64,000 nt of DNA, from contig JAMOSO010000071.1 in NCBI GenBank assembly GCA_027063065.1, forward strand, positions 1-64,000, given 5' to 3'. This document shows, one piece after another, positions 1 through 64,000 of this stretch; positions within the stretch are counted from its first letter, which is position 1; each line of letters begins with the position of its first letter. This stretch comes from Planctomycetota bacterium. GTDB lineage: Bacteria > Planctomycetota > JAMOSO01. Under the pieces are notes generated by a model. It had not been told where the DNA came from. It worked only from the letters and a program-made list of their open reading frames with translations, and made no database searches. The position numbers and the translations under genes were made by a program.

Positions 1-2
1 AG

Positions 3-158
3 AAAAAAGGAATGCAAAAAGGAATGCAAAAAGGACTTGAAGAAGGCGAAAGAAAGAAACAAATAGAAATAGCTAAAAATTTATTAGATGTTTTAGATGT
101 TGAGACTATATCGTTAAAGACTGGTTTAGATGTAGAATTTATTTATGAGCTTAAATAA
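3..158 (+). pseudogene. 3' end of an Rpn-family transposase/nuclease gene, cut by the window edge
   Basis: Reading from base 3 gives 51 residues and a TAA stop, open at the left edge. The segment starts with a lysine/glutamine/glycine stretch containing a duplicated KGMQ unit, followed by a helical tail ending in DVEFIYELK. Such tails (repeated KG-Q units, then IAKNLL and a short helix-turn-helix-like end) are typical of PD-(D/E)XK family putative transposases of the Rpn type. The catalytic part is outside the window, so it cannot be judged whether the gene is intact. The IS6 remnant begins 2 bases after the stop. Confidence 0.55.
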
Positions 159-159
159 T

Positions 160-790
160 GGCTGTGGTGCAAAAAACGTAAGATGCTAAACTCAGATCAT
201 GAAAACTAATCAAAAAGCTCAAAAAATACCGAAAAGCCATTTCACTGGAAGCACTATGAGGGTGAAATCATCCTGATAAATATGAGGTGGTATTGTAGTT
301 ATGGGTTAAGTTATCGAAATATTGGTTAATATAATGGAAGAGCGTGATCTTAACGTGGTTCACACGACAATAATGAGATGGTCCATGGATATGCTCCTCA
401 AATTGACAAGAAGATTTGGCACGCCTGAAAAGAGCTGAGAAGTCTTGGCTAATGAATGAAACTTATATTAAGGTTAAAGGAAAGTGGAAGGCCGTCTTCC
501 TGAAAAAGTTAAGATTCGAGCTGTTAAATACCGGAACAATATAGTTGGCAAGATCACCGGTTTATTAAGAAAATAACAAAGCCTGGTCTGGGTTTTCAAT
601 CGATACGAACAGCATTAAAAATTATCGCTGGAATTGAAGCCATGCACATTCTCTGTAAAGGGCCATTACGCAGAAGTTTTTCCACAGGATCTTCACGTAC
701 ACAGATCGTAAATAAACTGTTTGGGTTGAGTGTTTAATGGAAGTGGATTTTTCTAAAATTGTGCCTTATAAGAGTTTTTACACCAGAGCC
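160..790 (+). mobile_element. Decayed IS6-family insertion sequence with both terminal inverted repeats
   Basis: The left end (160-178, GGCTGTGGTGCAAAAAACG) and right end (772-790, GAGTTTTTACACCAGAGCC) match in 14 of 19 positions when one is reverse-complemented, and both look like IS6-family ends. Between them lie pieces of an IS6 transposase in several frames. At about 630 bp it is shorter than a usual element of this family because the middle of the transposase is deleted. The 8 bases on either side do not match, so no target-site duplication is visible. Confidence 0.8.
199..737 (+). pseudogene. IS6-family transposase pseudogene (frameshifts, stops, internal deletion)
   Basis: A start at 199 gives MKTNQKAQKIPKSHF and then the frame is lost. 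Recognisable IS6 transposase segments follow in other frames: HYEGEIIL, MRWYCSYGLSYRNIG, VVHTTIMRW, KVKGKWK, QDHRFIKKITKPGLGFQS and IAGIEAMHILCKG, ending at a stop at 735-737. The region that should join the KGKWK and QDHRFI blocks, which carries part of the DDE catalytic core, is missing, and several in-frame stops interrupt the rest. It cannot encode an active enzyme. Family assignment rests on the order and wording of these motifs. Confidence 0.8.
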
Positions 791-791
791 A

Positions 792-872
792 CATGAAGGA
801 CGTAATGATTATAAAAATTTAACACCACAGGCACTAAAAAAAGATATTCAAAAAGTTATTAAGCTAGGCTAA
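792..872 (+). pseudogene. Truncated 3' end of an unidentified gene next to the IS6 remnant
   Basis: An open frame entering from the IS right end reads HEGRNDYKNLTPQALKKD and ends in IQKVIKLG before a TAA stop. It has no start codon of its own and its first codons meet the end of the insertion sequence, as expected for a gene cut by the element. I do not recognise the parent protein. It may be chance, so confidence is low. Confidence 0.3.
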
Positions 873-968
873 TTGTCTCTATCGGATGCTTACGGTTGAA
901 TGCAGTGTCGCGGTTGCCATTCAATAAAATTTATATATAATTTTTTATTATATTAATGGAGAAGAACT

Positions 969-1415
969 TTGACATCTAAACAAAGCCTTGACGATACAGA
1001 TTGGGCAATTATTAAAATACTTTCTGATGAAAATACTACTAATAATGCTATAGCTGATGAATTGGGCATTACAGAAGGCACAGTGCGACAACGTATTAAA
1101 CGTTTGCGTAGTACGGGGGTATTAAAGATTAAGGCATTAATTGACCCTGAAACCTTGCCTAATCAACAACTTGTTTATATTATGGTTAATGTTAGTGAAG
1201 CTCATTTATTAGACGAAAAAGCTAAGGAAATATCTAATTTAGGCGGTGTACTGTCGGTATCTATTATGGCAGGTCAATATGATTTAATGATAGAGCTTTT
1301 GGTGGATTCTAATAAAGGTTTAATGAAATTTATTACTAAAAGTTTGTCAACTGTAAAAGGATTGGCTAAATCGGAGACTTTAGTAACTTTAAAAAGTTAT
1401 AATAAGTACATATAA
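969..1415 (+). CDS. Lrp/AsnC-family transcriptional regulator
   Basis: 148 residues, the usual size for the family. Residues 8-60 form the winged helix-turn-helix (DDTDWAIIKIL, then NAIADELGITEGTVRQRIKRL), followed by the RAM ligand-binding domain with VLSVSIMAGQYDLMIELLV. Proteins of this kind bind DNA as octamers or dimers and sense amino acids. The start is TTG at 969, preceded by GGAGAAG at 958-964; no ATG in frame fits better. The serine dehydratase gene begins 3 bases after the stop, so the two are almost certainly co-transcribed, and a serine- or amino-acid-responsive local regulator is a reasonable inference. The effector is not visible in the sequence. Confidence 0.9.
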   Translation: MTSKQSLDDTDWAIIKILSDENTTNNAIADELGITEGTVRQRIKRLRSTGVLKIKALIDPETLPNQQLVYIMVNVSEAHLLDEKAKEISNLGGVLSVSIMAGQYDLMIELLVDSNKGLMKFITKSLSTVKGLAKSETLVTLKSYNKYI

Positions 1416-1418
1416 AAT

Positions 1419-2840
1419 ATGAAAATATCACGTATATCTATTTTTGATATCTTTAAAATAGGCGTTGGTCCTTCTAGTTCGCATACATTAGGTCCGTGGC
1501 GAGCTGTTAGGTCTTTTTTGCAAGATTCTCAAAAAATTAAATCATTGGCAGATGTTGTATCTGTTGAATGTTGCTTGTTTGGCTCTTTAGCTTTTACAGG
1601 CAAAGGACATCAAACCGATAAAGCTATAATATTGGGGTTTTTAGACTTAGACCCAGAAACGGTGGAAATTGATAAAATAGAACATATTTTAAATGATGTA
1701 GAAAGTCATAAAAAGATATTATTTGCTGGAAAGTACAATATAAATTTTGATATTGCTAAAAATATTATTTTTGATTTTAAAACACCTACAGATTATCACC
1801 CCAATACTTTTGACTTAAAATTAGTTTACAATAATGGTGAGAAACATACGGCAAGGTATTATTCCACTGGAGGCGGTTTTTTTGAATTGCATGGGCAGGC
1901 AAGTGCTGCCACTATAAAACCTATGCCACCGCATCCAGCACAAAATGCTAAAGAACTATTGGCATTAAGCGTTAATCAAAATAAATCTATTGCAGAATTA
2001 GTCTTTGAAAATGAATCATTTTGGACATCACCTGAGCAGGTAACTCAACGGATTGAAAAATTATGGGATACAATAAAAGATTGTATACATCGTGGTTTTT
2101 TGTCGACGGGTACATTGCCAGGTGGGTTAAATGTTAAATATCGTGCCGGCGAAATAGCCAGGCGCCAGTATGATTATCCGCGATTTAATAGTTTTGATGA
2201 ATTCTTAAATTTATTAAGAGGCGAACAATTAAAATACTCTGAAGTATCTGGTTGGGTATCGGCATTTGCTTTAGCTGTTAATGAAATAAATGCGTCAATG
2301 GGTAGAATTGTAACCTCTCCCACAAATGGTGCGGCAGGTGTGATACCTGCAGTATTGTTATATGCGTATTGTTTTGAAAATAAAATTAGCCAGCAAAATA
2401 TTTGTGATTTCTTTTGTACAGCAGGAGAGGTTGGTACTCTTTTTGTTAAAGAGGCGACTATCAGTGCAGCCCAAGGTGGTTGTCAGGCTGAAATAGGTGT
2501 TTCGTCAGCAATGGCGGCGGCAGGTTTAACGCAAATTATGGGAGGAACAGCAGCGCAGGTTCTTGAGGCTGCCGAGATTGCCATGGAGCATCATCTTGGT
2601 TTGACTTGCGACCCTGTTGGTGGGTTGGTACAAGTGCCTTGTATCGAGCGTAATGCGATGGGAGCTTGCAAAGCCATAACAGCTTCTCAATTGGCTTTGA
2701 CCAGAGACCCTAGGGATTCTTTGGTGGACTTGGATGATGTGATTGAGAGTATGTGGAATACAGCTAAAGATATGAATGATAAATATAAAGAGACCTCTAG
2801 GGGTGGACTTGCTTTGTCGGTCACTTGTCGAGAGTGTTAA
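1419..2840 (+). CDS. sdaA: L-serine dehydratase (L-serine ammonia-lyase), iron-sulfur type, single chain
   Basis: Converts L-serine to pyruvate and ammonia using an oxygen-sensitive [4Fe-4S] cluster, not PLP. The 473-residue length matches the one-chain form in which the beta domain (IFKIGVGPSSSHTLGP at about residues 12-27) precedes the catalytic alpha domain. Candidate cluster cysteines lie in the C-terminal half (FFCTAGEVG, QGGCQAEIG, LTCDPVGGLVQVPCIERN), and the protein ends in SRGGLALSVTCREC with a penultimate Glu and terminal Cys, as in characterised enzymes where the terminal Cys enters the active site. Directly behind the Lrp-type regulator, with a 3-base gap. It supports use of serine as carbon or energy source under low oxygen. 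Confidence 0.95.
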   Translation: MKISRISIFDIFKIGVGPSSSHTLGPWRAVRSFLQDSQKIKSLADVVSVECCLFGSLAFTGKGHQTDKAIILGFLDLDPETVEIDKIEHILNDVESHKKILFAGKYNINFDIAKNIIFDFKTPTDYHPNTFDLKLVYNNGEKHTARYYSTGGGFFELHGQASAATIKPMPPHPAQNAKELLALSVNQNKSIAELVFENESFWTSPEQVTQRIEKLWDTIKDCIHRGFLSTGTLPGGLNVKYRAGEIARRQYDYPRFNSFDEFLNLLRGEQLKYSEVSGWVSAFALAVNEINASMGRIVTSPTNGAAGVIPAVLLYAYCFENKISQQNICDFFCTAGEVGTLFVKEATISAAQGGCQAEIGVSSAMAAAGLTQIMGGTAAQVLEAAEIAMEHHLGLTCDPVGGLVQVPCIERNAMGACKAITASQLALTRDPRDSLVDLDDVIESMWNTAKDMNDKYKETSRGGLALSVTCREC

Positions 2841-2882
2841 TCTTTAATTATTAACGTTAGATTATTAATATTGAGGATTGTT

Positions 2883-3563
2883 ATGTTAAAATTTGAAGTA
2901 CCACAAGATGCTGTTTTTTATGCAATATTAAACGAAACTTTTATTTTTGGCGAAGATATTTTAACCTTAGAAAAAACTTCTAAAGTCGATACAAAAGATT
3001 CGACATTTGCATGGGTTGTTAAGGCTTTTGGGTATGCAGGCGCGCTTAAAACTATCAAGCAACTTAGAAAAGAACAGGATAATCAAAGTAGGTTAGTAAT
3101 TCCTAATGATTATCATTTGCGTTTAATATATCAGATGTTATGTAAATTTAGTGAAAGCCATAATGAAGAAGTTCAAGATTCAGGCGTTCAAGAAATAGAC
3201 GGTTTTGCACTTTCTAAAATCAAATTTAATGCATTAGTAGAATTATACTTTGGTGATATAGATAGTTTACATATGAAATTACCCGCATCTGGAAAATTAA
3301 AAGCAGATGATTTAATTATGCAAGAAGCTGATTTGGAAAGTGAATTTTTAACCTTGGGCGATAAGTTTTATGTTGAAGGCGCAACGTACCCACAGTTAGA
3401 TGATGATGTGTCATTGATGGCTCCAATTAATGATTTTGAAGATGCCTTAGTTGAAGAAGAAGATGCTGTTGCTGATTTTTATGCAGATGAAGATGATTAT
3501 GATGACCCGTTGGCAGATTATGGTATGGGTGACGATGAAGACAACTGGGGTTACGAAGATTAA
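2883..3563 (+). CDS. Hypothetical protein with a strongly acidic C-terminal tail
   Basis: 226 residues from the ATG at 2883, chosen over the upstream in-frame TTG at 2871 because GAGG at 2873-2876 is correctly spaced for the ATG. No signal peptide or membrane segment. The N-terminal two thirds look like a folded, mixed alpha/beta domain (DAVFYAILNETFIFGEDILTL near the start); the last 60 or so residues are dominated by Asp and Glu and end in GDDEDNWGYED. I do not recognise a family. It stands alone between the serine dehydratase gene and the ArsR operon, in the same direction. The acidic tail may mediate binding to a basic partner, but that is speculation. Confidence 0.7.
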   Translation: MLKFEVPQDAVFYAILNETFIFGEDILTLEKTSKVDTKDSTFAWVVKAFGYAGALKTIKQLRKEQDNQSRLVIPNDYHLRLIYQMLCKFSESHNEEVQDSGVQEIDGFALSKIKFNALVELYFGDIDSLHMKLPASGKLKADDLIMQEADLESEFLTLGDKFYVEGATYPQLDDDVSLMAPINDFEDALVEEEDAVADFYADEDDYDDPLADYGMGDDEDNWGYED

Positions 3564-3572
3564 TAAAGGTTG

Positions 3573-3600
3573 TTGACAAAACATAACGTTTGGTTATATT
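3573..3600 (+). promoter_or_regulatory. Promoter of the arsR-permease-thioredoxin operon
   Basis: -35 TTGACA (3573-3578), 16-base spacer, -10 TATATT (3595-3600). Transcription would start near 3607. The -10 box lies inside the spacer of the operator dyad at 3581-3614, so a bound repressor would block RNA polymerase. Confidence 0.75.
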
Positions 3601-3614
3601 GCCAAATGTTATGT
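3581..3614. promoter_or_regulatory. ArsR-type operator: 13-bp inverted repeat around the -10 box
   Basis: ACATAACGTTTGG (3581-3593) and CCAAATGTTATGT (3602-3614) are complementary in 12 of 13 positions with an 8-base spacer. It covers the -10 element and the predicted start point and reaches into the first codons of the regulator gene. This is the arrangement expected for an autoregulated ArsR/SmtB repressor. Confidence 0.8.
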
Positions 3615-3898
3615 TGAATATGCAACCATATATAGATAAAACCAAAATAATTAAAGCATTAGCGCACCCTACTAGATTATGGATTGTAGAAGAGCTTGCC
3701 GGTGGTGAGCGTTGCGTCTGTAAGTTTGTCCAAGATATTGGTGCTGATTTTTCTACAGTCTCTAAGCATTTGTTGTTGTTAAAACAAGCTGGCATTATTG
3801 TTGATGAAAAACGTGGTAAACAAGTTTATTACACTTTAAAAACGCCTTGTATATTGTCGTTTATTGCTTGTATAGAAAAAGTCGCTAACAATGCTTGA
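3611..3898 (+). CDS. ArsR/SmtB-family metal- or metalloid-responsive repressor
   Basis: About 95 residues. The family fold is clear: IIKALAHPTRLWIVEEL, the recognition region FSTVSKHLLLLKQAGIIV, and the beta-wing RGKQVYYTL. A CVC pair (GERCVCKF) sits where ArsR proteins carry the metalloid-binding ELCVCDL motif, suggesting thiol ligation of As(III), Sb(III) or a soft metal. The start is probably ATG 3611 or 3620; an upstream TTG at 3590 lies before the predicted transcription start and can be excluded. Neither ATG has a good Shine-Dalgarno, so the message may be almost leaderless. The stop overlaps the permease start by 8 bases. Confidence 0.9.
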   Translation: MLNMQPYIDKTKIIKALAHPTRLWIVEELAGGERCVCKFVQDIGADFSTVSKHLLLLKQAGIIVDEKRGKQVYYTLKTPCILSFIACIEKVANNA

Positions 3899-4859
3899 AA
3901 TATTTACGCGTTTAGCAGATTATATTTGTTATCAAGTATTGGAGCTTGGAGTAAATACAAGCTTAGGCGAATCACTACATTTTTTTATTGAAGATACTAC
4001 TAAAATATTTGTTTTGGTAATGTGTATGATTTATGCCATTGCCATTGTGAGAGCCTCGCTTGATTTAGAGGTTGTACGTAGATACTTGCATAATCGCCCT
4101 GCGTGGTTTGGGTATTCTTTGGCATCTTTTTTTGGTGCGATTACACCATTTTGTAGTTGTTCTAGTATACCAATGTTTCTTGGTTTTACCTCAGCGCAAA
4201 TACCAGCGGGGGTTACTTTATCATTTTTAATCACATCACCTTTGATTAATGAGGTGGCAGTTGTTTTGTTGGGTTCATTGCTAGGTTGGAAATTTACAAT
4301 TGTATATATCATTGCAGGTTTAACGGTTGGGGCTTTGGGTGGTTTTATTTTTAATGTGCTAGGTGCGGATAATCAATTACAGCCTTTGGCACGAGGAATA
4401 ACTAAAGAATCTTTAAACGATAATGTGTCTGTTGTCTCTTTAACTTTGCATCAAAGGCACTTGTTTGCAAAACAAGAGGTTGCTCAGATATTGGGACGAA
4501 TCTGGAAGTGGATTTTTATAGGTGTTGGTGCAGGGGCAGCCTTGCACGGTTTTGTGCCAGCTAGTTGGATAGCATCTCATTTGGGTGATAAATCTTGGTG
4601 GAGTGTACCGATGGCGTCTTTGTTGGGCATACCGTTATATAGTAATGCTACTGGTATGATTCCTATAGTAGAAACTCTATTAGATAAGGGTTTGCCAGTC
4701 GGGACGGCATTGACATTGATGATGTCAACAGTTGGTGCTAGTTTTCCTGAGTTTATTTTATTAAAACAAGTTTTAAAGCCACGCTTATTACTTTGGTTGT
4801 TTATATATTTTTTAATAGCGTTTACCAGTATTGGTTATTTAATGAATGCTTTATTTTAA
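3891..4859 (+). CDS. ArsP/DUF318-type membrane permease
   Basis: 322 residues with about eight predicted membrane segments. The diagnostic sequence is ITPFCSCSSIPMFLGF followed by LITSPLINEVAVVLLGSLLGW, the conserved core of the DUF318 (UPF0718) permease family; the second half repeats a similar pattern (SLLGIPLYSNATGMIPIVETLL, TVGASFPEFILLKQVL). Some relatives export organoarsenicals (ArsP), others have unknown substrates. Its position between an ArsR repressor and a thioredoxin-like protein supports metalloid or metal export, and the CSCS cysteines could take part in transfer. Substrate identity is inferred, not shown. Confidence 0.85.
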   Translation: MLEIFTRLADYICYQVLELGVNTSLGESLHFFIEDTTKIFVLVMCMIYAIAIVRASLDLEVVRRYLHNRPAWFGYSLASFFGAITPFCSCSSIPMFLGFTSAQIPAGVTLSFLITSPLINEVAVVLLGSLLGWKFTIVYIIAGLTVGALGGFIFNVLGADNQLQPLARGITKESLNDNVSVVSLTLHQRHLFAKQEVAQILGRIWKWIFIGVGAGAALHGFVPASWIASHLGDKSWWSVPMASLLGIPLYSNATGMIPIVETLLDKGLPVGTALTLMMSTVGASFPEFILLKQVLKPRLLLWLFIYFLIAFTSIGYLMNALF

Positions 4860-4870
4860 TGGAGATAACA

Positions 4871-5104
4871 ATGAAAATACAAATTCTTGGAACAGGCTGT
4901 GCTAAATGTCAAACCTTAGCACAAGTAACAAAAGATGCCGCTACAAAAGCGGGGCTTGATTTTACTTTAGAAAAAGTAACAGATATTAACGATATTATGG
5001 CTTTTAAAGTTATGATGACTCCAGCATTAGTTGTTGATGGCGAAGTTAAATTAACGGGCAAGATACCGTCATCAGAAGAGCTTAATGCATTATTAGGTGT
5101 ATGA
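4871..5104 (+). CDS. Small thioredoxin-fold protein (redox-active disulfide protein 2 family)
   Basis: 77 residues from the ATG at 4871, preceded by GGAG. The CxxC motif is in GTGCAKC at residues 7-13, and TPALVVDGEVKLTGKIPS contains the cis-proline and the third strand of a thioredoxin fold. This short family is regularly encoded after DUF318 permeases in ArsR-controlled operons, as here, 11 bases after the permease stop. It may pass reducing equivalents or a metal to the permease; the precise role is not established. Confidence 0.9.
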   Translation: MKIQILGTGCAKCQTLAQVTKDAATKAGLDFTLEKVTDINDIMAFKVMMTPALVVDGEVKLTGKIPSSEELNALLGV

Positions 5105-5110
5105 TTATTA

Positions 5111-5138
5111 TTGCCATTGCTTCAAATATTTATAGAAT
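5111..5138 (+). promoter_or_regulatory. Predicted promoter of purC
   Basis: TTGCCA (5111-5116), 16-base spacer, TAGAAT (5133-5138). A 5' leader of about 25 bases would then carry AGGA at 5159-5162, spaced 7 bases from the purC ATG. Confidence 0.5.
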
Positions 5139-5169
5139 GCGTAATTAAAATTTGTTTTAGGATTTATCT

Positions 5170-6093
5170 ATGGAAGCTTATATTAAGCCAGAAATCACAG
5201 GATTAACCCCTTTTTATACGGGTAAAGTACGAGACCTTTATGATTTGGGAGATAGATTTTTAATTGTTGCATCTGATCGTATATCTGCATTTGATGTTAT
5301 TATGCAAAATGGTGTACCGGGTAAAGGTATAGTATTGACACAAATATCTAAGTTTTGGTTTGATTATTTGGGTGATGAGTTTCCAAATCATATTATATCT
5401 TTTGATGTTGAAGATGTACCCGAAATTAATAAGTCAGATTACGCCAAGCTACGAGGACGTATAATGCTGTGCAAAAAATTAACTATTTTGCCAGTGGAAT
5501 GTATTGTGCGTGGTTACTTGACAGGTTCGGGGCTTAAATCATATCAAAAAGATGGTACTGTTTGTGGCATTAAATTGCCAGAAGGCTTGGTGGAAAGTTC
5601 TAAATTGCCAGAGGTTATATTTACGCCATCAACTAAGGCTGTTGAGGGTCATGATGAAAATATTTCTTTTGAACAGGCTGTAAAAATTGTGGGCGAGGAT
5701 AATGCTCAATGGTTAAAAAAGACTTCTTTGGCTGTATATGAAAAAGGACGAGCTTATGCTAAATCTAAAGGCATTATTTTGTGTGATACTAAGTTTGAAT
5801 TTGGTACAGATGCAAATGGCAATATTGTTTTAGCAGATGAAGTGTTAACTCCTGATTCTAGTCGTTTTTGGCAAGCTTCTTTGTATCAAGAGGGGCAAAG
5901 TCAGGATAGTTTTGATAAACAAATTTTAAGAAATTATTTAGAGACATTAGATTGGGATAAAAATTATCCTGGACCTACATTGCCTGCCGAGATTATAGAA
6001 AAGGTTAGAGCCAGATATGTTGAAGCGGTTGAAATGTTAGCAGGCACAGATTTTGCCAATGATATGAAAAAATTGTTGGTTGATTATTTGTAA
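5170..6093 (+). CDS. purC: Phosphoribosylaminoimidazole-succinocarboxamide synthase (SAICAR synthetase)
   Basis: Ligates aspartate to CAIR with ATP in purine biosynthesis. At 307 residues it belongs to the longer form of the enzyme, not the 235-residue E. coli form. Family motifs are plain: YTGKVRDLYDLGDRFLIVASDRISAFD at the N-terminus, LPVECIVRGYLTGSGLKSY in the middle, and ILCDTKFEFG and LADEVLTPDSSRFW in the C-terminal half. ATG 5170 follows AGGATTTATCT. The CYTH gene starts directly at the next base after the stop, so the two are co-transcribed. No other purine gene is in the window. Confidence 0.96.
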   Translation: MEAYIKPEITGLTPFYTGKVRDLYDLGDRFLIVASDRISAFDVIMQNGVPGKGIVLTQISKFWFDYLGDEFPNHIISFDVEDVPEINKSDYAKLRGRIMLCKKLTILPVECIVRGYLTGSGLKSYQKDGTVCGIKLPEGLVESSKLPEVIFTPSTKAVEGHDENISFEQAVKIVGEDNAQWLKKTSLAVYEKGRAYAKSKGIILCDTKFEFGTDANGNIVLADEVLTPDSSRFWQASLYQEGQSQDSFDKQILRNYLETLDWDKNYPGPTLPAEIIEKVRARYVEAVEMLAGTDFANDMKKLLVDYL

Positions 6094-6630
6094 ATGGTTA
6101 ATGAAATTGAGTTAAAATTTTTTAATCTCGATATAAAAGCCCTCCAAGAAAAAATTATTTCTTTGGGGGGTTTTTTAGATTATGCAGGTGATATGCGAGC
6201 TGTTTATTTTGATAATGGTGAGTTAAAAAAACAAAAAGGTGCTTTGCGTTTACGTCAGCAACCTGTTGCAGGCGGGTTAATCAAAACTATTTTAACTCGC
6301 AAAGAACATATCAGCGAAAGCGGTGTTAAAAGTTGTCGTGAAACAGAAACCACTGTTGGCAATTTTAATGCCTGTCAGAATATTTTATTGAGCTTGGGTT
6401 ATAAGCCAGTTTTAACCATTGTAAAACATCGTAGCAGTTATATTTTAAATGGTGGGCGTATAGAAATAGATACTCATAAAGAAGACTTAAGCTATATTCC
6501 ACCGTTTGTTGAGTTAGAAGCCAGTGATAAAACTAAATTGTGGGATTTGGCATTAAATTTAGATTTAGACCCTAATAGTGGCTTAGCATTAAACGCTTTT
6601 GAAATTCAAAATAAATTTAAAAAACATTAG
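6094..6630 (+). CDS. CYTH-domain protein (class IV adenylate cyclase/triphosphatase-like)
   Basis: 178 residues. CYTH hallmarks are present: the N-terminal EIELKFF in place of ExExK, RLRQQ, LTRKEHISESGVKSCRETE, and the late IEIDTHKEDLSYIPPFVELEA strand. These enzymes bind triphosphate groups inside a beta tunnel; members act as adenylate cyclases, thiamine triphosphatases or inorganic triphosphatases. The sequence does not tell which. Translation starts on the base after the purC stop codon, which implies coupling to purC, though a link with purine metabolism is only suggested by position. Confidence 0.85.
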   Translation: MVNEIELKFFNLDIKALQEKIISLGGFLDYAGDMRAVYFDNGELKKQKGALRLRQQPVAGGLIKTILTRKEHISESGVKSCRETETTVGNFNACQNILLSLGYKPVLTIVKHRSSYILNGGRIEIDTHKEDLSYIPPFVELEASDKTKLWDLALNLDLDPNSGLALNAFEIQNKFKKH

Positions 6631-6650
6631 CTTTAAATTAATTTAAAGCT
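6629..6650. repeat. Perfect 22-bp palindrome overlapping the stop of the CYTH gene
   Basis: The half-site AGCTTTAAATT is followed immediately by its exact reverse complement, starting inside the TAG stop codon. It is entirely A/T except for the ends and is not followed by a T-run, so a terminator is doubtful. It could be a protein-binding site or a weak hairpin end. Confidence 0.5.
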
Positions 6651-6725
6651 TGTTCAATAATTCTTGAAAAACATCATAAATAGTGGTAGTCTCAATGTTC
6701 ACATAAGAATAAATAAGGAGCAAAA

Positions 6726-7715
6726 ATGAGTAAAAGCTGTGTATATCTTGAAAAAGTAGAAGATTCATTAGTTAATATAGCCATATCAGGTCTTGCGGAG
6801 GCATTGAATATTCCAGACAATACAGCCCAAAAAATAGTTAATTCAGCTCCAATTATTTTGTTTAGTAATCTTGAAGCTAAACAGGCAGATGCAATTGTGC
6901 GTGCTTTTTCTTTAATTGTTGAAAAAGGTGTTGGTATCGCTTCGGCTTTAACATCAACAAGATCAGAAAAACCAATTACTTGGCCAAAAGATATTAAAGT
7001 TCGTGGGCGTAGTTTAGAAGATTATGCCTTTGCCAGTTTAGATGGTGGTTTTTTAGCCGGTGGTTTTTGTTGCCCTCGTTGCGGAGAAAAATTTGCTATT
7101 ATTTCAAATCCCGTTACAAACAATTCTAGCCCAGTAGAGATTTCTGAAGCTCCAGTAGTAGTGCAAGAAACAGTTGAAAAAACGGCGCAAGAACCTGCGG
7201 AGAAAATTGTTAAAGAGCCAGTAACAGAAGTAGTTGAAGAACCTACCGAAGAGCTTGTAGAAGAATCTGTGGAAGAAGTTATAGAAGCACCTGTTGCAAT
7301 AGCAGAGGAAGTTGTTGAAGAGATTATTGAAGAACCACAAGAAGAAATAGCATTAGAAAATGATGATGAAATTGTTGAAGAGGTAGTCGAGGTTGTTGAT
7401 GAAGTTTCAAATACGGACGATATAGGCACAGTAGAAGCCCCAGCTCCACTTGGAAACGAATCTACCTTCGAAACAATATCTCCAGGCAGTGGTGAATTTA
7501 GCGTCCGTTTAAAGGGTATCAAAGGCAAGGATGCAAAGGCAGAGGCATCAGCTGCTATTCAAGAAATTATGGGCTTAAGTGAAGCAGATGCAAAAAAAAT
7601 CCTAAAGAAAGTCATTATTAATGCTGTTAAAGATATTTCAGAAGAAGAAGCTAATAATTTAGCAGCTAAATTTGAAGCTAAAGGTATTAAAGCCGAAGTT
7701 AAAGCTAAAAAATAA
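6726..7715 (+). CDS. Protein with ribosomal L7/L12 C-terminal-like domains at both ends and a CCxxC motif
   Basis: 329 residues after a strong AAGGAG site. Residues 258-329 (VRLKGIKGKDAKAEASAAI, IMGLSEADAKKILKK, EEANNLAAKFEAKGIKAEV) reproduce the pattern of the L7/L12 C-terminal domain. Residues 1-75 show a similar though more distant pattern (LAEALNIPDNTAQKIVNSAP, LEAKQADAIVRAF, KGVGI). Between them is a cysteine motif FCCPRCGEKF (C115, C116, C119), half of a zinc ribbon, and a long Glu/Val/Pro-rich repetitive stretch (about 140-245) that is likely extended. No membrane segment or signal. Function unknown; a single-gene unit with its own terminator at 7733-7775. Confidence 0.7.
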   Translation: MSKSCVYLEKVEDSLVNIAISGLAEALNIPDNTAQKIVNSAPIILFSNLEAKQADAIVRAFSLIVEKGVGIASALTSTRSEKPITWPKDIKVRGRSLEDYAFASLDGGFLAGGFCCPRCGEKFAIISNPVTNNSSPVEISEAPVVVQETVEKTAQEPAEKIVKEPVTEVVEEPTEELVEESVEEVIEAPVAIAEEVVEEIIEEPQEEIALENDDEIVEEVVEVVDEVSNTDDIGTVEAPAPLGNESTFETISPGSGEFSVRLKGIKGKDAKAEASAAIQEIMGLSEADAKKILKKVIINAVKDISEEEANNLAAKFEAKGIKAEVKAKK

Positions 7716-7732
7716 AACTTACTTATTTTATC

Positions 7733-7775
7733 GCCATTATAGTTTGTCTTGTATAAATCTATAATGGCTTTTTTT
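7733..7775 (+). terminator. Rho-independent terminator
   Basis: GCCATTATAG (7733-7742) pairs exactly with CTATAATGGC (7759-7768), loop 16 bases, followed by seven T. Confidence 0.85.
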
Positions 7776-7795
7776 ATTTATATGTAGATAATTTT

Positions 7796-8356
7796 ATGAA
7801 AACAACTCAAAAATGTTTGATAGAAGCTTTGCAGGGCGAAAGTAATGCCATTGTAAGGTATGCCGATTTTGCTGATGTTGCATTAAAAGAAGGCTTTAAA
7901 AATATTGCTTATTTATTTAAGGCATTGGTTGAAACCGAGAGGGTACATCAAAAAAATCATTTGCGGGCATTGGGCGAGTGTGAATATAAACAAGAGCTAG
8001 AGGATTGGCCAGTATCTGATACTACATCTAATTTGCAATATGCTGTCGATGGCGAAACTTTAGAATACAAAAGTGCTTACCCATCAATGATTAAACAAAT
8101 ACGTAAAGAAGGTAGTAACGAATATCAAAAGGTGGCTATATTATCGATGACTTGGAGCAGTGCAGCAGAAAAAACCCATGCACAAGTTTTAAAAATAGCT
8201 TTAAAGGCAATTAAAAAAGGTATGGATTTAGATGTGACACAGATTTTTGTTTGTGAAGTCTGTGGCAATTTAATTTTAAGTAAAGAATTGCCAAAATCAG
8301 TTTGTGATATTTGTGGTCACGATGCCTTATTTTATAAATTAGTAAAGCCATTTTAA
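7796..8356 (+). CDS. Rubrerythrin
   Basis: 186 residues. An N-terminal ferritin-like four-helix domain (ESNAIVRYADFAD, VETERVHQKNHLRAL, SAAEKTHAQVL) supplies the di-iron ligands, and a C-terminal rubredoxin-like domain binds one iron through two CxxC pairs (CEVCGN and CDICGH). Rubrerythrins reduce hydrogen peroxide in the cytoplasm of anaerobes with electrons from NAD(P)H via rubredoxin or a flavoprotein. The gene is followed after 8 bases by a CCC1/VIT1-type transporter, so iron storage or detoxification may be coupled. No clear Shine-Dalgarno precedes ATG 7796. Confidence 0.95.
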   Translation: MKTTQKCLIEALQGESNAIVRYADFADVALKEGFKNIAYLFKALVETERVHQKNHLRALGECEYKQELEDWPVSDTTSNLQYAVDGETLEYKSAYPSMIKQIRKEGSNEYQKVAILSMTWSSAAEKTHAQVLKIALKAIKKGMDLDVTQIFVCEVCGNLILSKELPKSVCDICGHDALFYKLVKPF

Positions 8357-8364
8357 GGAATTTT

Positions 8365-9075
8365 ATGCCTAAACCATATCAAGAAAAATTTCATTTACAG
8401 GGTGGGGAGTTAATAAGGCAAGTAACCTTTGGAATGAACGATGGTGTTGTTAGCGTTTTTGCATTGTTAGCTGGTATAGCTGGAGCAGGTCAAGGTACGC
8501 AAACAATATTGGTTACCTTAATTGCGGCAACAGCGGCTGGTGCATTAAGCATGGCAGCAGGTGAGTTTATATCATCGAAAAGCGAGAGTGATTTTTTTAA
8601 TCACGAGATAGAACAAGAACGTTTAGAAATTAAACTGTGTCCTGAAATTGAGTTGGAAGAATTACGTCAAATTTATAAGAAGAAAGGTTTTGAAGGTGAT
8701 TTATTAGATGATGTGGTTAATCAGCTTGCTAAAAATGATGATCAGTGGATTAAAGAAATGGTTATTGATGAGTTAGGCGTAACAGAATTAGAGCATGAAA
8801 GCAGTCTTAAAACGGCTTTAGTGATTTTTGTTGCCTTTTGCATAGGTGCATCATTTCCGACTTTACCGTATGTTTTTTTGGCACCTTTAAATATCGATGC
8901 TGATATGATTTTTAATATTTCTACAGGTGTTACCATAGGTGGCTTATTTTTTGCAGGTGCCATGAAAAAATTTGTAACTGGTGTAAATTGGTTAAAGTCG
9001 GGCTTAGAGATGGTTTTGGTGGGAGCTTTTGCCTTTGGTATATCTTATTTGATAGGTATATTTATCCCTATTTAA
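8365..9075 (+). CDS. VIT1/CCC1-family iron/manganese transporter
   Basis: 236 residues with five membrane segments. The N-terminal helix carries the family signature (FGMNDGVVSVFALLAGIAGA), then AAAGALSMAAGEFISSKSE, a cytoplasmic metal-binding loop rich in Glu (residues about 75-130: HEIEQERLEIKLCPEIELEELRQIY), and three C-terminal segments. Relatives move Fe(II) or Mn(II) out of the cytosol. Starts 8 bases after rubrerythrin behind AAGGA, and lies just upstream of the Feo operon, so an iron-export or overflow role next to an iron-import system is likely. Confidence 0.9.
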   Translation: MPKPYQEKFHLQGGELIRQVTFGMNDGVVSVFALLAGIAGAGQGTQTILVTLIAATAAGALSMAAGEFISSKSESDFFNHEIEQERLEIKLCPEIELEELRQIYKKKGFEGDLLDDVVNQLAKNDDQWIKEMVIDELGVTELEHESSLKTALVIFVAFCIGASFPTLPYVFLAPLNIDADMIFNISTGVTIGGLFFAGAMKKFVTGVNWLKSGLEMVLVGAFAFGISYLIGIFIPI

Positions 9076-9080
9076 AATAT

Positions 9081-9098
9081 AAAGTTAGCCTAGCCTAA
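9081..9098. promoter_or_regulatory. DtxR/IdeR-like iron box 1 upstream of feoA
   Basis: AAAGTTAGCCTAGCCTAA; its reverse complement TTAGGCTAGGCTAACTTT closely resembles the TTAGGTTAGCCTAACCTAA type of DtxR-family operator. It lies just upstream of the -35 box of the feo promoter. Confidence 0.6.
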
Positions 9099-9104
9099 AA
9101 AAAA

Positions 9105-9132
9105 TTGACAATGCTTTGATAAATCGTAAAAT
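9105..9132 (+). promoter_or_regulatory. Predicted promoter of the feo operon
   Basis: TTGACA (9105-9110), 16-base spacer, TAAAAT (9127-9132). Bracketed by two iron-box-like sequences. Confidence 0.7.
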
Positions 9133-9135
9133 CCA

Positions 9136-9155
9136 AAGTTAGCTTGACCTAACTT
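9136..9155. promoter_or_regulatory. DtxR/IdeR-like iron box 2 upstream of feoA
   Basis: AAGTTAGCTTGACCTAACTT, a dyad with 7-base arms AAGTTAG/CTAACTT, immediately downstream of the -10 box where a repressor would cover the transcription start. Confidence 0.65.
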
Positions 9156-9173
9156 ATTTATTAAAGGAGTAAA

Positions 9174-9398
9174 ATGTATTTATCAGATTTAACTAAAAAT
9201 CAGCAAGCCAAAGTTGTGCGGGTAGGATGTGAGCGTGCTTTGGCTTGTCGTTTGGCGGATATGGGGCTTAGAAAAGGCGCAGAAATAACCGTAAAGCCGG
9301 ACGCCCCTTTAGGCGATCCGATGCATTTAATGGTATTGGGGTATGATTTTACTTTGCGCAAAAAAGACGCCAAACATATAGTTGTTGAGGTGTTGTAA
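9174..9398 (+). CDS. feoA: FeoA, small SH3-like cytosolic partner of FeoB
   Basis: 74 residues, the usual size. The pattern ARLADMGLRKGAEITV is present in slightly altered form (CRLADMGLRKGAEITVKPDAPLGDP), ending in RKKDAKHIVVEV. FeoA is needed for ferrous iron uptake by FeoB, probably by contacting its cytoplasmic part. Preceded by AAAGGAG. The stop codon shares one base with the feoB start (TAATG), giving translational coupling. Expression is probably iron-repressed through the two boxes upstream. Confidence 0.95.
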   Translation: MYLSDLTKNQQAKVVRVGCERALACRLADMGLRKGAEITVKPDAPLGDPMHLMVLGYDFTLRKKDAKHIVVEVL

Positions 9399-11509
9399 TG
9401 AAAAAATTTACTATTGCTTTAGCGGGTAATCCAAACTCAGGAAAAACTACCATTTTTAATAATTTAACAGGTGCGCATCAGCATGTCGGTAATTATGCAG
9501 GCGTAACAGTTGAAAAAAAAGAGGGTATTTGTAATTATTGTGATTATGAATTAAACATTGTGGATTTACCAGGTACTTATTCTTTGGCGGCTACTTCTCT
9601 TGAAGAAATAGTATCTCGGGATTTCTTAATAGATACTAAACCAGATGTAGTTGTAGTAGTTTTGGATTCAGCAAATTTAGAACGTAATTTATATTTAGCA
9701 GTTCAGTTGATAGAAATGAAATTGCCACTGATATTATTGTTTAATATGTGCGATGTATCTAAGGCACGGGGTATTGAATTTGATTTAGCACGTTTATCTA
9801 AGTTGTTGGGAGCGCCTATAGTAGAATCCATAGGTCGCAAACATATGGGTATGGATAAATTAAAAAAAACTATTGTGAAAGTTGCCGAAGCTCAAAGTAT
9901 ACCAGAGGTTAAAATACAGTATGGCGATGATTTAGAAAAAGAAATTTATAATATAAGTAAATTGTTAGAGCAATATGAAACTAATTTAATTAAACATTAT
10001 CCAGCTAAATGGTTGGCTATGAAGTTATTAGATCATGATTTGGATTTGCAAAAAAAGATAACCTCTCAAGAAGTTTTAGCTCAACTAAAAAAAAGCACTA
10101 CAATAATAGAAGAAAATTATGGAGATTATCCTGAAATAGCCATTGCCGATATGCGTTATGGATTTATTTCTGGCGCTTGTCAGCAAACCATAAAGCAGAC
10201 TATTGAAAAACGTCATGAAATAAGTGATATAATAGATGCTGTAGTAACTAATCGAATATTGGGAATACCTATCTTTTTATTTTTAATGTATTTAACTTTC
10301 CAATTTACTTTTACTTTGTCAGAAGCACCTATGGGTTGGTTAGAATCGTTTTTTGGGTGGTTAGCAGATTTTATATCTAGTTTGTGGCCTGCTAATAGCC
10401 ATAGTGATTTAAAAGCATTGTTGGTAGATGGTGTTATAGGTGGTGTAGGTGGTGTTTTGGTTTTTGTACCAAATATCATGCTACTGTTTTTGGCTATTTC
10501 TTTGATGGAAGATACTGGGTATATGTCAAGGGCTGCTTTTATAATGGACAGACTTATGACAAAAGTAGGTCTACAAGGAAAATCCTTTATACCTATGTTA
10601 ACAGGCTTTGGTTGTTCTGTACCAGCTATTATGGCAACTAGAACTTTAGAAAATCGCAAAGACCGTTTAATAACTATGTTGGTAGTGCCACTTATGAGTT
10701 GTAGTGCCAAATTACCAATTTATATGTTGTTAATTCCAGCTTTTTTTGAGACATCCATTCAACCACAAGTGATGTTTGGCATTTATTTATTAGGTGTCTT
10801 TTTAGCAATAATTTGTGCGTGGATATTACGTTTTACAATATTTAAAGGGGAGATTACTCCTTTTGTTATGGAGTTACCTATTTATCGTATGCCTACATTA
10901 CGAGGGGTATTAATCCATATGCTAGAAAAGAGCTGGGAGTATGTTAAAAAAGCTGGAACAGTAATTTTAGCTATTTCTATAATATTATGGTTTTTAAGTA
11001 CATATCCAAAGAAAACAGAATTTAGTAAAAATTATGATATTTTAATTGAGCAGGCAACTAACATTGCGGATAAACATGAATTAGAAAATCAAAAAAAGGC
11101 TGAGTTAGTAGAATATACATTAGCGTCAAGGGTTGGTAAATTAATTGAACCTGTTATTAAGCCCATAGGTTTTGATTGGAAAATTGGTACGGCATTAATA
11201 GGTGCATTTGCAGCTAAAGAGGTGTTTGTTGCTCAATTAGGTATTGTTTATTCTGAGGGAGAAACAGACGAGGATTCACAGTCTTTGAGAGATATTTTAA
11301 AACAATCTTATGGATCGTTAGTAGCGGTATGTATTATGGTTTTTTGTTTAATTTCAGCTCCGTGTATGGCTACTATTGCTGTTACAATTCGTGAGTCTGG
11401 TTCTTGGAAATGGGGAGCGTTTCAGCTTATAGGACTAACGGTTATGGCTTGGATTGTAACTTTTATATTTTATAATGTAGGAATGTTTTTCTCGTGGGGG
11501 GTAAGTTGA
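9398..11509 (+). CDS. feoB: FeoB, ferrous iron transporter with N-terminal GTPase
   Basis: 703 residues. The G-protein domain occupies about the first 170 residues (G1 GNPNSGKTT, G2 VGNYAGVTVE, G3 DLPGTYSL, G4 NMCD). A helical guanine-dissociation region follows, then the polytopic core with the FeoB gate sequences GFGCSVPAIMATRTL and VPLMSCSAKLPIYMLLIPAFF and a C-terminal bundle. Imports Fe(II) across the inner membrane. Starts on the feoA stop and its own stop overlaps the next short gene (ATGA-like overlap, 1 base), so three genes form one translationally coupled unit. Confidence 0.97.
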   Translation: MKKFTIALAGNPNSGKTTIFNNLTGAHQHVGNYAGVTVEKKEGICNYCDYELNIVDLPGTYSLAATSLEEIVSRDFLIDTKPDVVVVVLDSANLERNLYLAVQLIEMKLPLILLFNMCDVSKARGIEFDLARLSKLLGAPIVESIGRKHMGMDKLKKTIVKVAEAQSIPEVKIQYGDDLEKEIYNISKLLEQYETNLIKHYPAKWLAMKLLDHDLDLQKKITSQEVLAQLKKSTTIIEENYGDYPEIAIADMRYGFISGACQQTIKQTIEKRHEISDIIDAVVTNRILGIPIFLFLMYLTFQFTFTLSEAPMGWLESFFGWLADFISSLWPANSHSDLKALLVDGVIGGVGGVLVFVPNIMLLFLAISLMEDTGYMSRAAFIMDRLMTKVGLQGKSFIPMLTGFGCSVPAIMATRTLENRKDRLITMLVVPLMSCSAKLPIYMLLIPAFFETSIQPQVMFGIYLLGVFLAIICAWILRFTIFKGEITPFVMELPIYRMPTLRGVLIHMLEKSWEYVKKAGTVILAISIILWFLSTYPKKTEFSKNYDILIEQATNIADKHELENQKKAELVEYTLASRVGKLIEPVIKPIGFDWKIGTALIGAFAAKEVFVAQLGIVYSEGETDEDSQSLRDILKQSYGSLVAVCIMVFCLISAPCMATIAVTIRESGSWKWGAFQLIGLTVMAWIVTFIFYNVGMFFSWGVS

Positions 11510-11637
11510 TGCTAGAGACTATAATTTTAATTTTAATTTTTATAGGAGCAGGTGTATTTGCCTATCGTGCTTTACGCAATGATATTAAAAATCCCAGTTG
11601 TGGTGGTTGTAAAAAAAATAAACGCAACAAACTTTGA
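11509..11637 (+). CDS. FeoB-associated Cys-rich membrane protein
   Basis: 42 residues, ATG overlapping the last base of the feoB stop. An N-terminal membrane helix (ETIILILIFIGAGVFAYRAL) is followed by a basic segment with a CGGC motif (NPSCGGCKKNKRNKL). This is the pattern of the short FeoB-associated Cys-rich family (a functional analogue of FeoC in many anaerobes). Its role is not well established; it may anchor a metal- or redox-sensing thiol pair next to FeoB. Confidence 0.85.
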   Translation: MLETIILILIFIGAGVFAYRALRNDIKNPSCGGCKKNKRNKL

Positions 11638-11658
11638 ACTTGTTATCCTACAAATACA

Positions 11659-11690
11659 ACAGCAAGTGCAATTAACTTTGCACTTGCTGT
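11659..11690. terminator. Strong hairpin between convergent feo and pel operons
   Basis: ACAGCAAGTGCAA (11659-11671) pairs exactly with TTGCACTTGCTGT (11678-11690), loop 6 bases. Neither side has a good T-run, so termination may depend on additional factors, but the position between two convergent operons fits a shared 3' end. The stop codon of pelG lies in the loop. Confidence 0.6.
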
Positions 11691-13039
11691 CCTGCAAATA
11701 CGTTATAATCTAATCGTTTAAGTTTATATTCCATATAGAACATACCAACAACAACAGGGATTAAGCAAGCTAATAAATAACCAAACCCCGTATATATAAA
11801 ACCTAAGTTTATGGTCATAGGTGTTAATATGGCATTGCAAAAAAGAAATAAGGTAGTGATGCCTGCAGCCAGTTTTTGCCAATCAAAATATAAGATAATT
11901 ATAATTTGTACCATTAAAAGAGCTTGCATAAATGCTGCAATTAAAGAGATGCGAAACATTGTAGCAAGACCTGGATTTAAGCCTGTTATTTCCATTATTT
12001 TAGGCGCTAATAAAATACAGATTAATGTAATTGCCCCTTGAAATTTTAACATTCTTAAGATAGATAGTTTTAAGGCATCATTCATTTGTTCTTTAGCTTT
12101 GGTTAATTGATTCCAAGAGAACCCGCTTTCTAATCCACGGTAATACTCAGAATATTTTTGATAAAAACTTGTTTCGATACGTATTAAAAATAACGCCATT
12201 GTTGGTACGATAGAAATATAAGCATAATACATACAAGTGTCATAATCTGTAGTTGCTAAAAACGGGCCAGCACTTACATTGTTATCAATCCAGTAATATA
12301 CTTTGTCTATCCAAATGCCAGTGTTATAGCTAAATCCACATAAAATAAGCCATGGCTTATTATACCAATATTTAAGAACTTCTTTGTCTGCCCCGTGTGT
12401 TGTTGGAAATTCTCGTGCAGTTCGTATTGCTAAGAAAAGAGCCAATACTGTCATTCCAAAGCCAAAGCCCCATAACATCCCATCTAATCCCCATACTATT
12501 CCACCCCAATATGCGGCGGCAACACTAATGGCATAGCCGATAAAAAAAGATTTAACTATGGCAATATAATCTCTAGCAGCTGACAAATAAATCATACCAA
12601 CCCATGTCAACGCAATAGTTTGAAATAATAAAGCTCCGGCCAAGCTTAGTGATATAGACAGACCAGTTATTATATAAAACAAAAAACTGCTTCCGCCACC
12701 TAGTATAAATAAAACAGCCCCTACAAAATGAAAACTAGGCAATAATGATTGGGGATCATCAACATATAATCTGTCGGCTAAATACCTAGTTGTCGCCAGT
12801 TGAAAAGGCCCTGTTAATATTAATGTACCCATATATGTATATACGACAATTACTCTAAATAGCTCATTTTCTTTTGGAGTAACAATATCTTTTAATACTA
12901 TGCTAATTAGTGCGATGCCGATAATCGACAGTAACCATGGTCCTGCTGAAAGTAGTGCACTATAAATGTAAGCTTGAGCAATACCTAGATAGGTGTTTTT
13001 TTGTAATATTTTTTGTAGATGAAATCCAACGCCAGCCAT
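11672..13039 (-). CDS. pelG: PelG, membrane component of the Pel polysaccharide synthase
   Basis: 455 residues with about 12 predicted membrane segments and no large soluble domain, matching PelG of the Pel system (MATE/polysaccharide-transporter-like fold). The N-terminus MAGVGFHLQKIL is characteristic of the family. PelG is thought to carry the growing polymer through the inner membrane, working with the PelF glycosyltransferase and PelD/PelE. Last gene of the operon; starts 2 bases after pelF. Its last seven codons form one arm of the hairpin that separates the locus from feoB. Confidence 0.93.
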   Translation of the reverse strand: MAGVGFHLQKILQKNTYLGIAQAYIYSALLSAGPWLLSIIGIALISIVLKDIVTPKENELFRVIVVYTYMGTLILTGPFQLATTRYLADRLYVDDPQSLLPSFHFVGAVLFILGGGSSFLFYIITGLSISLSLAGALLFQTIALTWVGMIYLSAARDYIAIVKSFFIGYAISVAAAYWGGIVWGLDGMLWGFGFGMTVLALFLAIRTAREFPTTHGADKEVLKYWYNKPWLILCGFSYNTGIWIDKVYYWIDNNVSAGPFLATTDYDTCMYYAYISIVPTMALFLIRIETSFYQKYSEYYRGLESGFSWNQLTKAKEQMNDALKLSILRMLKFQGAITLICILLAPKIMEITGLNPGLATMFRISLIAAFMQALLMVQIIIILYFDWQKLAAGITTLFLFCNAILTPMTINLGFIYTGFGYLLACLIPVVVGMFYMEYKLKRLDYNVFAGQQVQS

Positions 13040-13041
13040 AA

Positions 13042-14550
13042 TTAGTCTTGTAAAGTAGCCATTAAAAAATATTCATATTCTTTTTTGTAAGCATCGGTAA
13101 CTAGGTGTAGGGCATAATAAGTTTGCACACGTTTACGTCCGGCCTTACCAATCTCACGCGCATATTCTGGATTGTAATAAAGTATTTTTAATTTCTCTGC
13201 AAATGGACTAGGCGAAGCAACTGGTACGACAAATCCTGAAGGGCCAATTTCTTTATCTTCTGCACTCCTACCTTCTAATAATTCTCGGCACGCACCTACA
13301 TCTGTTGCAACTACTGGTACTCCAGCGGCATTTGCTTCTAAAATTACAAAAGGTAACCCTTCAGATATCGAGCTTAAAACTACCACATCTAAAATGGGCA
13401 AATATTTTTTAACGTCTACCATACCTGTAAATTCTATTTTATTTTTTAAATCTAATACTTCGATAAATTCTTGGCATTCTTGTACATATTCAGCCTCTTC
13501 ATCTTGAGGCCCCATAATAAATAATTTAAAATTTAAATTTTCACTGTTTAAAATGTCTAGGGTTCGCAATAGAGTTTTTATATCTTTAATTGAGGCTACT
13601 CTGCCAATAAAGCCAATATGAAAGATGTCATCGGTATGGCGATAGCGTTGTTTTAGTTTTGTAAATTCAAATACATTTACACCATTGGGAATAATTTTTA
13701 TTGAATCTGGTGCGCCATCTGCGATTTGATCAATTTTGTTTGCATCAAATAAGGAATATATTTGGTCAGCGGCATTATAGGCACTGCGACTTAAAGATAA
13801 AAAAAACTGTACCCACCAGTATTTGTAAAAATTGCGTTTACGTCCCATATCTAAGCTTCTAGCTTTACTTAAATCATCTTTAATCCATGATGAATTAAAG
13901 ATTTCAATACGCCTTTCACGTGTGTATATGCCATGTTCACTAATCAGAAAAGCGGCATCGTTTTGTTTGCTAGCAATAGCACCTAGCATTCCAGCATAGC
14001 CTGTACAAGCTGCATGATAAATACGTGCACGTGGTATTTTTATACGCAATAATTTTAAGAGAGGTAAATTTACAAATCTATATGCCCAATAAAAATCCAA
14101 AAACCCTGCCTCTTGGTTTAAATGTTTATGATAAAAATTTTTGGCAATTTCCCATGCTTGTTGGCTGTAGGCAAAACAGTCCATAAATTGAGATTCGGTT
14201 TTTGGTATGTTCACTAATGTTTGTAAAGTATGCAAATCGAGAGGCTTTGCTTCTAGTATGTCTTCTTGTAGTTGTTCTAATTTTTGCCATTGATTTTGGC
14301 TAAGTAATTTGTCGACTTTTAAATGGGGCTTCTTATCTGGATAATCGTGTATGTAAGCTTCGTGCATATTAATCACATTTGCTGGCAAATGATATTTTAG
14401 TTTTTTAAAATCATTACGCTTAGGACCTAAATATAGAATATTAAATCTAATATATGGCATTGCATCTAACAGTTGTTTAACCCAAGAGCTAACACCTCCT
14501 TGAACGTATGGGTATGTACCTTCTAAAATCAAACACACATCGGCTTTCAT
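13042..14550 (-). CDS. pelF: PelF, cytosolic GT4 glycosyltransferase of the Pel synthase
   Basis: 502 residues, as expected. The N-terminal DUF3492-type Rossmann half starts with VCLILEGTYPYVQGGVSSW; the C-terminal half holds the GT4 nucleotide-sugar site (FIGRVASIKDI, FIMGPQDEEAEY, SISEGLPFVILEANAAGVPV with the E-x7-E pair). PelF polymerises the Pel backbone, a partially deacetylated N-acetylgalactosamine-rich polymer in Pseudomonas, from UDP-sugars. It lies between the HEAT-repeat gene and pelG, 1 to 2 bases from each, in a tightly packed operon. Confidence 0.95.
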   Translation of the reverse strand: MKADVCLILEGTYPYVQGGVSSWVKQLLDAMPYIRFNILYLGPKRNDFKKLKYHLPANVINMHEAYIHDYPDKKPHLKVDKLLSQNQWQKLEQLQEDILEAKPLDLHTLQTLVNIPKTESQFMDCFAYSQQAWEIAKNFYHKHLNQEAGFLDFYWAYRFVNLPLLKLLRIKIPRARIYHAACTGYAGMLGAIASKQNDAAFLISEHGIYTRERRIEIFNSSWIKDDLSKARSLDMGRKRNFYKYWWVQFFLSLSRSAYNAADQIYSLFDANKIDQIADGAPDSIKIIPNGVNVFEFTKLKQRYRHTDDIFHIGFIGRVASIKDIKTLLRTLDILNSENLNFKLFIMGPQDEEAEYVQECQEFIEVLDLKNKIEFTGMVDVKKYLPILDVVVLSSISEGLPFVILEANAAGVPVVATDVGACRELLEGRSAEDKEIGPSGFVVPVASPSPFAEKLKILYYNPEYAREIGKAGRKRVQTYYALHLVTDAYKKEYEYFLMATLQD

Positions 14551-14551
14551 T

Positions 14552-16474
14552 TTAATGTTCTTTTTGCACTTGTATAAAATTGTTAGAAATAATTTTTGTG
14601 GCTAATTTTCTAACACTCAATTCTTCATCAAATAAACTGGCGTCAATAATACTAGCATAGATGTTACTGTTAATTAAATGCGGGGGGTGTAATAGGGTGG
14701 CAATTCTGATTTCTTTTTGGGGTAATGTTAATAGATGTTTAATAGGCAGTGGATGTTTTAGTTGCTGTGATAAATCAGCTAGTACCCATGCTTCTATTAA
14801 TGCTAAATTATAGCTGTGGGTGCTTTCGGATAAAATTTCATTTAAAGGTTTTAAATCATATTGTGCCATTGAAATTAAAGCGTTAGTAGCCCAGTTTAAA
14901 CCATTACTAGCTTGTTTGGCTAGATATATGATAGCTTGTTTTTCTGCTTTGATTGAAGAGGCATATTTTATAATCAGTTTTAATTTAGCATGGTATTCAG
15001 GAAATTGTGTAATTAACTCATATAGAGAATAGTTATGTTGATATAGTAATGATTTAGAGATAGCTTTTAATAATTCTATTTCCGAGCTTTCTTGTAATAG
15101 ATTTAGCATTTCTATACTTAATGTTTTATTTTTGATATGCGCACTGACTCTGCATGCTAAAATAGCAATATTTAAATATGGATGCTTAAGTTTACTTTTA
15201 ACACTTATTGCTATTTCTTCTGGTAATGTATGATTTTGTCCCCACATTTCTAATCGACTTAAAACACTTTCATATATGCTATTTGGGTGTTCTTCTTCTA
15301 AGATGGAGCTAAAATCATATAGGTTTTTTTTAGTCAAAATTGAAGATAAGCTTTGCACTGCTGTATACGAGGTGAGTTCGTCAGTTTTTAGAGCCTCCCT
15401 TATTTGTGGCCATGCCTTTTTAAAACCCGCTTGTCCTGCAATTTCAATAATGTGCAAAATCACATTTGTATCTTTTTCTTGTTGCCACCAGTTACAAAAA
15501 TTATCTTCTGTTTCAGGTAATGCTAAAAGTCCAGCTAATTCATAACCAATTATTCTTATATTTGCGTTTTGGCTTTGCATAGAGTTATTAGATATATGTA
15601 TTATTAATTCTTCTGGCATAGCGCCTAAACTTTGTATACAAGTTCGTTTTAACTCTGGGTGAATTTTTGTAGCCATTACATTAATAATTTTAAAAGCTAC
15701 ATTTTCTTGAGGGTAGTTAGCTAATGCTTCTACAGCAGATTTGCGTAATATATTTTGATTTGTTTCATTTTCTAAAATATTTAATAAAGTGGATATGGCA
15801 TCTTTTAGTTGATGTTTACCAAAAATTTTGCATAGGTATATTTTGACCTCTATATCCGCTTCTGTCTGTAGTGCTTGTAATAATATTTGTAACGGTTTGG
15901 ATGTAATAGGTAAGTAGCATATTTGTTCGGCAGATAATTTGCGTATAGTTACAGAATTATGTGTAAGACAATTTAATAATAAATCAGCTAAATTTTTGCG
16001 AGCACTTTTTTTAAAATTTAATTTGCTTAAAGAAAGCAAAGTAGCTTCGATAACTTTTTCAGATGTTGATTTTAGTAATCGGCGAATATAGGCAATATCA
16101 AAACCTAATCCATAATAACAAAGCAAGTTTATTACTGGTATGCATAATTCAGAATTAACATCTTCTAGTAAAGATAAAACGTATTTTTGTGCATTGTAAC
16201 CATCGATTTTACGCAAAGCGTTAAAAGCTTCGAGGCTTAAATCTTTATCTTTATTTTTAGTATATTCAATTAACAGTTCAATACATGGTTTGGCATTGGT
16301 CAAAGATAATAACGGACATATTTTTTTTGCCTTTATATAATTTAAATCTTTAGCAAATTTACAAAAATCTAAAAGTTCTTTTGGGTTTTCTTCTAGTTGT
16401 TCCCAAAGAATACGCGCTTCTAAAATAGTTGCTTTTTCAAGTTCAGTAAAAATAGTTTCATTATTTTTATTCAT
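14552..16474 (-). CDS. HEAT-repeat protein encoded inside the Pel operon
   Basis: 640 residues from the ATG whose TGA-overlap (ATGA) with pelE at 16471-16474 is typical of coupled genes; an upstream TTG at 16495 is possible but less likely. No signal peptide or membrane segment: cytosolic. The sequence is almost wholly helical and made of about 35-residue repeats such as KPCIELLIEYTKNKDKDLSL, EALNAL-like helices and SVTIRKLSAEQ, the pattern of HEAT/armadillo repeats, ending KLATKIISNNFIQVQKEH. The classical pelA-G operon has no such gene. As it lies between pelE and pelF, a scaffold linking the PelDE membrane complex to the cytosolic transferase is a plausible inference. Confidence 0.85.
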   Translation of the reverse strand: MNKNNETIFTELEKATILEARILWEQLEENPKELLDFCKFAKDLNYIKAKKICPLLSLTNAKPCIELLIEYTKNKDKDLSLEAFNALRKIDGYNAQKYVLSLLEDVNSELCIPVINLLCYYGLGFDIAYIRRLLKSTSEKVIEATLLSLSKLNFKKSARKNLADLLLNCLTHNSVTIRKLSAEQICYLPITSKPLQILLQALQTEADIEVKIYLCKIFGKHQLKDAISTLLNILENETNQNILRKSAVEALANYPQENVAFKIINVMATKIHPELKRTCIQSLGAMPEELIIHISNNSMQSQNANIRIIGYELAGLLALPETEDNFCNWWQQEKDTNVILHIIEIAGQAGFKKAWPQIREALKTDELTSYTAVQSLSSILTKKNLYDFSSILEEEHPNSIYESVLSRLEMWGQNHTLPEEIAISVKSKLKHPYLNIAILACRVSAHIKNKTLSIEMLNLLQESSEIELLKAISKSLLYQHNYSLYELITQFPEYHAKLKLIIKYASSIKAEKQAIIYLAKQASNGLNWATNALISMAQYDLKPLNEILSESTHSYNLALIEAWVLADLSQQLKHPLPIKHLLTLPQKEIRIATLLHPPHLINSNIYASIIDASLFDEELSVRKLATKIISNNFIQVQKEH

Positions 16475-17439
16475 GCGGATATATTCTCTAGCCAAAAATC
16501 AATATTATGTTTAATTCTAAGCGGAATCGTGCCAAATGTCGCAGCTTGTTGGCAACATAATGCAGTTTCTGCGAACTTGCCACAGTAATAATTTGCCTCA
16601 GCGCACCATAGTAATGCAGTTTGAGGATTATCTGATGTTTTGGCTAATGTAGTAAAACACGCCAGTGCTGATTTGTAATCATGTAAACCTAAATCAATGC
16701 GTCCAGCTAATTCATAGACTTTAGAGTCCGCTTGCTTGGGGTTGATTTTATTAATATACATTTTAGCTTTTTTTAGATAGTTTTTTTCTCTTTCACCTTC
16801 GGCAATATTATAATAACTAAAATCAAAATAAGATTGGGCAAGGTTAAAGTAATCTAATGCAGAGGCTGTCGTGCGTGTTGCTCTTAAATCACGTTTTTTT
16901 AAGCTATCCGTTAATTTGCTTTCAATTTTAGAAAGTATGCTAGCAGCAAAAAAGCGTACTTCAACTGATTCTAAACTTAATGCTTTACGCAAGGTTGCAA
17001 CAGATTCTGGGGTTTCTAACTGGGCTAAAGCTTCAATGGCCGTGCGTTTTTCTAATAATGGTTGGTCGGATTTGAGAATGCTAAATAAAGATAGTAAACG
17101 TTCTGGATCGGGAGTAAATGTTTTAGTCGTATTGTTGTATTCTAAATCTTTTGCTAAGTGTTCTTGATAGTCTTCAAAGGTTCCTGATTTATGCTGCCCA
17201 GATGTAGCTAAAGAATAATAACTGGCACACAAGCCTCCAAATACGGGAACGCCCATAGCTAATGTTATTTCAAAACTTGGCAATCGCCTTTCATCACGTC
17301 CAAAATAAACCGTTATTAACCCTAATACTGCACTCGTCAAATGCATTTTAGTAGCATCTATAAACTGGTGTTGTTGCAAAAACATTAAGCATAACCCTGT
17401 AGCAATTATATTAAAAATAATGATAGGTATAAAACGCAT
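16471..17439 (-). CDS. pelE: PelE, membrane-anchored TPR protein
   Basis: 322 residues. Two membrane segments at the N-terminus (FIPIIIFNIIATGLCLMFLQ and a second at about 55-80) are followed by a soluble domain with HEAT-like helices (TAIEALAQLETPESVATLRK) and TPR repeats near the C-terminus (AKMYINKINPKQADSKVYEL, ALLWCAEANYYCGKFAETAL). PelE of Pseudomonas has the same layout and binds PelD. The stop of pelD and the start of pelE share one base. The short HEAT-like stretch here resembles the repeats in the next gene, which may therefore have arisen from or interact with this region. Confidence 0.85.
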   Translation of the reverse strand: MRFIPIIIFNIIATGLCLMFLQQHQFIDATKMHLTSAVLGLITVYFGRDERRLPSFEITLAMGVPVFGGLCASYYSLATSGQHKSGTFEDYQEHLAKDLEYNNTTKTFTPDPERLLSLFSILKSDQPLLEKRTAIEALAQLETPESVATLRKALSLESVEVRFFAASILSKIESKLTDSLKKRDLRATRTTASALDYFNLAQSYFDFSYYNIAEGEREKNYLKKAKMYINKINPKQADSKVYELAGRIDLGLHDYKSALACFTTLAKTSDNPQTALLWCAEANYYCGKFAETALCCQQAATFGTIPLRIKHNIDFWLENISA

Positions 17440-18779
17440 TATAGCTCTTTGTAAAAAGTTTTTTGAAACTTATTAAACTCTGGTAGATTATTTACTTCTA
17501 GTAAATTTATATTATCTGCAAAGTGGATAGGTTTTTTATTGTTATTGTTTAATATCATTAATTTATAATAAGCTAAAGTATTTAATATTTTTTCTTTGAC
17601 TACATTTGCTCCAGCAATATTTGTAGAAGGTAAATATAGTAAAAATGTTTGCTGAGGATAATTATATGTTAATAAATCACTACCTCGTGCTATTTTTAAA
17701 ATAATGTGTGATATTAACATTTCTAAACGCCAATGTGCTTTGCGGTTTAATGAAAATGACTGTAACGATAAACTTAAGATGGTAGCAGGTTTGGCTTCTC
17801 TGGCTAATAATCTAATGGATTTAGATACATAATCACAAAAAAAGTTTTCACCATTTAAACCTAATTCTTGTAAATCAAAATCGTGAGAGCCTTTAGCTTG
17901 CATTATTTCAATTCTGTCTAAACTCATTCCAACCCAGTGTAAAATAGTTTCAAATACATCTACACTTAAAGACGCCATATTTTTAAAAGGTATCATACCA
18001 ACAGTAATACCCATAATTAGTTTTTCTTTGCGGTTATAAACCACGCCAGCAAGTATAGCATCATTTGGAATGTTTGGGTTATGTTTGGTGGTACAGCTTA
18101 AGATGCTTTTTGTTTGCATACTTTTACGTAGTAAGGCTGGTATGTTTGTTTCTTCAATTAATTTATTGTTTTGTAGCCAATCTCCGTTGTGGTGTTCGTA
18201 TATACTGATGTCTTCGGCGTGTAAGATTTCTGATAGAGAATCCTTTAGACAGGTAATAAGTTCTTCTTTATTTCTAACCGAATTAAGCCTTTTTATCGGT
18301 CCGTGCATTCTAAATAAATTTCCTTCACGGCCGGCAATGTTTGATTCTAAAAAGCGATATTTTTCTTCCAGTTGCAAATAATTTTTACGATTTATTTCTA
18401 GCTCTTCTTTTGTTTTTTGTAAATTTGTTTTAAAAAAAGTTGTCTTACAATCTCGGCTATTAAGAGCCTCGCTACAATAATGGCCTAACATAATCATAGA
18501 TACTGGTATAATCATTTTATTAGTATGTAGGTATAGCATATCACTAACGTTGTTGTCTATTTGATAATACCCCCAAAGAGTTAGTCCGGCACAGATTAAA
18601 CTTATTAATTGTCCGTAAGGCTCACCATATCTAAAAGAAATCAATAAGATAATAAGCCAATAAGGCGACAGTGGCATTTGAGTAAAAAACATATCTTCAG
18701 GCATAGTAAAGAATGCAACTAGCTGTAAGCTAGCTAACATAAATAATGCTTCTGAATACACTTGAAGTTTTTTAGGCAT
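17439..18779 (-). CDS. pelD: PelD, cyclic-di-GMP receptor of the Pel synthase
   Basis: 446 residues: four predicted N-terminal membrane helices (about 9-107), a coiled-coil linker (115-150), a GAF domain (about 160-290) and a degenerate GGDEF domain at the C-terminus. The inhibitory-site motif RxxD is retained as RGSD at 365-368, while the GGDEF signature itself is replaced (YNYPQQTFLLYLP). In Pseudomonas, c-di-GMP binding to the equivalent RxxD of PelD switches on polymer synthesis. So Pel production here is very probably under post-translational c-di-GMP control. Starts 3 bases after pelC. Confidence 0.92.
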   Translation of the reverse strand: MPKKLQVYSEALFMLASLQLVAFFTMPEDMFFTQMPLSPYWLIILLISFRYGEPYGQLISLICAGLTLWGYYQIDNNVSDMLYLHTNKMIIPVSMIMLGHYCSEALNSRDCKTTFFKTNLQKTKEELEINRKNYLQLEEKYRFLESNIAGREGNLFRMHGPIKRLNSVRNKEELITCLKDSLSEILHAEDISIYEHHNGDWLQNNKLIEETNIPALLRKSMQTKSILSCTTKHNPNIPNDAILAGVVYNRKEKLIMGITVGMIPFKNMASLSVDVFETILHWVGMSLDRIEIMQAKGSHDFDLQELGLNGENFFCDYVSKSIRLLAREAKPATILSLSLQSFSLNRKAHWRLEMLISHIILKIARGSDLLTYNYPQQTFLLYLPSTNIAGANVVKEKILNTLAYYKLMILNNNNKKPIHFADNINLLEVNNLPEFNKFQKTFYKEL

Positions 18780-18782
18780 AGA

Positions 18783-19352
18783 TTATTTTTTATTTTTAAA
18801 ATTTCTTTTTTTTATTTGGTTATTTTTATTTGTTTTAGGTATTAAATTTTGAACAATCTTAGCGCATTGTTGCTGAGTTAAATGCCCAAGGCTATTAGAA
18901 CCAAAAATATTGTTATTAGATTTAGCACAATTTGCAGACCATATAATCTTATTTGTTGCCACATTTAACATATATACAGTCATACCTATAGCTGGCTTTT
19001 GGCTGACTCCTGTTTTATAGCGATATTCTGTAACAGTACCAGTAATAATAGTTTGTGATTTGATAATATTTGCCATTTTTTTGGCAGTTAAAATTTTTCC
19101 TGCAAATGGAGCTAACAGTAATCTTACTTTTTCTGGACTGAGGATATTTAAATTGGTATTAATCATTAGTTCGCTAGCAAGTTGATCAGACACGATTAAG
19201 CCGGCGTTGGGATTATTAGAATAATTTTCAAAAGGTACGACGGCAATTTGACCCAAATTGTCAAAAGTATTTTGCGTTAATTGTGAATATTTATTAGATG
19301 TACAACCAGTAAATAAACTAATTGCCAATATGTAGGTTAGTAATTTAAACAT
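18783..19352 (-). CDS. pelC: PelC, outer-membrane lipoprotein
   Basis: 189 residues. A lipoprotein signal peptide ends in the lipobox LFTGC (Cys 17). The body has the CsgG/PelC-like pattern IAVVPFENYSNNPNAGLIVSDQLASELM, then ITGTVTEYRYKTGV. PelC forms a ring at the periplasmic face of the outer membrane and funnels Pel to the PelB barrel. The C-terminus has an unusual Lys/Asn-rich extension (NKNNQIKKRNFKNKK). Gap of 11 bases to the barrel gene upstream and 3 bases to pelD downstream. Confidence 0.9.
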   Translation of the reverse strand: MFKLLTYILAISLFTGCTSNKYSQLTQNTFDNLGQIAVVPFENYSNNPNAGLIVSDQLASELMINTNLNILSPEKVRLLLAPFAGKILTAKKMANIIKSQTIITGTVTEYRYKTGVSQKPAIGMTVYMLNVATNKIIWSANCAKSNNNIFGSNSLGHLTQQQCAKIVQNLIPKTNKNNQIKKRNFKNKK

Positions 19353-19363
19353 TTTAACTCCAT

Positions 19364-20512
19364 TTAAAAAATAAAATTTATTCCAAAATCAGTATAGCGG
19401 GTTTTGCCTGTTGCAATGCCGTTAGATGACTGGGAATCTATACCAAAGCCAAGCCATAGTCTAATATTATCTGTTGGAATAACATATAGATTTGCTTGTA
19501 ATTCATATAATTTATTCCAGCTGATTTGTCGTGGCGAATCTTGTCCTGTTGTAGCATCTAGGTGTACCCCATAGTTTTCCGTTAAAAAAACATTTGCTGT
19601 CAACCCAACTTTTAATTTTAGTAAATGTTGTTCTTGTGGGATACGTGTTTCTTGATATGCCGAGTTAAATCTTGCGCCATCTAAGCTGGTGTATATTTGC
19701 AAAAAACTATATTGGTAATCTTTTTCAAGATAGTTTCCTGTGCCTAAAAAACCAGTTTTCAATTGGTGAGAATAATTATTCCATAAATTATATCCAATTT
19801 TTCCATGCCAGTTGTAGTTACGTCCTTCGTGATGTTCTGGAGAAAACGTACTGTCTGTGGTGTAAATTTCGGTAATGCTTGCGCCACAAGATAAAATTAA
19901 TTTATTGTTTATGTTTTTGTAGAGCTCTGTTAATAGTTTAAATCCGCGATTGTCTTCTTGTATGGCTATTGTATTGTCAATTTGAGGAGTCCATATTTGA
20001 GCCTCGATTGTAAAATTTAGATTATTATGTTTGATAAAACCTAAACGAAGTCCAGGGCTATTTATGTTAGAAGTATCGCTGAGTGATGTTTCTATATATG
20101 TGCTATAAAGTTTAGTTTCTTTTTGTAAGCGTATATTTATTTCTTTATTTTGTTCTTTAATTATATTTTCATCCGCTTCTAGCTGATAAGTATTTAATTT
20201 GATTATGGTAGCCAGTTTAAAGTATGCGGAAATGGGTACAATTCCAGTAATTTTTTGTAATGTGATGGTTTCTGCTTGGTTATAAGAATGTCTTGAGGTG
20301 TAAAGCAATTCTGGGCGGTGGTTGCGTATAAGTTCTGTTTGTCTTAATGTTATATATTCTAATTCTGTATCGTAGACTTGCTTGTAGTTTTTTGCAACTT
20401 GTGTAGGTTTTATATCTTGAGGAACTTTTATTAACAATTCATCATTTGCTAATAATATATTTGAGCCTATATTACAGATAAGCCATACAATAAAAATAGT
20501 TTTCAAATTCAT
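19364..20512 (-). CDS. pelB: PelB C-terminal part as a separate outer-membrane beta-barrel protein
   Basis: 382 residues with a cleavable signal peptide (LKTIFIVWLICNIGSNILLA). The rest alternates short hydrophobic strands with polar turns and ends in an aromatic residue (TDFGINFIF), the mark of an outer-membrane barrel. In Pseudomonas the export porin is the C-terminal domain of one 1193-residue PelB. Here it is a separate gene overlapping the TPR-part gene by 4 bases (ATGA). The presence of its own signal peptide shows the split is functional, not a sequencing frameshift. Confidence 0.85.
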   Translation of the reverse strand: MNLKTIFIVWLICNIGSNILLANDELLIKVPQDIKPTQVAKNYKQVYDTELEYITLRQTELIRNHRPELLYTSRHSYNQAETITLQKITGIVPISAYFKLATIIKLNTYQLEADENIIKEQNKEINIRLQKETKLYSTYIETSLSDTSNINSPGLRLGFIKHNNLNFTIEAQIWTPQIDNTIAIQEDNRGFKLLTELYKNINNKLILSCGASITEIYTTDSTFSPEHHEGRNYNWHGKIGYNLWNNYSHQLKTGFLGTGNYLEKDYQYSFLQIYTSLDGARFNSAYQETRIPQEQHLLKLKVGLTANVFLTENYGVHLDATTGQDSPRQISWNKLYELQANLYVIPTDNIRLWLGFGIDSQSSNGIATGKTRYTDFGINFIF

Positions 20513-22464
20513 TGTTTAGCCTTGTTAATATATGCAATGGCATTGGAATATGCCGTATAAGTATCTAACCAAGAAGTATTTTTGTTGTGCCATTTTCCTG
20601 CATCGCTATTGTAGGCTTTGGTTAATAGCTGGTTGCGTTTATTCATTTGTGCAAATTTTTGTGGCGGATTTTTGATAATAACCTTTGCCTTGATAGGTCT
20701 AGGCACAATACCGCCTATTTTAGCTACTAGCCTGTAATACTCGTTTTGTATGTTTTGTTTGCCCGGTTGTAAGTCAAGTAATTTACGATAGTTTAAAATA
20801 GCCATTGGAATATCATTAGTTTTTTCATAAAAATAGGCTTTGAGAGCCAATATATTTATATTAGATTTAGAATTATCAAATTTTCGGATAATATGTTTAG
20901 CTAATTTTAGATCGTTTTTATCTAAAGACATTTGTAACATTTGTTTGTCTATGTTGCTAATTTTAGTTTGGTATGTTTGGTATTCTGTTTTAGCTAATCG
21001 GTAGTTGTTGTCATCAATAAATAAGCTAATTAAATATGTTTTTTCGGCGGCAGACAAACCAAAAGGCTTTAATTTTGTTAATGCTTTTATTGCCTTGTTT
21101 CTATTTACTTGTCTTTGTATGTTAGTATCGTGAGCATAGTTGCGCCAATAGCGCTCTAAATAAATATTTGCTAAATATCTGGTTGCTTGTTTGGAGTTAC
21201 GTTTACTAGCTAAGCGCAATAATTTATTTTGTTTTTCGGTGTCAAGTAAACGTGCGTAAAAATTAGATATGTCTATTAAATTTTCGACGCTTAAATTATC
21301 CCAGCCAATGGTTTTTTTTATATTTTGCAAATCATCCATTGCCAGTTGTCGTTTTTTTTGTCTTAGGTGCAAGCCTATTATTTTTACATATGCTGTTTTT
21401 GTTTGCGGAAACCCTTTGTCAATAATTTGTTTAAGTATAAGTTTGGCACGTGGATATTTTTTGTCTTTTATTAACAAATCAGCAATATATAAAAACATTG
21501 CACCATCTTGTTTTAATTCGGCTAATTTAGTTAAGTAAAATATATATTGTTTGTTATTGTTTATTTTTTTAGAAAACACGGTTCCCATCCAACAGATTTT
21601 TTCTTTATAACCAAATTGTTTGGCAGTTTGGTTAATAGTATTTAAAGCTTTGGCGGTTTGATTTGACCACGAATATAAATAAGCCAAGTCTTCCCAGTCG
21701 TGTATTGTAGCTTGTTGATGTTGGCATAATTTTTGTGAACTTATTATGGCGTTTGGAATATCTCTAGCGCGTATATAAAAGGTGGTTAATAATTTATAGT
21801 CATCGCAGGCACATTTATTGTGCATTAGTAATTCTTTTGCGTATGGTAATGCTTGTTCTATTTTACCTTGCCAAAGTAAAGTCTCTATTAAGCTGGCAAG
21901 GTCATTGTGCTTATGTTGAGTTTTTACCATACCCTGTAAAGCTTCTATGATGCCAGTTACATTCATTGACCATTCTTGATATGTTTTAATTTGTTCCCAA
22001 ATGGCATAGTCGCTTTTGTCGTGTTTTAGTTGCTCTTTTAAAATTTTAATCGCCTCATTTAAGTCGCCAATTTCAACTAATAATTTTAAAATGGTTACAT
22101 AATTTTGTTGGCGGTTTTCATTTAAAATAGCTAAAGCTTTTTGATAATAAAATAGTTTTTGATAGAAATTTACTAAAAAATCTTTTGCCCAAATATCAGA
22201 TGGTTTTTGTTGTCTATATTTTGTAATTAAATTTATAATGGTTGCGTTTTGCTTATCCTTTAGAAGTAAAGGTACAATCATTTCTAGTGCGCGTTTATCT
22301 CCGGGGTTTGCATGCAATACGTCTTGCAAAGATATAATCGCGATATCCGAAGAACTTCTTTGAGCCAACATAATGGCTTGTTCACGTTGCGGAGGTATGC
22401 ATAAAAATGCTAGAGTAATGACACCTAAAGCAAAAAACAAAATTTGATGGATTTTAAAACCCAA
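20509..22464 (-). CDS. pelB: PelB N-terminal part as a separate membrane-anchored TPR protein
   Basis: 651 residues. A single N-terminal membrane anchor (IHQILFFALGVITLAFLC, about residues 5-22) is followed by many TPR-type helical pairs through the periplasmic region (for example DIAIISLQDVLHANPGDKRA, AILNYRKLLDLQPGKQNIQN). Together with the barrel gene downstream it equals one full-length PelB. The TPR part of PelB binds PelA and guides polymer to the outer membrane. Overlaps pelA by 11 bases and the barrel gene by 4, so it is translated in a coupled series. Confidence 0.87.
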   Translation of the reverse strand: MGFKIHQILFFALGVITLAFLCIPPQREQAIMLAQRSSSDIAIISLQDVLHANPGDKRALEMIVPLLLKDKQNATIINLITKYRQQKPSDIWAKDFLVNFYQKLFYYQKALAILNENRQQNYVTILKLLVEIGDLNEAIKILKEQLKHDKSDYAIWEQIKTYQEWSMNVTGIIEALQGMVKTQHKHNDLASLIETLLWQGKIEQALPYAKELLMHNKCACDDYKLLTTFYIRARDIPNAIISSQKLCQHQQATIHDWEDLAYLYSWSNQTAKALNTINQTAKQFGYKEKICWMGTVFSKKINNNKQYIFYLTKLAELKQDGAMFLYIADLLIKDKKYPRAKLILKQIIDKGFPQTKTAYVKIIGLHLRQKKRQLAMDDLQNIKKTIGWDNLSVENLIDISNFYARLLDTEKQNKLLRLASKRNSKQATRYLANIYLERYWRNYAHDTNIQRQVNRNKAIKALTKLKPFGLSAAEKTYLISLFIDDNNYRLAKTEYQTYQTKISNIDKQMLQMSLDKNDLKLAKHIIRKFDNSKSNINILALKAYFYEKTNDIPMAILNYRKLLDLQPGKQNIQNEYYRLVAKIGGIVPRPIKAKVIIKNPPQKFAQMNKRNQLLTKAYNSDAGKWHNKNTSWLDTYTAYSNAIAYINKAKQ

Positions 22465-24508
22465 TTTTCAACTCCACTATTTTGACTTTGTCCGCAGGTA
22501 TTTTAAAACTATAAATACCGTTTTTAAAATTTGTTTTGATTTGTTTATTATTTAAATAAACAGTAGGGGTATGTATGCTTCTAAATTCAAATAAGCCACT
22601 TTTGCAAAACAATTTGATTTTGGCTAAAAAATTATGTTTGGTCAATTGTGGGGCTAATAGATTGTGAGTAGATTTTTTTAAACTGAAAATGTTTTTTGGA
22701 TTTGCACTTAGGTAAATTTTAGTATTTTTTGCATTTATACTTACATATAAAGAATTGCAAAAATAGTCCCATCCCAAAACACCTTTTGATTTTTGCATAT
22801 CAACGGCACGAGTTTCGTTATCAAATCTGATGGTTTTTAAATAACCATTAGTTTTAAATTGCCAAGCGGAATTATCATCTGAAAGTCTATAAATTTTTAG
22901 TGATGTAAAATCTAAAACCATTCGGCAATAATCAGCTACATCAATCCAATTGAGTTCTTGTTTGCTTAGCCAAGCATATATTTTTTTTAATGAGTTTAAC
23001 CCCGCCTGATTTTCACAAATATAAAAATGATAGTATAAATTTAGTGCAATCAGTCTAGGTGAGGCTGTGTTTTTGAAAGTATCTAAAATATGTACAAAGC
23101 CGCCTTTATCTTGATGCCAGCCGTTAGTGTATAAATATTCATTGCCTGCTGGTGCGTATATTTGTAACTCTTTGCCTTTTGCTACTGTAAGTGGTGCAAT
23201 AGTAGCACGACTGTTATATATAGCATCATATCTTGAGTTACCGCCATTTAGATTTAAATAACCGTTTTTGCGTAGCAATGCTATTTGTGCTTCGGTTGGG
23301 TCACAGTCACCAGTCCATAAAAACACCTGAGCTTTTTTGTTTTTTGGAACAGTTAATTTTTCAACTAATTTAATAGCGCCAACAGTTTCAAGGTAATCAC
23401 TATAAATATAGTGGGGATATTTTATGCCGACTTTATGTTTTGCCCAATTCATAGGGTGGCAGTATCCATGTGCTGTAGGTTGTACATGGGGAAGTTGCAT
23501 AATATTTTTAAAGACATCTAGTTGATTGTGTACTAAGCCGTTTTTATCTATCCGACAAGCAACTAATCCGATAGTAATAGGATATGTATTAGTTTTTAAT
23601 ATTTCATCATAGCAGACTTCGGGAGAAATTCTTTGACGCCCTGGCAAGTTAATGCTTTTGTTTGCCATACCATCGCCATCGATATGCGAAAATGCAACTC
23701 GACAACCTGTAATGGTAGTAACATCAGCTTTAGGTAAATTTTGTGTGTTGAATGCGGCTTCTAAAAATATAAAAGGGTTTAAATCCCAACTGATTTGCCA
23801 TTGTGGCGCTTCAAAAACTCTGTAAGCAAAATTTGGCTCACTGATAAATCCTCCACGCTTGCCAACACCAATAGCTATAGCTTGTGAATCGGCAATATCT
23901 TTTAGATATGTAATCCTCCAAGCTTGCATACCAAATCCCGAAGGGCGAATGTCGTGATAAATCAAATCTTGTGGTGGTAGTTTGGTTTCGTAATCAAATA
24001 AGTTTTTTTGCTCTTTGAGGTTGTGGTATTGCACACGAATAGGATCTATTAAATCTCCGTATTTGCCATAAGATAAACCCATAGCATTTAAAACTTGCGT
24101 GTATAAATGTTCATCGACACTTTTGCCTTGCATGTTGGTTTCGGCTCCTAAGCTACCAATTAATACAACGCGTTGATTGTTGTTTAGTTGTTTTAATAAC
24201 CATTTCAGATACATGGCAGGATGTTGCATTTTTTGGTCATTAAACCAAATTAAAATCCCACGATATTTGGATGTGTCAATCAGCTTGTCTTTGGTTATAT
24301 CTAAATAATCCACCATTAAACCAAGGCGGTTAAGGGGCATTTCTAACCGTCCGTGGATATTGCTTTTTATTACAGAAGTCTCATTAGAGTCAAATAATGC
24401 TAAAATCCGTCTCGGTTCTATTTTTGAAGTGCTTGCAAGTATGTTTGATTGATTGTAGCATAAAAAAATGCTTAAAAATACAATTATGATGCCCCACCTT
24501 TTATGCAT
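22454..24508 (-). CDS. pelA: PelA, Pel polysaccharide deacetylase lacking the N-terminal hydrolase domain
   Basis: 684 residues against about 950 in Pseudomonas. After a signal peptide (about 1-26) the protein begins with the central reductase-like fold (ILALFDSNE, GILIWFNDQ, VVLIGSLGAE), with no GH114-type domain. The carbohydrate-esterase domain is intact: HIDGDG at 275-280 and HGYCHP at 347-352 supply the aspartate and histidines of the metal site. A C-terminal beta-rich domain follows (about 560-684). It removes acetyl groups from the polymer in the periplasm. First gene of the minus-strand operon, 28 bases from the divergent hydrolase gene. Confidence 0.9.
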   Translation of the reverse strand: MHKRWGIIIVFLSIFLCYNQSNILASTSKIEPRRILALFDSNETSVIKSNIHGRLEMPLNRLGLMVDYLDITKDKLIDTSKYRGILIWFNDQKMQHPAMYLKWLLKQLNNNQRVVLIGSLGAETNMQGKSVDEHLYTQVLNAMGLSYGKYGDLIDPIRVQYHNLKEQKNLFDYETKLPPQDLIYHDIRPSGFGMQAWRITYLKDIADSQAIAIGVGKRGGFISEPNFAYRVFEAPQWQISWDLNPFIFLEAAFNTQNLPKADVTTITGCRVAFSHIDGDGMANKSINLPGRQRISPEVCYDEILKTNTYPITIGLVACRIDKNGLVHNQLDVFKNIMQLPHVQPTAHGYCHPMNWAKHKVGIKYPHYIYSDYLETVGAIKLVEKLTVPKNKKAQVFLWTGDCDPTEAQIALLRKNGYLNLNGGNSRYDAIYNSRATIAPLTVAKGKELQIYAPAGNEYLYTNGWHQDKGGFVHILDTFKNTASPRLIALNLYYHFYICENQAGLNSLKKIYAWLSKQELNWIDVADYCRMVLDFTSLKIYRLSDDNSAWQFKTNGYLKTIRFDNETRAVDMQKSKGVLGWDYFCNSLYVSINAKNTKIYLSANPKNIFSLKKSTHNLLAPQLTKHNFLAKIKLFCKSGLFEFRSIHTPTVYLNNKQIKTNFKNGIYSFKIPADKVKIVELKIGF

Positions 24509-24536
24509 TTAAGATACCTTTTTTAGGAAATAAACT

Positions 24537-25469
24537 ATGTTTAATTATACTGTTTTGCGCTTTATTCTCAAGTTTAAGAACTTTTGTTTAATTAATTTTA
24601 TATTGTTTTTTATATGTATTTCTCAATGTATTGCCAGGGTCGATATTCAGTCATATTCGTATATATTGCAGGCGGAACAAGAGGTCAGTTCTAAGCAAGA
24701 CGCTATTAAAAAATTGCGTGCTTTAGATAGTGATTTAATAATTTTAGATGCCAAATTTAGTAATACACAGAAATGGCTACCAAGTGATTTAGATGCAATA
24801 CGCAATGGCAAAGTAGCAAAAAAAGTAATTTGTTATCTTTCAATAGGTGAGGCAGAAAATTATCGTGATTATTGGCAAACTTCTTGGGATAAAAATCCTC
24901 CATCGTGGTTGCTTGCCGAAAATCCAAATTGGGCAGGTAATTTTAAAGTGCAATATTGGAACGCAAATTGGCAAAAAATAATTTTACAAGATGTTGATAG
25001 TATAATGCTTCAAGGCTTTGATGGTCTATTTTTAGATATAGTTGATGGTTTTGAGTTTTTTGAAGAGCAGGGCGATAAATATATAGATTATAAGATTAAT
25101 AGTTTAACAAAACATAGTTATCGTCAAGATATGGTAAACTGGATAGGTTTAATAGCCAAGCGAGCTAAAGTAATAAAACATGATGCTTATATTGTACCGC
25201 AAAATGGTATACAGTTATTGCAAGAACCAAATTATACACAATACATTACTGCTCAGGCGTTAGAAGATTTATATACACTAAATAATAAAAAACAAAGCAT
25301 AAGTAGAATAGAATATATTTTAAACTTTGCTAAGGATTGTTTAGAGATTCCAATTTTAACTACTGAGTATCCTAGCAAAGAGAATATTAAAAAATATGCG
25401 CAACAAAAATCCGAATATTATGCAACAATATTATTATTGACCAATAGGGATTTAACTAATTATCAATAG
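24537..25469 (+). CDS. GH114/TM1410-family glycoside hydrolase, candidate detached PelA hydrolase
   Basis: 310 residues with a hydrophobic N-terminal export signal (about 13-33). The (beta/alpha)8 pattern of the GH114 / TM1410 family is clear: LDSDLIILDAKF, KKVICYLSIGEAENYRDYW, PSWLLAENPNWAGNFKVQYW, LQGFDGLFLDIVDGFEFFE, AYIVPQNG. The Glu in SIGEAE and the Asp in FLDIVD occupy expected active-site strand ends. Members cleave galactosamine-type linkages, and the Pseudomonas PelA N-terminal domain belongs here. Diverges from pelA across 28 bases, with AGGA 8 bases before ATG. Its 3' end overlaps trmB by 14 bases on the other strand. Confidence 0.85.
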   Translation: MFNYTVLRFILKFKNFCLINFILFFICISQCIARVDIQSYSYILQAEQEVSSKQDAIKKLRALDSDLIILDAKFSNTQKWLPSDLDAIRNGKVAKKVICYLSIGEAENYRDYWQTSWDKNPPSWLLAENPNWAGNFKVQYWNANWQKIILQDVDSIMLQGFDGLFLDIVDGFEFFEEQGDKYIDYKINSLTKHSYRQDMVNWIGLIAKRAKVIKHDAYIVPQNGIQLLQEPNYTQYITAQALEDLYTLNNKKQSISRIEYILNFAKDCLEIPILTTEYPSKENIKKYAQQKSEYYATILLLTNRDLTNYQ

Positions 25470-26106
25470 TATCTAAAGAAAAACAGACATAAAAAATTTG
25501 TCTGCCCATAGCTATATGGCGTTTTTCGTAGACGGTTTCAATTAAAACCTCTTCGTCTTGACTTGGATTGTTTTTTAAATCTCGTATAAGGCTATGTATG
25601 CGAATGCCTTTGGTTGTGTTTAATGTTTCTATTGTATATTCAAATAATTCAGGATTGTCGGTTTTAAAATGTAACAGAGAAGTATCTTTAAATATGCAAC
25701 GGTAACATTCTAAAAACCTTGGAGAAGTCAAACGCCTGCTGGCCTTTGCTGGGAACGGATCAGAAAACGGTATCCATGCGCAATCTAATTCATTAGGCAT
25801 AAAATAGTTGTCTAAAAATTCGCAACGTATTCTTAAAAAAGCAACATTTGTTAAGTTTTCTTCTATGGCGGTTAAAGCGCCTCGCCAAATCCTTGCCCCT
25901 TTGATGTCGATACCTATAAAGTTTCTATTTGGATATTTTTTAGCTAGTGCCAAAGTGTAATCACCATATCCACAGCCTATTTCAATTGTAATGGGATTGT
26001 TGTTTTTAAAGTAACTTTGCCAGTTGCCTTTTATTTTGTCATCTGTTTGAAAGACATTGGGCATTTGGTCAATTTCATTAAATTTTTTTTGTTTATTTCT
26101 AGCCAT
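25456..26106 (-). CDS. trmB: tRNA (guanine-N7-)-methyltransferase
   Basis: 216 residues. SAM-binding motif I is IEIGCGYGDYTLALA, followed by FIGIDIKGARIWRG. It methylates G46 of tRNAs. The usual FPDPWPKKRH motif is replaced by FSDPFPAKASRRLTSPRFLE, a variant closer in wording to the Bacteroidota type (FPDP, RLT, FL) than to the proteobacterial one. Ends with YEKRHIAMGRQIFYVCF. Converges with the hydrolase gene. The region upstream holds a candidate small RNA whose terminator would prevent read-through into trmB. Confidence 0.92.
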   Translation of the reverse strand: MARNKQKKFNEIDQMPNVFQTDDKIKGNWQSYFKNNNPITIEIGCGYGDYTLALAKKYPNRNFIGIDIKGARIWRGALTAIEENLTNVAFLRIRCEFLDNYFMPNELDCAWIPFSDPFPAKASRRLTSPRFLECYRCIFKDTSLLHFKTDNPELFEYTIETLNTTKGIRIHSLIRDLKNNPSQDEEVLIETVYEKRHIAMGRQIFYVCFSLDTIDN

Positions 26107-26164
26107 GGCGAGTTATTGTGTTGATTTTAGGCGTATGGTCAAGTATTCAATGGGTTTTCTGTAT

Positions 26165-26196
26165 AATAAAAAACCCCAACTTAAAAGTTGGGGTTT
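26165..26196 (-). terminator. Minus-strand Rho-independent terminator
   Basis: AAACCCCAACT (26171-26181) pairs with AGTTGGGGTTT (26186-26196), 4-base loop. On the minus strand the stem is followed by TTTATT, giving a run of six T with the stem end; on the plus strand no T-run follows. Confidence 0.85.
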
Positions 26197-26292
26197 CGTT
26201 AAAAGAGCTCCGCGACCGTAGTCCAAGATAGTTTTAAAATTCGTTCGTGGCCTTTTAACTGTCTATAGGTTAGTGTTAAAAAAAAATTTTTC
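26165..26292 (-). ncRNA. Candidate small RNA with its own promoter and terminator
   Basis: Minus strand: an extended -10 box TGTTAAAAT (26299-26307) with TTGACA upstream (26324-26329), spacer 19. The predicted transcript of about 128 bases ends in a GC-rich hairpin plus six T (26165-26196). Inside it, GTTAAAAG (26252-26259) and CTTTTAAC (26198-26205) can close an exact 8-bp stem around GGCCACGAACG, GGACTACGGTCGCGGAGCTC and flanking bases. The GC content is far above the surrounding A/T-rich spacer. I do not recognise a known class; 6S, SRP, tmRNA and RNase P motifs are not evident. Confidence 0.5.
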
Positions 26293-26298
26293 AAAAAA

Positions 26299-26329
26299 AT
26301 TTTAACATTTGTAGTTAACTCGTTGTCAA
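26299..26329 (-). promoter_or_regulatory. Predicted minus-strand promoter of the candidate small RNA
   Basis: TTGACA (reads on minus at 26329-26324), 19-base spacer, TAAAAT (26304-26299) preceded by TGT, an extended -10. The spacing is long, which the TG extension may offset. Confidence 0.5.
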
Positions 26330-26443
26330 ATAAGGGTTTAGTTATAAAGTTTTTTTCCGTTGATAATTAATAGTATTTTTTGACTTAAGTTTTATTAAGC
26401 AAAGTCGATAAAAAGGCTATACGAGGTGTTATTTGGGGGTTAG

Positions 26444-27295
26444 ATGGATAAACAAAAATGTGATGCTTGTGGTGAAATACTTGCAAATGATGCATTTGTA
26501 TGTAGCAGTTGCGGTTCATTGGTACGTGATATTGATGAAATTAATGAGGATACAGATAAAGCAATTAAATCGCAATTTTATGAACGTCGCCGCCGTGAAA
26601 GAACACCAGATTATGAGCATGCTATCAAAAAAACACATATTTTGTTTTTGGTTTTGGGTGCAGTCTTAACGGTTTTATTTGTGATGATGTTTATGGCATC
26701 TAAATCACGCAAGGATAATCTTAGTACTTCTTCTGATAAAATAGCTAAGGAAACCAAGACAGTAGCTAAAGCACGTGTTAAATTAGAGGGAGAGTTAAAT
26801 GCTATAAAGGTAGTCGCTGATTTAAGTGAGCCAGGACGTGATTTTTATATAGTGCCTAATTTAGCAACAGTAGATGTTAAATTATCTGTTGCTACAGTTT
26901 TAGCTACAGGTAAACCAACTTTAGATAAAAATGGTAAGGGTCGTATATCACTTAAACCAATTTCAGATCCTTATGCACCTATTATTGCTGATATTTTTTA
27001 TAAAGATGGTAAACCTTTTAGGGTTTTAATTCCTAAAAATATAGAGCGTATTAAAAAAATTAATGGGGCAGAGTTAGAGGTGATTTCTAAGTTTAATTAT
27101 ATGTTTGAACAAAAACGTCAACAGCTTAGTCCAGAAGAGATTGATGAATTGCGTAGGCAAATAACCGAAGACGCAGGTTATGATTATGATGCAGAAGTTG
27201 GTTCTGGATTTTGGCGAGCTTGTTACGAGTCTGAGTTATGGCGTGAGGAGTATCCTCTTTCTGCATTTTTTGGCTTAGTGCAAAAAAACAAATAG
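26444..27295 (+). CDS. Zinc-ribbon single-pass membrane protein of unknown function
   Basis: 283 residues. The first 24 residues carry two CxxC pairs (CDACGE and CSSCGS), a zinc ribbon of the cytoplasmic type common at the front of membrane proteins. A charged linker (FYERRRRERTPDYEHA) leads to one membrane helix (about 66-86, ILFLVLGAVLTVLFVMMFMA), and about 195 residues would lie outside the cytoplasm: a beta-rich domain (VAKARVKLEGELNAIKVVAD, VKLSVATVLATGKPTL) and a helical, charged end with FEQKRQQLSPEEIDELRRQI. I do not recognise the outer domain. Converges with the glycosyltransferase gene, 2 bases apart. Confidence 0.75.
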   Translation: MDKQKCDACGEILANDAFVCSSCGSLVRDIDEINEDTDKAIKSQFYERRRRERTPDYEHAIKKTHILFLVLGAVLTVLFVMMFMASKSRKDNLSTSSDKIAKETKTVAKARVKLEGELNAIKVVADLSEPGRDFYIVPNLATVDVKLSVATVLATGKPTLDKNGKGRISLKPISDPYAPIIADIFYKDGKPFRVLIPKNIERIKKINGAELEVISKFNYMFEQKRQQLSPEEIDELRRQITEDAGYDYDAEVGSGFWRACYESELWREEYPLSAFFGLVQKNK

Positions 27296-27297
27296 CC

Positions 27298-28935
27298 CTA
27301 TAAAAGATTTTTTAATAATATTTCAAATTCTGTTGTCCAGTTTTTGTTATTTATGGTTTTTAAATGATTGTTTATTTTGTCTTTTAAATAGCTAGTGCCA
27401 TTTTTAATAAACAAATCGGCTTGTGATAAATATTGTTGTTTGGTAGTAGTTATGCAGTCTGTTAAGTTAAAGCTATGCAAAAAGGCACTTGAGGTACGTT
27501 TGACATGCGTGTCGCCCTGTAATGTTAGCACTGGCACACCCATAGCTAAAATTTCACAAGTGGTTGTAGTTCCATTGTATGGGTAAGTATCTAAACAAAA
27601 CTCGCAGGCTATAATGTTTTGACGGTGGCGCATTATATCTTTTTCGCCAGGCAATATAGTAATGCGGTTTTTATTAATATTTACGCTTAGGTCTTTTAAT
27701 AATCTTTGTTTTGTATCTTCTAACTTAAAGTTTCTGGAACTTATGATTAAATGAACTTTGGGATTGTTTTGTAAAATTTGATTCCAAAGAGCAATGAGTT
27801 TAGGGTTTAACTTAGCGATATTATTAAAAGAGCCAATAATATAACAATCTTCAGGTATATTTAATTGTTGTTTTAAATTAATTGTGTTTGGTGGCTTTTT
27901 AAAAGGAATAAATGGTAAAAAAATATGTTTTGGCATTCTGATTAAAATTTCACTATATAAATTTTGGGCATCTGGCAAATCTACTAATGTGTCACTTAAT
28001 CTAAAATCAATTTCTTTAAGTCCAGTAGTATTTGGGTATCCCCAAGCAGTGATTATTTTAGGTGCTGGTTTTAATTTGCAAATTTCTAACCCATTATTTT
28101 GTGTATGTCCCGCACATTCAATTAATATATTTAGCTGATGATTGTAAATTGTTAAGGCAGCGTCTTTGGGTGACAGATTACTTATGTCGATAACTTTAAA
28201 ATGTTTTTGAAACCATATTGATAATTCATCATTGTATGTCTTTAAAGAAAATAAAGTTATGTCAAAATCTTTACTATGATTACTGATTATTTCTTTTAAA
28301 AATAATCCAACAGAATGCTGTCTAAAATCAGGCGATAGATAGCCTATATGGATGTTTGTGTTATCAGATTTGTGTTGGTTAAAATTTTTAAAATAGTTTG
28401 AAGTTTGATTTAGATCACCCCATAATTTATGTATGTTTGCTATGGTATTGGCTGGCAAATCTAAATAGTGTAAGTGTAACAACGTAAGATCTAAATCGTG
28501 ATATTCCGCTTGAGAAAATGTAGTATTGCATAAGCCTTGAAAAACTATATCACTTAATTGCCATTTGTAAATTAAGGGTGCTATAGCTATCCAGTGTAGG
28601 TATGTTACAGCAGGCGTATGATGATTAGTTAGTAAGCGGTGGATATATTTTAAGGCAGATGGTAAATCTCCTAAATTAGCTTTTAATTTTATTAATTCCA
28701 ATAAGCTTATTTCAATATTGTGCGAAGTAGCTTTATTATTATGTACTATAAAGTATTCTAAAGATTTACAGGCCTCATTTAACAAACCTAAATCCAGTTG
28801 CATAATACCACAATAAAATGGTATTTCTGCGATAGGTGGTAAGCTTTGAAGCTTTTGCAACGCCATTTTTGTATGGCCATTTTGAAACAACTTTAATCCT
28901 TCTCGATAAATTGTTATTAGCTCTTTTTTTTGCAT
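27298..28935 (-). CDS. TPR plus OGT-like (GT41) glycosyltransferase
   Basis: 545 residues. TPR-like helices fill about the first 190 residues. The rest matches the SPINDLY/O-GlcNAc-transferase catalytic family: IGYLSPDFRQHSVGLFL, LNILIECAGHTQNNGLEICK, APKIITAWGYPNTTGLKEIDFRL, IIGSFNNIAKLNPKLIALW and the UDP-binding LDTYPYNGTTTTCEILAMGVPVLTL. Bacterial members glycosylate proteins, often flagellins or adhesins. The neighbouring flagellar genes and the TPR-sulfotransferase (32.3-34.1 kb) suggest a surface-protein modification role; the target is not visible. Confidence 0.88.
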   Translation of the reverse strand: MQKKELITIYREGLKLFQNGHTKMALQKLQSLPPIAEIPFYCGIMQLDLGLLNEACKSLEYFIVHNNKATSHNIEISLLELIKLKANLGDLPSALKYIHRLLTNHHTPAVTYLHWIAIAPLIYKWQLSDIVFQGLCNTTFSQAEYHDLDLTLLHLHYLDLPANTIANIHKLWGDLNQTSNYFKNFNQHKSDNTNIHIGYLSPDFRQHSVGLFLKEIISNHSKDFDITLFSLKTYNDELSIWFQKHFKVIDISNLSPKDAALTIYNHQLNILIECAGHTQNNGLEICKLKPAPKIITAWGYPNTTGLKEIDFRLSDTLVDLPDAQNLYSEILIRMPKHIFLPFIPFKKPPNTINLKQQLNIPEDCYIIGSFNNIAKLNPKLIALWNQILQNNPKVHLIISSRNFKLEDTKQRLLKDLSVNINKNRITILPGEKDIMRHRQNIIACEFCLDTYPYNGTTTTCEILAMGVPVLTLQGDTHVKRTSSAFLHSFNLTDCITTTKQQYLSQADLFIKNGTSYLKDKINNHLKTINNKNWTTEFEILLKNLL

Positions 28936-28979
28936 TTATTGAGTTTAATCATTTAAAAGTCGCAAACAAAGGACAAATA

Positions 28980-29007
28980 TTGAATTTTAGCCCTTTTTTG
29001 TTAAAAT
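28980..29007 (+). promoter_or_regulatory. Predicted promoter of aroG
   Basis: TTGAAT (28980-28985), 16-base spacer, TAAAAT (29002-29007) with TG one base upstream (extended -10). Confidence 0.5.
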
Positions 29008-29040
29008 ATTTTTTTATTATTATCCTTATGAAAGAAAATT

Positions 29041-30090
29041 ATGTTAAAAATAGACAATGTTAATGTAAAAAGTATCGAACCATTGATGTCTCCTAATAGC
29101 CTTAAATCTGAATATTCAATTAGTAGCGATGTAGTTGAGCAAATAAATCGTTCTCGCAATGATGTTTATAATATTATTAATCATCACGATTCACGTTTTT
29201 TGGTAATTACAGGGCCTTGTTCAATTCATGATGAAAAAATGGCATATGAATATGCTCAAAAATTGATAAAACTGCGTGCTGAAGTTGGCAATAAGATTAT
29301 GCTTTTAATGAGAGTATATTTTGAAAAACCACGCACTACAGTTGGTTGGAAGGGTTTGATTAATGATCCTGATTTAAACGGTACTTTAAATATTGCCAAG
29401 GGTTTGGCAAAGGCGCGTACTATTTTAACATCTATAGCAGAAATGGGTTTGCCAATAGCAACAGAATTTTTAGATCCGATTTCACCGCAGTATTATTCTG
29501 ATTTAATTAGTTGGGTTGCTATTGGTGCGCGTACCACAGAAAGTCAAACGCATCGCGAAATGGCCAGTGGCGTTTCGGCTCCTGTTGGCTATAAAAATGG
29601 TACAAGAGGTAATTTAGATGTAGCTTTTAATGCTATGGAATCGGCTAGGCATTCGCATAGTTTTATTGGTATTGATGGCGAAGGTCGGGTAGGGACAGTA
29701 CATACTTTAGGCAATAAAGGGGGGCATTTAGTTTTGCGAGGTGGTAGTGATGGAGCTAATTATGATGCTAAATCTATTAATATAGCCGAAGAAGGCTTGC
29801 GTAATTCAGGTGCAAATGAGGCTATTATTGTTGATTGTTCGCATGCTAATTCTTCTAAGGATCATAATCGTCAAGGTGTAGTATTAAAGGATATTTTATC
29901 ACAAAAGCAAGCTGGTAATAAATCTATTGTAGGGTTGATGCTTGAAAGTAATCTAGCAGCTGGTAATCAAAAAGTGCCTGAAGATGTAAAATTATTAAAA
30001 TATGGAGTATCCATTACAGATGCCTGTATTGATTGGGATACAACAGAAACTTTAATTAGGGATTTAGCTAAGGGTTTGCCTAACGTATAA
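29041..30090 (+). CDS. aroG: 3-deoxy-7-phosphoheptulonate (DAHP) synthase, class I
   Basis: 349 residues, typical of the AroF/G/H type. Condenses PEP and erythrose 4-phosphate, first step of the shikimate pathway. Motifs: VITGPCSIHDEKMAYEYA, LLMRVYFEKPRTTVGWKG, GARTTESQTHREMASG, VGYKNGTRGNLDVAFNAM, VDCSHANSSKDH and VGLMLESNLAAGNQ. E. coli paralogues are feedback-inhibited by aromatic amino acids; the isoform cannot be told from sequence, so the symbol is a family label. The next gene starts on the last base of its stop. Confidence 0.94.
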   Translation: MLKIDNVNVKSIEPLMSPNSLKSEYSISSDVVEQINRSRNDVYNIINHHDSRFLVITGPCSIHDEKMAYEYAQKLIKLRAEVGNKIMLLMRVYFEKPRTTVGWKGLINDPDLNGTLNIAKGLAKARTILTSIAEMGLPIATEFLDPISPQYYSDLISWVAIGARTTESQTHREMASGVSAPVGYKNGTRGNLDVAFNAMESARHSHSFIGIDGEGRVGTVHTLGNKGGHLVLRGGSDGANYDAKSINIAEEGLRNSGANEAIIVDCSHANSSKDHNRQGVVLKDILSQKQAGNKSIVGLMLESNLAAGNQKVPEDVKLLKYGVSITDACIDWDTTETLIRDLAKGLPNV

Positions 30091-30644
30091 TGTTTGGCAC
30101 GCAAGATATAAATAACTGGTGGCCGTTTTTAGTTTTTTTAGCGGCCACTGGTATGTTGTTTTTTCGCTTGCGTTTAAGAAATGCTATGCAAAAGACTTCT
30201 TCGCGAGAGGAGGGTTTAGAGCGTTTAAAAGAATCAAATCGTCGAAAATCATTAGAGGGTATGTTGGTAGAGATTCACGATATTAACAGAGAATTAACAG
30301 CCCGTGTAGATAATAAATTATCCATAGTAAGTACTATAATTAAAAATATAGAAAATACCCCACAAGATAAAAATCTTATAAGTAAAATTGACATTTTAGA
30401 ATCTCGTATAGTTGAGTTAGAAAAACGTTTAGGCGTTTTAGAAGACGGTACACAAACTAAGGTAGATTTAGATACGCAACAATGTATGTATGAACGACAA
30501 AATCGTCATGCGGAAGTCTTTAAGTTATTTAAAGATGGTTTGACCTCTTTGGAAATTGCAGAACAGGTTGGACGTCAAAGAGGCGAAATAGAATTGATTT
30601 TAGGTTTAGGTGGGATTGATGCAAGTTCCAACACAACAGTCTAA
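30090..30644 (+). CDS. DUF2802-family protein, membrane anchored with coiled coil
   Basis: 184 residues. An N-terminal membrane helix (WWPFLVFLAATGMLFFRL, about 9-27) is followed by a charged coiled coil (about 35-125) and a C-terminal helix-turn-helix-like segment (LTSLEIAEQVGRQRGEIELILGLGG) matching DUF2802. This family is often encoded beside flagellar and chemotaxis genes in Gram-negatives. It overlaps the end of aroG by one base, and the next gene, FliK-like, starts inside its 3' end, so a flagellar association holds here too. Function unknown. Confidence 0.75.
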   Translation: MFGTQDINNWWPFLVFLAATGMLFFRLRLRNAMQKTSSREEGLERLKESNRRKSLEGMLVEIHDINRELTARVDNKLSIVSTIIKNIENTPQDKNLISKIDILESRIVELEKRLGVLEDGTQTKVDLDTQQCMYERQNRHAEVFKLFKDGLTSLEIAEQVGRQRGEIELILGLGGIDASSNTTV

Positions 30645-32091
30645 GTTATTAGATTTGTTGACAATTAAATTAAGTGATAAATTACAACAGGAATTAAAAA
30701 TACCTTCCAGATTGCGTGTGCCTTTTAGTAAAATAGTTGAAGGCGAAATATTGTTAAACGAATCTGAAAAAATTTCACAAAATCAATTTAGCAAAACGCC
30801 CATTGATTTGCCAAGTGTAAACACACTTTTAAAAAATAGCATAAGTGGTCAAAAGTTAATAAATGATTTATATAGTTTTGCCAAGCCTGCCGAGTTGCAA
30901 AAGGGTAATTTTGATTTGGTTAAAGATATCAGAAGTTTTTTAACTAAACAGTTAGATGTTTATTTATTACAAAGTAAGCCGTTAAAGCAACTAGATAGCA
31001 TTATTACCGATGTTAAAAATTTGCAAAAAAAAGTAAGTAATAATTTAGATAACTCTTTTAATACTTCGTTTAAAACTATTCTTGCTACATCAACGGACAT
31101 AAATATACCTATTAAAGAAATTGTAAATACGGTTTTGCAAATGCAACCTGATGAGCTTGATACAGAACTATCAAAGTCATCGCCCATATTATTAAAGAAT
31201 ATTGCCAATGCTTTGGAAGCAGAATTTTTAAAACAAGCGAGTCCAGATTTAAAAGATGCATATACTAAACTTACTAAATTAATATTTGATAATTCACCTG
31301 ATGATGTAAAATTATTAAAGACTATAGGTGTTTTATTAGAAAGACAGCCACAATTAAGAGCTATTGAAAAAACTTTAAGAAGAGTATTAATATTGGTAAA
31401 TAAAAGTATAAAAACTAAATCCATTACAAGTGGTATATTAAAAAATATTGATAAATTTACGCAAAATAAAATCCAATATAAAACAGATTTATTGTTGGAT
31501 ACATTAATGTCTTTGCCAGAGGTGGATATCCCTAAAACTTTAGAAACTTTTATGCCATTATTGCCCAAACAGCAGTTTGGATTATTGGCACAATTATTGG
31601 GTTTAAGTTTAAAGCGAGAGTCCAATTTAATAAATGACGATTCTGCAATACAGTTAATTAAAGATGCAATGACTGAATTAGATGTTTTAGATGATGAAAT
31701 TGTAACTCGCAAATTACAGTCTTTATTTTTGTCTACAGATGATAAGACTCTTGATTTTATATTTCCATTTGATAAACAAATACACCGTGCTTTGATTACT
31801 AGGCACAAATCACAAGGCTCTTCAAAAATAGATGATATACCTAGGTGGAGTATCCATTTATCTTTACCAAAATTAGGACATATACGAGTTGAATTAACTA
31901 CATCTAATAAATTTTTGCAAATTGGCTTTAATTGTAGTATGCAAGAGACGGTTGAGTTTTTAAAAAACAATCGGCAAGAATTAGAGTGTAAATTACAAAG
32001 ATTAGGTTTTGTTTCTAGGATATCTTACTGTTTTGACGATTCTTATGAGCAAAGTAATAAAATGTCAAGTACAATGGATTTGCAAGCATGA
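30619..32091 (+). CDS. fliK: FliK-like flagellar hook-length control protein
   Basis: 490 residues from ATG 30619, preceded by AGGTGGG (30607-30613); an upstream GTG at 30610 is possible. Long helical and variable middle part, and a C-terminal domain of the Flg_hook type at about 405-475 (WSIHLSLPKLGHIRVELTTS, LQIGFNCSMQETVEFLKNNR, QELECKLQRLGF). FliK-like proteins measure hook length and switch the export gate substrate specificity through FlhB. The next gene encodes exactly the FlhB C-terminal domain it would contact. Overlaps DUF2802 by 26 bases and the next gene by 4. Confidence 0.8.
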   Translation: MQVPTQQSKLLDLLTIKLSDKLQQELKIPSRLRVPFSKIVEGEILLNESEKISQNQFSKTPIDLPSVNTLLKNSISGQKLINDLYSFAKPAELQKGNFDLVKDIRSFLTKQLDVYLLQSKPLKQLDSIITDVKNLQKKVSNNLDNSFNTSFKTILATSTDINIPIKEIVNTVLQMQPDELDTELSKSSPILLKNIANALEAEFLKQASPDLKDAYTKLTKLIFDNSPDDVKLLKTIGVLLERQPQLRAIEKTLRRVLILVNKSIKTKSITSGILKNIDKFTQNKIQYKTDLLLDTLMSLPEVDIPKTLETFMPLLPKQQFGLLAQLLGLSLKRESNLINDDSAIQLIKDAMTELDVLDDEIVTRKLQSLFLSTDDKTLDFIFPFDKQIHRALITRHKSQGSSKIDDIPRWSIHLSLPKLGHIRVELTTSNKFLQIGFNCSMQETVEFLKNNRQELECKLQRLGFVSRISYCFDDSYEQSNKMSSTMDLQA

Positions 32092-32351
32092 GTAAGCGAC
32101 AGGTTGCGGTTGCTTTGGGATATGATAGCGACACTATGCCAGCTCCAAAAGTTTTGGCAAAAGGTGGTGGCGTTATTGCAGATAAAATCATCGCCCTTGC
32201 AAAAGAGCAGGGTATACCTATTCAGAGCAATGAAGCCTTGGTGTCTTCTTTACAGCAATTAGATTTGGGAGTAATTATTCCAGAAGAGTTATACGAGGCG
32301 GTAGTTGAATTATTAGTTTTTATGATGCAATTAGAAAAATCTAGGATGTGA
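32088..32351 (+). CDS. Stand-alone FlhB C-terminal-like domain (FhlB/YlqH family)
   Basis: 87 residues. VAVALGYDSDTMPAPKVLAKGGG, ADKIIALAKEQGIPI and LGVIIPEELYEAVVELLVFM match the cytoplasmic FlhB/YscU domain after the NPTH cleavage site; no membrane part and no NPTH. Such short paralogues (YlqH, FhlB) occur in several phyla, and FhlB can substitute partly for the cleaved FlhB tail. ATGA overlap with the FliK-like gene indicates a joint role in the hook-length switch. The full-length FlhB is not in the window. Confidence 0.85.
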   Translation: MSKRQVAVALGYDSDTMPAPKVLAKGGGVIADKIIALAKEQGIPIQSNEALVSSLQQLDLGVIIPEELYEAVVELLVFMMQLEKSRM

Positions 32352-32352
32352 T

Positions 32353-34146
32353 ATGGATAAAAAATCAACAGTTTTACAAGCGCAGGAGTTTTTTCAGGCG
32401 GGTAATTATTCTGATGCTGAAAAGTTGTGTTTATCTTTATTAAAACATAAAGATGATGGTTTAATATCTCATATTTTAGGTCTTATTTTAATGCGAACCA
32501 ATAGATTTGAGCAGGGTATTATACATTTACAAAAAAGTTTAGAATTGCAACCAAACAATGCACATTTTTTTAATAATGCTGGGATTGCTTTTAAAGATTG
32601 TAATTACACAGAGACTGCTAAAAATTTATACTTAGGAGCTATCGCAATTGACTGTAAATTTGCACAAGCTTATTTTAATTTAGCCTTGTTGTTATCTGAA
32701 TCTTTAAAAACACAAGATGAAGCATTAAAAATGTATACTAAAGCATTGGAGTGTGATTGTAATTTTATAATGGCTTTTAATAATCGTGGTAACTTATTGC
32801 GAGATTTAAATCGTTATGATGAAGCTCTTAATGATTTTAAGCGTGCGTTAGAAATTGATAATCAATGTTCTATGGCGCATTTTAATATAGGTAATTTATA
32901 TTTTGATACACATAAGTTTGATAGCGCTATAGAGGCGTATGCTTTAGCTCTTAAGTATGATGAAAATTATCAAGATGCCAAGTATAACATGGCGGCCTGT
33001 TATGATTTTATGGGGAATTTAGACAAGGCTATAGAATTATTTGATCAGCTTATTATTCAGTACGGTGCTTCTCCCTTGTATCTAGCGGGATTGGCTTCTG
33101 TATATGAGAAAAAAAATCTAAAACAAAAAGCCGCATTAATTTTACAAGGTGCCATTCCAGACGGATTAGATGATTATATAGTATTATTGCAGGTTATTAA
33201 GTTGATAGATTATTTGGATTTAGACCCCTTGGATGTAGCTAAAATATCAGAAGAAGTATATATAAAAAATCAACATAAAGTCACAGATCCACGCTCTCTT
33301 GAATTAGCTTTTTCTTTGGGCAGATTATTTGATAAATTAAAAAATTATCGCAAGGCATTTTATTATTATCGCCAAGCAAATAATAAAGATAATGTTTTGT
33401 ATAATCATCAGGCAACTATTGAAAAATGTAATAATGCAATAGCACAGTGGCAGTGTAAATCAAATATTGTGCCAGATAAATCATTGCCAACACCTATATT
33501 TATTATTGGAATGCCAAGATCGGGTTCAACATTGGTAGAGACGATTTTAGATAGACATTCTGATGTTGTTGCAATAGGAGAATCAACAATATTATCAGAG
33601 GTTTGTTGTGAGGCCGAGGTAGATGTAGCGTATTTTAAAAAAATTAAAAATAAGTATGAAGACTCATCATTTTATGTGGATAAAAATCTGTTTAATTTTT
33701 GGCGTTTACCTTTGTTAGACAGGCATTTTGCCAATGCAAAAATTATTCATTGTCAGCGTCATCCTTTAGATGTTGTTTTGTCGATTTATAGTTTATCTTT
33801 TATATATTCTATGCCATTTTCTGGTAAATTAGAAGATATTGCCAATTATTATGTTGAGTATATGCGTTTAATAAATTTCTATAGAGATAAGATAGATATC
33901 TTAGAGATTTCTAATAAGGAATTGAGTTTAAATCCAGAAATAGAAATAAAAAAGATTTTAGATTATTGTAATTTGCCTTGGCAGCAGCAATGTTTAAGTC
34001 CTCATAAAAGTAATAGATTGGCTCAAACAGCAAGTTATAATCAAGTACGACAACCAATTAATGCAAGCGGTGTAGATCGTTGGAAGGCTTATGAAAAATA
34101 TCTAGTACCTGCAATAAATATTTTAGAAAAAGCTGGTTTATTATAA
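32353..34146 (+). CDS. TPR-repeat sulfotransferase
   Basis: 597 residues. The first 290 or so residues hold about seven TPR repeats (NAHFFNNAGIAFKDCNYTET, FNNRGNLLRDLNRYDEALND, AHFNIGNLYFDTHKFDSAIE). The C-terminal part is a PAPS-dependent sulfotransferase: PIFIIGMPRSGSTLVETILD with the 5'-phosphosulfate loop PRSGST, and HCQRHPLDVVLSIYSLSF for the 3'-phosphate site. No signal peptide, so it acts in the cytoplasm on a protein or glycan precursor. Starts one base after the FlhB-like gene. Together with the GT41 gene it suggests modification of a surface structure such as flagellin. Confidence 0.9.
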   Translation: MDKKSTVLQAQEFFQAGNYSDAEKLCLSLLKHKDDGLISHILGLILMRTNRFEQGIIHLQKSLELQPNNAHFFNNAGIAFKDCNYTETAKNLYLGAIAIDCKFAQAYFNLALLLSESLKTQDEALKMYTKALECDCNFIMAFNNRGNLLRDLNRYDEALNDFKRALEIDNQCSMAHFNIGNLYFDTHKFDSAIEAYALALKYDENYQDAKYNMAACYDFMGNLDKAIELFDQLIIQYGASPLYLAGLASVYEKKNLKQKAALILQGAIPDGLDDYIVLLQVIKLIDYLDLDPLDVAKISEEVYIKNQHKVTDPRSLELAFSLGRLFDKLKNYRKAFYYYRQANNKDNVLYNHQATIEKCNNAIAQWQCKSNIVPDKSLPTPIFIIGMPRSGSTLVETILDRHSDVVAIGESTILSEVCCEAEVDVAYFKKIKNKYEDSSFYVDKNLFNFWRLPLLDRHFANAKIIHCQRHPLDVVLSIYSLSFIYSMPFSGKLEDIANYYVEYMRLINFYRDKIDILEISNKELSLNPEIEIKKILDYCNLPWQQQCLSPHKSNRLAQTASYNQVRQPINASGVDRWKAYEKYLVPAINILEKAGLL

Positions 34147-34148
34147 AT

Positions 34149-34499
34149 TTATTGATTACGTTTTTTTGCTTTTATGGCAGTAGCAATAAAAGAAATAGTA
34201 CAAAATTCATCTCTTATTATACGCACGCCAACACGAAAGTTGTGGTTGGTTAGAGGTATGCAGTCCATTACTCTAATTTGTATTAACCGTTCTTTATGAA
34301 GCCAATGTAGTTCAAAACCAAGTAAATAATCTTTGCCTGGTTTTAACGCTTGATTTAATTGTAATCCAAGACCTGTTGAGCTTAAATCTAAAATTTTGGC
34401 TTCTTTGTCAATTTTTTTTCCAAAGAAGCCAATTTCTTTAATAGAGACAGTAACATCATTTACGGTTGTTCTTGATGCCCGTCTACGCTCTTGGCTCAT
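34149..34499 (-). CDS. PilZ-domain cyclic-di-GMP receptor
   Basis: 116 residues, one PilZ domain. The c-di-GMP-binding motifs are complete: RRRASR near the N-terminus (RxxxR) and DLSSTGLG (D/NxSxxG) at about 43-50. It lies 2 bases downstream of pilT in a pilB-pilT-pilZ operon, so it probably links c-di-GMP to the pilus motor. Many PilZ proteins next to pilB do this without binding c-di-GMP, but here the ligand residues are kept, so direct binding is likely. Confidence 0.88.
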   Translation of the reverse strand: MSQERRRASRTTVNDVTVSIKEIGFFGKKIDKEAKILDLSSTGLGLQLNQALKPGKDYLLGFELHWLHKERLIQIRVMDCIPLTNHNFRVGVRIIRDEFCTISFIATAIKAKKRNQ

Positions 34500-34501
34500 A
34501 C

Positions 34502-35587
34502 TTATTTTTTACCGCTAGTAGCAGCTTGATATTCCCTTATTTTTTTGGTTATATCATCTTTGTTTTTACAACATTCAAGTGTGCTAGCAAAGTCTATTAA
34601 GCCATTTATATACAGTTTAAATAAATGATCATCACGTGTTACCATTCCCATTTTACCGCTGGTTTGTAGTACAGATTCGATACCAAAAATCCTATTTTCT
34701 CTTATGAGATGCGCAATAGAGTGGGTATTAAATAATATTTCAAATGCAGGTACACGCCCGCCACCAATTTTTGGTAATAAAGATTGTGTTATAATAGCTC
34801 TTAGTGAGCCACTTAACTGGGTGCGTACTTGTTCCTGTTGATCTGCTGGAAAGGCGTCTATTAGGCGACTAATTGTTTCTCCAGCTCCAGTGGTGTGTAA
34901 AGTTCCAAAAACTAGATGTCCTGTTTCGGCAGCAGTAATAGCGGCCTGAATTGTTTCTAAATCACGCATCTCGCCTACAAGAATTACATCAGGGTCTTCG
35001 CGTAAGGCACGTCTTAATGCTTCAGAAAAACTAGGTACATCTGTGCCGATTTCACGTTGATTAATTAGGGATTTTTTGTGTTCGTGATAAAATTCAATAG
35101 GATCTTCAATAGTTATAATATGGTGTGGCTTTTCTTCATTAATCATGTTGATTAGTGAAGCTAATGTTGTACTTTTACCAGAACCAGTTGGCCCTGTTAC
35201 TAAAAATAGTCCACGAGGTTTAAATATATAATCTTTTACCTGTGGTGGTAGGCCTAGTTCTTTAAATTTTAAAATTCGATTTGGTATTATGCGTAAAACT
35301 ATCGCAATATTGCCCCTTTGTTTAAAAACAGAAGCTCTAAAGCGGGCTTGGTCTTCAAAAGAAAATCCAAAATCAGTAGAGCCAATTTCTGCTAGTTCAA
35401 CTTGGTTTTTGTCTGATGTAAGAGCCTTCATATAAGCTGTCATGTCGTCTGCGTTTAGTTCAGGCAAGTTTACACTGCGTAATGCTCCTGATATTCTAAG
35501 ACATGGCGGTCTGCCAACTGTCAAATGTAAATCACTTGCATCATGGTCAATAACCATTTGTAAAAGTTTGTTAATTTCTGTGGCCAT
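34502..35587 (-). CDS. pilT: PilT, type IV pilus retraction ATPase
   Basis: 361 residues. Walker A GPTGSGKSTT, Asp box (ITIEDPIEFYH), Walker B (LREDPDVILVGEMRD), His box (HLVFGTLHTTGA) and the C-terminal AIRNLIRE-type motif as SIAHLIREN. PilT hexamers depolymerise pili and drive twitching motility. The ATG directly follows the stop of pilB, with no gap, and the PilZ gene is 2 bases beyond, one operon. A second PilT-like protein is at 48.1-49.3 kb. Confidence 0.95.
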   Translation of the reverse strand: MATEINKLLQMVIDHDASDLHLTVGRPPCLRISGALRSVNLPELNADDMTAYMKALTSDKNQVELAEIGSTDFGFSFEDQARFRASVFKQRGNIAIVLRIIPNRILKFKELGLPPQVKDYIFKPRGLFLVTGPTGSGKSTTLASLINMINEEKPHHIITIEDPIEFYHEHKKSLINQREIGTDVPSFSEALRRALREDPDVILVGEMRDLETIQAAITAAETGHLVFGTLHTTGAGETISRLIDAFPADQQEQVRTQLSGSLRAIITQSLLPKIGGGRVPAFEILFNTHSIAHLIRENRIFGIESVLQTSGKMGMVTRDDHLFKLYINGLIDFASTLECCKNKDDITKKIREYQAATSGKK

Positions 35588-37279
35588 TTATGTTACCTTA
35601 GTTCTAGCTACTTTTAATACTTCTTCAGGCGTTGTTAAGCCCGTTAAAACTTTTTGTGCTCCATCGGCAAGTAGAGGGCTCATACCTGAGGCAATGGCTG
35701 TTTTGCGGATTTCAATAGTTGTTGCACCAGCAAATGCCATTTTTCTAATTGGGGCAGTCATAACTAGCATTTCAAATATGGCTAGTCGACCTTTGTAGCC
35801 TTTGTGTTCGCAAGCATTGCAACCCTTTGGCTTGTATACAGTATTATTGGCAACATTTTCAGCTTTTAGTTCTAGAGCAGAAATCATACTAGGACTAAGC
35901 TTAGTTGCTTCTTTGCATTCTGGGCATAATCGTCTAACTAGACGTTGGGCAATGATTGCCTGTATGGATGAGGCAACTAGAAACGGTTTAATACCAATAT
36001 CTGTTAAACGAGTAATAGCAGAGGGCGCATCGTTGGTATGCAATGTCGAAAATACCAAATGTCCTGTTAATGATGCTTCTACTGCTATTTCAGCTGTCTC
36101 CATATCACGAATTTCACCGATAAGTATTATGTTTGGTGCTTGGCGTAGCATGGAACGTATAATACGGGCAAAAGTCATACCGGCAGATTCGTCTACCTGT
36201 GCCTGATTAATACCAGACAAATAGTATTCTACTGGATTTTCTGCAGTTATAATTTTGCGATTAGGTGTATTGAGCTCATTTAATGCGGCATATAGTGTTG
36301 TTGTTTTTCCTGAACCAGTAGGTCCTGTTACCAAGATAATACCATTTGGTCTTTTAATTAATTTTTTAAATAATTGTTCATCATGATCGCTCATACCTGT
36401 ATCGCCTAAACCGCCACTGATTGAGGCTTTGTCTAAAATACGTAGTACGATTGACTCTCCGTGAACAGCTGGCAAACTATTTACACGCAAATCGATACTT
36501 TTACCGACTAAATTTAACTTAATTCTACCGTCCTGAGGTAAACGTTTTTCGGCAATGTCCATACCGGACATAATTTTAAATCTAGATAACAATGGTTTTT
36601 GTAGTCTTTTCGGTGGTGAGTCTATTTCGCGACAAACACCATCAACTCGATATCGTACTCTTAGACGATTATCCATTGGCTCTATATGAATATCTGAAGC
36701 CCTTTGTTTAACAGCTTCGGCAATAATCATCATTGCTAATTTGATAACAGGCGCATCGTCTTCGTCTTCATTGTCATCATCTAAATCTAAATCACGGGCT
36801 TCGATATCATCAGCATTCAAATCACCCATCATTTCGTCTATTTGTTCTTCTGTAGCACCGTAGGCGCGTTGGGTAAGCTCTGCAATGCCTGTAGCAGAAG
36901 CCAAAACTGTTTCAAAGGGGCAACTTAAAATAAAATTTAAATTGTCGGCAATATGTATATTAAGCGGATCTGAAGTGGCTACAAGTAAGACTCCTTCATC
37001 AATATCAAGAGGGACTATGCCATTGTCTCTGGCAGCACTTTCTGGTATTAAAGCCATGGCGTCTTTTGAAACTTCAAATTCTTCCAAGTCGACATAGCGC
37101 ATATCAAATTGGGTGGCCAAAGCTTCGTATAATTGTTCTTCAGTAACTAAATTGTTTTCGATTAAGTAGTCCCCCATACGTTGGCCACTTTCCATAGTGT
37201 CCATAATGGCTTCCGTGAGCTTTTCTAAGCTTAGGTATTCTAAATCTACTAATATTTCACCGATACGTTTACGTGCCAA
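35588..37279 (-). CDS. pilB: PilB, type IV pilus assembly ATPase (GspE/PilB family)
   Basis: 563 residues: N-terminal GspE-II domain (RIGEILVDLEYLSLEKL), then the ATPase core with Walker A GPTGSGKTTT, Walker B IILIGEIRDMETAEIA, HLVFSTLHTNDA, and a zinc-binding tetracysteine (CPECKEA and CNACEHKG). Extends pili. The start is TTG at 37277-37279 behind AAGGAG spaced 6 bases; no better ATG exists nearby. An Asp/Glu-rich stretch (about 148-172) in the N-terminal linker is unusual. Heads the pilB-pilT-PilZ operon. Confidence 0.95.
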   Translation of the reverse strand: MARKRIGEILVDLEYLSLEKLTEAIMDTMESGQRMGDYLIENNLVTEEQLYEALATQFDMRYVDLEEFEVSKDAMALIPESAARDNGIVPLDIDEGVLLVATSDPLNIHIADNLNFILSCPFETVLASATGIAELTQRAYGATEEQIDEMMGDLNADDIEARDLDLDDDNEDEDDAPVIKLAMMIIAEAVKQRASDIHIEPMDNRLRVRYRVDGVCREIDSPPKRLQKPLLSRFKIMSGMDIAEKRLPQDGRIKLNLVGKSIDLRVNSLPAVHGESIVLRILDKASISGGLGDTGMSDHDEQLFKKLIKRPNGIILVTGPTGSGKTTTLYAALNELNTPNRKIITAENPVEYYLSGINQAQVDESAGMTFARIIRSMLRQAPNIILIGEIRDMETAEIAVEASLTGHLVFSTLHTNDAPSAITRLTDIGIKPFLVASSIQAIIAQRLVRRLCPECKEATKLSPSMISALELKAENVANNTVYKPKGCNACEHKGYKGRLAIFEMLVMTAPIRKMAFAGATTIEIRKTAIASGMSPLLADGAQKVLTGLTTPEEVLKVARTKVT

Positions 37280-37396
37280 CTTATGCTCCTTTAACGACTT
37301 ATATCCCGTAGTCTACCTTTGAAACTGCTTGCTGTCAAACTTTGCAAATTGTTTTAATTTGTTTATAGTTTATAGTACTTTGTAATGGAGACAATA

Positions 37397-37570
37397 ATGA
37401 TAAAATATAGCGTGTTATGTGTATTAGGATTGGTTTTGTTTGTATTGATTAATTCGGTAATGGCAACATTGCCACCACCTCCTCCTGGAGGCGGGGATAC
37501 ATCTTCTTCAGAAGGTTCAAGCTCTGGAGGGGGTGGTGGAGGTGGATGTTTAATTTTAACTTTGAGATAG
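37397..37570 (+). CDS. Small secreted Pro/Gly/Ser-rich peptide
   Basis: 57 residues from ATG 37397 behind GGAG (37387-37390). A signal peptide (MIKYSVLCVLGLVLFVLINSVMA) is followed by five prolines, GGGDTSSSEGSSS, seven glycines, then one Cys and a short hydrophobic end (CLILTLR). A Ser/Gly run followed by Cys and a hydrophobic stretch recalls sorting-signal C-termini, but the hydrophobic part is too short for a known one. A terminator follows at once. An opposite-strand frame also exists but lacks a start signal. Real expression is not certain. Confidence 0.5.
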   Translation: MIKYSVLCVLGLVLFVLINSVMATLPPPPPGGGDTSSSEGSSSGGGGGGGCLILTLR

Positions 37571-37578
37571 AAATTCAA

Positions 37579-37609
37579 AAAAAAGCCAATCATAAAGATT
37601 GGCTTTTTT
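37579..37609. terminator. Bidirectional Rho-independent terminator
   Basis: AAAAAAGCCAATC (37579-37591), loop ATAAA, GATTGGCTTTTTT (37597-37609). T-runs on both strands serve the small peptide gene (plus) and the infC-rpmI-rplT operon (minus). Confidence 0.92.
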
Positions 37610-37629
37610 GAATATAAATTTACTTTTAC

Positions 37630-37992
37630 TTATGCTGCTGAACGAGCTGCTTTAGAAATTTCTACAAGCTTGTCAAAAGTAGCAGGGGCTTCAATTGCAA
37701 GTTGTGAAAGTTGCTTGCGATTAAGCTCAACTTTAGCAATAGATAACCCATTCATAAATGTAGAATAATTAAGTCCACGCATTTTACATGCGGCAGAAAT
37801 ACGTGTAATCCACAATTTACGGAAGTCACCAGCACGTTTTTTGCGGTGAGCATAAGAAAATGCTAAAGAACGACGGATATTGTCTTTCGCAATTTTTAAT
37901 AATTTAGAACGTCCACCTCGTTGACCTTTTACAGCCTTCATTAAGCGTTTTTTCTTTTTGTGTCTTGCTACAGCGTTTGATGTTCTTGCCAT
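37630..37992 (-). CDS. rplT: 50S ribosomal protein L20
   Basis: 120 residues. Basic N-terminus (ARHKKKKRLMKAVKGQRGG) followed by the globular part (AHRKKRAGDFRKLWITRISAACKMRGLNYSTFMNGL and LAIEAPATFDKLV). L20 binds 23S rRNA early in assembly and, in many bacteria, represses its own operon. The wording SYAHRKKRAGDFRKLW resembles PVC-group L20 proteins more than E. coli L20. Third gene of infC-rpmI-rplT, 11 bases after rpmI. Confidence 0.97.
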   Translation of the reverse strand: MARTSNAVARHKKKKRLMKAVKGQRGGRSKLLKIAKDNIRRSLAFSYAHRKKRAGDFRKLWITRISAACKMRGLNYSTFMNGLSIAKVELNRKQLSQLAIEAPATFDKLVEISKAARSAA

Positions 37993-38003
37993 GGTAGTAT
38001 CTC

Positions 38004-38201
38004 CTAATTAGCGCCTATAAGAACTTTAATTTTAGAAGCCATTTTGCCTTTAACGTAACTATTTTCGTTAAGACGACGGCGTGTACTACCACTCATGTGG
38101 CCAGTTAAATGACCCATGCCACCTTTTTTAAACTTTACTTTACCAGTTCCGGTAATGCGTACTCGCTTGGCGAGTCCTTTGTGAGTTTTGAGCTTGTACA
38201 T
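38004..38201 (-). CDS. rpmI: 50S ribosomal protein L35
   Basis: 65 residues: MYKLKTHKGLAKRVRITGTGK, GHLTGHMSGSTRRRL and a basic end typical of L35 (KTHKG, GK, H, RRL). A short basic protein of the large subunit. Lies between infC and rplT with a good upstream GGAGAAAA on the minus strand. The order infC-rpmI-rplT is near-universal in bacteria. Confidence 0.96.
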   Translation of the reverse strand: MYKLKTHKGLAKRVRITGTGKVKFKKGGMGHLTGHMSGSTRRRLNENSYVKGKMASKIKVLIGAN

Positions 38202-38222
38202 TTTTTCTCCTTTATGTCTGCT

Positions 38223-38732
38223 CTATTTTTTATTCAGCGGGAGGATCTGTACCTCCATACGCCGCCCGGCTTTTCGCAGTTCGCCGTCGGGTTTGGCGAG
38301 GTCTGAACACGCAGCGACGAAGTCATTCATAACTTCTTCGGCACGGTCGACATACATCATTTCACGTCCGCGAAAACGCATTGATAACAAGACGCGGTCG
38401 TGTTTTTCGAGGAATTTGCGCGCGTGTTTCAACTTTACCTCAAAATCGTGTTTTTCAATTTTAGGGCTCAATCGAATCTCTTTCACGTGAATAACGTGAG
38501 CTCGTTTCTTCGATTCTTTTTCCTTTTTCTTTTTTTGAAATTTAAAGGAACCAAAATCCATAATGCGACATACGGGTGGTTCTGCGTTGGGGGCTACCTC
38601 AACTAGATCCAAGCCGACGTCTTTGGCTTTTGCGATGGCTACAACAGTTGGAATTACACCTAACTGTTCTCCGTCAGAAGAAACCACACGGACTTCTTTG
38701 ACTCTTATTTGCTCGTTGGCGCGATTATTAAT
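38223..38732 (-). CDS. infC: Translation initiation factor IF-3, probably with a non-standard ATT start
   Basis: About 169 residues from the ATT at 38730-38732 (INNRANEQIRVKEV), the usual length and the usual start point of the family. The N-domain (VVSSDGEQLGVIPT, LDLVEVAPNAEPPVCRIMDFGS) and C-domain (KEIRLSPKIEKHDFEVKLKHAR, DRVLLSMRFRGREMMYVDRAEEV) are complete. infC is well known for AUU/AUC/AUA starts used for self-repression. A GGAG at 38747-38750 is 14 bases upstream of ATT, longer than ideal. The frame stays open to 38834 and an ATG at 38789 has no ribosome site, so the exact start is unsure. Confidence 0.9.
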   Translation of the reverse strand: MNNRANEQIRVKEVRVVSSDGEQLGVIPTVVAIAKAKDVGLDLVEVAPNAEPPVCRIMDFGSFKFQKKKKEKESKKRAHVIHVKEIRLSPKIEKHDFEVKLKHARKFLEKHDRVLLSMRFRGREMMYVDRAEEVMNDFVAACSDLAKPDGELRKAGRRMEVQILPLNKK

Positions 38733-38919
38733 AGAAACGGCTAATTCTCCAAAAAGTACTTTAAACCTTGCTACGCACAAGATTTTCATAAATATATGAA
38801 TTGCGAATTTTAATGATTTTATAAAAACTGTCAATTAATTTATAAAAATTGTTAGCACAAAGTAGAATTATATAAACGCAAAATTAAAATGTCCGCTTAT
38901 ATTTGAATAAAATAAATTT

Positions 38920-38939
38920 AAACAAGTAGGATAAAATTT
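38920..38939. repeat. Direct repeat, left copy flanking the AAA-ATPase/nuclease module
   Basis: AAACAAGTAGGATAAAATTT; 19 of 20 bases identical to 40855-40874 in the same orientation. The two copies enclose the minus-strand AAA-ATPase gene. Confidence 0.7.
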
Positions 38940-39051
38940 ACACTAAAAATCAGCGGAAGACTGCTACGCAGTCGTTAATTAACTTTTTTAAATTTAATGA
39001 TTTTTTTCTTATTTACCACTGAATCTGTCCGTTGATTGGGGACCACTTTAG

Positions 39052-39201
39052 AATTTATACAAAGATGTTAACGCTTCTTTAGAGGGTAAATCTATAGCGT
39101 TAATTAATCAAACAGAGGATATATCAACAACTTATTTGATATTGTTTTCAATACCAAGCCTTACTTTAAGCGCAGATGTTATTGAATATACAAAAGAATA
39201 A
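39052..39201 (+). pseudogene. Orphan 3' gene fragment
   Basis: After a stop at 39049-39051 a frame reads NLYKDVNASLEGKSIALINQ and continues TEDISTTYLILFSIPSLTLS, ending ADVIEYTKE and a TAA stop. It has no start codon or ribosome site and looks like the tail of a longer protein. Unrecognised. It may be chance in an A/T-rich spacer. Confidence 0.25.
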
Positions 39202-39221
39202 TTTTTTTTGTTCTTAAATTT

Positions 39222-39252
39222 AAGGTCACGGTTTTTAGCTGTGGCCTTTTTT
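39222..39252. terminator. Hairpin terminator
   Basis: AAGGTCAC (39222-39229) pairs with GTGGCCTT (39241-39248) with one G-U, 11-base loop, then TTTT on the plus strand. On the minus strand it would follow the AAA-ATPase gene; a T-rich stretch lies there too. Confidence 0.6.
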
Positions 39253-39256
39253 AGTT

Positions 39257-40786
39257 TTAAATTTTTTGCCACTCAAAAGCTCTGATATTTTTTTGAGATT
39301 TATCAAAAAGGATTCCAATGATATAGCATTCACCTTTGTATTTTTCATAATATTTTTTATCTTTGATTTGTTGAAGTGGGTCTGAACCCGTCATTTTAAA
39401 TTCAAAGATATATGTGTAATCATTACATTGTAAAGTTAAATCTATTCTTCCTTGGTTGGTGACATCTTCGGCGGTTAATTTTAAACCCAGTGAAGCAAAG
39501 TAAGCATAAAGCACACTGGCATAAAAGCCTTCGTAGTTGGCTATATCATTATTGGTGAAATTGTTATAGGCAATGCTAGCAAAAAGGCGACTTATGATTG
39601 GCTCTACCTTGTCAATTTCCCCACGGTGCATAGCAGTTAAGATTTCTCTTTTGATGGGGATTTTTTGGCTGACATTTAAAAATAAATCGCTAACAGAATT
39701 ATTAAAAGCAATGGTTACTTCTTTATTTGGAAAATGTAATTGATAGGTAATCATATCAAATTCATTGATTACATTTTTAATGGTAAGGTAGCCCGCTTGT
39801 AGTAATAGGGTTTCGATATTGATGTTTTCAATATCAAAACTATTGGCAACATTGGCATCAACTTCAATGTTTTCAAGTTTGGGTACAAAGTATTTTTTAT
39901 TTTTTATTAATTTGATTAAATATGATGGAGTGCCAGTTTCAAACCAATAATTTTGATAAGAATGTTTTTTAGTGATAAAGAGCAAAATATCAAAGGGGTT
40001 GTAAACCTTTGTACCTAAAAAATTATAACCGTTATACCAAGTCTTTAGTTTTTCTAAATTCACCCCTTGTAAGTATGGTAAAAAAGACGATTCAATATCG
40101 TCTTGGGTATACCCGCAAATATCTCCAAAGTCCTCATCTAAGCTAATATCAGTTAAATTATTTAAACCACTAAAAATAGAAACTTTAGAGAATTTAGAAA
40201 CCCCAGTTAGCATGGCAAATTTTATAAACTCATCATTATCTTTTATTTGGGTGTAAAAGCCTTTTAATAATTCTCTAATCTCTTGGGCTATTTCAAGATG
40301 TTCAATATTATCTAAAATGGGCTTGTCGTATTCATCGATTAGAATAACTACTTTTTGATTATATTTTTGAAAACTCTCACGGATAAGTTGCGCAAAGAAG
40401 ATATCAGGAGTTAAGCTTTGTTCAAAGGTAATACCTAAGCGTTTAGCATTTTTAAAAAGTATATCATTTAATTTTAAGTCAAATGTTTGACGGTCTTGTA
40501 TTCCACCACTAAAACTAATTTTAATAACGGGATATTTAGTTTCCCAATCCCATTTATCATAGATGTATAAACCTTTAAAAAGTCCTTTATTGCCTTCAAA
40601 AATATTATGCAAGGTATCTAAAAATAATGATTTACCAAATCTTCTTGGGCGAGATAAAAAAACATATTTATTTTCATCTATTAAGTCAAAAGCATGCTTA
40701 GTTTTATCAATATAAAGTCTATCTTCTTCTATAATTTGGCTAAAAGTTTGGATGCCAGTAGGAAGTTTTCTAAGTTTATTACTCAT
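39257..40786 (-). CDS. AAA-ATPase-like / PD-(D/E)XK nuclease family protein
   Basis: 509 residues. The N-terminal AAA-ATPase-like domain includes RLYIDKTKHAFDLIDENKYV, the P-loop variant LSRPRRFGKSLFLDTL, and VVILIDEYDKPILDN as Walker B. The C-terminus has the PDDEXK_9 core (GRIDLTLQCNDYTYIFEFKM). Such proteins are abundant and often multicopy in Bacteroidota, PVC and some endosymbionts, vary between close strains and behave as mobile genes; the cellular role is not known. Flanked by near-perfect 20-bp direct repeats, which fits recent gain or loss as a unit. Confidence 0.9.
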   Translation of the reverse strand: MSNKLRKLPTGIQTFSQIIEEDRLYIDKTKHAFDLIDENKYVFLSRPRRFGKSLFLDTLHNIFEGNKGLFKGLYIYDKWDWETKYPVIKISFSGGIQDRQTFDLKLNDILFKNAKRLGITFEQSLTPDIFFAQLIRESFQKYNQKVVILIDEYDKPILDNIEHLEIAQEIRELLKGFYTQIKDNDEFIKFAMLTGVSKFSKVSIFSGLNNLTDISLDEDFGDICGYTQDDIESSFLPYLQGVNLEKLKTWYNGYNFLGTKVYNPFDILLFITKKHSYQNYWFETGTPSYLIKLIKNKKYFVPKLENIEVDANVANSFDIENINIETLLLQAGYLTIKNVINEFDMITYQLHFPNKEVTIAFNNSVSDLFLNVSQKIPIKREILTAMHRGEIDKVEPIISRLFASIAYNNFTNNDIANYEGFYASVLYAYFASLGLKLTAEDVTNQGRIDLTLQCNDYTYIFEFKMTGSDPLQQIKDKKYYEKYKGECYIIGILFDKSQKNIRAFEWQKI

Positions 40787-40854
40787 AGTGTTATTATAGC
40801 AAAAATAAAGCTTTGCTCCAATATCCCTTGGTTGTTTATTATAAATAGGAGTTG

Positions 40855-40874
40855 AAACAAGTAGGATGAAATTT
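40855..40874. repeat. Direct repeat, right copy flanking the AAA-ATPase/nuclease module
   Basis: AAACAAGTAGGATGAAATTT; one mismatch to the copy at 38920-38939. It is preceded by GTTG and lies in the spacer between the AAA-ATPase and Nudix genes. Confidence 0.7.
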
Positions 40875-40938
40875 TAGTTCATATTTTAGAATCTCGTCTT
40901 TGTAATATTGCAAAAGCAGACAATTGATAAAAGTTTTT

Positions 40939-41559
40939 TTAAATTACACTCTGAATATACGGGATTGCAATTTTGCTCCAATTTTCAATTTCAGCATCTT
41001 GGCTTAGCTCTAGATTTTGTATAAAGCTAAACGGTCGCATGGATCCGCAACTGCTTTCTTTGTCATTAGGATATGCGATGGTGGCATCGGTAATTATTGC
41101 ATATAGAATACCAAAATGTACTTTGCCAACATCGTTGGAGTCGTCGTTAATATAACCTATCACTTGAGGTTTAATACTGCCTTTGATAGTTATTTCTTCC
41201 TGTAATTCACGCAACATAGAAGAGTGTATTGGGTTTGCTTGGGTAATTTCGCAACCATCTATATGTCCGCCTACTCCCCAAGACCATTTACCCTCTAATC
41301 TGTTTTCATCATAATTGTTTTGTCCTGCCCGTTGGTAAATATACACAAGTTTTTTTGTGGGATTAATAATAATAGCATAACCTATGGGTTGTTTGTATGT
41401 TGTGTCAACTTCGGCATCGCCACGTCTGATGGTTGTCATATTTTTTAGTATGCGCTGTTCGTAATTAATGCCGTCTTTTGTAGCAAAGCCTTCAAAATAA
41501 TCATCTCCAAAAAGTTTTTTAGTTGGAGTGACAATTATTTGTGTATCATTTTTGTTCAT
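40939..41559 (-). CDS. Nudix hydrolase family protein
   Basis: 206 residues. The Nudix box appears in a variant form, GHIDGCEITQANPIHSSML followed by RELQEEI, keeping the REUxEE metal-binding helix. Preceded by a strand-rich N-terminus (QPIGYAIIINPTKKLVYIYQ) as in other Nudix folds. Such enzymes hydrolyse nucleoside diphosphates linked to another group; the substrate here is unknown. Its ATG overlaps the trpA stop (ATGA), so it is translated with trpA, though no functional link to tryptophan is known. Confidence 0.82.
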   Translation of the reverse strand: MNKNDTQIIVTPTKKLFGDDYFEGFATKDGINYEQRILKNMTTIRRGDAEVDTTYKQPIGYAIIINPTKKLVYIYQRAGQNNYDENRLEGKWSWGVGGHIDGCEITQANPIHSSMLRELQEEITIKGSIKPQVIGYINDDSNDVGKVHFGILYAIITDATIAYPNDKESSCGSMRPFSFIQNLELSQDAEIENWSKIAIPYIQSVI

Positions 41560-42335
41560 GGGGCTATTTCTGCTACAAAATCTTTTGCCGTTTTGACTTC
41601 ATTGCCCTTGCTACAGTTCATTACTTTATCGGCAATTGCGGATGCTATAATTGCGCCATCGGCAAAAGTACCAACTTCTTTAATATGTTTTTTATTGGAT
41701 AGTCCAAAGCCAACAGCTAAAGGTAGTTTGGTAAATTTACGAACGCGATTGGTAAACTTTCTTAAATTTGGATCTAGTTTTTTACGTGCTCCAGTTACGC
41801 CTAATACTGCCACAAGATATAAAAATCCGCTGGCTATACTCACTATTTTTTTAATGCGTTCATCGGTACTTGTTTGAGCTATTAAATAAATAAAATGTAT
41901 GTTTTTTTTAGCTAATTTTTTTTGAAATTCAATACTTTCTTCCAGTGGCATATCTGGAATTAAAACCCCATCAACGCCGGCGTTATGTGCTTGTTTGATA
42001 AATTTGTCAATACCCATTGCGTATATGGGGTTGTAATAAGAAAACAAGACAATAGGAATATTTGATTGCTTTCTAATATTAATTACACTTTCGATTGAAT
42101 TAGCTAGGGTTGTGCCACCATCTAAGGCAATTTCAGATGCGCGTTGTATTGTTGGTCCATCTGCTACGGGGTCGCTAAATGGTATGCCTAACTCTATTAA
42201 TTTTGCACCGGATTTTTCCATAGCTACGACTGTTTCTTCGGTTATTTTATTTGTTGGTAGCCCAGCTTCTACAAAAGGCATTAATAAAGGTTTGTCGCCA
42301 CGATTTGTAAATGCTTTGTCGATGTTATTTTTCAT
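41556..42335 (-). CDS. trpA: Tryptophan synthase alpha subunit
   Basis: 259 residues. Cleaves indole-3-glycerol phosphate to indole. The catalytic Glu is in LIELGIPFSDPVADGPTIQ, and the catalytic Asp in DGVLIPDMPLEES; phosphate-binding glycines follow in AVGFGLSNKKHI. Ribosome site AGAGGAAAT before ATG. No trpB or other trp gene is in the window, so trpA lies apart from them or the operon is split; the gene behind it is a Nudix hydrolase. Confidence 0.95.
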   Translation of the reverse strand: MKNNIDKAFTNRGDKPLLMPFVEAGLPTNKITEETVVAMEKSGAKLIELGIPFSDPVADGPTIQRASEIALDGGTTLANSIESVINIRKQSNIPIVLFSYYNPIYAMGIDKFIKQAHNAGVDGVLIPDMPLEESIEFQKKLAKKNIHFIYLIAQTSTDERIKKIVSIASGFLYLVAVLGVTGARKKLDPNLRKFTNRVRKFTKLPLAVGFGLSNKKHIKEVGTFADGAIIASAIADKVMNCSKGNEVKTAKDFVAEIAP

Positions 42336-42402
42336 TTATTTCCTCTTTTTAATAAATCTTTAATAATTTAGCATAGAATAATAAGTATGAACATAGTTAT
42401 TA

Positions 42403-42867
42403 TTAAAAATCAATTTTGACGCTTTGGCGGTATATCTCATAAGCGATAACGCTTGCGGCATTGGCGATGTTATGGCTACGTCCAAAATGACCTGGCATCG
42501 GGATAGTGATAAGTTTGTCACTAAGTTGATTTTGTAAATCTTTTGGTAACCCTACAGATTCAGATCCAAAAATGATATAGCTATTTTTTGGATATGTTAT
42601 ATCAAAATAGGCTGTGTTGGTATTGGCTGTGGTTAAAAATATATGCTTGGGGTTTTCTTGATTAATAAAATCTTGCCAATCATTATGTATGGCTAAATCA
42701 ACATGTTGCCAATAGTCCATTCCTGCCCGACGCAGTTTTTTTTCGTCCAGATTAAAACCTAATGGCTTGATTAGGTGTAGTTTTGCTTGCAACCCGACAC
42801 ATAGACGGCCAATGGCGCCTGTATTTTGTGGTATTTCTGGTTTATATAATACTATATTTAATTGCAT
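42403..42867 (-). CDS. trmL: tRNA (cytidine(34)-2'-O)-methyltransferase
   Basis: 154 residues, the length of TrmL, a SPOUT methyltransferase. Motifs: LYKPEIPQNTGAIGRLC at the N-terminus, YIIFGSESVGLPKDL, and the knot region ITIPMPGHFGRSHNIANAASV, with H in RSHN in place of the common L. Modifies the wobble base of tRNA-Leu. Monocistronic, on the minus strand, divergent from the flavoprotein gene. Confidence 0.93.
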   Translation of the reverse strand: MQLNIVLYKPEIPQNTGAIGRLCVGLQAKLHLIKPLGFNLDEKKLRRAGMDYWQHVDLAIHNDWQDFINQENPKHIFLTTANTNTAYFDITYPKNSYIIFGSESVGLPKDLQNQLSDKLITIPMPGHFGRSHNIANAASVIAYEIYRQSVKIDF

Positions 42868-42893
42868 TTAAAGTCCGCTATTTTACCTGTGTA

Positions 42894-42921
42894 TTGACAA
42901 TATTGATAATTATTGTAGCAT
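42894..42921 (+). promoter_or_regulatory. Predicted promoter of the flavoprotein gene
   Basis: TTGACA (42894-42899), 16-base spacer, TAGCAT (42916-42921). The -10 is weak. An iron-box-like sequence follows at once. Confidence 0.45.
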
Positions 42922-42922
42922 A

Positions 42923-42938
42923 GTTAGGCAAGCTTAAC
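42923..42938. promoter_or_regulatory. Iron-box-like dyad upstream of the flavoprotein gene
   Basis: GTTAGGCAAGCTTAAC. It resembles the core of feo box 2 read on the other strand (GTTAGGTCAAGCTAAC) apart from a one-base shift, and sits directly after the -10 box as that box does. Confidence 0.45.
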
Positions 42939-42957
42939 AATTTTAAAGGAGTGTAGT

Positions 42958-44307
42958 ATGAAATATGATGTAATTGTTTTGGGTGGTGGCCCAGCAGGGT
43001 TGTCAGTGGCTATGGCGTTAAAGGCAAAATATTCAAATAAATCAATTTTGCTAATCCGTGAAGAAGAAAAAGGTATGGTTCCATGTGGTATGCCGTATAT
43101 TTTTGGTAAATTAAATTATGATGTAGATGCGGATGTTAAGCCTCACGGTCAGTTTATCAAGATCGGTGGTGTGTTTATGGTTGATACAGTAACCGAAATA
43201 AACCGAGAAGCTAAATTTGTTTTGACTAAAAATAATGATGCCATTAGCTATGAGAAATTAATCATTGCGACAGGTTCTGAACCAATGGTTCCAAAATTTA
43301 TTAAAGGATATGATAATCCAAATGTTTATTACATTAAAAAAAGTTATCAATATATGGTTAAATTGGCAAAGGTTTTAAAGCCTGCTAAGCGTATAGCTAT
43401 TATTGGTGGTGGATTTATAGGTTTGGAAACAGCAGATGAGTTAGCTTCAGATTCTGATAAAGAAATTGCCGTCATAGAAATGCAAGATAATGTATTGTCT
43501 TTAGCTTTTTCTAAACCTTTTAGTCAAAAAGCTGAAGAAGCGTTGTCAAAGCGTGGGGTTAAGGTTTTGACTCAAACAAGTTTGCAAGAGGTGGAGCAAA
43601 AAGGCACAGATACTATTTTGCATTTTAATGATGGCTCTAATTTAGCAGTTGATGCTGTTATATTTGCATTGGGATATCGCCCAAGGGTTGATGTAGCTGT
43701 AAAAGCAGGTCTGCCAGTTAATCGTTTTGGAGCATTAATAGTTGATAATTTTATGCGTACTGATGATGAAAACATTGTGGCTATTGGCGATTGCGCTAAA
43801 AAACGTGATTTTTTTACTCGAAAAGATTCTAATGCTATGTTAGCTTCTGTAGCGGGTTCTGAGTCGCGTTTTGTGGCTGAAAACCTTTTTGAGGTAACAA
43901 GTATAAAAAATAGCTTAGGTACTATCCGTGTATTTGGCACTGTATTAAATGAAGTATCTTTTGGCGTTGCTGGTATTACTGCCAAAGAAGCTAGTATGGA
44001 AAATATGGATATTGTCATGGGTACTTTTACTGGTTTTGATAAGCATCCTGCCACTATGCCAGATACTAATAAAGTAGAGGTTCATTTAACTGTATTGCGT
44101 AAAACAGGTACAATTATTGGTGGTGAAATTTCTGGTGGTGCAACTGTTGGAGAGATGATTAATGTTTTGAGTATGGCAATTCAATCTCAATTGACCATAT
44201 ATAATTTTTACACTTATCAAATGGGTACACAACCACTTTTAACAGCTGGCCCAACGGTTGTGCCTTTAATGAAGGCGGTAGAAAATATAATTCGCCAGTT
44301 AGGTTAG
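42958..44307 (+). CDS. FAD-dependent pyridine nucleotide-disulfide oxidoreductase (NADH oxidase/CoA-disulfide reductase-like)
   Basis: 449 residues. FAD motif VIVLGGGPAGLSVAMAL, one redox Cys in MVPCGMPYIFG (as in CoA-disulfide reductases and NADH oxidases), NAD motif RIAIIGGGFIGLETADEL, and the second FAD segment NIVAIGDCAKKRDF. Likely uses NADH to reduce oxygen, peroxide or a low-molecular-weight disulfide, protecting an anaerobe. AAAGGAG before ATG. The promoter carries a sequence like the feo operators, so it may be regulated with iron. Exact substrate unknown. Confidence 0.88.
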   Translation: MKYDVIVLGGGPAGLSVAMALKAKYSNKSILLIREEEKGMVPCGMPYIFGKLNYDVDADVKPHGQFIKIGGVFMVDTVTEINREAKFVLTKNNDAISYEKLIIATGSEPMVPKFIKGYDNPNVYYIKKSYQYMVKLAKVLKPAKRIAIIGGGFIGLETADELASDSDKEIAVIEMQDNVLSLAFSKPFSQKAEEALSKRGVKVLTQTSLQEVEQKGTDTILHFNDGSNLAVDAVIFALGYRPRVDVAVKAGLPVNRFGALIVDNFMRTDDENIVAIGDCAKKRDFFTRKDSNAMLASVAGSESRFVAENLFEVTSIKNSLGTIRVFGTVLNEVSFGVAGITAKEASMENMDIVMGTFTGFDKHPATMPDTNKVEVHLTVLRKTGTIIGGEISGGATVGEMINVLSMAIQSQLTIYNFYTYQMGTQPLLTAGPTVVPLMKAVENIIRQLG

Positions 44308-44330
44308 GTTGATGATTTATCATCTTTAAA

Positions 44331-44365
44331 TAATAGTTAGTTGCTCTTATAGCGACTAACTATTA
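44331..44365 (+). terminator. Long hairpin terminator after the flavoprotein gene
   Basis: TAATAGTTAGTTGCT (44331-44345) pairs with AGCGACTAACTATTA (44351-44365), 15 bp with one G-U, 5-base loop; followed by TATTT, a weak T-run. Confidence 0.75.
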
Positions 44366-44390
44366 TATTTGCAATATTTATTAAAATAGT

Positions 44391-47300
44391 ATGCAAATAA
44401 CCTATCCTGAAAATTTACCTGTTTGTCAAAGACGTTTTGAAATTGCTAAGGCTATTAAGCAATCGCAAGTAGTTATTGTTTGTGGGGATACTGGCTCTGG
44501 CAAAACAACCCAGTTGCCAAAAATATTATCAGAGTTAGGTTATGGCAAAAATGCTCTTATAGGTTGTACGCAACCACGCCGTTTAGCTGCTGTATCAGTT
44601 GCTAATAGACTGGCTGAGGAAATGGGTGTGGGACTTGGTCAAGAGGTTGGCTATCAGGTGCGTTTTGATGCTAGAGTTTGTAAAAAAACTCAAATCAAGT
44701 TTATGACTGATGGCATTTTATTGGCAGAGACCAGAGCTAATGCAAATCTAAGCCAATATGATGCTATTATTGTTGATGAGGCTCATGAGCGCAGTTTAAA
44801 TATTGATTTTACGTTAGGTTATCTAAAACAGCTTTTACTTAAAAGACCAAAATTAAAAATTGTTATTTCTTCGGCTACCTTAGATGCTCAAGGCTTTGCC
44901 GAGTTTTTTAATAATGCGCCAATTATTACTGTGCAAGGTAGAACATATCCCGTTGAGGATTTTTTCTTACCTGCCATTGAAGATGGTGAAGAGCTTGCCA
45001 GCCATTTGCGGCGAGGTGTAACATTTATTAATGATTTGGATTCATCAGGCGATATTTTAATATTTTTGCCAGGTGAACGAGAAATTAATGATTGTATGGA
45101 CGTGATTAAAGGTATGCGTTTAAAAGATACTGATGTCTTGGCGTTATATGGTAGGTTAGAGATGTCCAAGCAACAGCAAGTTTTTAAGCCTATGCAATCT
45201 AAAAGGCGTATAATATTGGCGACTAATGTTGCAGAAACATCTTTGACTATCCCCCGTATTAGATATGTGATTGATTCTGGACTTGTGCGTTTAAGTAGGT
45301 ATTCCAGTAAAAATCATGTTCAGAGACTGCAAGTCGAAATGGTATCTAAAGCTTCTGCCAAGCAAAGGCGTGGGCGTTGTGGTAGATTAAGCGATGGTAT
45401 ATGTGTTAAGTTATATTCACAGGCAGAGTTTGATAGTTTTAAAGAATTTACAGATCCAGAAATTAGACGAACTTCTTTGGCCGGTGTAATTTTACAGATG
45501 TTAGATTTGGGGATAGGAAATATCGAAGATTTTCCATTTTTAAATCCACCGCAACATAGATTGATTCAGTCTGGATATAAGGTCTTGTCAGAGGTAGGCG
45601 CGGTAGAAAAACATAGGCGTGGTTGGTTGCTAAGCTCTTATGGTAAAACTTTAGCGCATTTGCCTCTAGACCCTCATATTGGCAGGATGGCAATAGAAGC
45701 ATCTAAAATAGGTGTATTAAATGAGGTTGTTCCACTATTAGCCTTTTTGTCTATACAAGACCCCCGTGAACGCCCCAGTGATAATCAAGAGGCGGCCGAT
45801 AAAGCTAGGCAGAAGTGGCTGTCTAAAGGTTCTGATTTTATAGCCATTTTAAATATGTGGCGTGCAACTCAAGAGGTGCGTCAAAGTCAAAGTAAAGGGG
45901 CATTAAAAAAGTTTTATCGCCAACATTTTTTAAATTGGCGAAGAATGCAAGAGTGGCATAATTTGTATGAAGAATTATTTAAATATTGTAAAGAATTAAA
46001 ATGGCACATTGCCAAATTTAATATAGATAAAAAACTGCCAGAGCAACAAATTCATCGTGCTATTTTATCGGGTATACCAAAAAATGTTGGCGTGTTAGAG
46101 GATAAATTTGAATATTTAGGCATGGCTAATAGACGTTTTTTTGTTTTTCCTGGCTCTAATTTGGCGCGTAAAAAAATTAGATGGATTATGTCTTTTTCTT
46201 TAGTGGAAACCTCTAGGTTGTTTGGTCGTGATTGTGCCGAAATTAACCCCGCATGGATAGAGGAGGTAGCTCCTCATTTATGTAAATATCGTTATAGTGC
46301 ACCAGCTTGGAGCAATTCTAATGGTGCAGTATATGCGCGGGAAACAGTATTGGCAGGAGGGTTAACTATTGTCAGTAATCGCCAACGTCATTATGGTGGC
46401 ATCAATCCAGTTGAAAGTAGAGAAATATTTATCAGAGAAGCTTTAACGACTGGAAAGTTACGCAGTAAGGGTGATTTTTTAAAACATAATAAGAATGTTG
46501 TAGAAAAAATTATTAAATTAGAACACAAATTAAGACGAGTTGATTCGTTGGTTGTTTGGGAATCTATTTTTAATTTTTTTGATTTAAAGATACCGCAAAA
46601 TATATGTACCTTAAAGGCTTTTGAAAAATGGCGTAAGCAAATAGAAGTTGCACAACCAGATTTTTTATGTTTTAACGAAGTTATTGCTTTGGGTGGGGAA
46701 CAACTAAATATCTCCGAAGATGATTATCCCGATTATATTGTTTGGCAAAACCAACAATTTGATTTGCGATACACTTGGGCTCCAGGTGAGGTTGATAATG
46801 GTATAGTTTTAACTGTTGATATTGCCCAATTAAATGTTTTAAAAGCTCCGCTTATGCAATGGTTAGTTGCTGGATACCGTCGGGAATTATTAGGCTGTTT
46901 ATTAAAATCTTTACCAAAGTCTAAGAGATCAAAATGCGTTCCTCATCAGCAGACAATCGAAGTTTTTTTAAATAGTGATATTGATTTTACCCAAGAGGTT
47001 TTGGTGCAGTTGTGTTGGTTTTTAAAGAATCAATATAATCTTATTGTGGATCGTACGGATTTTGATTTGAGTCGTATTCCAGATTATTTAATTATGAAAA
47101 TAGAAGTTGTCGATGATAATCAAATATTAGCAGTACATCATGATTTGGATTTCTTAACTAAGCAATTAAAAGAAAAGGTTCAAAAGTCATTTGCCAAAAC
47201 TGCGTCTAAATTATGGCATCGTAGTAAAATGACATCTTGGGAATGTCAATCTCTGCCAGAAAAAGTTGAATTGCCCAGTGGTTTGTGTGGTTATCCAGCA

Positions 47301-48065
47301 TTGATTGATGAAGGTCAAACAGTTGGATTAAAATTATTTGAACATCATAAGCAGGCTAAATTGCAGCATAGGCTAGCTCAGGCAAGGTTATTTTGTATTT
47401 TATATAATAAGCAGTTATCTTGGGTAGAGTCTAAATTGTTTCAGAACAATAGCACGATGGTATATTTAAGTTTGTTATGTAAACGGGGTGATTTTAAAGA
47501 TAATTTGCGTCTTCTTTTGGCGGACACGGCTTTAAATGGTTATTATTATGATGCAGATGCTTTTAAGGTAGCCTCAGAAAAAGCCAATGAAAATTTATAT
47601 GATGTCGGTGTTAATATACAAGATGTTTTAATAAATATCGTTAAGTCTCATAAAGAAACTTTGGCTTATGATATTGCTAGTAAAAACGTTGATTGGTTAA
47701 ATGGAATGGATGATATAAAAAAACAGGCAGAGTTTTTGTTTGGAAGGTATTTTCCATTGTTAAATTTTTATGATGGCTTGCAAATGTACCCGTGGTATTT
47801 AAGGGGGTTGTTGTTACGCTGTAATAGATTAAAACAAAATCCAGCTAAGGATGCTTTAAAGTTACAGGAGTTAATACCGTTTCGAGAAGATTTCTTGCGT
47901 GAACTTAATAAATATCCGACAGTTAAGGAAGTTCCTTATAGTTTGCTAGATTTTGGCTGGATTTTAGAGGATTTTAGATTGTCTTTATTGACGCCAGAGG
48001 TTAAGCCACGTCAAAAGGTGTCTATAAAAAGGTTGCTTAAGGCTTGGCATTTAGTTGTAAAATAG
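44391..48065 (+). CDS. hrpA: HrpA-type DEAH-box RNA helicase
   Basis: 1224 residues, the length of the bacterial HrpA type. Walker A GDTGSGKTTQLPK near residue 32, DEAH in AIIVDEAHERS, SSATLD, then the second RecA domain with FLPGERE and QRRGRCGRLSDG. The HA2/OB region and a long DUF3418 C-terminal half follow (EVIALGGEQLNISEDDYPDY, LCGYPALIDEG, WYLRGLLLRCNRL). HrpA acts on mRNA and stalled ribosomes. Alone in its transcription unit, between a hairpin upstream and a hairpin downstream. Confidence 0.96.
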   Translation: MQITYPENLPVCQRRFEIAKAIKQSQVVIVCGDTGSGKTTQLPKILSELGYGKNALIGCTQPRRLAAVSVANRLAEEMGVGLGQEVGYQVRFDARVCKKTQIKFMTDGILLAETRANANLSQYDAIIVDEAHERSLNIDFTLGYLKQLLLKRPKLKIVISSATLDAQGFAEFFNNAPIITVQGRTYPVEDFFLPAIEDGEELASHLRRGVTFINDLDSSGDILIFLPGEREINDCMDVIKGMRLKDTDVLALYGRLEMSKQQQVFKPMQSKRRIILATNVAETSLTIPRIRYVIDSGLVRLSRYSSKNHVQRLQVEMVSKASAKQRRGRCGRLSDGICVKLYSQAEFDSFKEFTDPEIRRTSLAGVILQMLDLGIGNIEDFPFLNPPQHRLIQSGYKVLSEVGAVEKHRRGWLLSSYGKTLAHLPLDPHIGRMAIEASKIGVLNEVVPLLAFLSIQDPRERPSDNQEAADKARQKWLSKGSDFIAILNMWRATQEVRQSQSKGALKKFYRQHFLNWRRMQEWHNLYEELFKYCKELKWHIAKFNIDKKLPEQQIHRAILSGIPKNVGVLEDKFEYLGMANRRFFVFPGSNLARKKIRWIMSFSLVETSRLFGRDCAEINPAWIEEVAPHLCKYRYSAPAWSNSNGAVYARETVLAGGLTIVSNRQRHYGGINPVESREIFIREALTTGKLRSKGDFLKHNKNVVEKIIKLEHKLRRVDSLVVWESIFNFFDLKIPQNICTLKAFEKWRKQIEVAQPDFLCFNEVIALGGEQLNISEDDYPDYIVWQNQQFDLRYTWAPGEVDNGIVLTVDIAQLNVLKAPLMQWLVAGYRRELLGCLLKSLPKSKRSKCVPHQQTIEVFLNSDIDFTQEVLVQLCWFLKNQYNLIVDRTDFDLSRIPDYLIMKIEVVDDNQILAVHHDLDFLTKQLKEKVQKSFAKTASKLWHRSKMTSWECQSLPEKVELPSGLCGYPALIDEGQTVGLKLFEHHKQAKLQHRLAQARLFCILYNKQLSWVESKLFQNNSTMVYLSLLCKRGDFKDNLRLLLADTALNGYYYDADAFKVASEKANENLYDVGVNIQDVLINIVKSHKETLAYDIASKNVDWLNGMDDIKKQAEFLFGRYFPLLNFYDGLQMYPWYLRGLLLRCNRLKQNPAKDALKLQELIPFREDFLRELNKYPTVKEVPYSLLDFGWILEDFRLSLLTPEVKPRQKVSIKRLLKAWHLVVK

Positions 48066-48096
48066 CGTGTTTAAAATTGTATAATTTTAAACACGC
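48065..48096. terminator. Hairpin between convergent hrpA and the second pilT-like gene
   Basis: GCGTGTTTAAAATT (48065-48078), loop GTAT, AATTTTAAACACGC (48083-48096), exact 14 bp, starting on the last base of the hrpA stop. Only weak T-runs follow on either side; T-rich bases occur within the stem. Confidence 0.75.
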
Positions 48097-48102
48097 TTAA
48101 AT

Positions 48103-49287
48103 TTACTTTAATTTTAAAGATAATTTAGGTTTGTTGGTAGGTTCTTCAGAGGTGGTTTTTTCGGTGTCAGTATTGTTGGTTTCTGTCGATGAAGTTTCGC
48201 CTATTTGACTAATATCAAAATCTATATCTGCAGTTTTAAAGGCTTTTAGAAGTCCTTCTTTATTTGCAGATTTCATATAAGCTTCTTTGGCTTCGACTTG
48301 GTTTTCTTTAACTAATTTAACAAGGGCATCATTTAGTAGAACCATACCGTGTCGAGCGCCAATTTGCATTTGTGATTCTATTTGGTAAGTTTTGCCTTCG
48401 CGTATTAAATTGGCAATACCATCTGTGATGACTAGCGTTTCTAAGGCTGCTATGCGTCCTTTGGTTTTTTTCTTGCATAGAGTTTGGGCGATAACCCCTT
48501 TTAATCCCGTTGCTAACATTGATTTAATTTGTGCCTGTCTATTGGCGGGAAACACATCAACAATACGATTGACGGTGCTTGATGCTGTGTTTGTGTGTAA
48601 GGTTCCAAAAACAAGATGTCCTGTTTCGGCGGTTTCAATAGCCATTTCAATTGTTTCTAAATCACGCATTTCGCCGACTAAAATAATATCTGGATCTTGT
48701 CTCAAGGCTGCCCGTAAGGCGTTTGAAAAACTTTTTGTATGACTGTGCACTTCTCTGTGGTTAATTAGGCATTTATCGTCTTTATGTACAAATTCTACCG
48801 GGTCTTCTATCGTGATAAGGTGTTCGCTTCTTGTTTTATTTATTAAGTCTATCATTGCGGCTAAGGTTGTTGATTTGCCACTTCCAGTTGGGCCTGTAAC
48901 TACTACTAATCCTTTGGATAGGTAGCATAATTTGCGTACGGCATCAGGTAAGTTTAATTGATCTGCGGTTAAAATTTCTTCTGGTATCTGTCTAAATACC
49001 ATTCCTACGCCGTCTCGATCTTTAAATACATTTGCTCTAAATCGTGCTAAGCCTTTGATTTCGTAAGCAAAATCAGTATCCCAATTTTCTTCGAATTGTT
49101 GTATGTTTTTGGCTGGCATAATTTCCATAATCAGACGCTCGTTATAGTCTGAGGTCAAAATAGGCATATCATTTAGGCGTACGATTTCGCCACTTTCGCG
49201 TATGATGGGTGGTCGTCCAACAGACATATGCAGGTCACTTGCGCCCATTTCAACCATTTTACGGAATAACTCATCTATTTCAGCCAT
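48103..49287 (-). CDS. PilT/PilU-family pilus ATPase with a disordered tail
   Basis: 394 residues from ATG 49285-49287 behind AAGGAGA; the open frame extends upstream without a start signal. Walker A GPTGSGKSTT, Asp box TIEDPVEFVHKDDK, Walker B DPDIILVGEMRD, His box HLVFGTLHTNTA. The AIRNLIRE-like motif is GIANLIREG, so it belongs to the PilT family; the wording GARHGM, FKTAD is closer to PilU. The last 45 residues are Thr/Ser/Glu-rich and end KPKLSLKLK. It may act with the PilT at 34.5 kb as PilU does, supporting retraction. Not adjacent to other pilus genes. Confidence 0.9.
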   Translation of the reverse strand: MAEIDELFRKMVEMGASDLHMSVGRPPIIRESGEIVRLNDMPILTSDYNERLIMEIMPAKNIQQFEENWDTDFAYEIKGLARFRANVFKDRDGVGMVFRQIPEEILTADQLNLPDAVRKLCYLSKGLVVVTGPTGSGKSTTLAAMIDLINKTRSEHLITIEDPVEFVHKDDKCLINHREVHSHTKSFSNALRAALRQDPDIILVGEMRDLETIEMAIETAETGHLVFGTLHTNTASSTVNRIVDVFPANRQAQIKSMLATGLKGVIAQTLCKKKTKGRIAALETLVITDGIANLIREGKTYQIESQMQIGARHGMVLLNDALVKLVKENQVEAKEAYMKSANKEGLLKAFKTADIDFDISQIGETSSTETNNTDTEKTTSEEPTNKPKLSLKLK

Positions 49288-49442
49288 AGAATCTCCTTGT
49301 TTGTATACATTTAAATAATATTGATAATTAATATATCGCAAAATTATCATCTAAAACAGTATTTAATATATGTCCCCAAATGTCATTGATGCCAATATTG
49401 ATGGGTGTAATGTATTGTATGTAAATCATTGTCATTTAGGAT

Positions 49443-49472
49443 TTGGACAAATCTTTATATGTTAGGTATAAT
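49443..49472 (+). promoter_or_regulatory. Predicted promoter of def giving a leaderless message
   Basis: TTGGAC (49443-49448), 18-base spacer, perfect TATAAT (49467-49472). The def ATG (49479) lies 7 bases after the -10 box, at the expected transcription start. Confidence 0.55.
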
Positions 49473-49478
49473 ATAAAT

Positions 49479-49979
49479 ATGACAAATAAATATAAATTAC
49501 AGGTATATCCTGCTTTAGTTTTAAAGCAGCGTGCGAAGGAAGTTTTGGATTTTAATCAAGACTTAAAAGAGAAAACTGATGCAATGTTTGAGATTATGTA
49601 TGAATACAACGGCATCGGTTTAGCTGGAAATCAAGCTGGTATAGCAGAACGTATAGTGGTTGTTGATTTGGGCAAGGAACAAGATCAGGGTAGAGTTTTT
49701 ATAAATCCAGAAATTATAGAAGCAGGTGCAGATCGTGAAAGTAGTGAAGAGGGCTGTTTAAGTTTTCCAGATATTTATGAGCCAGTGATGCGCTCTAAAG
49801 CTATTAAAATTAAGTATGTAGATTTACAGGGTAACTCTCACGAGGAAGAAATGGATGGCTTATTGGCGCGATGTCTTCAACATGAAGTAGATCATTTAAA
49901 TGGTATAGTTTTTGTTGATAGGGTTAGTAAGGCGCGTAAAATAGGCTTAAAGAAAAAATTGCGTAATTTAGCTAATTAA
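49479..49979 (+). CDS. def: Peptide deformylase
   Basis: 166 residues. All three metal-site motifs are present: GIGLAGNQAG (family GxGxAAxQ with Gly-Asn), EGCLSFPD (EGCLS) and QHEVDHLNG (HExxH). Removes the formyl group from nascent proteins. The start is ATG 49479; the upstream frame would begin before the predicted promoter. Seven bases separate its stop from fmt, as usual for the def-fmt pair. Confidence 0.95.
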   Translation: MTNKYKLQVYPALVLKQRAKEVLDFNQDLKEKTDAMFEIMYEYNGIGLAGNQAGIAERIVVVDLGKEQDQGRVFINPEIIEAGADRESSEEGCLSFPDIYEPVMRSKAIKIKYVDLQGNSHEEEMDGLLARCLQHEVDHLNGIVFVDRVSKARKIGLKKKLRNLAN

Positions 49980-49986
49980 TTTTGTT

Positions 49987-50931
49987 ATGCGCATTTTATT
50001 TATAGGTACTCCTGATTATGCTATTCCTTCGTTAGAGGGGTTGATAAATGCAGGTCATACGATAGTTGGGGTTTTGTGCCAAGAGGATAAACCCGTTGGG
50101 CGCAAGAGGATTTTAACATCACCACCAATTAAAATTTTTGCCGAAAGTCATCATATACCAGTTTTACAGCCAATTAAAGTTTCAGATGCCAATCAAGAAA
50201 TTAAAACTTTGCATCCTGATATTTTTGTTGTTGTTGCGTTTGGTAAATTAATACCACAATCTACGCTGGATTTGTCTGTTTTGCCCCCAATTAATGCTCA
50301 TGCGTCTTTATTGCCTAAATTTAGAGGTGCCGCACCTGCGGGACGGGCTATTATGGCAGGTGAAACTAAAACAGGCATATCCGTAATGCGTGTGGTTAAA
50401 GAGTTAGATGCGGGGCCAGTTATGTTGGTAAAAGAAATTGATATTTTACCAAATATGACACGTTTTGAGTTGCTGGACGAATTAAGTAAAATGAGCCCAA
50501 TAGCCTTGATAGATGCCTTAAATTTACTTCATAATAATGAAGCTAAATTTATAGAGCAAAATCATAATGAATATACTTATGCTCCTAAAATTGTTCGTGA
50601 AGATGGAGCTTTAAACTGGCATAAAACTGCCGATGAGTTATATAATCAATTTAGAGGCGTATCTCCATTTCCGGGTGCATTTGGCAAGTTGCATATCACA
50701 GCTAAATCAACTGATATTGTAGTTAAGATTGAAGAGGTAGAAGTTGTGCGTCAAAAGTCTAATAAGCCAGGTTGTATTATAAAATGCGAAAACAGTGGTA
50801 TAGTTGTTGGCTGTGGTAAAGATTCCTTAAAAATTTTAAAACTAAAACCACAGGGTAAACGTCAGATGGGTGCGTCAGATTTTATAAACGGTTATCGTTT
50901 AGCCAACACAGACTATTTTATCTTGGAGTGA
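49987..50931 (+). CDS. fmt: Methionyl-tRNA formyltransferase
   Basis: 314 residues, the typical length. N-terminal transferase motif FIGTPDYAIPSLEGL, catalytic region INAHASLLPKFRGAAPAGRAIMAGE, TGISVMRVVKELDAGPV, and the C-terminal OB-like domain (LYNQFRGVSPFPGAF). Formylates initiator Met-tRNA; paired with def. No clear ribosome site, perhaps translated by coupling from def. Followed 4 bases later by a small membrane-protein gene. Confidence 0.96.
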   Translation: MRILFIGTPDYAIPSLEGLINAGHTIVGVLCQEDKPVGRKRILTSPPIKIFAESHHIPVLQPIKVSDANQEIKTLHPDIFVVVAFGKLIPQSTLDLSVLPPINAHASLLPKFRGAAPAGRAIMAGETKTGISVMRVVKELDAGPVMLVKEIDILPNMTRFELLDELSKMSPIALIDALNLLHNNEAKFIEQNHNEYTYAPKIVREDGALNWHKTADELYNQFRGVSPFPGAFGKLHITAKSTDIVVKIEEVEVVRQKSNKPGCIIKCENSGIVVGCGKDSLKILKLKPQGKRQMGASDFINGYRLANTDYFILE

Positions 50932-50935
50932 TTAT

Positions 50936-51295
50936 ATGAAAACTATTGTCAAAATAGTTGTGGGCTTAATCTTACTAGGTGTGATTGTTTTTTTAGGTTC
51001 AATTTTGGTAGAGAAGTATAGCTACACACAAGAATTTAACCTAGGTAATGATAAAGTTGACGCTGGACTCAACGGGGACGCCGCTGTTTATTTTGAACAA
51101 TTACAAATAAAGTATGCCGATGATGCAACGCGTTTAAAGGAGATAAACAAAAATTTAATACAGTGTTATCGCAGTTTAGCTAACGATAGTAGATTTAATC
51201 TTATACAAAAACAGGCAGTGTTAAAACGCATTCAAGAAATTGACAAAAATGCACTTACGCCTGAAGAAATAAAAATTTTAGGTAAAAAACAATGA
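50936..51295 (+). CDS. Small single-pass membrane protein of unknown function
   Basis: 119 residues. A membrane helix at about 5-25 (VKIVVGLILLGVIVFLGSIL) and a periplasmic helical domain of about 90 residues (DKVDAGLNGDAAVYFEQLQI, ATRLKEINKNLIQCYRSLAN, QAVLKRIQEIDKNALTPEEI). I do not recognise a family. GGAG lies ahead of the ATG; the end overlaps cmk by 4 bases (ATGA). Placed in a def-fmt-cmk-fliO-ribE string, so probably co-expressed with growth-related genes. Confidence 0.75.
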   Translation: MKTIVKIVVGLILLGVIVFLGSILVEKYSYTQEFNLGNDKVDAGLNGDAAVYFEQLQIKYADDATRLKEINKNLIQCYRSLANDSRFNLIQKQAVLKRIQEIDKNALTPEEIKILGKKQ

Positions 51296-51957
51296 TAAAA
51301 CAAATAGCGATAGATGGGCCTGCCGGGGCAGGTAAAAGCTCTGTTGCCAAAATGGTAGCACAAAAATTAAATTATTTATTTGTTGATTCTGGAGCTATGT
51401 ATCGTTGTATAGCAGCTTTGGCAATTCGCAAAGGCTTAGACCAAAACGATACGGCAGCTTGGTTAGATATTGCTTTGACACATAAAATTGATTTAGAAGA
51501 TAATTCTACTATTGTCAAGGCAGGCGGTATTGATTTAACCGATGAGATACGTTCTCCAGAAGTAACTTTGGCAACTAGATTTGCAGCTAATAATCCAGAA
51601 ATACGTAAAATTTTGGTAAATCGTCAACGTCAGATAGGACAGTCGGTATCCATAGTTATGGAAGGGCGTGATATAGGTACGGTAGTTTTGCCCAATGCTA
51701 CTTGTAAGATTTATTTAGATGCTTCATCATCGGTCAGAGCCAAAAGACGTTATGACCAAATCATAGCAAAAGGTTTGCCTGCTAATTTGCAAGAAATACA
51801 TCAAGCTGTGGTCGATCGAGATTCTAGCGATAAAAACCGCAAGGTTGGCCCTTTAAAACAAGCCGATGATGCGGTTTATTTAGACACCTCTGATATGTTG
51901 TTTGATGAAGTGGTGGATAAGATTATTGCTATATCTAATGGTCAACTAAATGATTAA
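51292..51957 (+). CDS. cmk: Cytidylate kinase
   Basis: 221 residues. P-loop IAIDGPAGAGKSSVAK, LFVDSGAMYRC, VVMEGRDIGTVVLP, KIYLDASSSVRAKRR and DRDSSDKNR are those of CMP/dCMP kinase. Makes CDP and dCDP. ATGA overlap with the membrane protein gene upstream and an 8-base overlap with fliO downstream, so it is transcribed with flagellar and riboflavin genes. Confidence 0.96.
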   Translation: MIKQIAIDGPAGAGKSSVAKMVAQKLNYLFVDSGAMYRCIAALAIRKGLDQNDTAAWLDIALTHKIDLEDNSTIVKAGGIDLTDEIRSPEVTLATRFAANNPEIRKILVNRQRQIGQSVSIVMEGRDIGTVVLPNATCKIYLDASSSVRAKRRYDQIIAKGLPANLQEIHQAVVDRDSSDKNRKVGPLKQADDAVYLDTSDMLFDEVVDKIIAISNGQLND

Positions 51958-52543
51958 ATTAATATCTGTGATATTTGTTTTTTTATTGTCTATACAGGTA
52001 GTGGTTGCTAAAACTAATAAAACTTCATCGACAACATTGCTTTCAGAAAAAGAGATGATGTTAGAAGAATCAAAACCATGGACATTGGAAGAAAAAACCC
52101 CAACCGAGCAAACTACCCAAGTACCCAAGAGTTCGTTGGCGTCTCAAGTTGGGGTGATGGTTGTATGGTTGATTTTTATTGTAGTTTTAATTTATGCTTT
52201 GGCTTATGCTTTTAAAAAATTGGCGCCCCCAAAGGCTGGCTTAATTAATAATGATGCAATAGAAGTGCTATGCAAACAGTATATCGATCCTAAACAAAAA
52301 ATTGCTGTGGTAAAAGTACATAATAAAGTATTAATCCTAGGTGTTGGCACCAATGGTATTACTAAAATTTCAGAATTTACAGACAAGGCAGATGTCGATT
52401 ATTTTACATCTATGTTTGCGTTGGATAAAAATAATTTATTTGGACGTATGTTAAATAAACAAACTCAAAAAATAGTTGAAGAAAATCAGGATAGTTTTGA
52501 TAAAAAATTAACTGAAGTACGCGATTCTCTTAAAAAGACTTAG
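51950..52543 (+). CDS. fliO: FliO-like flagellar export component
   Basis: 197 residues. An N-terminal signal-like hydrophobic segment (LISVIFVFLLSIQVVVAK), a Thr/Ser-rich linker, a membrane helix at about 65-86 (SQVGVMVVWLIFIVVLIYAL) and a cytoplasmic domain ALAPP..., AIEVLCKQYIDPKQKIAVVK, VHNKVLILGVGTNGITKISEF, the FliO pattern. FliO helps assemble the FliP/FliR export gate. Its usual neighbours FliP, FliQ and FliR are absent here, so the flagellar genes are dispersed in this genome. Confidence 0.82.
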   Translation: MIKLISVIFVFLLSIQVVVAKTNKTSSTTLLSEKEMMLEESKPWTLEEKTPTEQTTQVPKSSLASQVGVMVVWLIFIVVLIYALAYAFKKLAPPKAGLINNDAIEVLCKQYIDPKQKIAVVKVHNKVLILGVGTNGITKISEFTDKADVDYFTSMFALDKNNLFGRMLNKQTQKIVEENQDSFDKKLTEVRDSLKKT

Positions 52544-52554
52544 AAGGAGCTAAA

Positions 52555-53199
52555 ATGTTTACAGGGATAATTCAAAAAAAAGGCAAAGTAGTTGCTGTTA
52601 ATAAAAGTGTTGATGCGGGTAGTTTAACAGTTGATTGTGGTTCTTTAGTTGAGGGTGCAAAATTTGGAGACAGTATTGCCAATAATGGTACTTGTTTAAC
52701 TATTGCAGGCATTGAAGGTTCTATAGTGGTTTTTGATGTGATGAAATGTACGTATGATTCTACAAATTTAGGCGATTTGCAAGTAGGTGATTATGTAAAT
52801 TTGGAAAAAGCTTTGAGTTTTAGTGGTAACTTAGGTGGCCATATGGTAACAGGTCATGTCGATGGCTGTGCTACTATCGCAAAAATAGATGATGGTGAAG
52901 AATTTTACACAATCACGTACAGTTGTTCAAAAAAACTCACAGATGAGATGGTTATGAAAGGCTCTGTTGCAGTTGATGGTGTTAGTATGACAATACAGGA
53001 TTTACAAACAGGTTCATTTTCAATATCACTTATACCAGTTACAAAAGCAGATACAAATTTAGCAACTAAGCAGATAGGTCAAAAGGTCAATGTGGAAACC
53101 GATATGATTGGCAAGTATGTTATTAAAGTTGTTAGTAATATGCTAAGTCAAGATGATGGTGAATTTAATTTAAACTCTTTATTGCAAAAGAATAATTAA
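52555..53199 (+). CDS. ribE: Riboflavin synthase, alpha chain
   Basis: 214 residues in two similar lumazine-binding halves. Start MFTGIIQKKGKVV and the second-half signature LGGHMVTGHVDGCA, with GVSMTIQDL as the repeat of the first-half pattern GTCLTIAG. Dismutates 6,7-dimethyl-8-ribityllumazine to riboflavin. AAGGAG precedes ATG. Separated by 11 bases from fliO, with the large oxidoreductase 2 bases beyond; that enzyme uses FAD, so flavin supply and demand may be linked by position only. Confidence 0.95.
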   Translation: MFTGIIQKKGKVVAVNKSVDAGSLTVDCGSLVEGAKFGDSIANNGTCLTIAGIEGSIVVFDVMKCTYDSTNLGDLQVGDYVNLEKALSFSGNLGGHMVTGHVDGCATIAKIDDGEEFYTITYSCSKKLTDEMVMKGSVAVDGVSMTIQDLQTGSFSISLIPVTKADTNLATKQIGQKVNVETDMIGKYVIKVVSNMLSQDDGEFNLNSLLQKNN

Positions 53200-53201
53200 T
53201 T

Positions 53202-56200
53202 ATGAATAACAGCGTTCGAGAAATACCATATAACTACACTTCATTATCCGACAAGGAAATTGTTTTAAAATACATAGATGCTGAGGCTTGGGATATTTTA
53301 GAACGCTTGCGCAAACATCGGGTAACAGGCAGAAGTGCGAAATTATTATTTGAAATATATGGTGATTTATTTGTGATAGATAGAAATCCATATATTTATA
53401 ATGATTTGTTAGAAAACAAATCAAAGGTCGAAGTTTTTTGGGCAAAGCAAGAAAATCGCTTGGTTAAATTAATTGAAAATATGACCGAGGATCACGGCGA
53501 ACGCAGATTGATTGAAAAAACAAGATATGTTATAGAAAACTTTGTACGTGGGGTTGATGTTGAAAAGAAAAGGCGTAAAGAAATACTTGCCAAATTAACT
53601 CCTATTACCAAAGAAGTATCTTTTTCTGCATTTGATAAGGTTTCACACTGTACGGATGCAACCGACTGGCGCATTGAATATCCTGCTGTTGTTGTATTTC
53701 CAAGCAAGCAAATTGATGTTGTTAGGCTAGTAAAGGCTGCGCAAGAGTTGGGCTTAAAAATTATTGCACGCGGTGGCGGTACGGGTTTGACTGGTGGGGC
53801 AGTACCTGTTTATCGCAACACTATGATTATCAATACAGAGAAATTAAATAAAATTGGTGCCATTACTAAAGTAAGTGAAGGAGGTAAGGTATTTCCTATT
53901 ATAACTGTGGAGGCAGGTGCAGTTACAGGAGATGTTGCCACCCATTGTAATGATTTAAATTATATTTTTGCTACCGATCCAACTTCGGCGTGGGCATCAA
54001 CATTGGGCGGAAATATAGCCGAAAACGCCGGTGGTAAAAAAGCGGTTATGTGGGGTACTTGTATCGATAATATCTACTCTTTTGATATTGTGTGCAGTCA
54101 AGGTGATATTTTGCGAGTAAAACGTAAAAATCATTTGCATAGAAAAATTAAAGCTGGTGATATTGTTAGTTTTGAAGTGTTTAAAATTGATGGATTTGGC
54201 AATGCTAGCTTATTAAAAACAATTGATTTGAATGATGTTGAAATACATAAACCGGGTTTGGGTAAAGATATTACCAACAAAGCTTTAGGTGGTGTTCCTG
54301 GCATACAAAAAGAAGGTGGCGATGGTGTAATTGTTAATACACAATTTGTTGTATACGAACCGTTTACATATAACCGCACTATGTGTTTAGAGTTTTATGG
54401 CAAAAATATGCTTAATGCCTCTAAGGCTATTGTGGATATTATGGAACGCTTTGGCGATGATAAAGAAGTGTTTTTGACAGCTTTAGAACATTTTGATGAC
54501 AAGTATATGGAAGTTATTAATTATAATAACAAATCAGATCGTCAGGATCCTTTAAAAGCAGCCTTATTAATTGATATTGAAAGCAATGATGAAGATGCTT
54601 TAAATAAAGCATGTGATGAAATGCTAAAAATGGTGCGTCCTTACGATACTGAAGGTTTTATTGCTAAAACACCTAATGAGGCAAAAGTGTTTTGGAAGGA
54701 TAGGCATAATCTGGGGGCTATTTCTAAAAACACAAATGGTTTTAAAATTAATGAAGATATTGTAATACCTATTAAATCATTGCCAGAGTTTACAGATTAC
54801 ATAGACAAATTAAATATTCAAAAAGAGTTAGAAAATAATATTAAGTGCATAGATGATGTTTTAGAATTATGCACACGGCTCACGGATAACACTGTAGATG
54901 GTTTAAATCAAATTCGTTTGGATAATTATGTATCAGAGATAAAAAACTTTAAGGATAAGAATTTAGATTATCTTTCAAAATTAGATCAATCAGGTCAAGC
55001 TATTGGTTTGGTTGATGAGAAACGCTCTATATTTGAATTGATTCAAGAGGGTGATATTGATGTTAATTTTGAAGTGGAAATTAGGGAAAACTTTATAAAA
55101 AACTTTCATATTTTTGAAGATATATGTACGGTTTTTAACAAAATAGTGGATGAACAACGTCGTCGGCAAATCCGCATTGCCACACATATGCATGCTGGAG
55201 ATGGCAACAATCATGTTAATATCCCAGTGCTTTCTAGCGATTATATAATGATGCGTGAAGCGCATGAAACTGTTGATTTATTTATGAAAGAAACTGTGCG
55301 TTTAGGTGGAGTTGTCAGCGGTGAGCATGGCATTGGTATATCTAAATTAAAATATTTGGACAAAGAAATAATTGACAAATATGCGTTGTATAAAGCTGAT
55401 CATGATCCAAATAATATTTTTAATCCAGGCAAGTTAAGCGTTAATTTTCCTTTTGATAGAGTATATACGCCATCTTTTAATTTGTTGGAATTAGAAGCTT
55501 TTATTTTAACATCTACTGATTTAAAATCTCTTTCACAGTCAATTGCTAATTGCGTAAGGTGTGCTAAGTGTAAGCCAGTATGTAATACCAATTATCCTGC
55601 GGGTAGTATGTTTTATAGTCCGCGTAATAAGATTTTAGCAGTTGGGCTTATTATTGAAGCGGTGTTATACGATACTATGACATCTCACGGTTTGAGTTTT
55701 GGTTATTTTAAAAAATTGGCTAATATCGCCGAACATTGTACTGGATGTCATAAATGCGAAGTGCCATGTCCAGTGGATATAGATTTTGGTGATGTAACTA
55801 TTTTAATTCGCAAGTTAATGGTGCAAAGACGCAAAGCTCCATTTAAAGCTGTAACATCTTTTACATATTTTTACCTCGATAGACAAAACTATTATGTTAA
55901 TAAAGCATTTAGGTATTTATTATTTAAAGGTGCGTATGCCGCTCAGCGTTTAGGGCATAGATTAAATAAGCCCATTGCTCATATTACAAAAAAGCTGTCT
56001 CCTTGGACTAACAATATGTTAAAGGGGCGGTTTCCTAAGACGGGCAATCCCAGTTTGCGTGAATATCTTAAATTAAGCGATCCAAATACTATTTATATTT
56101 TTAGTAATCCCGATAAGGAAATTGTCAAAACGGTTTTTTATTTTCCGGGATGTGGTTCAGAGCGAATGTTACCAGAAATCAGTATAGCTACAGTGGCTAT

Positions 56201-56888
56201 GTTATATAATTTGGGCGTAAGGGTTGTAATGCCGCCTAGATATACTTGCTGTGCTTATCCTTTTAAAAATGCTGGTAAGGCTCAAAAGGTTAAAGCTATG
56301 GTTTCAGATAATAAGGTGATGTTTCATAAAATTGCTTCAATGGTTGAATATATGGGTATCGAATCAACTGTTTTAAGTTGTGGTACTTGTTATGAAATGT
56401 TGGGAACTTATGGTTTAGAAAATATTTTTAAAGGTTCAGATATTTTGGATATTAATGATTTTATTGTTAAAAATAATTTATTACCGCAGGTATGTTCTGA
56501 ACAAATTATTTATCATGAGCCTTGTCATTCACCAATGAAAGATACTGATAGTGAAGCGGTAATTGAGCATTTAACTGGTTCACAACCAAAATTAACGCCA
56601 AATTGTTGTGGTGATGGTGGTACTTTAGCTTTGTCTACGCCAGAGATATCAAATACTTTACGCGAGCGTAAAAAAAGAAATTTAAAACAGTTAAGTGATA
56701 AACGCAATTTAACGGTTTTGACCAGTTGTCCGGCATGTGTTCAAGGTTTATCTAAAATAAATGATGATATAACTGTGGAGGCAAAATCTATTATTGTTTA
56801 TTTGGCAGAAAAACATCTTGGCAAAAATTGGAAGGATGATTTTATTAAAGAGGTATCAGTTAGGGGCGTTGATAAGGCTATGATGTAA
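53202..56888 (+). CDS. FAD-linked oxidase/Fe-S oxidoreductase fusion with DUF3683 domain
   Basis: 1228 residues. The N-terminal DUF3683 part (about 1-130), an FAD-binding PCMH domain (VVVFPSKQIDVVRLVKAAQ, ARGGGTGLTGGAVPVY), an FAD-oxidase C-terminal domain (RIATHMHAGDGNNHVNI, SGEHGIGISK), then two 4Fe-4S clusters at about 783-793 (CVRCAKCKPVC) and 845-855 (CTGCHKCEVPC), and CCG-domains (YTCCAYPF, LTPNCCGDGG) at the end. A GlcD-GlcF-like fusion that would oxidise a 2-hydroxy acid and pass electrons to a membrane carrier. Substrate unknown. The next gene is 19 bases downstream. Confidence 0.88.
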   Translation: MNNSVREIPYNYTSLSDKEIVLKYIDAEAWDILERLRKHRVTGRSAKLLFEIYGDLFVIDRNPYIYNDLLENKSKVEVFWAKQENRLVKLIENMTEDHGERRLIEKTRYVIENFVRGVDVEKKRRKEILAKLTPITKEVSFSAFDKVSHCTDATDWRIEYPAVVVFPSKQIDVVRLVKAAQELGLKIIARGGGTGLTGGAVPVYRNTMIINTEKLNKIGAITKVSEGGKVFPIITVEAGAVTGDVATHCNDLNYIFATDPTSAWASTLGGNIAENAGGKKAVMWGTCIDNIYSFDIVCSQGDILRVKRKNHLHRKIKAGDIVSFEVFKIDGFGNASLLKTIDLNDVEIHKPGLGKDITNKALGGVPGIQKEGGDGVIVNTQFVVYEPFTYNRTMCLEFYGKNMLNASKAIVDIMERFGDDKEVFLTALEHFDDKYMEVINYNNKSDRQDPLKAALLIDIESNDEDALNKACDEMLKMVRPYDTEGFIAKTPNEAKVFWKDRHNLGAISKNTNGFKINEDIVIPIKSLPEFTDYIDKLNIQKELENNIKCIDDVLELCTRLTDNTVDGLNQIRLDNYVSEIKNFKDKNLDYLSKLDQSGQAIGLVDEKRSIFELIQEGDIDVNFEVEIRENFIKNFHIFEDICTVFNKIVDEQRRRQIRIATHMHAGDGNNHVNIPVLSSDYIMMREAHETVDLFMKETVRLGGVVSGEHGIGISKLKYLDKEIIDKYALYKADHDPNNIFNPGKLSVNFPFDRVYTPSFNLLELEAFILTSTDLKSLSQSIANCVRCAKCKPVCNTNYPAGSMFYSPRNKILAVGLIIEAVLYDTMTSHGLSFGYFKKLANIAEHCTGCHKCEVPCPVDIDFGDVTILIRKLMVQRRKAPFKAVTSFTYFYLDRQNYYVNKAFRYLLFKGAYAAQRLGHRLNKPIAHITKKLSPWTNNMLKGRFPKTGNPSLREYLKLSDPNTIYIFSNPDKEIVKTVFYFPGCGSERMLPEISIATVAMLYNLGVRVVMPPRYTCCAYPFKNAGKAQKVKAMVSDNKVMFHKIASMVEYMGIESTVLSCGTCYEMLGTYGLENIFKGSDILDINDFIVKNNLLPQVCSEQIIYHEPCHSPMKDTDSEAVIEHLTGSQPKLTPNCCGDGGTLALSTPEISNTLRERKKRNLKQLSDKRNLTVLTSCPACVQGLSKINDDITVEAKSIIVYLAEKHLGKNWKDDFIKEVSVRGVDKAMM

Positions 56889-56907
56889 GTTTGGTTATAA
56901 AATAGAT

Positions 56908-57861
56908 ATGACAATTAAATCAATTATTGCCAAAATACAAGAGTATCAATCATTTGTTGTTACGGGGCATGATCCGGCCGATGCGGATTGTGTTGGTTCG
57001 TGCCTCACTTTGGTAAAGATGTTAAAAATTTTAAATAAAAAAGCTTATCATGTGCGCTCATGTAAAGTGCCGGGTAATTGTCAATTTTTACCATCAGTTG
57101 CAGATACTTTTGTATTGCCAAATTGGCAAAGTAAAAAAATTGATTGTTTAATAGTTGTTGATTCTCCAGATAAATTTAGAATAGACAACGTCTTATCTCT
57201 TTTTGTTGGTATACCTATTGTTGTAATAGATCATCATCAATATAACAGAATTGAAAGTCAAATTTCTTGGGTAGATAAGAGCAAATCTTCCACCTCAGAA
57301 ATGTTATGCGAATTAGCTCAAGAGATGAACATCCCATTAGATTTGGATATGGCAATGTGTTTGTATGCTGGCATGGCATCCGACACTGGTTTTTTTCATT
57401 ATGCTAATACTACGCCTAAGACAATGCTATGGGCTTCGCAGTTGATGTCTGTAGGGATAGATACAGATTATATATATCGTCAATTAACCTGTTTTTTAAC
57501 GCCGTCTGAATTATCTTGCTGTACGGAAATGATTGCAAATGTTCAGTATTATGATGATGTGGCAGTTTGTATCTTAAAAAAAGAAATGTTACGCCGTTAT
57601 AAATTGCGTGCAATTTCTATGCAATATATCCACGAAATTATTTTAACTGTTGCAACAACAAAGGTTTCTATTACAGCTCAGGAGCTAGAACCAAGTTTAA
57701 CAAAGATTGGTTTGCGTAGTAAAGATACGCCAAATGTGGCAGATATAGCTAAAATATTTGATGGTGGTGGTCATATTAATGCAGCTGGATGTACTATACA
57801 AGAACCGTTTAAAAAAGCAGTTAGTAATGTTTTGTTGGCATTGGGCAATCGGTCACTATGA
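56908..57861 (+). CDS. nrnA: DHH-family phosphoesterase (NrnA-type nanoRNase/pAp phosphatase)
   Basis: 317 residues. The DHH domain has VTGHDPADADCVGSCLTL (motif I, His/Asp variant), VVDSPDK, VVIDHHQYN (DHH) and GMASDTGFFHYANTTP; the DHHA1 domain ends GGGHINAAGCTI. Such enzymes degrade 2-5-mer RNA and dephosphorylate pAp. Motif I carries PADADC in place of the common PDGDA, worth noting. Overlaps the glycosyltransferase gene by 4 bases (ATGA). Confidence 0.88.
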   Translation: MTIKSIIAKIQEYQSFVVTGHDPADADCVGSCLTLVKMLKILNKKAYHVRSCKVPGNCQFLPSVADTFVLPNWQSKKIDCLIVVDSPDKFRIDNVLSLFVGIPIVVIDHHQYNRIESQISWVDKSKSSTSEMLCELAQEMNIPLDLDMAMCLYAGMASDTGFFHYANTTPKTMLWASQLMSVGIDTDYIYRQLTCFLTPSELSCCTEMIANVQYYDDVAVCILKKEMLRRYKLRAISMQYIHEIILTVATTKVSITAQELEPSLTKIGLRSKDTPNVADIAKIFDGGGHINAAGCTIQEPFKKAVSNVLLALGNRSL

Positions 57862-59000
57862 AAATTTTATATCCAATATATTTACAATTACCTTCTCCAT
57901 TAGCTAGATCTGTGCAAATAGTAAATACTTGTTATCACTTGGCTTTGCAAGGGGTGGCAGTTGATTTGTTGTGTGCTAATAGATGCGATATAAAAGAGAT
58001 ACAAGAGTTTTATGGCCTAGGCGATATACCAGCCAATTTTAAAATAATAGGCTTGCCCGCTTTAATTAAAACACCGACAAGTAAGTTGCGATTTTCAAGT
58101 AGGTTGCCATGGGATTTCTTTTTAAAGCGCTATATTAAAAAAATAATAAATAATAGTGAAAGCCCTATTATTTATTTGCGTGAATTAAAAACAGCTAAAG
58201 CTGTTTTACCTATTTTAAAACAGTATCAATTAAAATCTGTGTACGAAGCACATCATATTGAATATCGTGTTTCAGATGCTAATTTATTATCTTTAGAAAC
58301 CAAATTGTACAATGAAGTTTCTAAGGTTATTTGTATTACAAAGCAATTGTTGACAGAGATGCGAACAATATTTGTTGATGCCAATATTGGGCCGGCATTA
58401 CCAAATGGTTGTAATCCTGTCGATTTGTCCGCATTATCAGTCAGTCGAGAATATTTATTTTATGCTGGGCAGTTATACCGATGGAAAGGTGTAGATACCA
58501 TTATAAAAATGATGAAATTTCTGCCTGAGCAAAAGTTGTTAATTGTCGGTGGCTCTAGCCAAGAAGATGTACAACGATGTAAAAAACTAGCTAGTGCAGA
58601 AAACGTACTTTCGCAAATTGACTTTATAGGTCAAGTTCCTCCATCACAGGTTGCTTTTTATGGGGCTAAGGCCAAGATTATGTTGTTGCCAAATGGCGAT
58701 GAACTTTATAATAGTAGCTATACTTCCCCTATAAAATTATTTGAATATTTAAGTTATGCCAAGCCAATTGTCGCTTCTGATTTACCAACGATTTCTGATA
58801 TTACTGCTTCGACAAAAAGTGCTTTGTTGGCAAAGCCAGATAACCCTCAATCATTTGCGGATGCGGTGCAACATATTTTAAATTCACCAGATTTATCAAA
58901 CAAACTGTCAAAAAATGCTTTGGCGCTTTCTAAAGCATATACTTGGGAACATAGAGCAACAGAACTTAAAAAATGTTTTAAACATATTTTGTCCAATTAA
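57858..59000 (+). CDS. Glycosyltransferase family 4 protein
   Basis: 380 residues with no membrane segment. The N-terminal acceptor half contains LARSVQIVNTCYHLALQGVAVDLL and VYEAHHIEYRV; the C-terminal half has FYAGQLYRWKGVDTIIKMMK, LLIVGGSSQEDV and SPIKLFEYLSYAKPIVASDL, the GT4 donor-binding region. It transfers a sugar from a nucleotide donor to an unknown acceptor, perhaps lipopolysaccharide or another surface glycan. Coupled to nrnA by ATGA; no other polysaccharide gene stands beside it. Confidence 0.88.
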   Translation: MKILYPIYLQLPSPLARSVQIVNTCYHLALQGVAVDLLCANRCDIKEIQEFYGLGDIPANFKIIGLPALIKTPTSKLRFSSRLPWDFFLKRYIKKIINNSESPIIYLRELKTAKAVLPILKQYQLKSVYEAHHIEYRVSDANLLSLETKLYNEVSKVICITKQLLTEMRTIFVDANIGPALPNGCNPVDLSALSVSREYLFYAGQLYRWKGVDTIIKMMKFLPEQKLLIVGGSSQEDVQRCKKLASAENVLSQIDFIGQVPPSQVAFYGAKAKIMLLPNGDELYNSSYTSPIKLFEYLSYAKPIVASDLPTISDITASTKSALLAKPDNPQSFADAVQHILNSPDLSNKLSKNALALSKAYTWEHRATELKKCFKHILSN

Positions 59001-59086
59001 TAATATATATTTGCTATAAATACAGTGGTTTACCTTAAGTCAATCATTATAATATTGTTCAAATAATATTTATATATGGAGCAGTA

Positions 59087-59701
59087 ATGCAAACACAGGT
59101 AGAAAAAGTAAGTTATTGTATCGGTCAACAAATTGGTAATGATTTTAAACGTCAAGGTATTGAAGTTTGTGCAGATACATTAGGTAAGTCAATCGCCGAT
59201 GCTTTGGCAAATGCGGAGCCAAAATTAAGCGTTGAAGAACAAGGTCAAGTTATGCAGGCTTTTCAAATGGAGATGCAAGGTAAACAACAAAAAGCTGCTG
59301 CGGAAGCAGGTGAGGTTAATCGTAAACTTGGCGTTGATTTCTTAAACGAAAAAGAATCTGCCGAAGGTGTACAAAAGACAGAATCTGGTTTATTGTATAA
59401 AATTATTGAAGAAGGTTCAGGTGATTCTCCAAAACCAACAGATACAGTAGAATGTCATTATCGCGGTACTTTAATTGATGGTAAGGAGTTTGACTCTTCT
59501 TATAAACGTGGTGAAACAGCAAGTTTTCCAGTTAATGGCGTGATACAGGGCTGGCAAGAAGCGTTGCCAATGATGAAAGTTGGCGCAAAATGGGAACTTT
59601 ATATCCATGCTGATTTGGCTTATGGCAATCAAGGTGCTGGTGCAGATATTGCACCTGGAGCAGCTTTGATTTTTGAAATAGAGTTAGTTAGCATAAAATA
59701 A
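59087..59701 (+). CDS. FKBP-type peptidyl-prolyl isomerase (FklB-like)
   Basis: 204 residues. The N-terminal dimerisation domain (VSYCIGQQIGNDFKRQGIEV, QVMQAFQMEMQGKQQKAAAE) and C-terminal FKBP domain (ESGLLYKIIEEGSGDSPKPT, VECHYRGTLIDGKEFDSSYK, WELYIHADLAYGNQGAGADI) give the layout of FKBP22/Mip. No signal peptide, so it is cytoplasmic like FklB, not periplasmic like FkpA. Assists folding. GGAG 6 bases before ATG; its own terminator follows at 59733. Confidence 0.93.
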   Translation: MQTQVEKVSYCIGQQIGNDFKRQGIEVCADTLGKSIADALANAEPKLSVEEQGQVMQAFQMEMQGKQQKAAAEAGEVNRKLGVDFLNEKESAEGVQKTESGLLYKIIEEGSGDSPKPTDTVECHYRGTLIDGKEFDSSYKRGETASFPVNGVIQGWQEALPMMKVGAKWELYIHADLAYGNQGAGADIAPGAALIFEIELVSIK

Positions 59702-59732
59702 TCTTTTAAACTAAATAAGATTAATTATATAA

Positions 59733-59760
59733 TGGGCGAACTTTATGTTCGCTCATTTTT
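59733..59760 (+). terminator. Rho-independent terminator after the FKBP gene
   Basis: TGGGCGAAC (59733-59741), loop TTTAT, GTTCGCTCA (59747-59755), one G-U pair, followed by five T. Confidence 0.88.
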
Positions 59761-59790
59761 AAATAAGGGTTTATATGACAGGTTTTAAAC

Positions 59791-59907
59791 GTGCTGTTTG
59801 GACAATTGTCTACTCTTAATACCTTGTCGTTGGGTTTTGCAATAGTTTGCATTAGTGTTTTGGTGTGTATTGCGCTTTTAAGACAGTTATCAAAAAATCG
59901 ACTATAA
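59791..59907 (+). CDS. Possible 38-residue single-pass membrane peptide
   Basis: GTG at 59791 preceded by AGG at 59779-59782 (8 bases spacing), then LFGQLSTLNTLSLG, a hydrophobic helix (FAIVCISVLVCIALL) and a basic end RQLSKNRL, TAA at 59905-59907. The positive end and helix length fit a small inner-membrane protein. A competing ATG at 59775 in another frame gives 14 codons only. The spacer between FKBP and ileS is otherwise without genes. Not certain to be expressed. Confidence 0.35.
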   Translation: MLFGQLSTLNTLSLGFAIVCISVLVCIALLRQLSKNRL

Positions 59908-59946
59908 TATTTGAATCAAAAGAGTCCAAAACGGATATCGTTAGGT

Positions 59947-59974
59947 TTGATTTGCCACTTAATTACGCTATAAT
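59947..59974 (+). promoter_or_regulatory. Predicted promoter of ileS
   Basis: TTGATT (59947-59952), 16-base spacer, perfect TATAAT (59969-59974). Leader of about 28 bases with AGGA at 59997-60000. No T-box leader is visible. Confidence 0.65.
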
Positions 59975-60008
59975 TTAAAATTTTGTATCAAGACTCAGGA
60001 ATAAAGCA

Positions 60009-63000
60009 ATGTGCATACCATATAAACCAGTACCTTCAAAGGTAGATTTTGCCGATTTGGAAACTTCAATCCTAGATTTTTGGGATAAAAATAATATTTT
60101 TAAGAAAAGTTGTGATCCTGCTAGGTTTACAAAATCGTATAGATTTTACGATGGACCTCCATTTGCAACAGGTTTGCCACATTATGGTCATTTGTTGGCT
60201 GGTATTATTAAGGATATTGTTCCAAGATTTTGGACAATGCGTGGCTATTATGTTGAACGCCGTTTTGGGTGGGATTGTCATGGTTTGCCTGTTGAGTTTG
60301 AAATGGAAAAAGAGCTTAATTTAAATGGTAAACATGAGATAGAGGATTATGGTGTTGATAAATTTAATGAGGATTGTCGCGGTATAGTTTTGCGATATAC
60401 AGCACAATGGCAAGATACTGTTAAGCGTATAGGTCGTTGGGTAGATTTTGACAATGACTATAAAACTATGGATCCAGAATTTATGGAGTCAATCTGGTGG
60501 GTTTTTAAAAGCTTATGGGATAAAGGTTTGGTTTATGAAGGCCATAAGGTTATGCCTTATTGTCCAAGATGTACCACGGTTTTGTCTAATTTTGAAACAA
60601 ATCAAGGTTATAAAGATACGCAAGATCCAGCAATTACTGTTCGTTTTAAATTAAAAGATATGGACAATACCTATGTGATAGCATGGACAACCACGCCTTG
60701 GACCTTGCCGTCAAATATTGCTTTAGCTACAGGAGCTAATATTGACTATGTTAAGGTTAAGGATGAACAGGGTGATATTTATATTATTGCCAAGGCTAGG
60801 GTGGGTAATTATTTTAATGACGAAAGTACCTTTGAAATTTTGGGTGAGTTAAAAGGTTCAGAGCTAAAAGGTTTATCTTATGAGCCATTGTTTGATTGTT
60901 GTCGTGAAGATATTGGTGATAAAAAAGCTTATGAAGTTGTCAATGCTGATTATGTCAGTACAGAAGATGGTACAGGTATAGTACATATTGCTCCAGCATT
61001 TGGTGAAGATGACTATGCTGTTGCTCAAGCAAATGATATGGCATTTATTTGTACAGTTGACGATCAAGGTAAAATAGATAAGCATTTGCCAGAATATGAA
61101 GGTATGTTTGTTAAAGATGCGGACAAGGGTTTAATTAAACAGTTAAAAAATGAGGGTAAGTTGGTACATCAGGCTACTATACAACACTCATATCCGTTTT
61201 GTTGGCGGTGTGATTCGCCATTGATTTATCGTGCAGTATCTACTTGGTTTGTCAGTGTAGAAAAAATTAAGGATAAGATGTTGTCTACCAATGCTCAAAC
61301 ATCTTGGGTACCTAGCCATTTAAAAGATGGTCGTTTTGGTAAATGGTTGTCTGGCGCAAGAGATTGGGCTATTTCTCGCAATAGATATTGGGGCTCACCA
61401 ATTCCTATTTGGCGATGTCAAGAATGTGATGCTAAAAAAGTGATGGGTTCTATTGCAGAGTTAGAAAACGAATGTTCTCAAACTGTCAGTGATATTCATA
61501 AGCATTTTGTGGATAAAATAAGTTTAACTTGTCAATGTGGTGGCAAGATGACACGTGTAACCGAAGTTTTAGACTGCTGGTTTGAGTCGGGTTCTATGCC
61601 TTATGCACAGATGCATTATCCTTTTGAAAATAAAGAAACCTTTGAAAATAATTTTCCAGCCGATTTTGTAGCTGAGGGCTTAGATCAAACCCGTGGTTGG
61701 TTTTATACTTTAACAGTTTTAGGTGCGGCCTTATTTGAAAAGCCAGCATTTAAAAATGTCATAGTTAATGGTTTGATTTTAGCCGAAGATGGCAAAAAGA
61801 TGTCAAAGCGTCTTAAAAATTATCCTGCTCCAGATGTGGTTATGAATAAATATGGAGCCGAAGCATTGCGTTTATATTTAATTAATTCGCCTGTTGTACG
61901 CGGTGAAAGTTTAAAGTTCTCTGAAGATGGCATAGGCGAAATTATGCGTCAGGTGTTGTTGCCTCTGTGGAATTCTTATTCTTTTTTTACTACCTATGCC
62001 AATATTGATGGTTGGAAACCAGGTGATAAGATTAAAATAACTAGCGATATGGATAAATGGATTTTATCCAGAATGCAAACTTTGATTAAAGAAGTTAATG
62101 AAGAAATGGAAGCCTATCGCTTGTATAAGGTGGTGGATTCTTTAGTTAGTTTTATTGATGACTTAACTAATTGGTATATAAGGCGTTCACGTCGTCGTTT
62201 TTGGAAATCTGAGGATGACAGTGATAAAAATCAAGCATATCAAACATTATATAGTGTATTGGTAGAGTTATGTCATATTTTGGCTCCATTTTTGCCATTT
62301 GTCAGTGAAGAAATTTATGCTAATTTGGTAAAATCGGTTGATGAAAACGCTGAAGAATCGATACATTTATGTAAATTTCCATCTTATAATCCAGACTTGC
62401 GCGATGAGGCTTTAGAGGCAGAGATGGCAAATGTTATGCGTACCGTAGAAATGGGGCGTGCATTGCGTTCTACCCATGATTTGCGTATACGCCAACCGCT
62501 TGGGACGATTACGATTATTTCTCGTGATGCCAGCGTAGAAAAAATATGTCAAAATCATCGTGATATCATTTTGGGAGAATTAAATATTAAAAATATAGAA
62601 TTTTCTAGTGATGAGGCCTCTTTGGTAGATTTAAGTGCTAAGGCCAATTTTAAGATGTTGGGACGTAAATTAGGCAAAAATATGAAAGCAGCGGCATCGC
62701 TAATTGCTAAATTTGATTCTGCTTTGATTTCTAAATTACAAGAGGGTGGTACTACAGATATTGTTATTGATAATCAAACTTTTACTTTGAGTTTAGATGA
62801 TATTATTGTGCATCGTACTTGTAAGGAAGGTACTGTAATAGAAACGGACAAGGGGATTACAGTTGCTATTGACACTACAATTACTGATGAGTTACGTATA
62901 GAAGGCACTGCTAGAGAGCTTGTTAATCGTATTCAAAACTTGCGCAAAGAAGCTGGTTTTGAGGTTGCTGATCGTATACAGATGGCGTTAGTGGGCGGTA

Positions 63001-63155
63001 ACGATGATATTAAAACTGCCATAGACCAGCATAAGGATTATTTATGTGCTGAGACTCTATGTCGGGAAATTTTAACAGAAATACCTAAAGATTCATTTAA
63101 CAAGGATGAGGATATTTTGGGTTCTAAACTCAGTATCTATTTGGTAAGAGTTTAG
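60009..63155 (+). CDS. ileS: Isoleucyl-tRNA synthetase, eukaryote-like (type 2) form
   Basis: 1048 residues, longer than the 940-residue E. coli type. The HIGH motif is HYGH at about residues 58-61 (PPFATGLPHYGHLLAG), KMSKR lies at about 597. Editing domain TTTPWTLPSNIALATG and GTGIVHIAPAFGEDDY are present. The type with HYGH is the eukaryote-like form found in Bacteroidota, Chlamydiota, Spirochaetota and others; some of these resist mupirocin. Charges tRNA-Ile. No zinc-binding C-terminal Cys set as in E. coli was noted. Own promoter. Confidence 0.96.
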   Translation: MCIPYKPVPSKVDFADLETSILDFWDKNNIFKKSCDPARFTKSYRFYDGPPFATGLPHYGHLLAGIIKDIVPRFWTMRGYYVERRFGWDCHGLPVEFEMEKELNLNGKHEIEDYGVDKFNEDCRGIVLRYTAQWQDTVKRIGRWVDFDNDYKTMDPEFMESIWWVFKSLWDKGLVYEGHKVMPYCPRCTTVLSNFETNQGYKDTQDPAITVRFKLKDMDNTYVIAWTTTPWTLPSNIALATGANIDYVKVKDEQGDIYIIAKARVGNYFNDESTFEILGELKGSELKGLSYEPLFDCCREDIGDKKAYEVVNADYVSTEDGTGIVHIAPAFGEDDYAVAQANDMAFICTVDDQGKIDKHLPEYEGMFVKDADKGLIKQLKNEGKLVHQATIQHSYPFCWRCDSPLIYRAVSTWFVSVEKIKDKMLSTNAQTSWVPSHLKDGRFGKWLSGARDWAISRNRYWGSPIPIWRCQECDAKKVMGSIAELENECSQTVSDIHKHFVDKISLTCQCGGKMTRVTEVLDCWFESGSMPYAQMHYPFENKETFENNFPADFVAEGLDQTRGWFYTLTVLGAALFEKPAFKNVIVNGLILAEDGKKMSKRLKNYPAPDVVMNKYGAEALRLYLINSPVVRGESLKFSEDGIGEIMRQVLLPLWNSYSFFTTYANIDGWKPGDKIKITSDMDKWILSRMQTLIKEVNEEMEAYRLYKVVDSLVSFIDDLTNWYIRRSRRRFWKSEDDSDKNQAYQTLYSVLVELCHILAPFLPFVSEEIYANLVKSVDENAEESIHLCKFPSYNPDLRDEALEAEMANVMRTVEMGRALRSTHDLRIRQPLGTITIISRDASVEKICQNHRDIILGELNIKNIEFSSDEASLVDLSAKANFKMLGRKLGKNMKAAASLIAKFDSALISKLQEGGTTDIVIDNQTFTLSLDDIIVHRTCKEGTVIETDKGITVAIDTTITDELRIEGTARELVNRIQNLRKEAGFEVADRIQMALVGGNDDIKTAIDQHKDYLCAETLCREILTEIPKDSFNKDEDILGSKLSIYLVRV

Positions 63156-63178
63156 TTAATTTACGGAGTTATGGAGCA

Positions 63179-63571
63179 GTGATATATTTTGCATCGCCGG
63201 TTTTTTTACTTTTGGTTGTGCCATTAGGTGTATTACTGCTTTATGCTTTGATTAAATTTGCCAATCCACCGCAGTTTAATCCACCAAGCATAAGATTTTA
63301 TAGTAAAATAAACAAGCGTGAATTAAGTATGAAATTTGGATTAGGCTTAGATGTGTGGTTGCTCTTTAGTATAGCGTTTATGTCTATAATCACGCTTTCA
63401 GAACCAGTTGTTTATGTGGTTAATCATATAATCTCTTTTAATGCTTTTTGTATGGCTTATTGTTTGATAGCTAGTTTATGTTGGTTGTTTGTAGATTTTA
63501 CAATGGTTTATAAAAACAAGGAGCAACTTAGACAATTTAAGCTATTAGTTCCAAGGGTTCCCATTGACTAA
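63179..63571 (+). CDS. Membrane protein resembling the BatA N-terminal region
   Basis: 130 residues from GTG 63179, with CGGAG 10 bases ahead; an ATG at 63171 meets a stop at once. Two strong hydrophobic segments (FLLLVVPLGVLLLYALIKFA and VWLLFSIAFMSIITL) and two weaker ones follow. The first, with the motif NPPQFNPPSIRFYS after it, recalls the aerotolerance-regulator N-terminal domain of BatA. The von Willebrand domain is absent. Starts 23 bases after ileS. Weak family assignment. Confidence 0.55.
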   Translation: MIYFASPVFLLLVVPLGVLLLYALIKFANPPQFNPPSIRFYSKINKRELSMKFGLGLDVWLLFSIAFMSIITLSEPVVYVVNHIISFNAFCMAYCLIASLCWLFVDFTMVYKNKEQLRQFKLLVPRVPID

Positions 63572-63584
63572 AAAGGGCAGGCAT

Positions 63585-63839
63585 ATGTCGCTGGGTAAAA
63601 TTCTAAACAAGCAAATAGCTTGGTTAGAAAGTTTTGATGTTGTAAAAAAAGTTATTTTAGGGCGTACAGAAAATTGCAGGCATTCATTTAGATCTGGATA
63701 TTTAAAAGTACAGCATGATTTAGATGGTGGGTTTATAATTAAAGCTTTTTCTGGCAATGGGGTAGTTGATATTTTTGTAAGGTGTGAGGAGCAACATCGT
63801 GAGTATATTAAAGATTTGATACGCAAGCGGTTCACATGA
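63585..63839 (+). CDS. Small protein of unknown function
   Basis: 84 residues from ATG 63585, with AGGGCAGG upstream; a TTG at 63564 in frame would extend it but overlaps the previous gene. Mixed alpha/beta, soluble (KQIAWLESFDVVKKVILGRT, SGYLKVQHDLDGGFIIKAFS, GVVDIFVRCEEQHREYIKDL). Not recognised. Its stop overlaps the next start (ATGA), so a co-translated set with the membrane protein upstream and the gene downstream. Confidence 0.6.
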   Translation: MSLGKILNKQIAWLESFDVVKKVILGRTENCRHSFRSGYLKVQHDLDGGFIIKAFSGNGVVDIFVRCEEQHREYIKDLIRKRFT

Positions 63840-64000
63840 TTAGAATATTGTTGTTATTTTGTTTTGTATTATCATTTAATTGTGCTAAATCACAACCAAC
63901 TACAGCTAAAGATGCGTCTGTGGATAATAAGCAAGAAGCAGAGTTTTCTGCTTTTGGATATAGATTGGGTGATGTATTGCCAGAAACAGATATTATATCT
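63836..64000 (+). CDS. Start of an exported protein, cut by the window edge
   Basis: 55 codons from ATG 63836, open at the right edge. A signal peptide (IRILLLFCFVLSFNCA) with a Cys at residue 16 suggests a lipoprotein, though the residues before it (SFNC) are not a clean lipobox. The mature part starts KSQPTTAKDASVDNKQEAEF and continues SAFGYRLGDVLPE. ATGA overlap with the gene before. No family can be named. Confidence 0.6.
   Translation, partial: MIRILLLFCFVLSFNCAKSQPTTAKDASVDNKQEAEFSAFGYRLGDVLPETDIIS

Follow-up and report, generated by a model that had tools for sequence, protein, structure and literature searches.

Pel is among the most widespread polymers of bacterial biofilms. The pelABCDEFG locus of Pseudomonas aeruginosa provides seven functions in the order A-B-C-D-E-F-G, and PelE is generally regarded as a TPR protein. 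In P. aeruginosa, the HIDGDG and HxxxH motifs of PelA supply the catalytic base and metal ligands (PMC12022489), and PelD, PelE, PelF and PelG interact directly and act as a single complex in the membrane, for which PelE is predicted to be the interaction hub (PMC13254593). Other arrangements have been described. The Bacillus cereus operon pelDEA_DAFG encodes a PelA with the deacetylase part only, and in this species and other bacilli the hydrolase gene, pelA_H, is separate and divergent from the operon (PMC7112168). In aquatic thermophiles, fission of pelB together with locus gain has been reported (PMC7112194, Fig. 5 iii).

Here, we analyzed a 64,000-nucleotide stretch of DNA, referred to as the window, from a deep-branching Planctomycetota genome (2.13 Mb, 71 contigs, 90% complete) whose nearest relatives among the compared genomes belong to the same phylum at best. 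The window contains a complete Gram-negative-type Pel locus, to which all seven Pel functions could be assigned. Nine near-gapless genes run along the minus strand from 24508 to 11672 in the order pelA(deacetylase)–pelB-TPR–pelB-barrel–pelC–D–E–HEAT–F–G, and a glycoside hydrolase gene diverges from pelA. The features, with the evidence for each, are as follows.

24537–25469, plus strand: stand-alone glycoside hydrolase, GH191/TM1410-like, an analogue of PelA_H (phmmer, catalytic residue alignment, Pfam)
22454–24508, minus strand: pelA, deacetylase part (PelA_DA) without the hydrolase domain (phmmer to PelA 9cgy, motifs)
20509–22464, minus strand: pelB-TPR (TPR_14, gene order, homologues)
19364–20512, minus strand: pelB barrel, a separate gene for a predicted outer-membrane beta-barrel (AlphaFold2, Foldseek)
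18783–19352, minus strand: pelC, outer-membrane lipoprotein (profile matches to PelC structures)
17439–18779, minus strand: pelD, putative membrane c-di-GMP receptor with a degenerate GGDEF domain (seven-member profile, position)
16471–17439, minus strand: pelE, with an N-terminal hydrophobic part, one HEAT stretch and TPR-like helices (HEAT_2, TPR of relatives)
14552–16474, minus strand: HEAT-repeat gene, 640 aa (HEAT_2, AlphaFold2, overlap)
13042–14550, minus strand: pelF, GT4 glycosyltransferase, the Pel polymerase (NF038011)
11672–13039, minus strand: pelG, membrane exporter (PF16933)

All ten genes were found where an earlier sequence-only reading of this DNA had placed them. Its claim that the seven Pel functions are all present was upheld by matches to Pel families, profiles and structures, and its suggestion that the machine might belong to another phylum is supported, the phylum being Planctomycetota. 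The start codons of pelA and the hydrolase gene lie 28 bp apart on opposite strands (24508–24537), each behind an AGG-type ribosome site, so at least one promoter must be inside the opposite gene. The far end of the hydrolase gene overlaps a convergent TrmB-like gene (25456–26106, minus strand) by 14 bp (25456–25469). Further along, 27298–28935 on the minus strand encodes a 545-aa protein with helical repeats, presumably O-GlcNAc-transferase-like from its motifs.

Compared to P. aeruginosa, the window locus has a PelA without the hydrolase domain, a PelB encoded by two genes and a HEAT gene between pelE and pelF; it thus has neither the fused PelA nor the single PelB of the canonical type. It shares the deacetylase-only PelA and the separate divergent hydrolase with B. 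cereus but differs in having PelB, PelC and the HEAT gene and in having PelA_DA at the head of the operon. Unlike the Gram-positive type, defined by the lack of PelB and PelC, it contains barrel, TPR and PelC genes. A PelB in pieces is common to the window and the aquatic thermophile loci, a likeness that rests on the description of fission rather than on gene layout; that paper does not refer to a HEAT gene (PMC7112194). The closest counterpart is a Planctomycetota-lineage metagenome-assembled genome, SZUA-421 (L065/L060), which is nearest to the window on a PelF+PelG tree. A check of synteny in relatives found the same order there, with pelA_DA, a split PelB with an ATGA overlap, C, D, E, HEAT, F and G. 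SZUA-421 differs in having no hydrolase in view and an extra ORF of ~120 aa between pelC and pelD (L060, 9248–9616), as also seen in L050 (7976–8350) and not in the window.

The identities of PelF (NF038011, 479 bits with a cut-off of 100) and PelG (PF16933, 416 bits with a Pfam cut-off of 29) are unambiguous. The PelA-like protein matches residues 251–818 of the PelA structure 9cgy (phmmer, 2.4e-46), and because the match begins at residue 251, the N-terminal hydrolase domain is missing; its HIDGDG and HxxxH motifs align with catalytic D528/D530 and H600/H604 of P. aeruginosa PelA. The PelC profile matches PelC of 9h80 (2.8e-21) and 5t11 (3.4e-18), and a lipobox-like MFKLLTYILAISLFTGC was recognized by eye. 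The PelD protein of the window matched no Pfam family by itself, and it was assigned by its position and a profile of seven sequences, which matched the PelD GAF region (1e-4) and GGDEF domains (8e-8). Its GGDEF domain is degenerate, with an I-site-like RGSD (residues 365–368) in the I-site column. Eight GGDEF proteins encoded in the genome are candidate suppliers of c-di-GMP. PelE has a HEAT_2 match (1e-8) and membrane helices that were read by eye; TPR was found in five of seven relatives and HEAT in all seven, and the PelE profile matches both TPR and HEAT-type designed proteins. Even in Gammaproteobacteria, PelE of L106 and L113 (Photobacterium and Moritella) has a weak HEAT_2 stretch.

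The sequence-only reading had described PelB as two genes joined by an ATGA overlap, with a second signal peptide, and this was confirmed: the genes overlap by exactly ATGA (20509–20512), and a stretch resembling a signal peptide was recognized by eye at the start of the barrel gene. The pelB-TPR protein, which likely starts at a TTG codon, combines an N-terminal hydrophobic helix (by eye) with TPR repeats (TPR_14, 4e-10), and its homologues in L060/L065 are 1109 aa long. AlphaFold2 predicts 16 strands for the barrel with moderate confidence (mean pLDDT 62.8). Among the PDB structures listed by Foldseek, PelB in the PelBC complex (9h80) gave the top TM-score for this model (0.60/0.59); BcsC and PgaA came next and ordinary porins were at ~0.40, suggesting that the gene encodes the predicted PelB outer-membrane barrel. 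The ATGA overlap recurs in L060/L065, and separate barrel genes are present in L061, L070/L050, L074/L051 and L182; the barrel profile is narrow and uninformative for most other loci. Since fission of pelB has already been reported, a change of this type is not new.

The hydrolase was correctly read as a separate, divergent gene, but its assignment to the GH114 type did not hold. The best phmmer match is TM1410 (2aam/9euz), the founding structure of GH191 (5e-29), compared to 5e-5 for the GH114 enzyme Ega3 and an E value of 0.3 for PelA GH166; the 62-bit match to the Pfam GH114 model is to a model that covers both GH114 and GH191. The putative nucleophile D167 and acid/base E243 align with D156/E225 of TmGH191 (PMC12054363; numbering matched by counting), so that both putative catalytic residues are common to the window enzyme and the family. 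Its TIGR01370 score of 161 is under the cut-off of 181. The protein has a signal-peptide-like N-terminus. By sequence, it is closest to GH191/TM1410, ahead of GH114 and GH166. Because its nearest relatives are GH191 enzymes and not GH166, we rejected the reading of this gene as an unfused PelA domain; a replacement, or else an older separate enzyme, would fit better. Among the 57 loci with both hydrolase and deacetylase in view, the two are fused in 36 and separate in 21, and in seven of the latter they are on opposite strands.

The third feature, a HEAT-repeat protein between pelE and pelF, is as the sequence-only reading described it, apart from a correction of the start: ATG 16474, which gives an ATGA overlap with pelE, is most likely the start codon rather than TTG 16495. 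The protein matches HEAT_2 (2e-18), as do all 12 relatives scanned, and is predicted by AlphaFold2 to be helical throughout, with ~41 helices (pLDDT 88.9). No signal peptide, membrane span or strongly hydrophobic segment was seen in the HEAT proteins. Their length is ~640–690 aa in most loci, and most of the genes have short overlaps, of a few bases, with pelE, pelF or both. PelE and HEAT form a single ORF in two genomes belonging to the same family (L055, 10474–13722, and L205). The overlaps and the fusions support a functional link between the HEAT protein and the Pel system. Foldseek searches with the HEAT model returned only general HEAT/ARM superhelices (SF3b1, CAND1 and importins; TM ~0.3–0.4), which give no clue to function, and the window protein used as a query against relatives found, beyond the locus, only generic HEAT proteins. 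We also considered the HEAT protein as a replacement for the repeat region of PelE, a candidate that was rejected; PelE keeps its HEAT/TPR region in HEAT-positive and HEAT-negative loci.

A survey of pel loci by profile showed that the HEAT gene is not restricted to the window. Loci were annotated by stop-to-stop profile searches; longest-ORF calls are misleading at high GC. PelF and PelG were usable in 111 non-redundant loci, of which 31 have a HEAT gene between pelE and pelF, 68 do not and 12 are uncalled. The distance between pelE and pelF is 1880–2983 bp with the gene (median 1967, n = 29) and has a median of 33 bp without it (n = 73), so the absence of HEAT is independent of profile sensitivity. 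The single large gap in the latter group is in L097 (labelled Bacteroidetes), one of the uncalled loci, where inspection by eye revealed a diverged, repeat-like helical ORF of 482 aa missed by the profiles. HEAT-positive loci come mostly from metagenome assemblies and belong to Planctomycetota, Omnitrophota and Elusimicrobiota, plus records labelled Deltaproteobacteria and Bacteroidetes. The gene is present in all ten loci with pelF found in the small phylum of genome G394, in all three Omnitrophota loci with PelG above cut-off, in about half of Elusimicrobiota loci and in a minority of those of Planctomycetota; it was absent from the Gammaproteobacteria, Rhodoferax-type, Verrucomicrobia and Myxococcales loci examined. 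In one rearranged locus, L053 (= L072), a 321-aa HEAT gene (16334–17299) instead lies behind pelD, and one Planctomycetota genome (G027) has two complete-looking pel loci, on C54 (L047) and C78 (L046).

The reading that best accounts for the genes, their coupling and distribution, the PelE–HEAT fusions and the clustering of HEAT loci on the tree is that the window probably holds a working Gram-negative-type Pel synthase and exporter of a distinct lineage, with the HEAT protein proposed as a scaffold between PelE and PelF. Judging from the homologous systems in P. aeruginosa and B. cereus (PMC12022489, PMC13254593, PMC7112168), PelD would bind c-di-GMP, PelF would polymerize UDP-GalNAc in the cytosol and PelG would pass the chain across the inner membrane. 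The product, presumably Pel, an alpha-1,4-GalNAc polymer, would be partially deacetylated by PelA_DA on the PelB-TPR scaffold and leave through the separate PelB barrel and PelC, and the secreted GH191-like enzyme may trim or release it. The HEAT protein would extend the HEAT/TPR hub of PelE in the cytosol, docking PelF on the PelD-PelE-PelG membrane complex. Its position, its coupling to the neighboring genes and the fusions to PelE make a cytosolic scaffold joining PelE to the PelF synthase its most likely role; against this, many Pel systems have no HEAT gene. Alternatively, the protein could be a signaling or partner-sensing adaptor that recruits another factor to PelF, such as a nucleotide-sugar enzyme or a regulator. 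Binding of peptides and partners is common among HEAT superhelices, and the RxxD motif of the c-di-GMP site is missing from PelD of L070, L074, L068, L071, L081 and L180, so that regulation may differ in the Omnitrophota and the L070/L074 pair. However, RxxD is kept in 21 of 29 HEAT loci, and the PelE fusions, like the close linkage with both flanking genes, speak for a place in the core complex; we consider the adaptor rather unlikely.

Whether the HEAT genes share one origin bears on a stronger form of the scaffold reading, in which HEAT would be an eighth, so far undescribed core subunit of single origin. It would belong to a separate lineage of Pel synthases, spanning Planctomycetota, Omnitrophota, Elusimicrobiota and others, and would be required there for assembling PelE with PelF on the membrane. 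We hold this form tentatively, as falling just short of an even chance. On the PelF+PelG tree, the HEAT loci require three changes, compared to a mean of 26.4 for shuffled labels (0 of 500 shuffles were as low), supporting the earlier suggestion of a distinct lineage. A single HEAT clade was not rejected (p-AU 0.346). Because the tree was built quickly under LG+G4 and some of its deep branches are weak, it permits a single origin but does not prove one. HEAT profiles built from one clade give the HEAT proteins of other clades scores no higher than those of background HEAT proteins. The case for orthology is therefore made by position and the tree; sequence alone does not prove it across phyla. 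The profile result, together with the abundance of HEAT proteins in these genomes, speaks for independent recruitment of unrelated HEAT proteins to the same spot in several lineages, each with a local regulatory job. We consider such repeated recruitment improbable given the shared position, similar length and same short overlaps, as well as the strong clustering on the tree; moreover, HEAT repeats diverge fast, and loss of similarity is expected. Doubt could also be cast on the hydrolase, which might be a housekeeping galactosaminidase that neighbors the locus by chance: none is in view beside the otherwise similar L060/L065 and L061, and TmGH191 of Thermotoga showed no activity on fungal GAG or GAG oligomers (PMC12054363). 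Env-GH191, in contrast, cleaves Pel (PMC12054363), pel loci are repeatedly flanked by hydrolase genes and the window enzyme is the sole PF03537 match in its genome, which makes a chance neighbor very unlikely.

The locus could finally be an ordinary one with trivial rearrangements and nothing beyond published variants. The sequence-only reading had presented its three changes as co-occurring and unusual, against a description of Pel limited to fused PelA and single PelB. The genes and overlaps are as it described, but that description is out of date and the changes are not all unusual: earlier papers describe both a separate divergent hydrolase (PMC7112168) and the fission of pelB (PMC7112194), and separate hydrolases and split PelB recur elsewhere in our survey. 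The exact combination of all three was found in the window only. The changes are not supported as one evolutionary event, because HEAT is the most widespread, the PelB split occurs in few loci and the triple is confined to the window. Conservation of the HEAT gene over several phyla in part refutes the view that nothing is new, which we judge unlikely; a literature text search, with most subscription papers outside its reach, did not turn up any paper that mentions a HEAT gene at a pel locus. Within the literature searched, the new part is therefore the HEAT gene as a mark of a Pel lineage across several phyla.

If a distinct branch of Pel systems does have an additional, conserved subunit in the cytosol, it would reveal how the synthase is put together. 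The arrangement pelE–HEAT–pelF, with its gap of ~2 kb, would then provide a sequence marker for this lineage in uncultured phyla, and the proposed interaction can be tested directly through the two fusions of PelE with HEAT.
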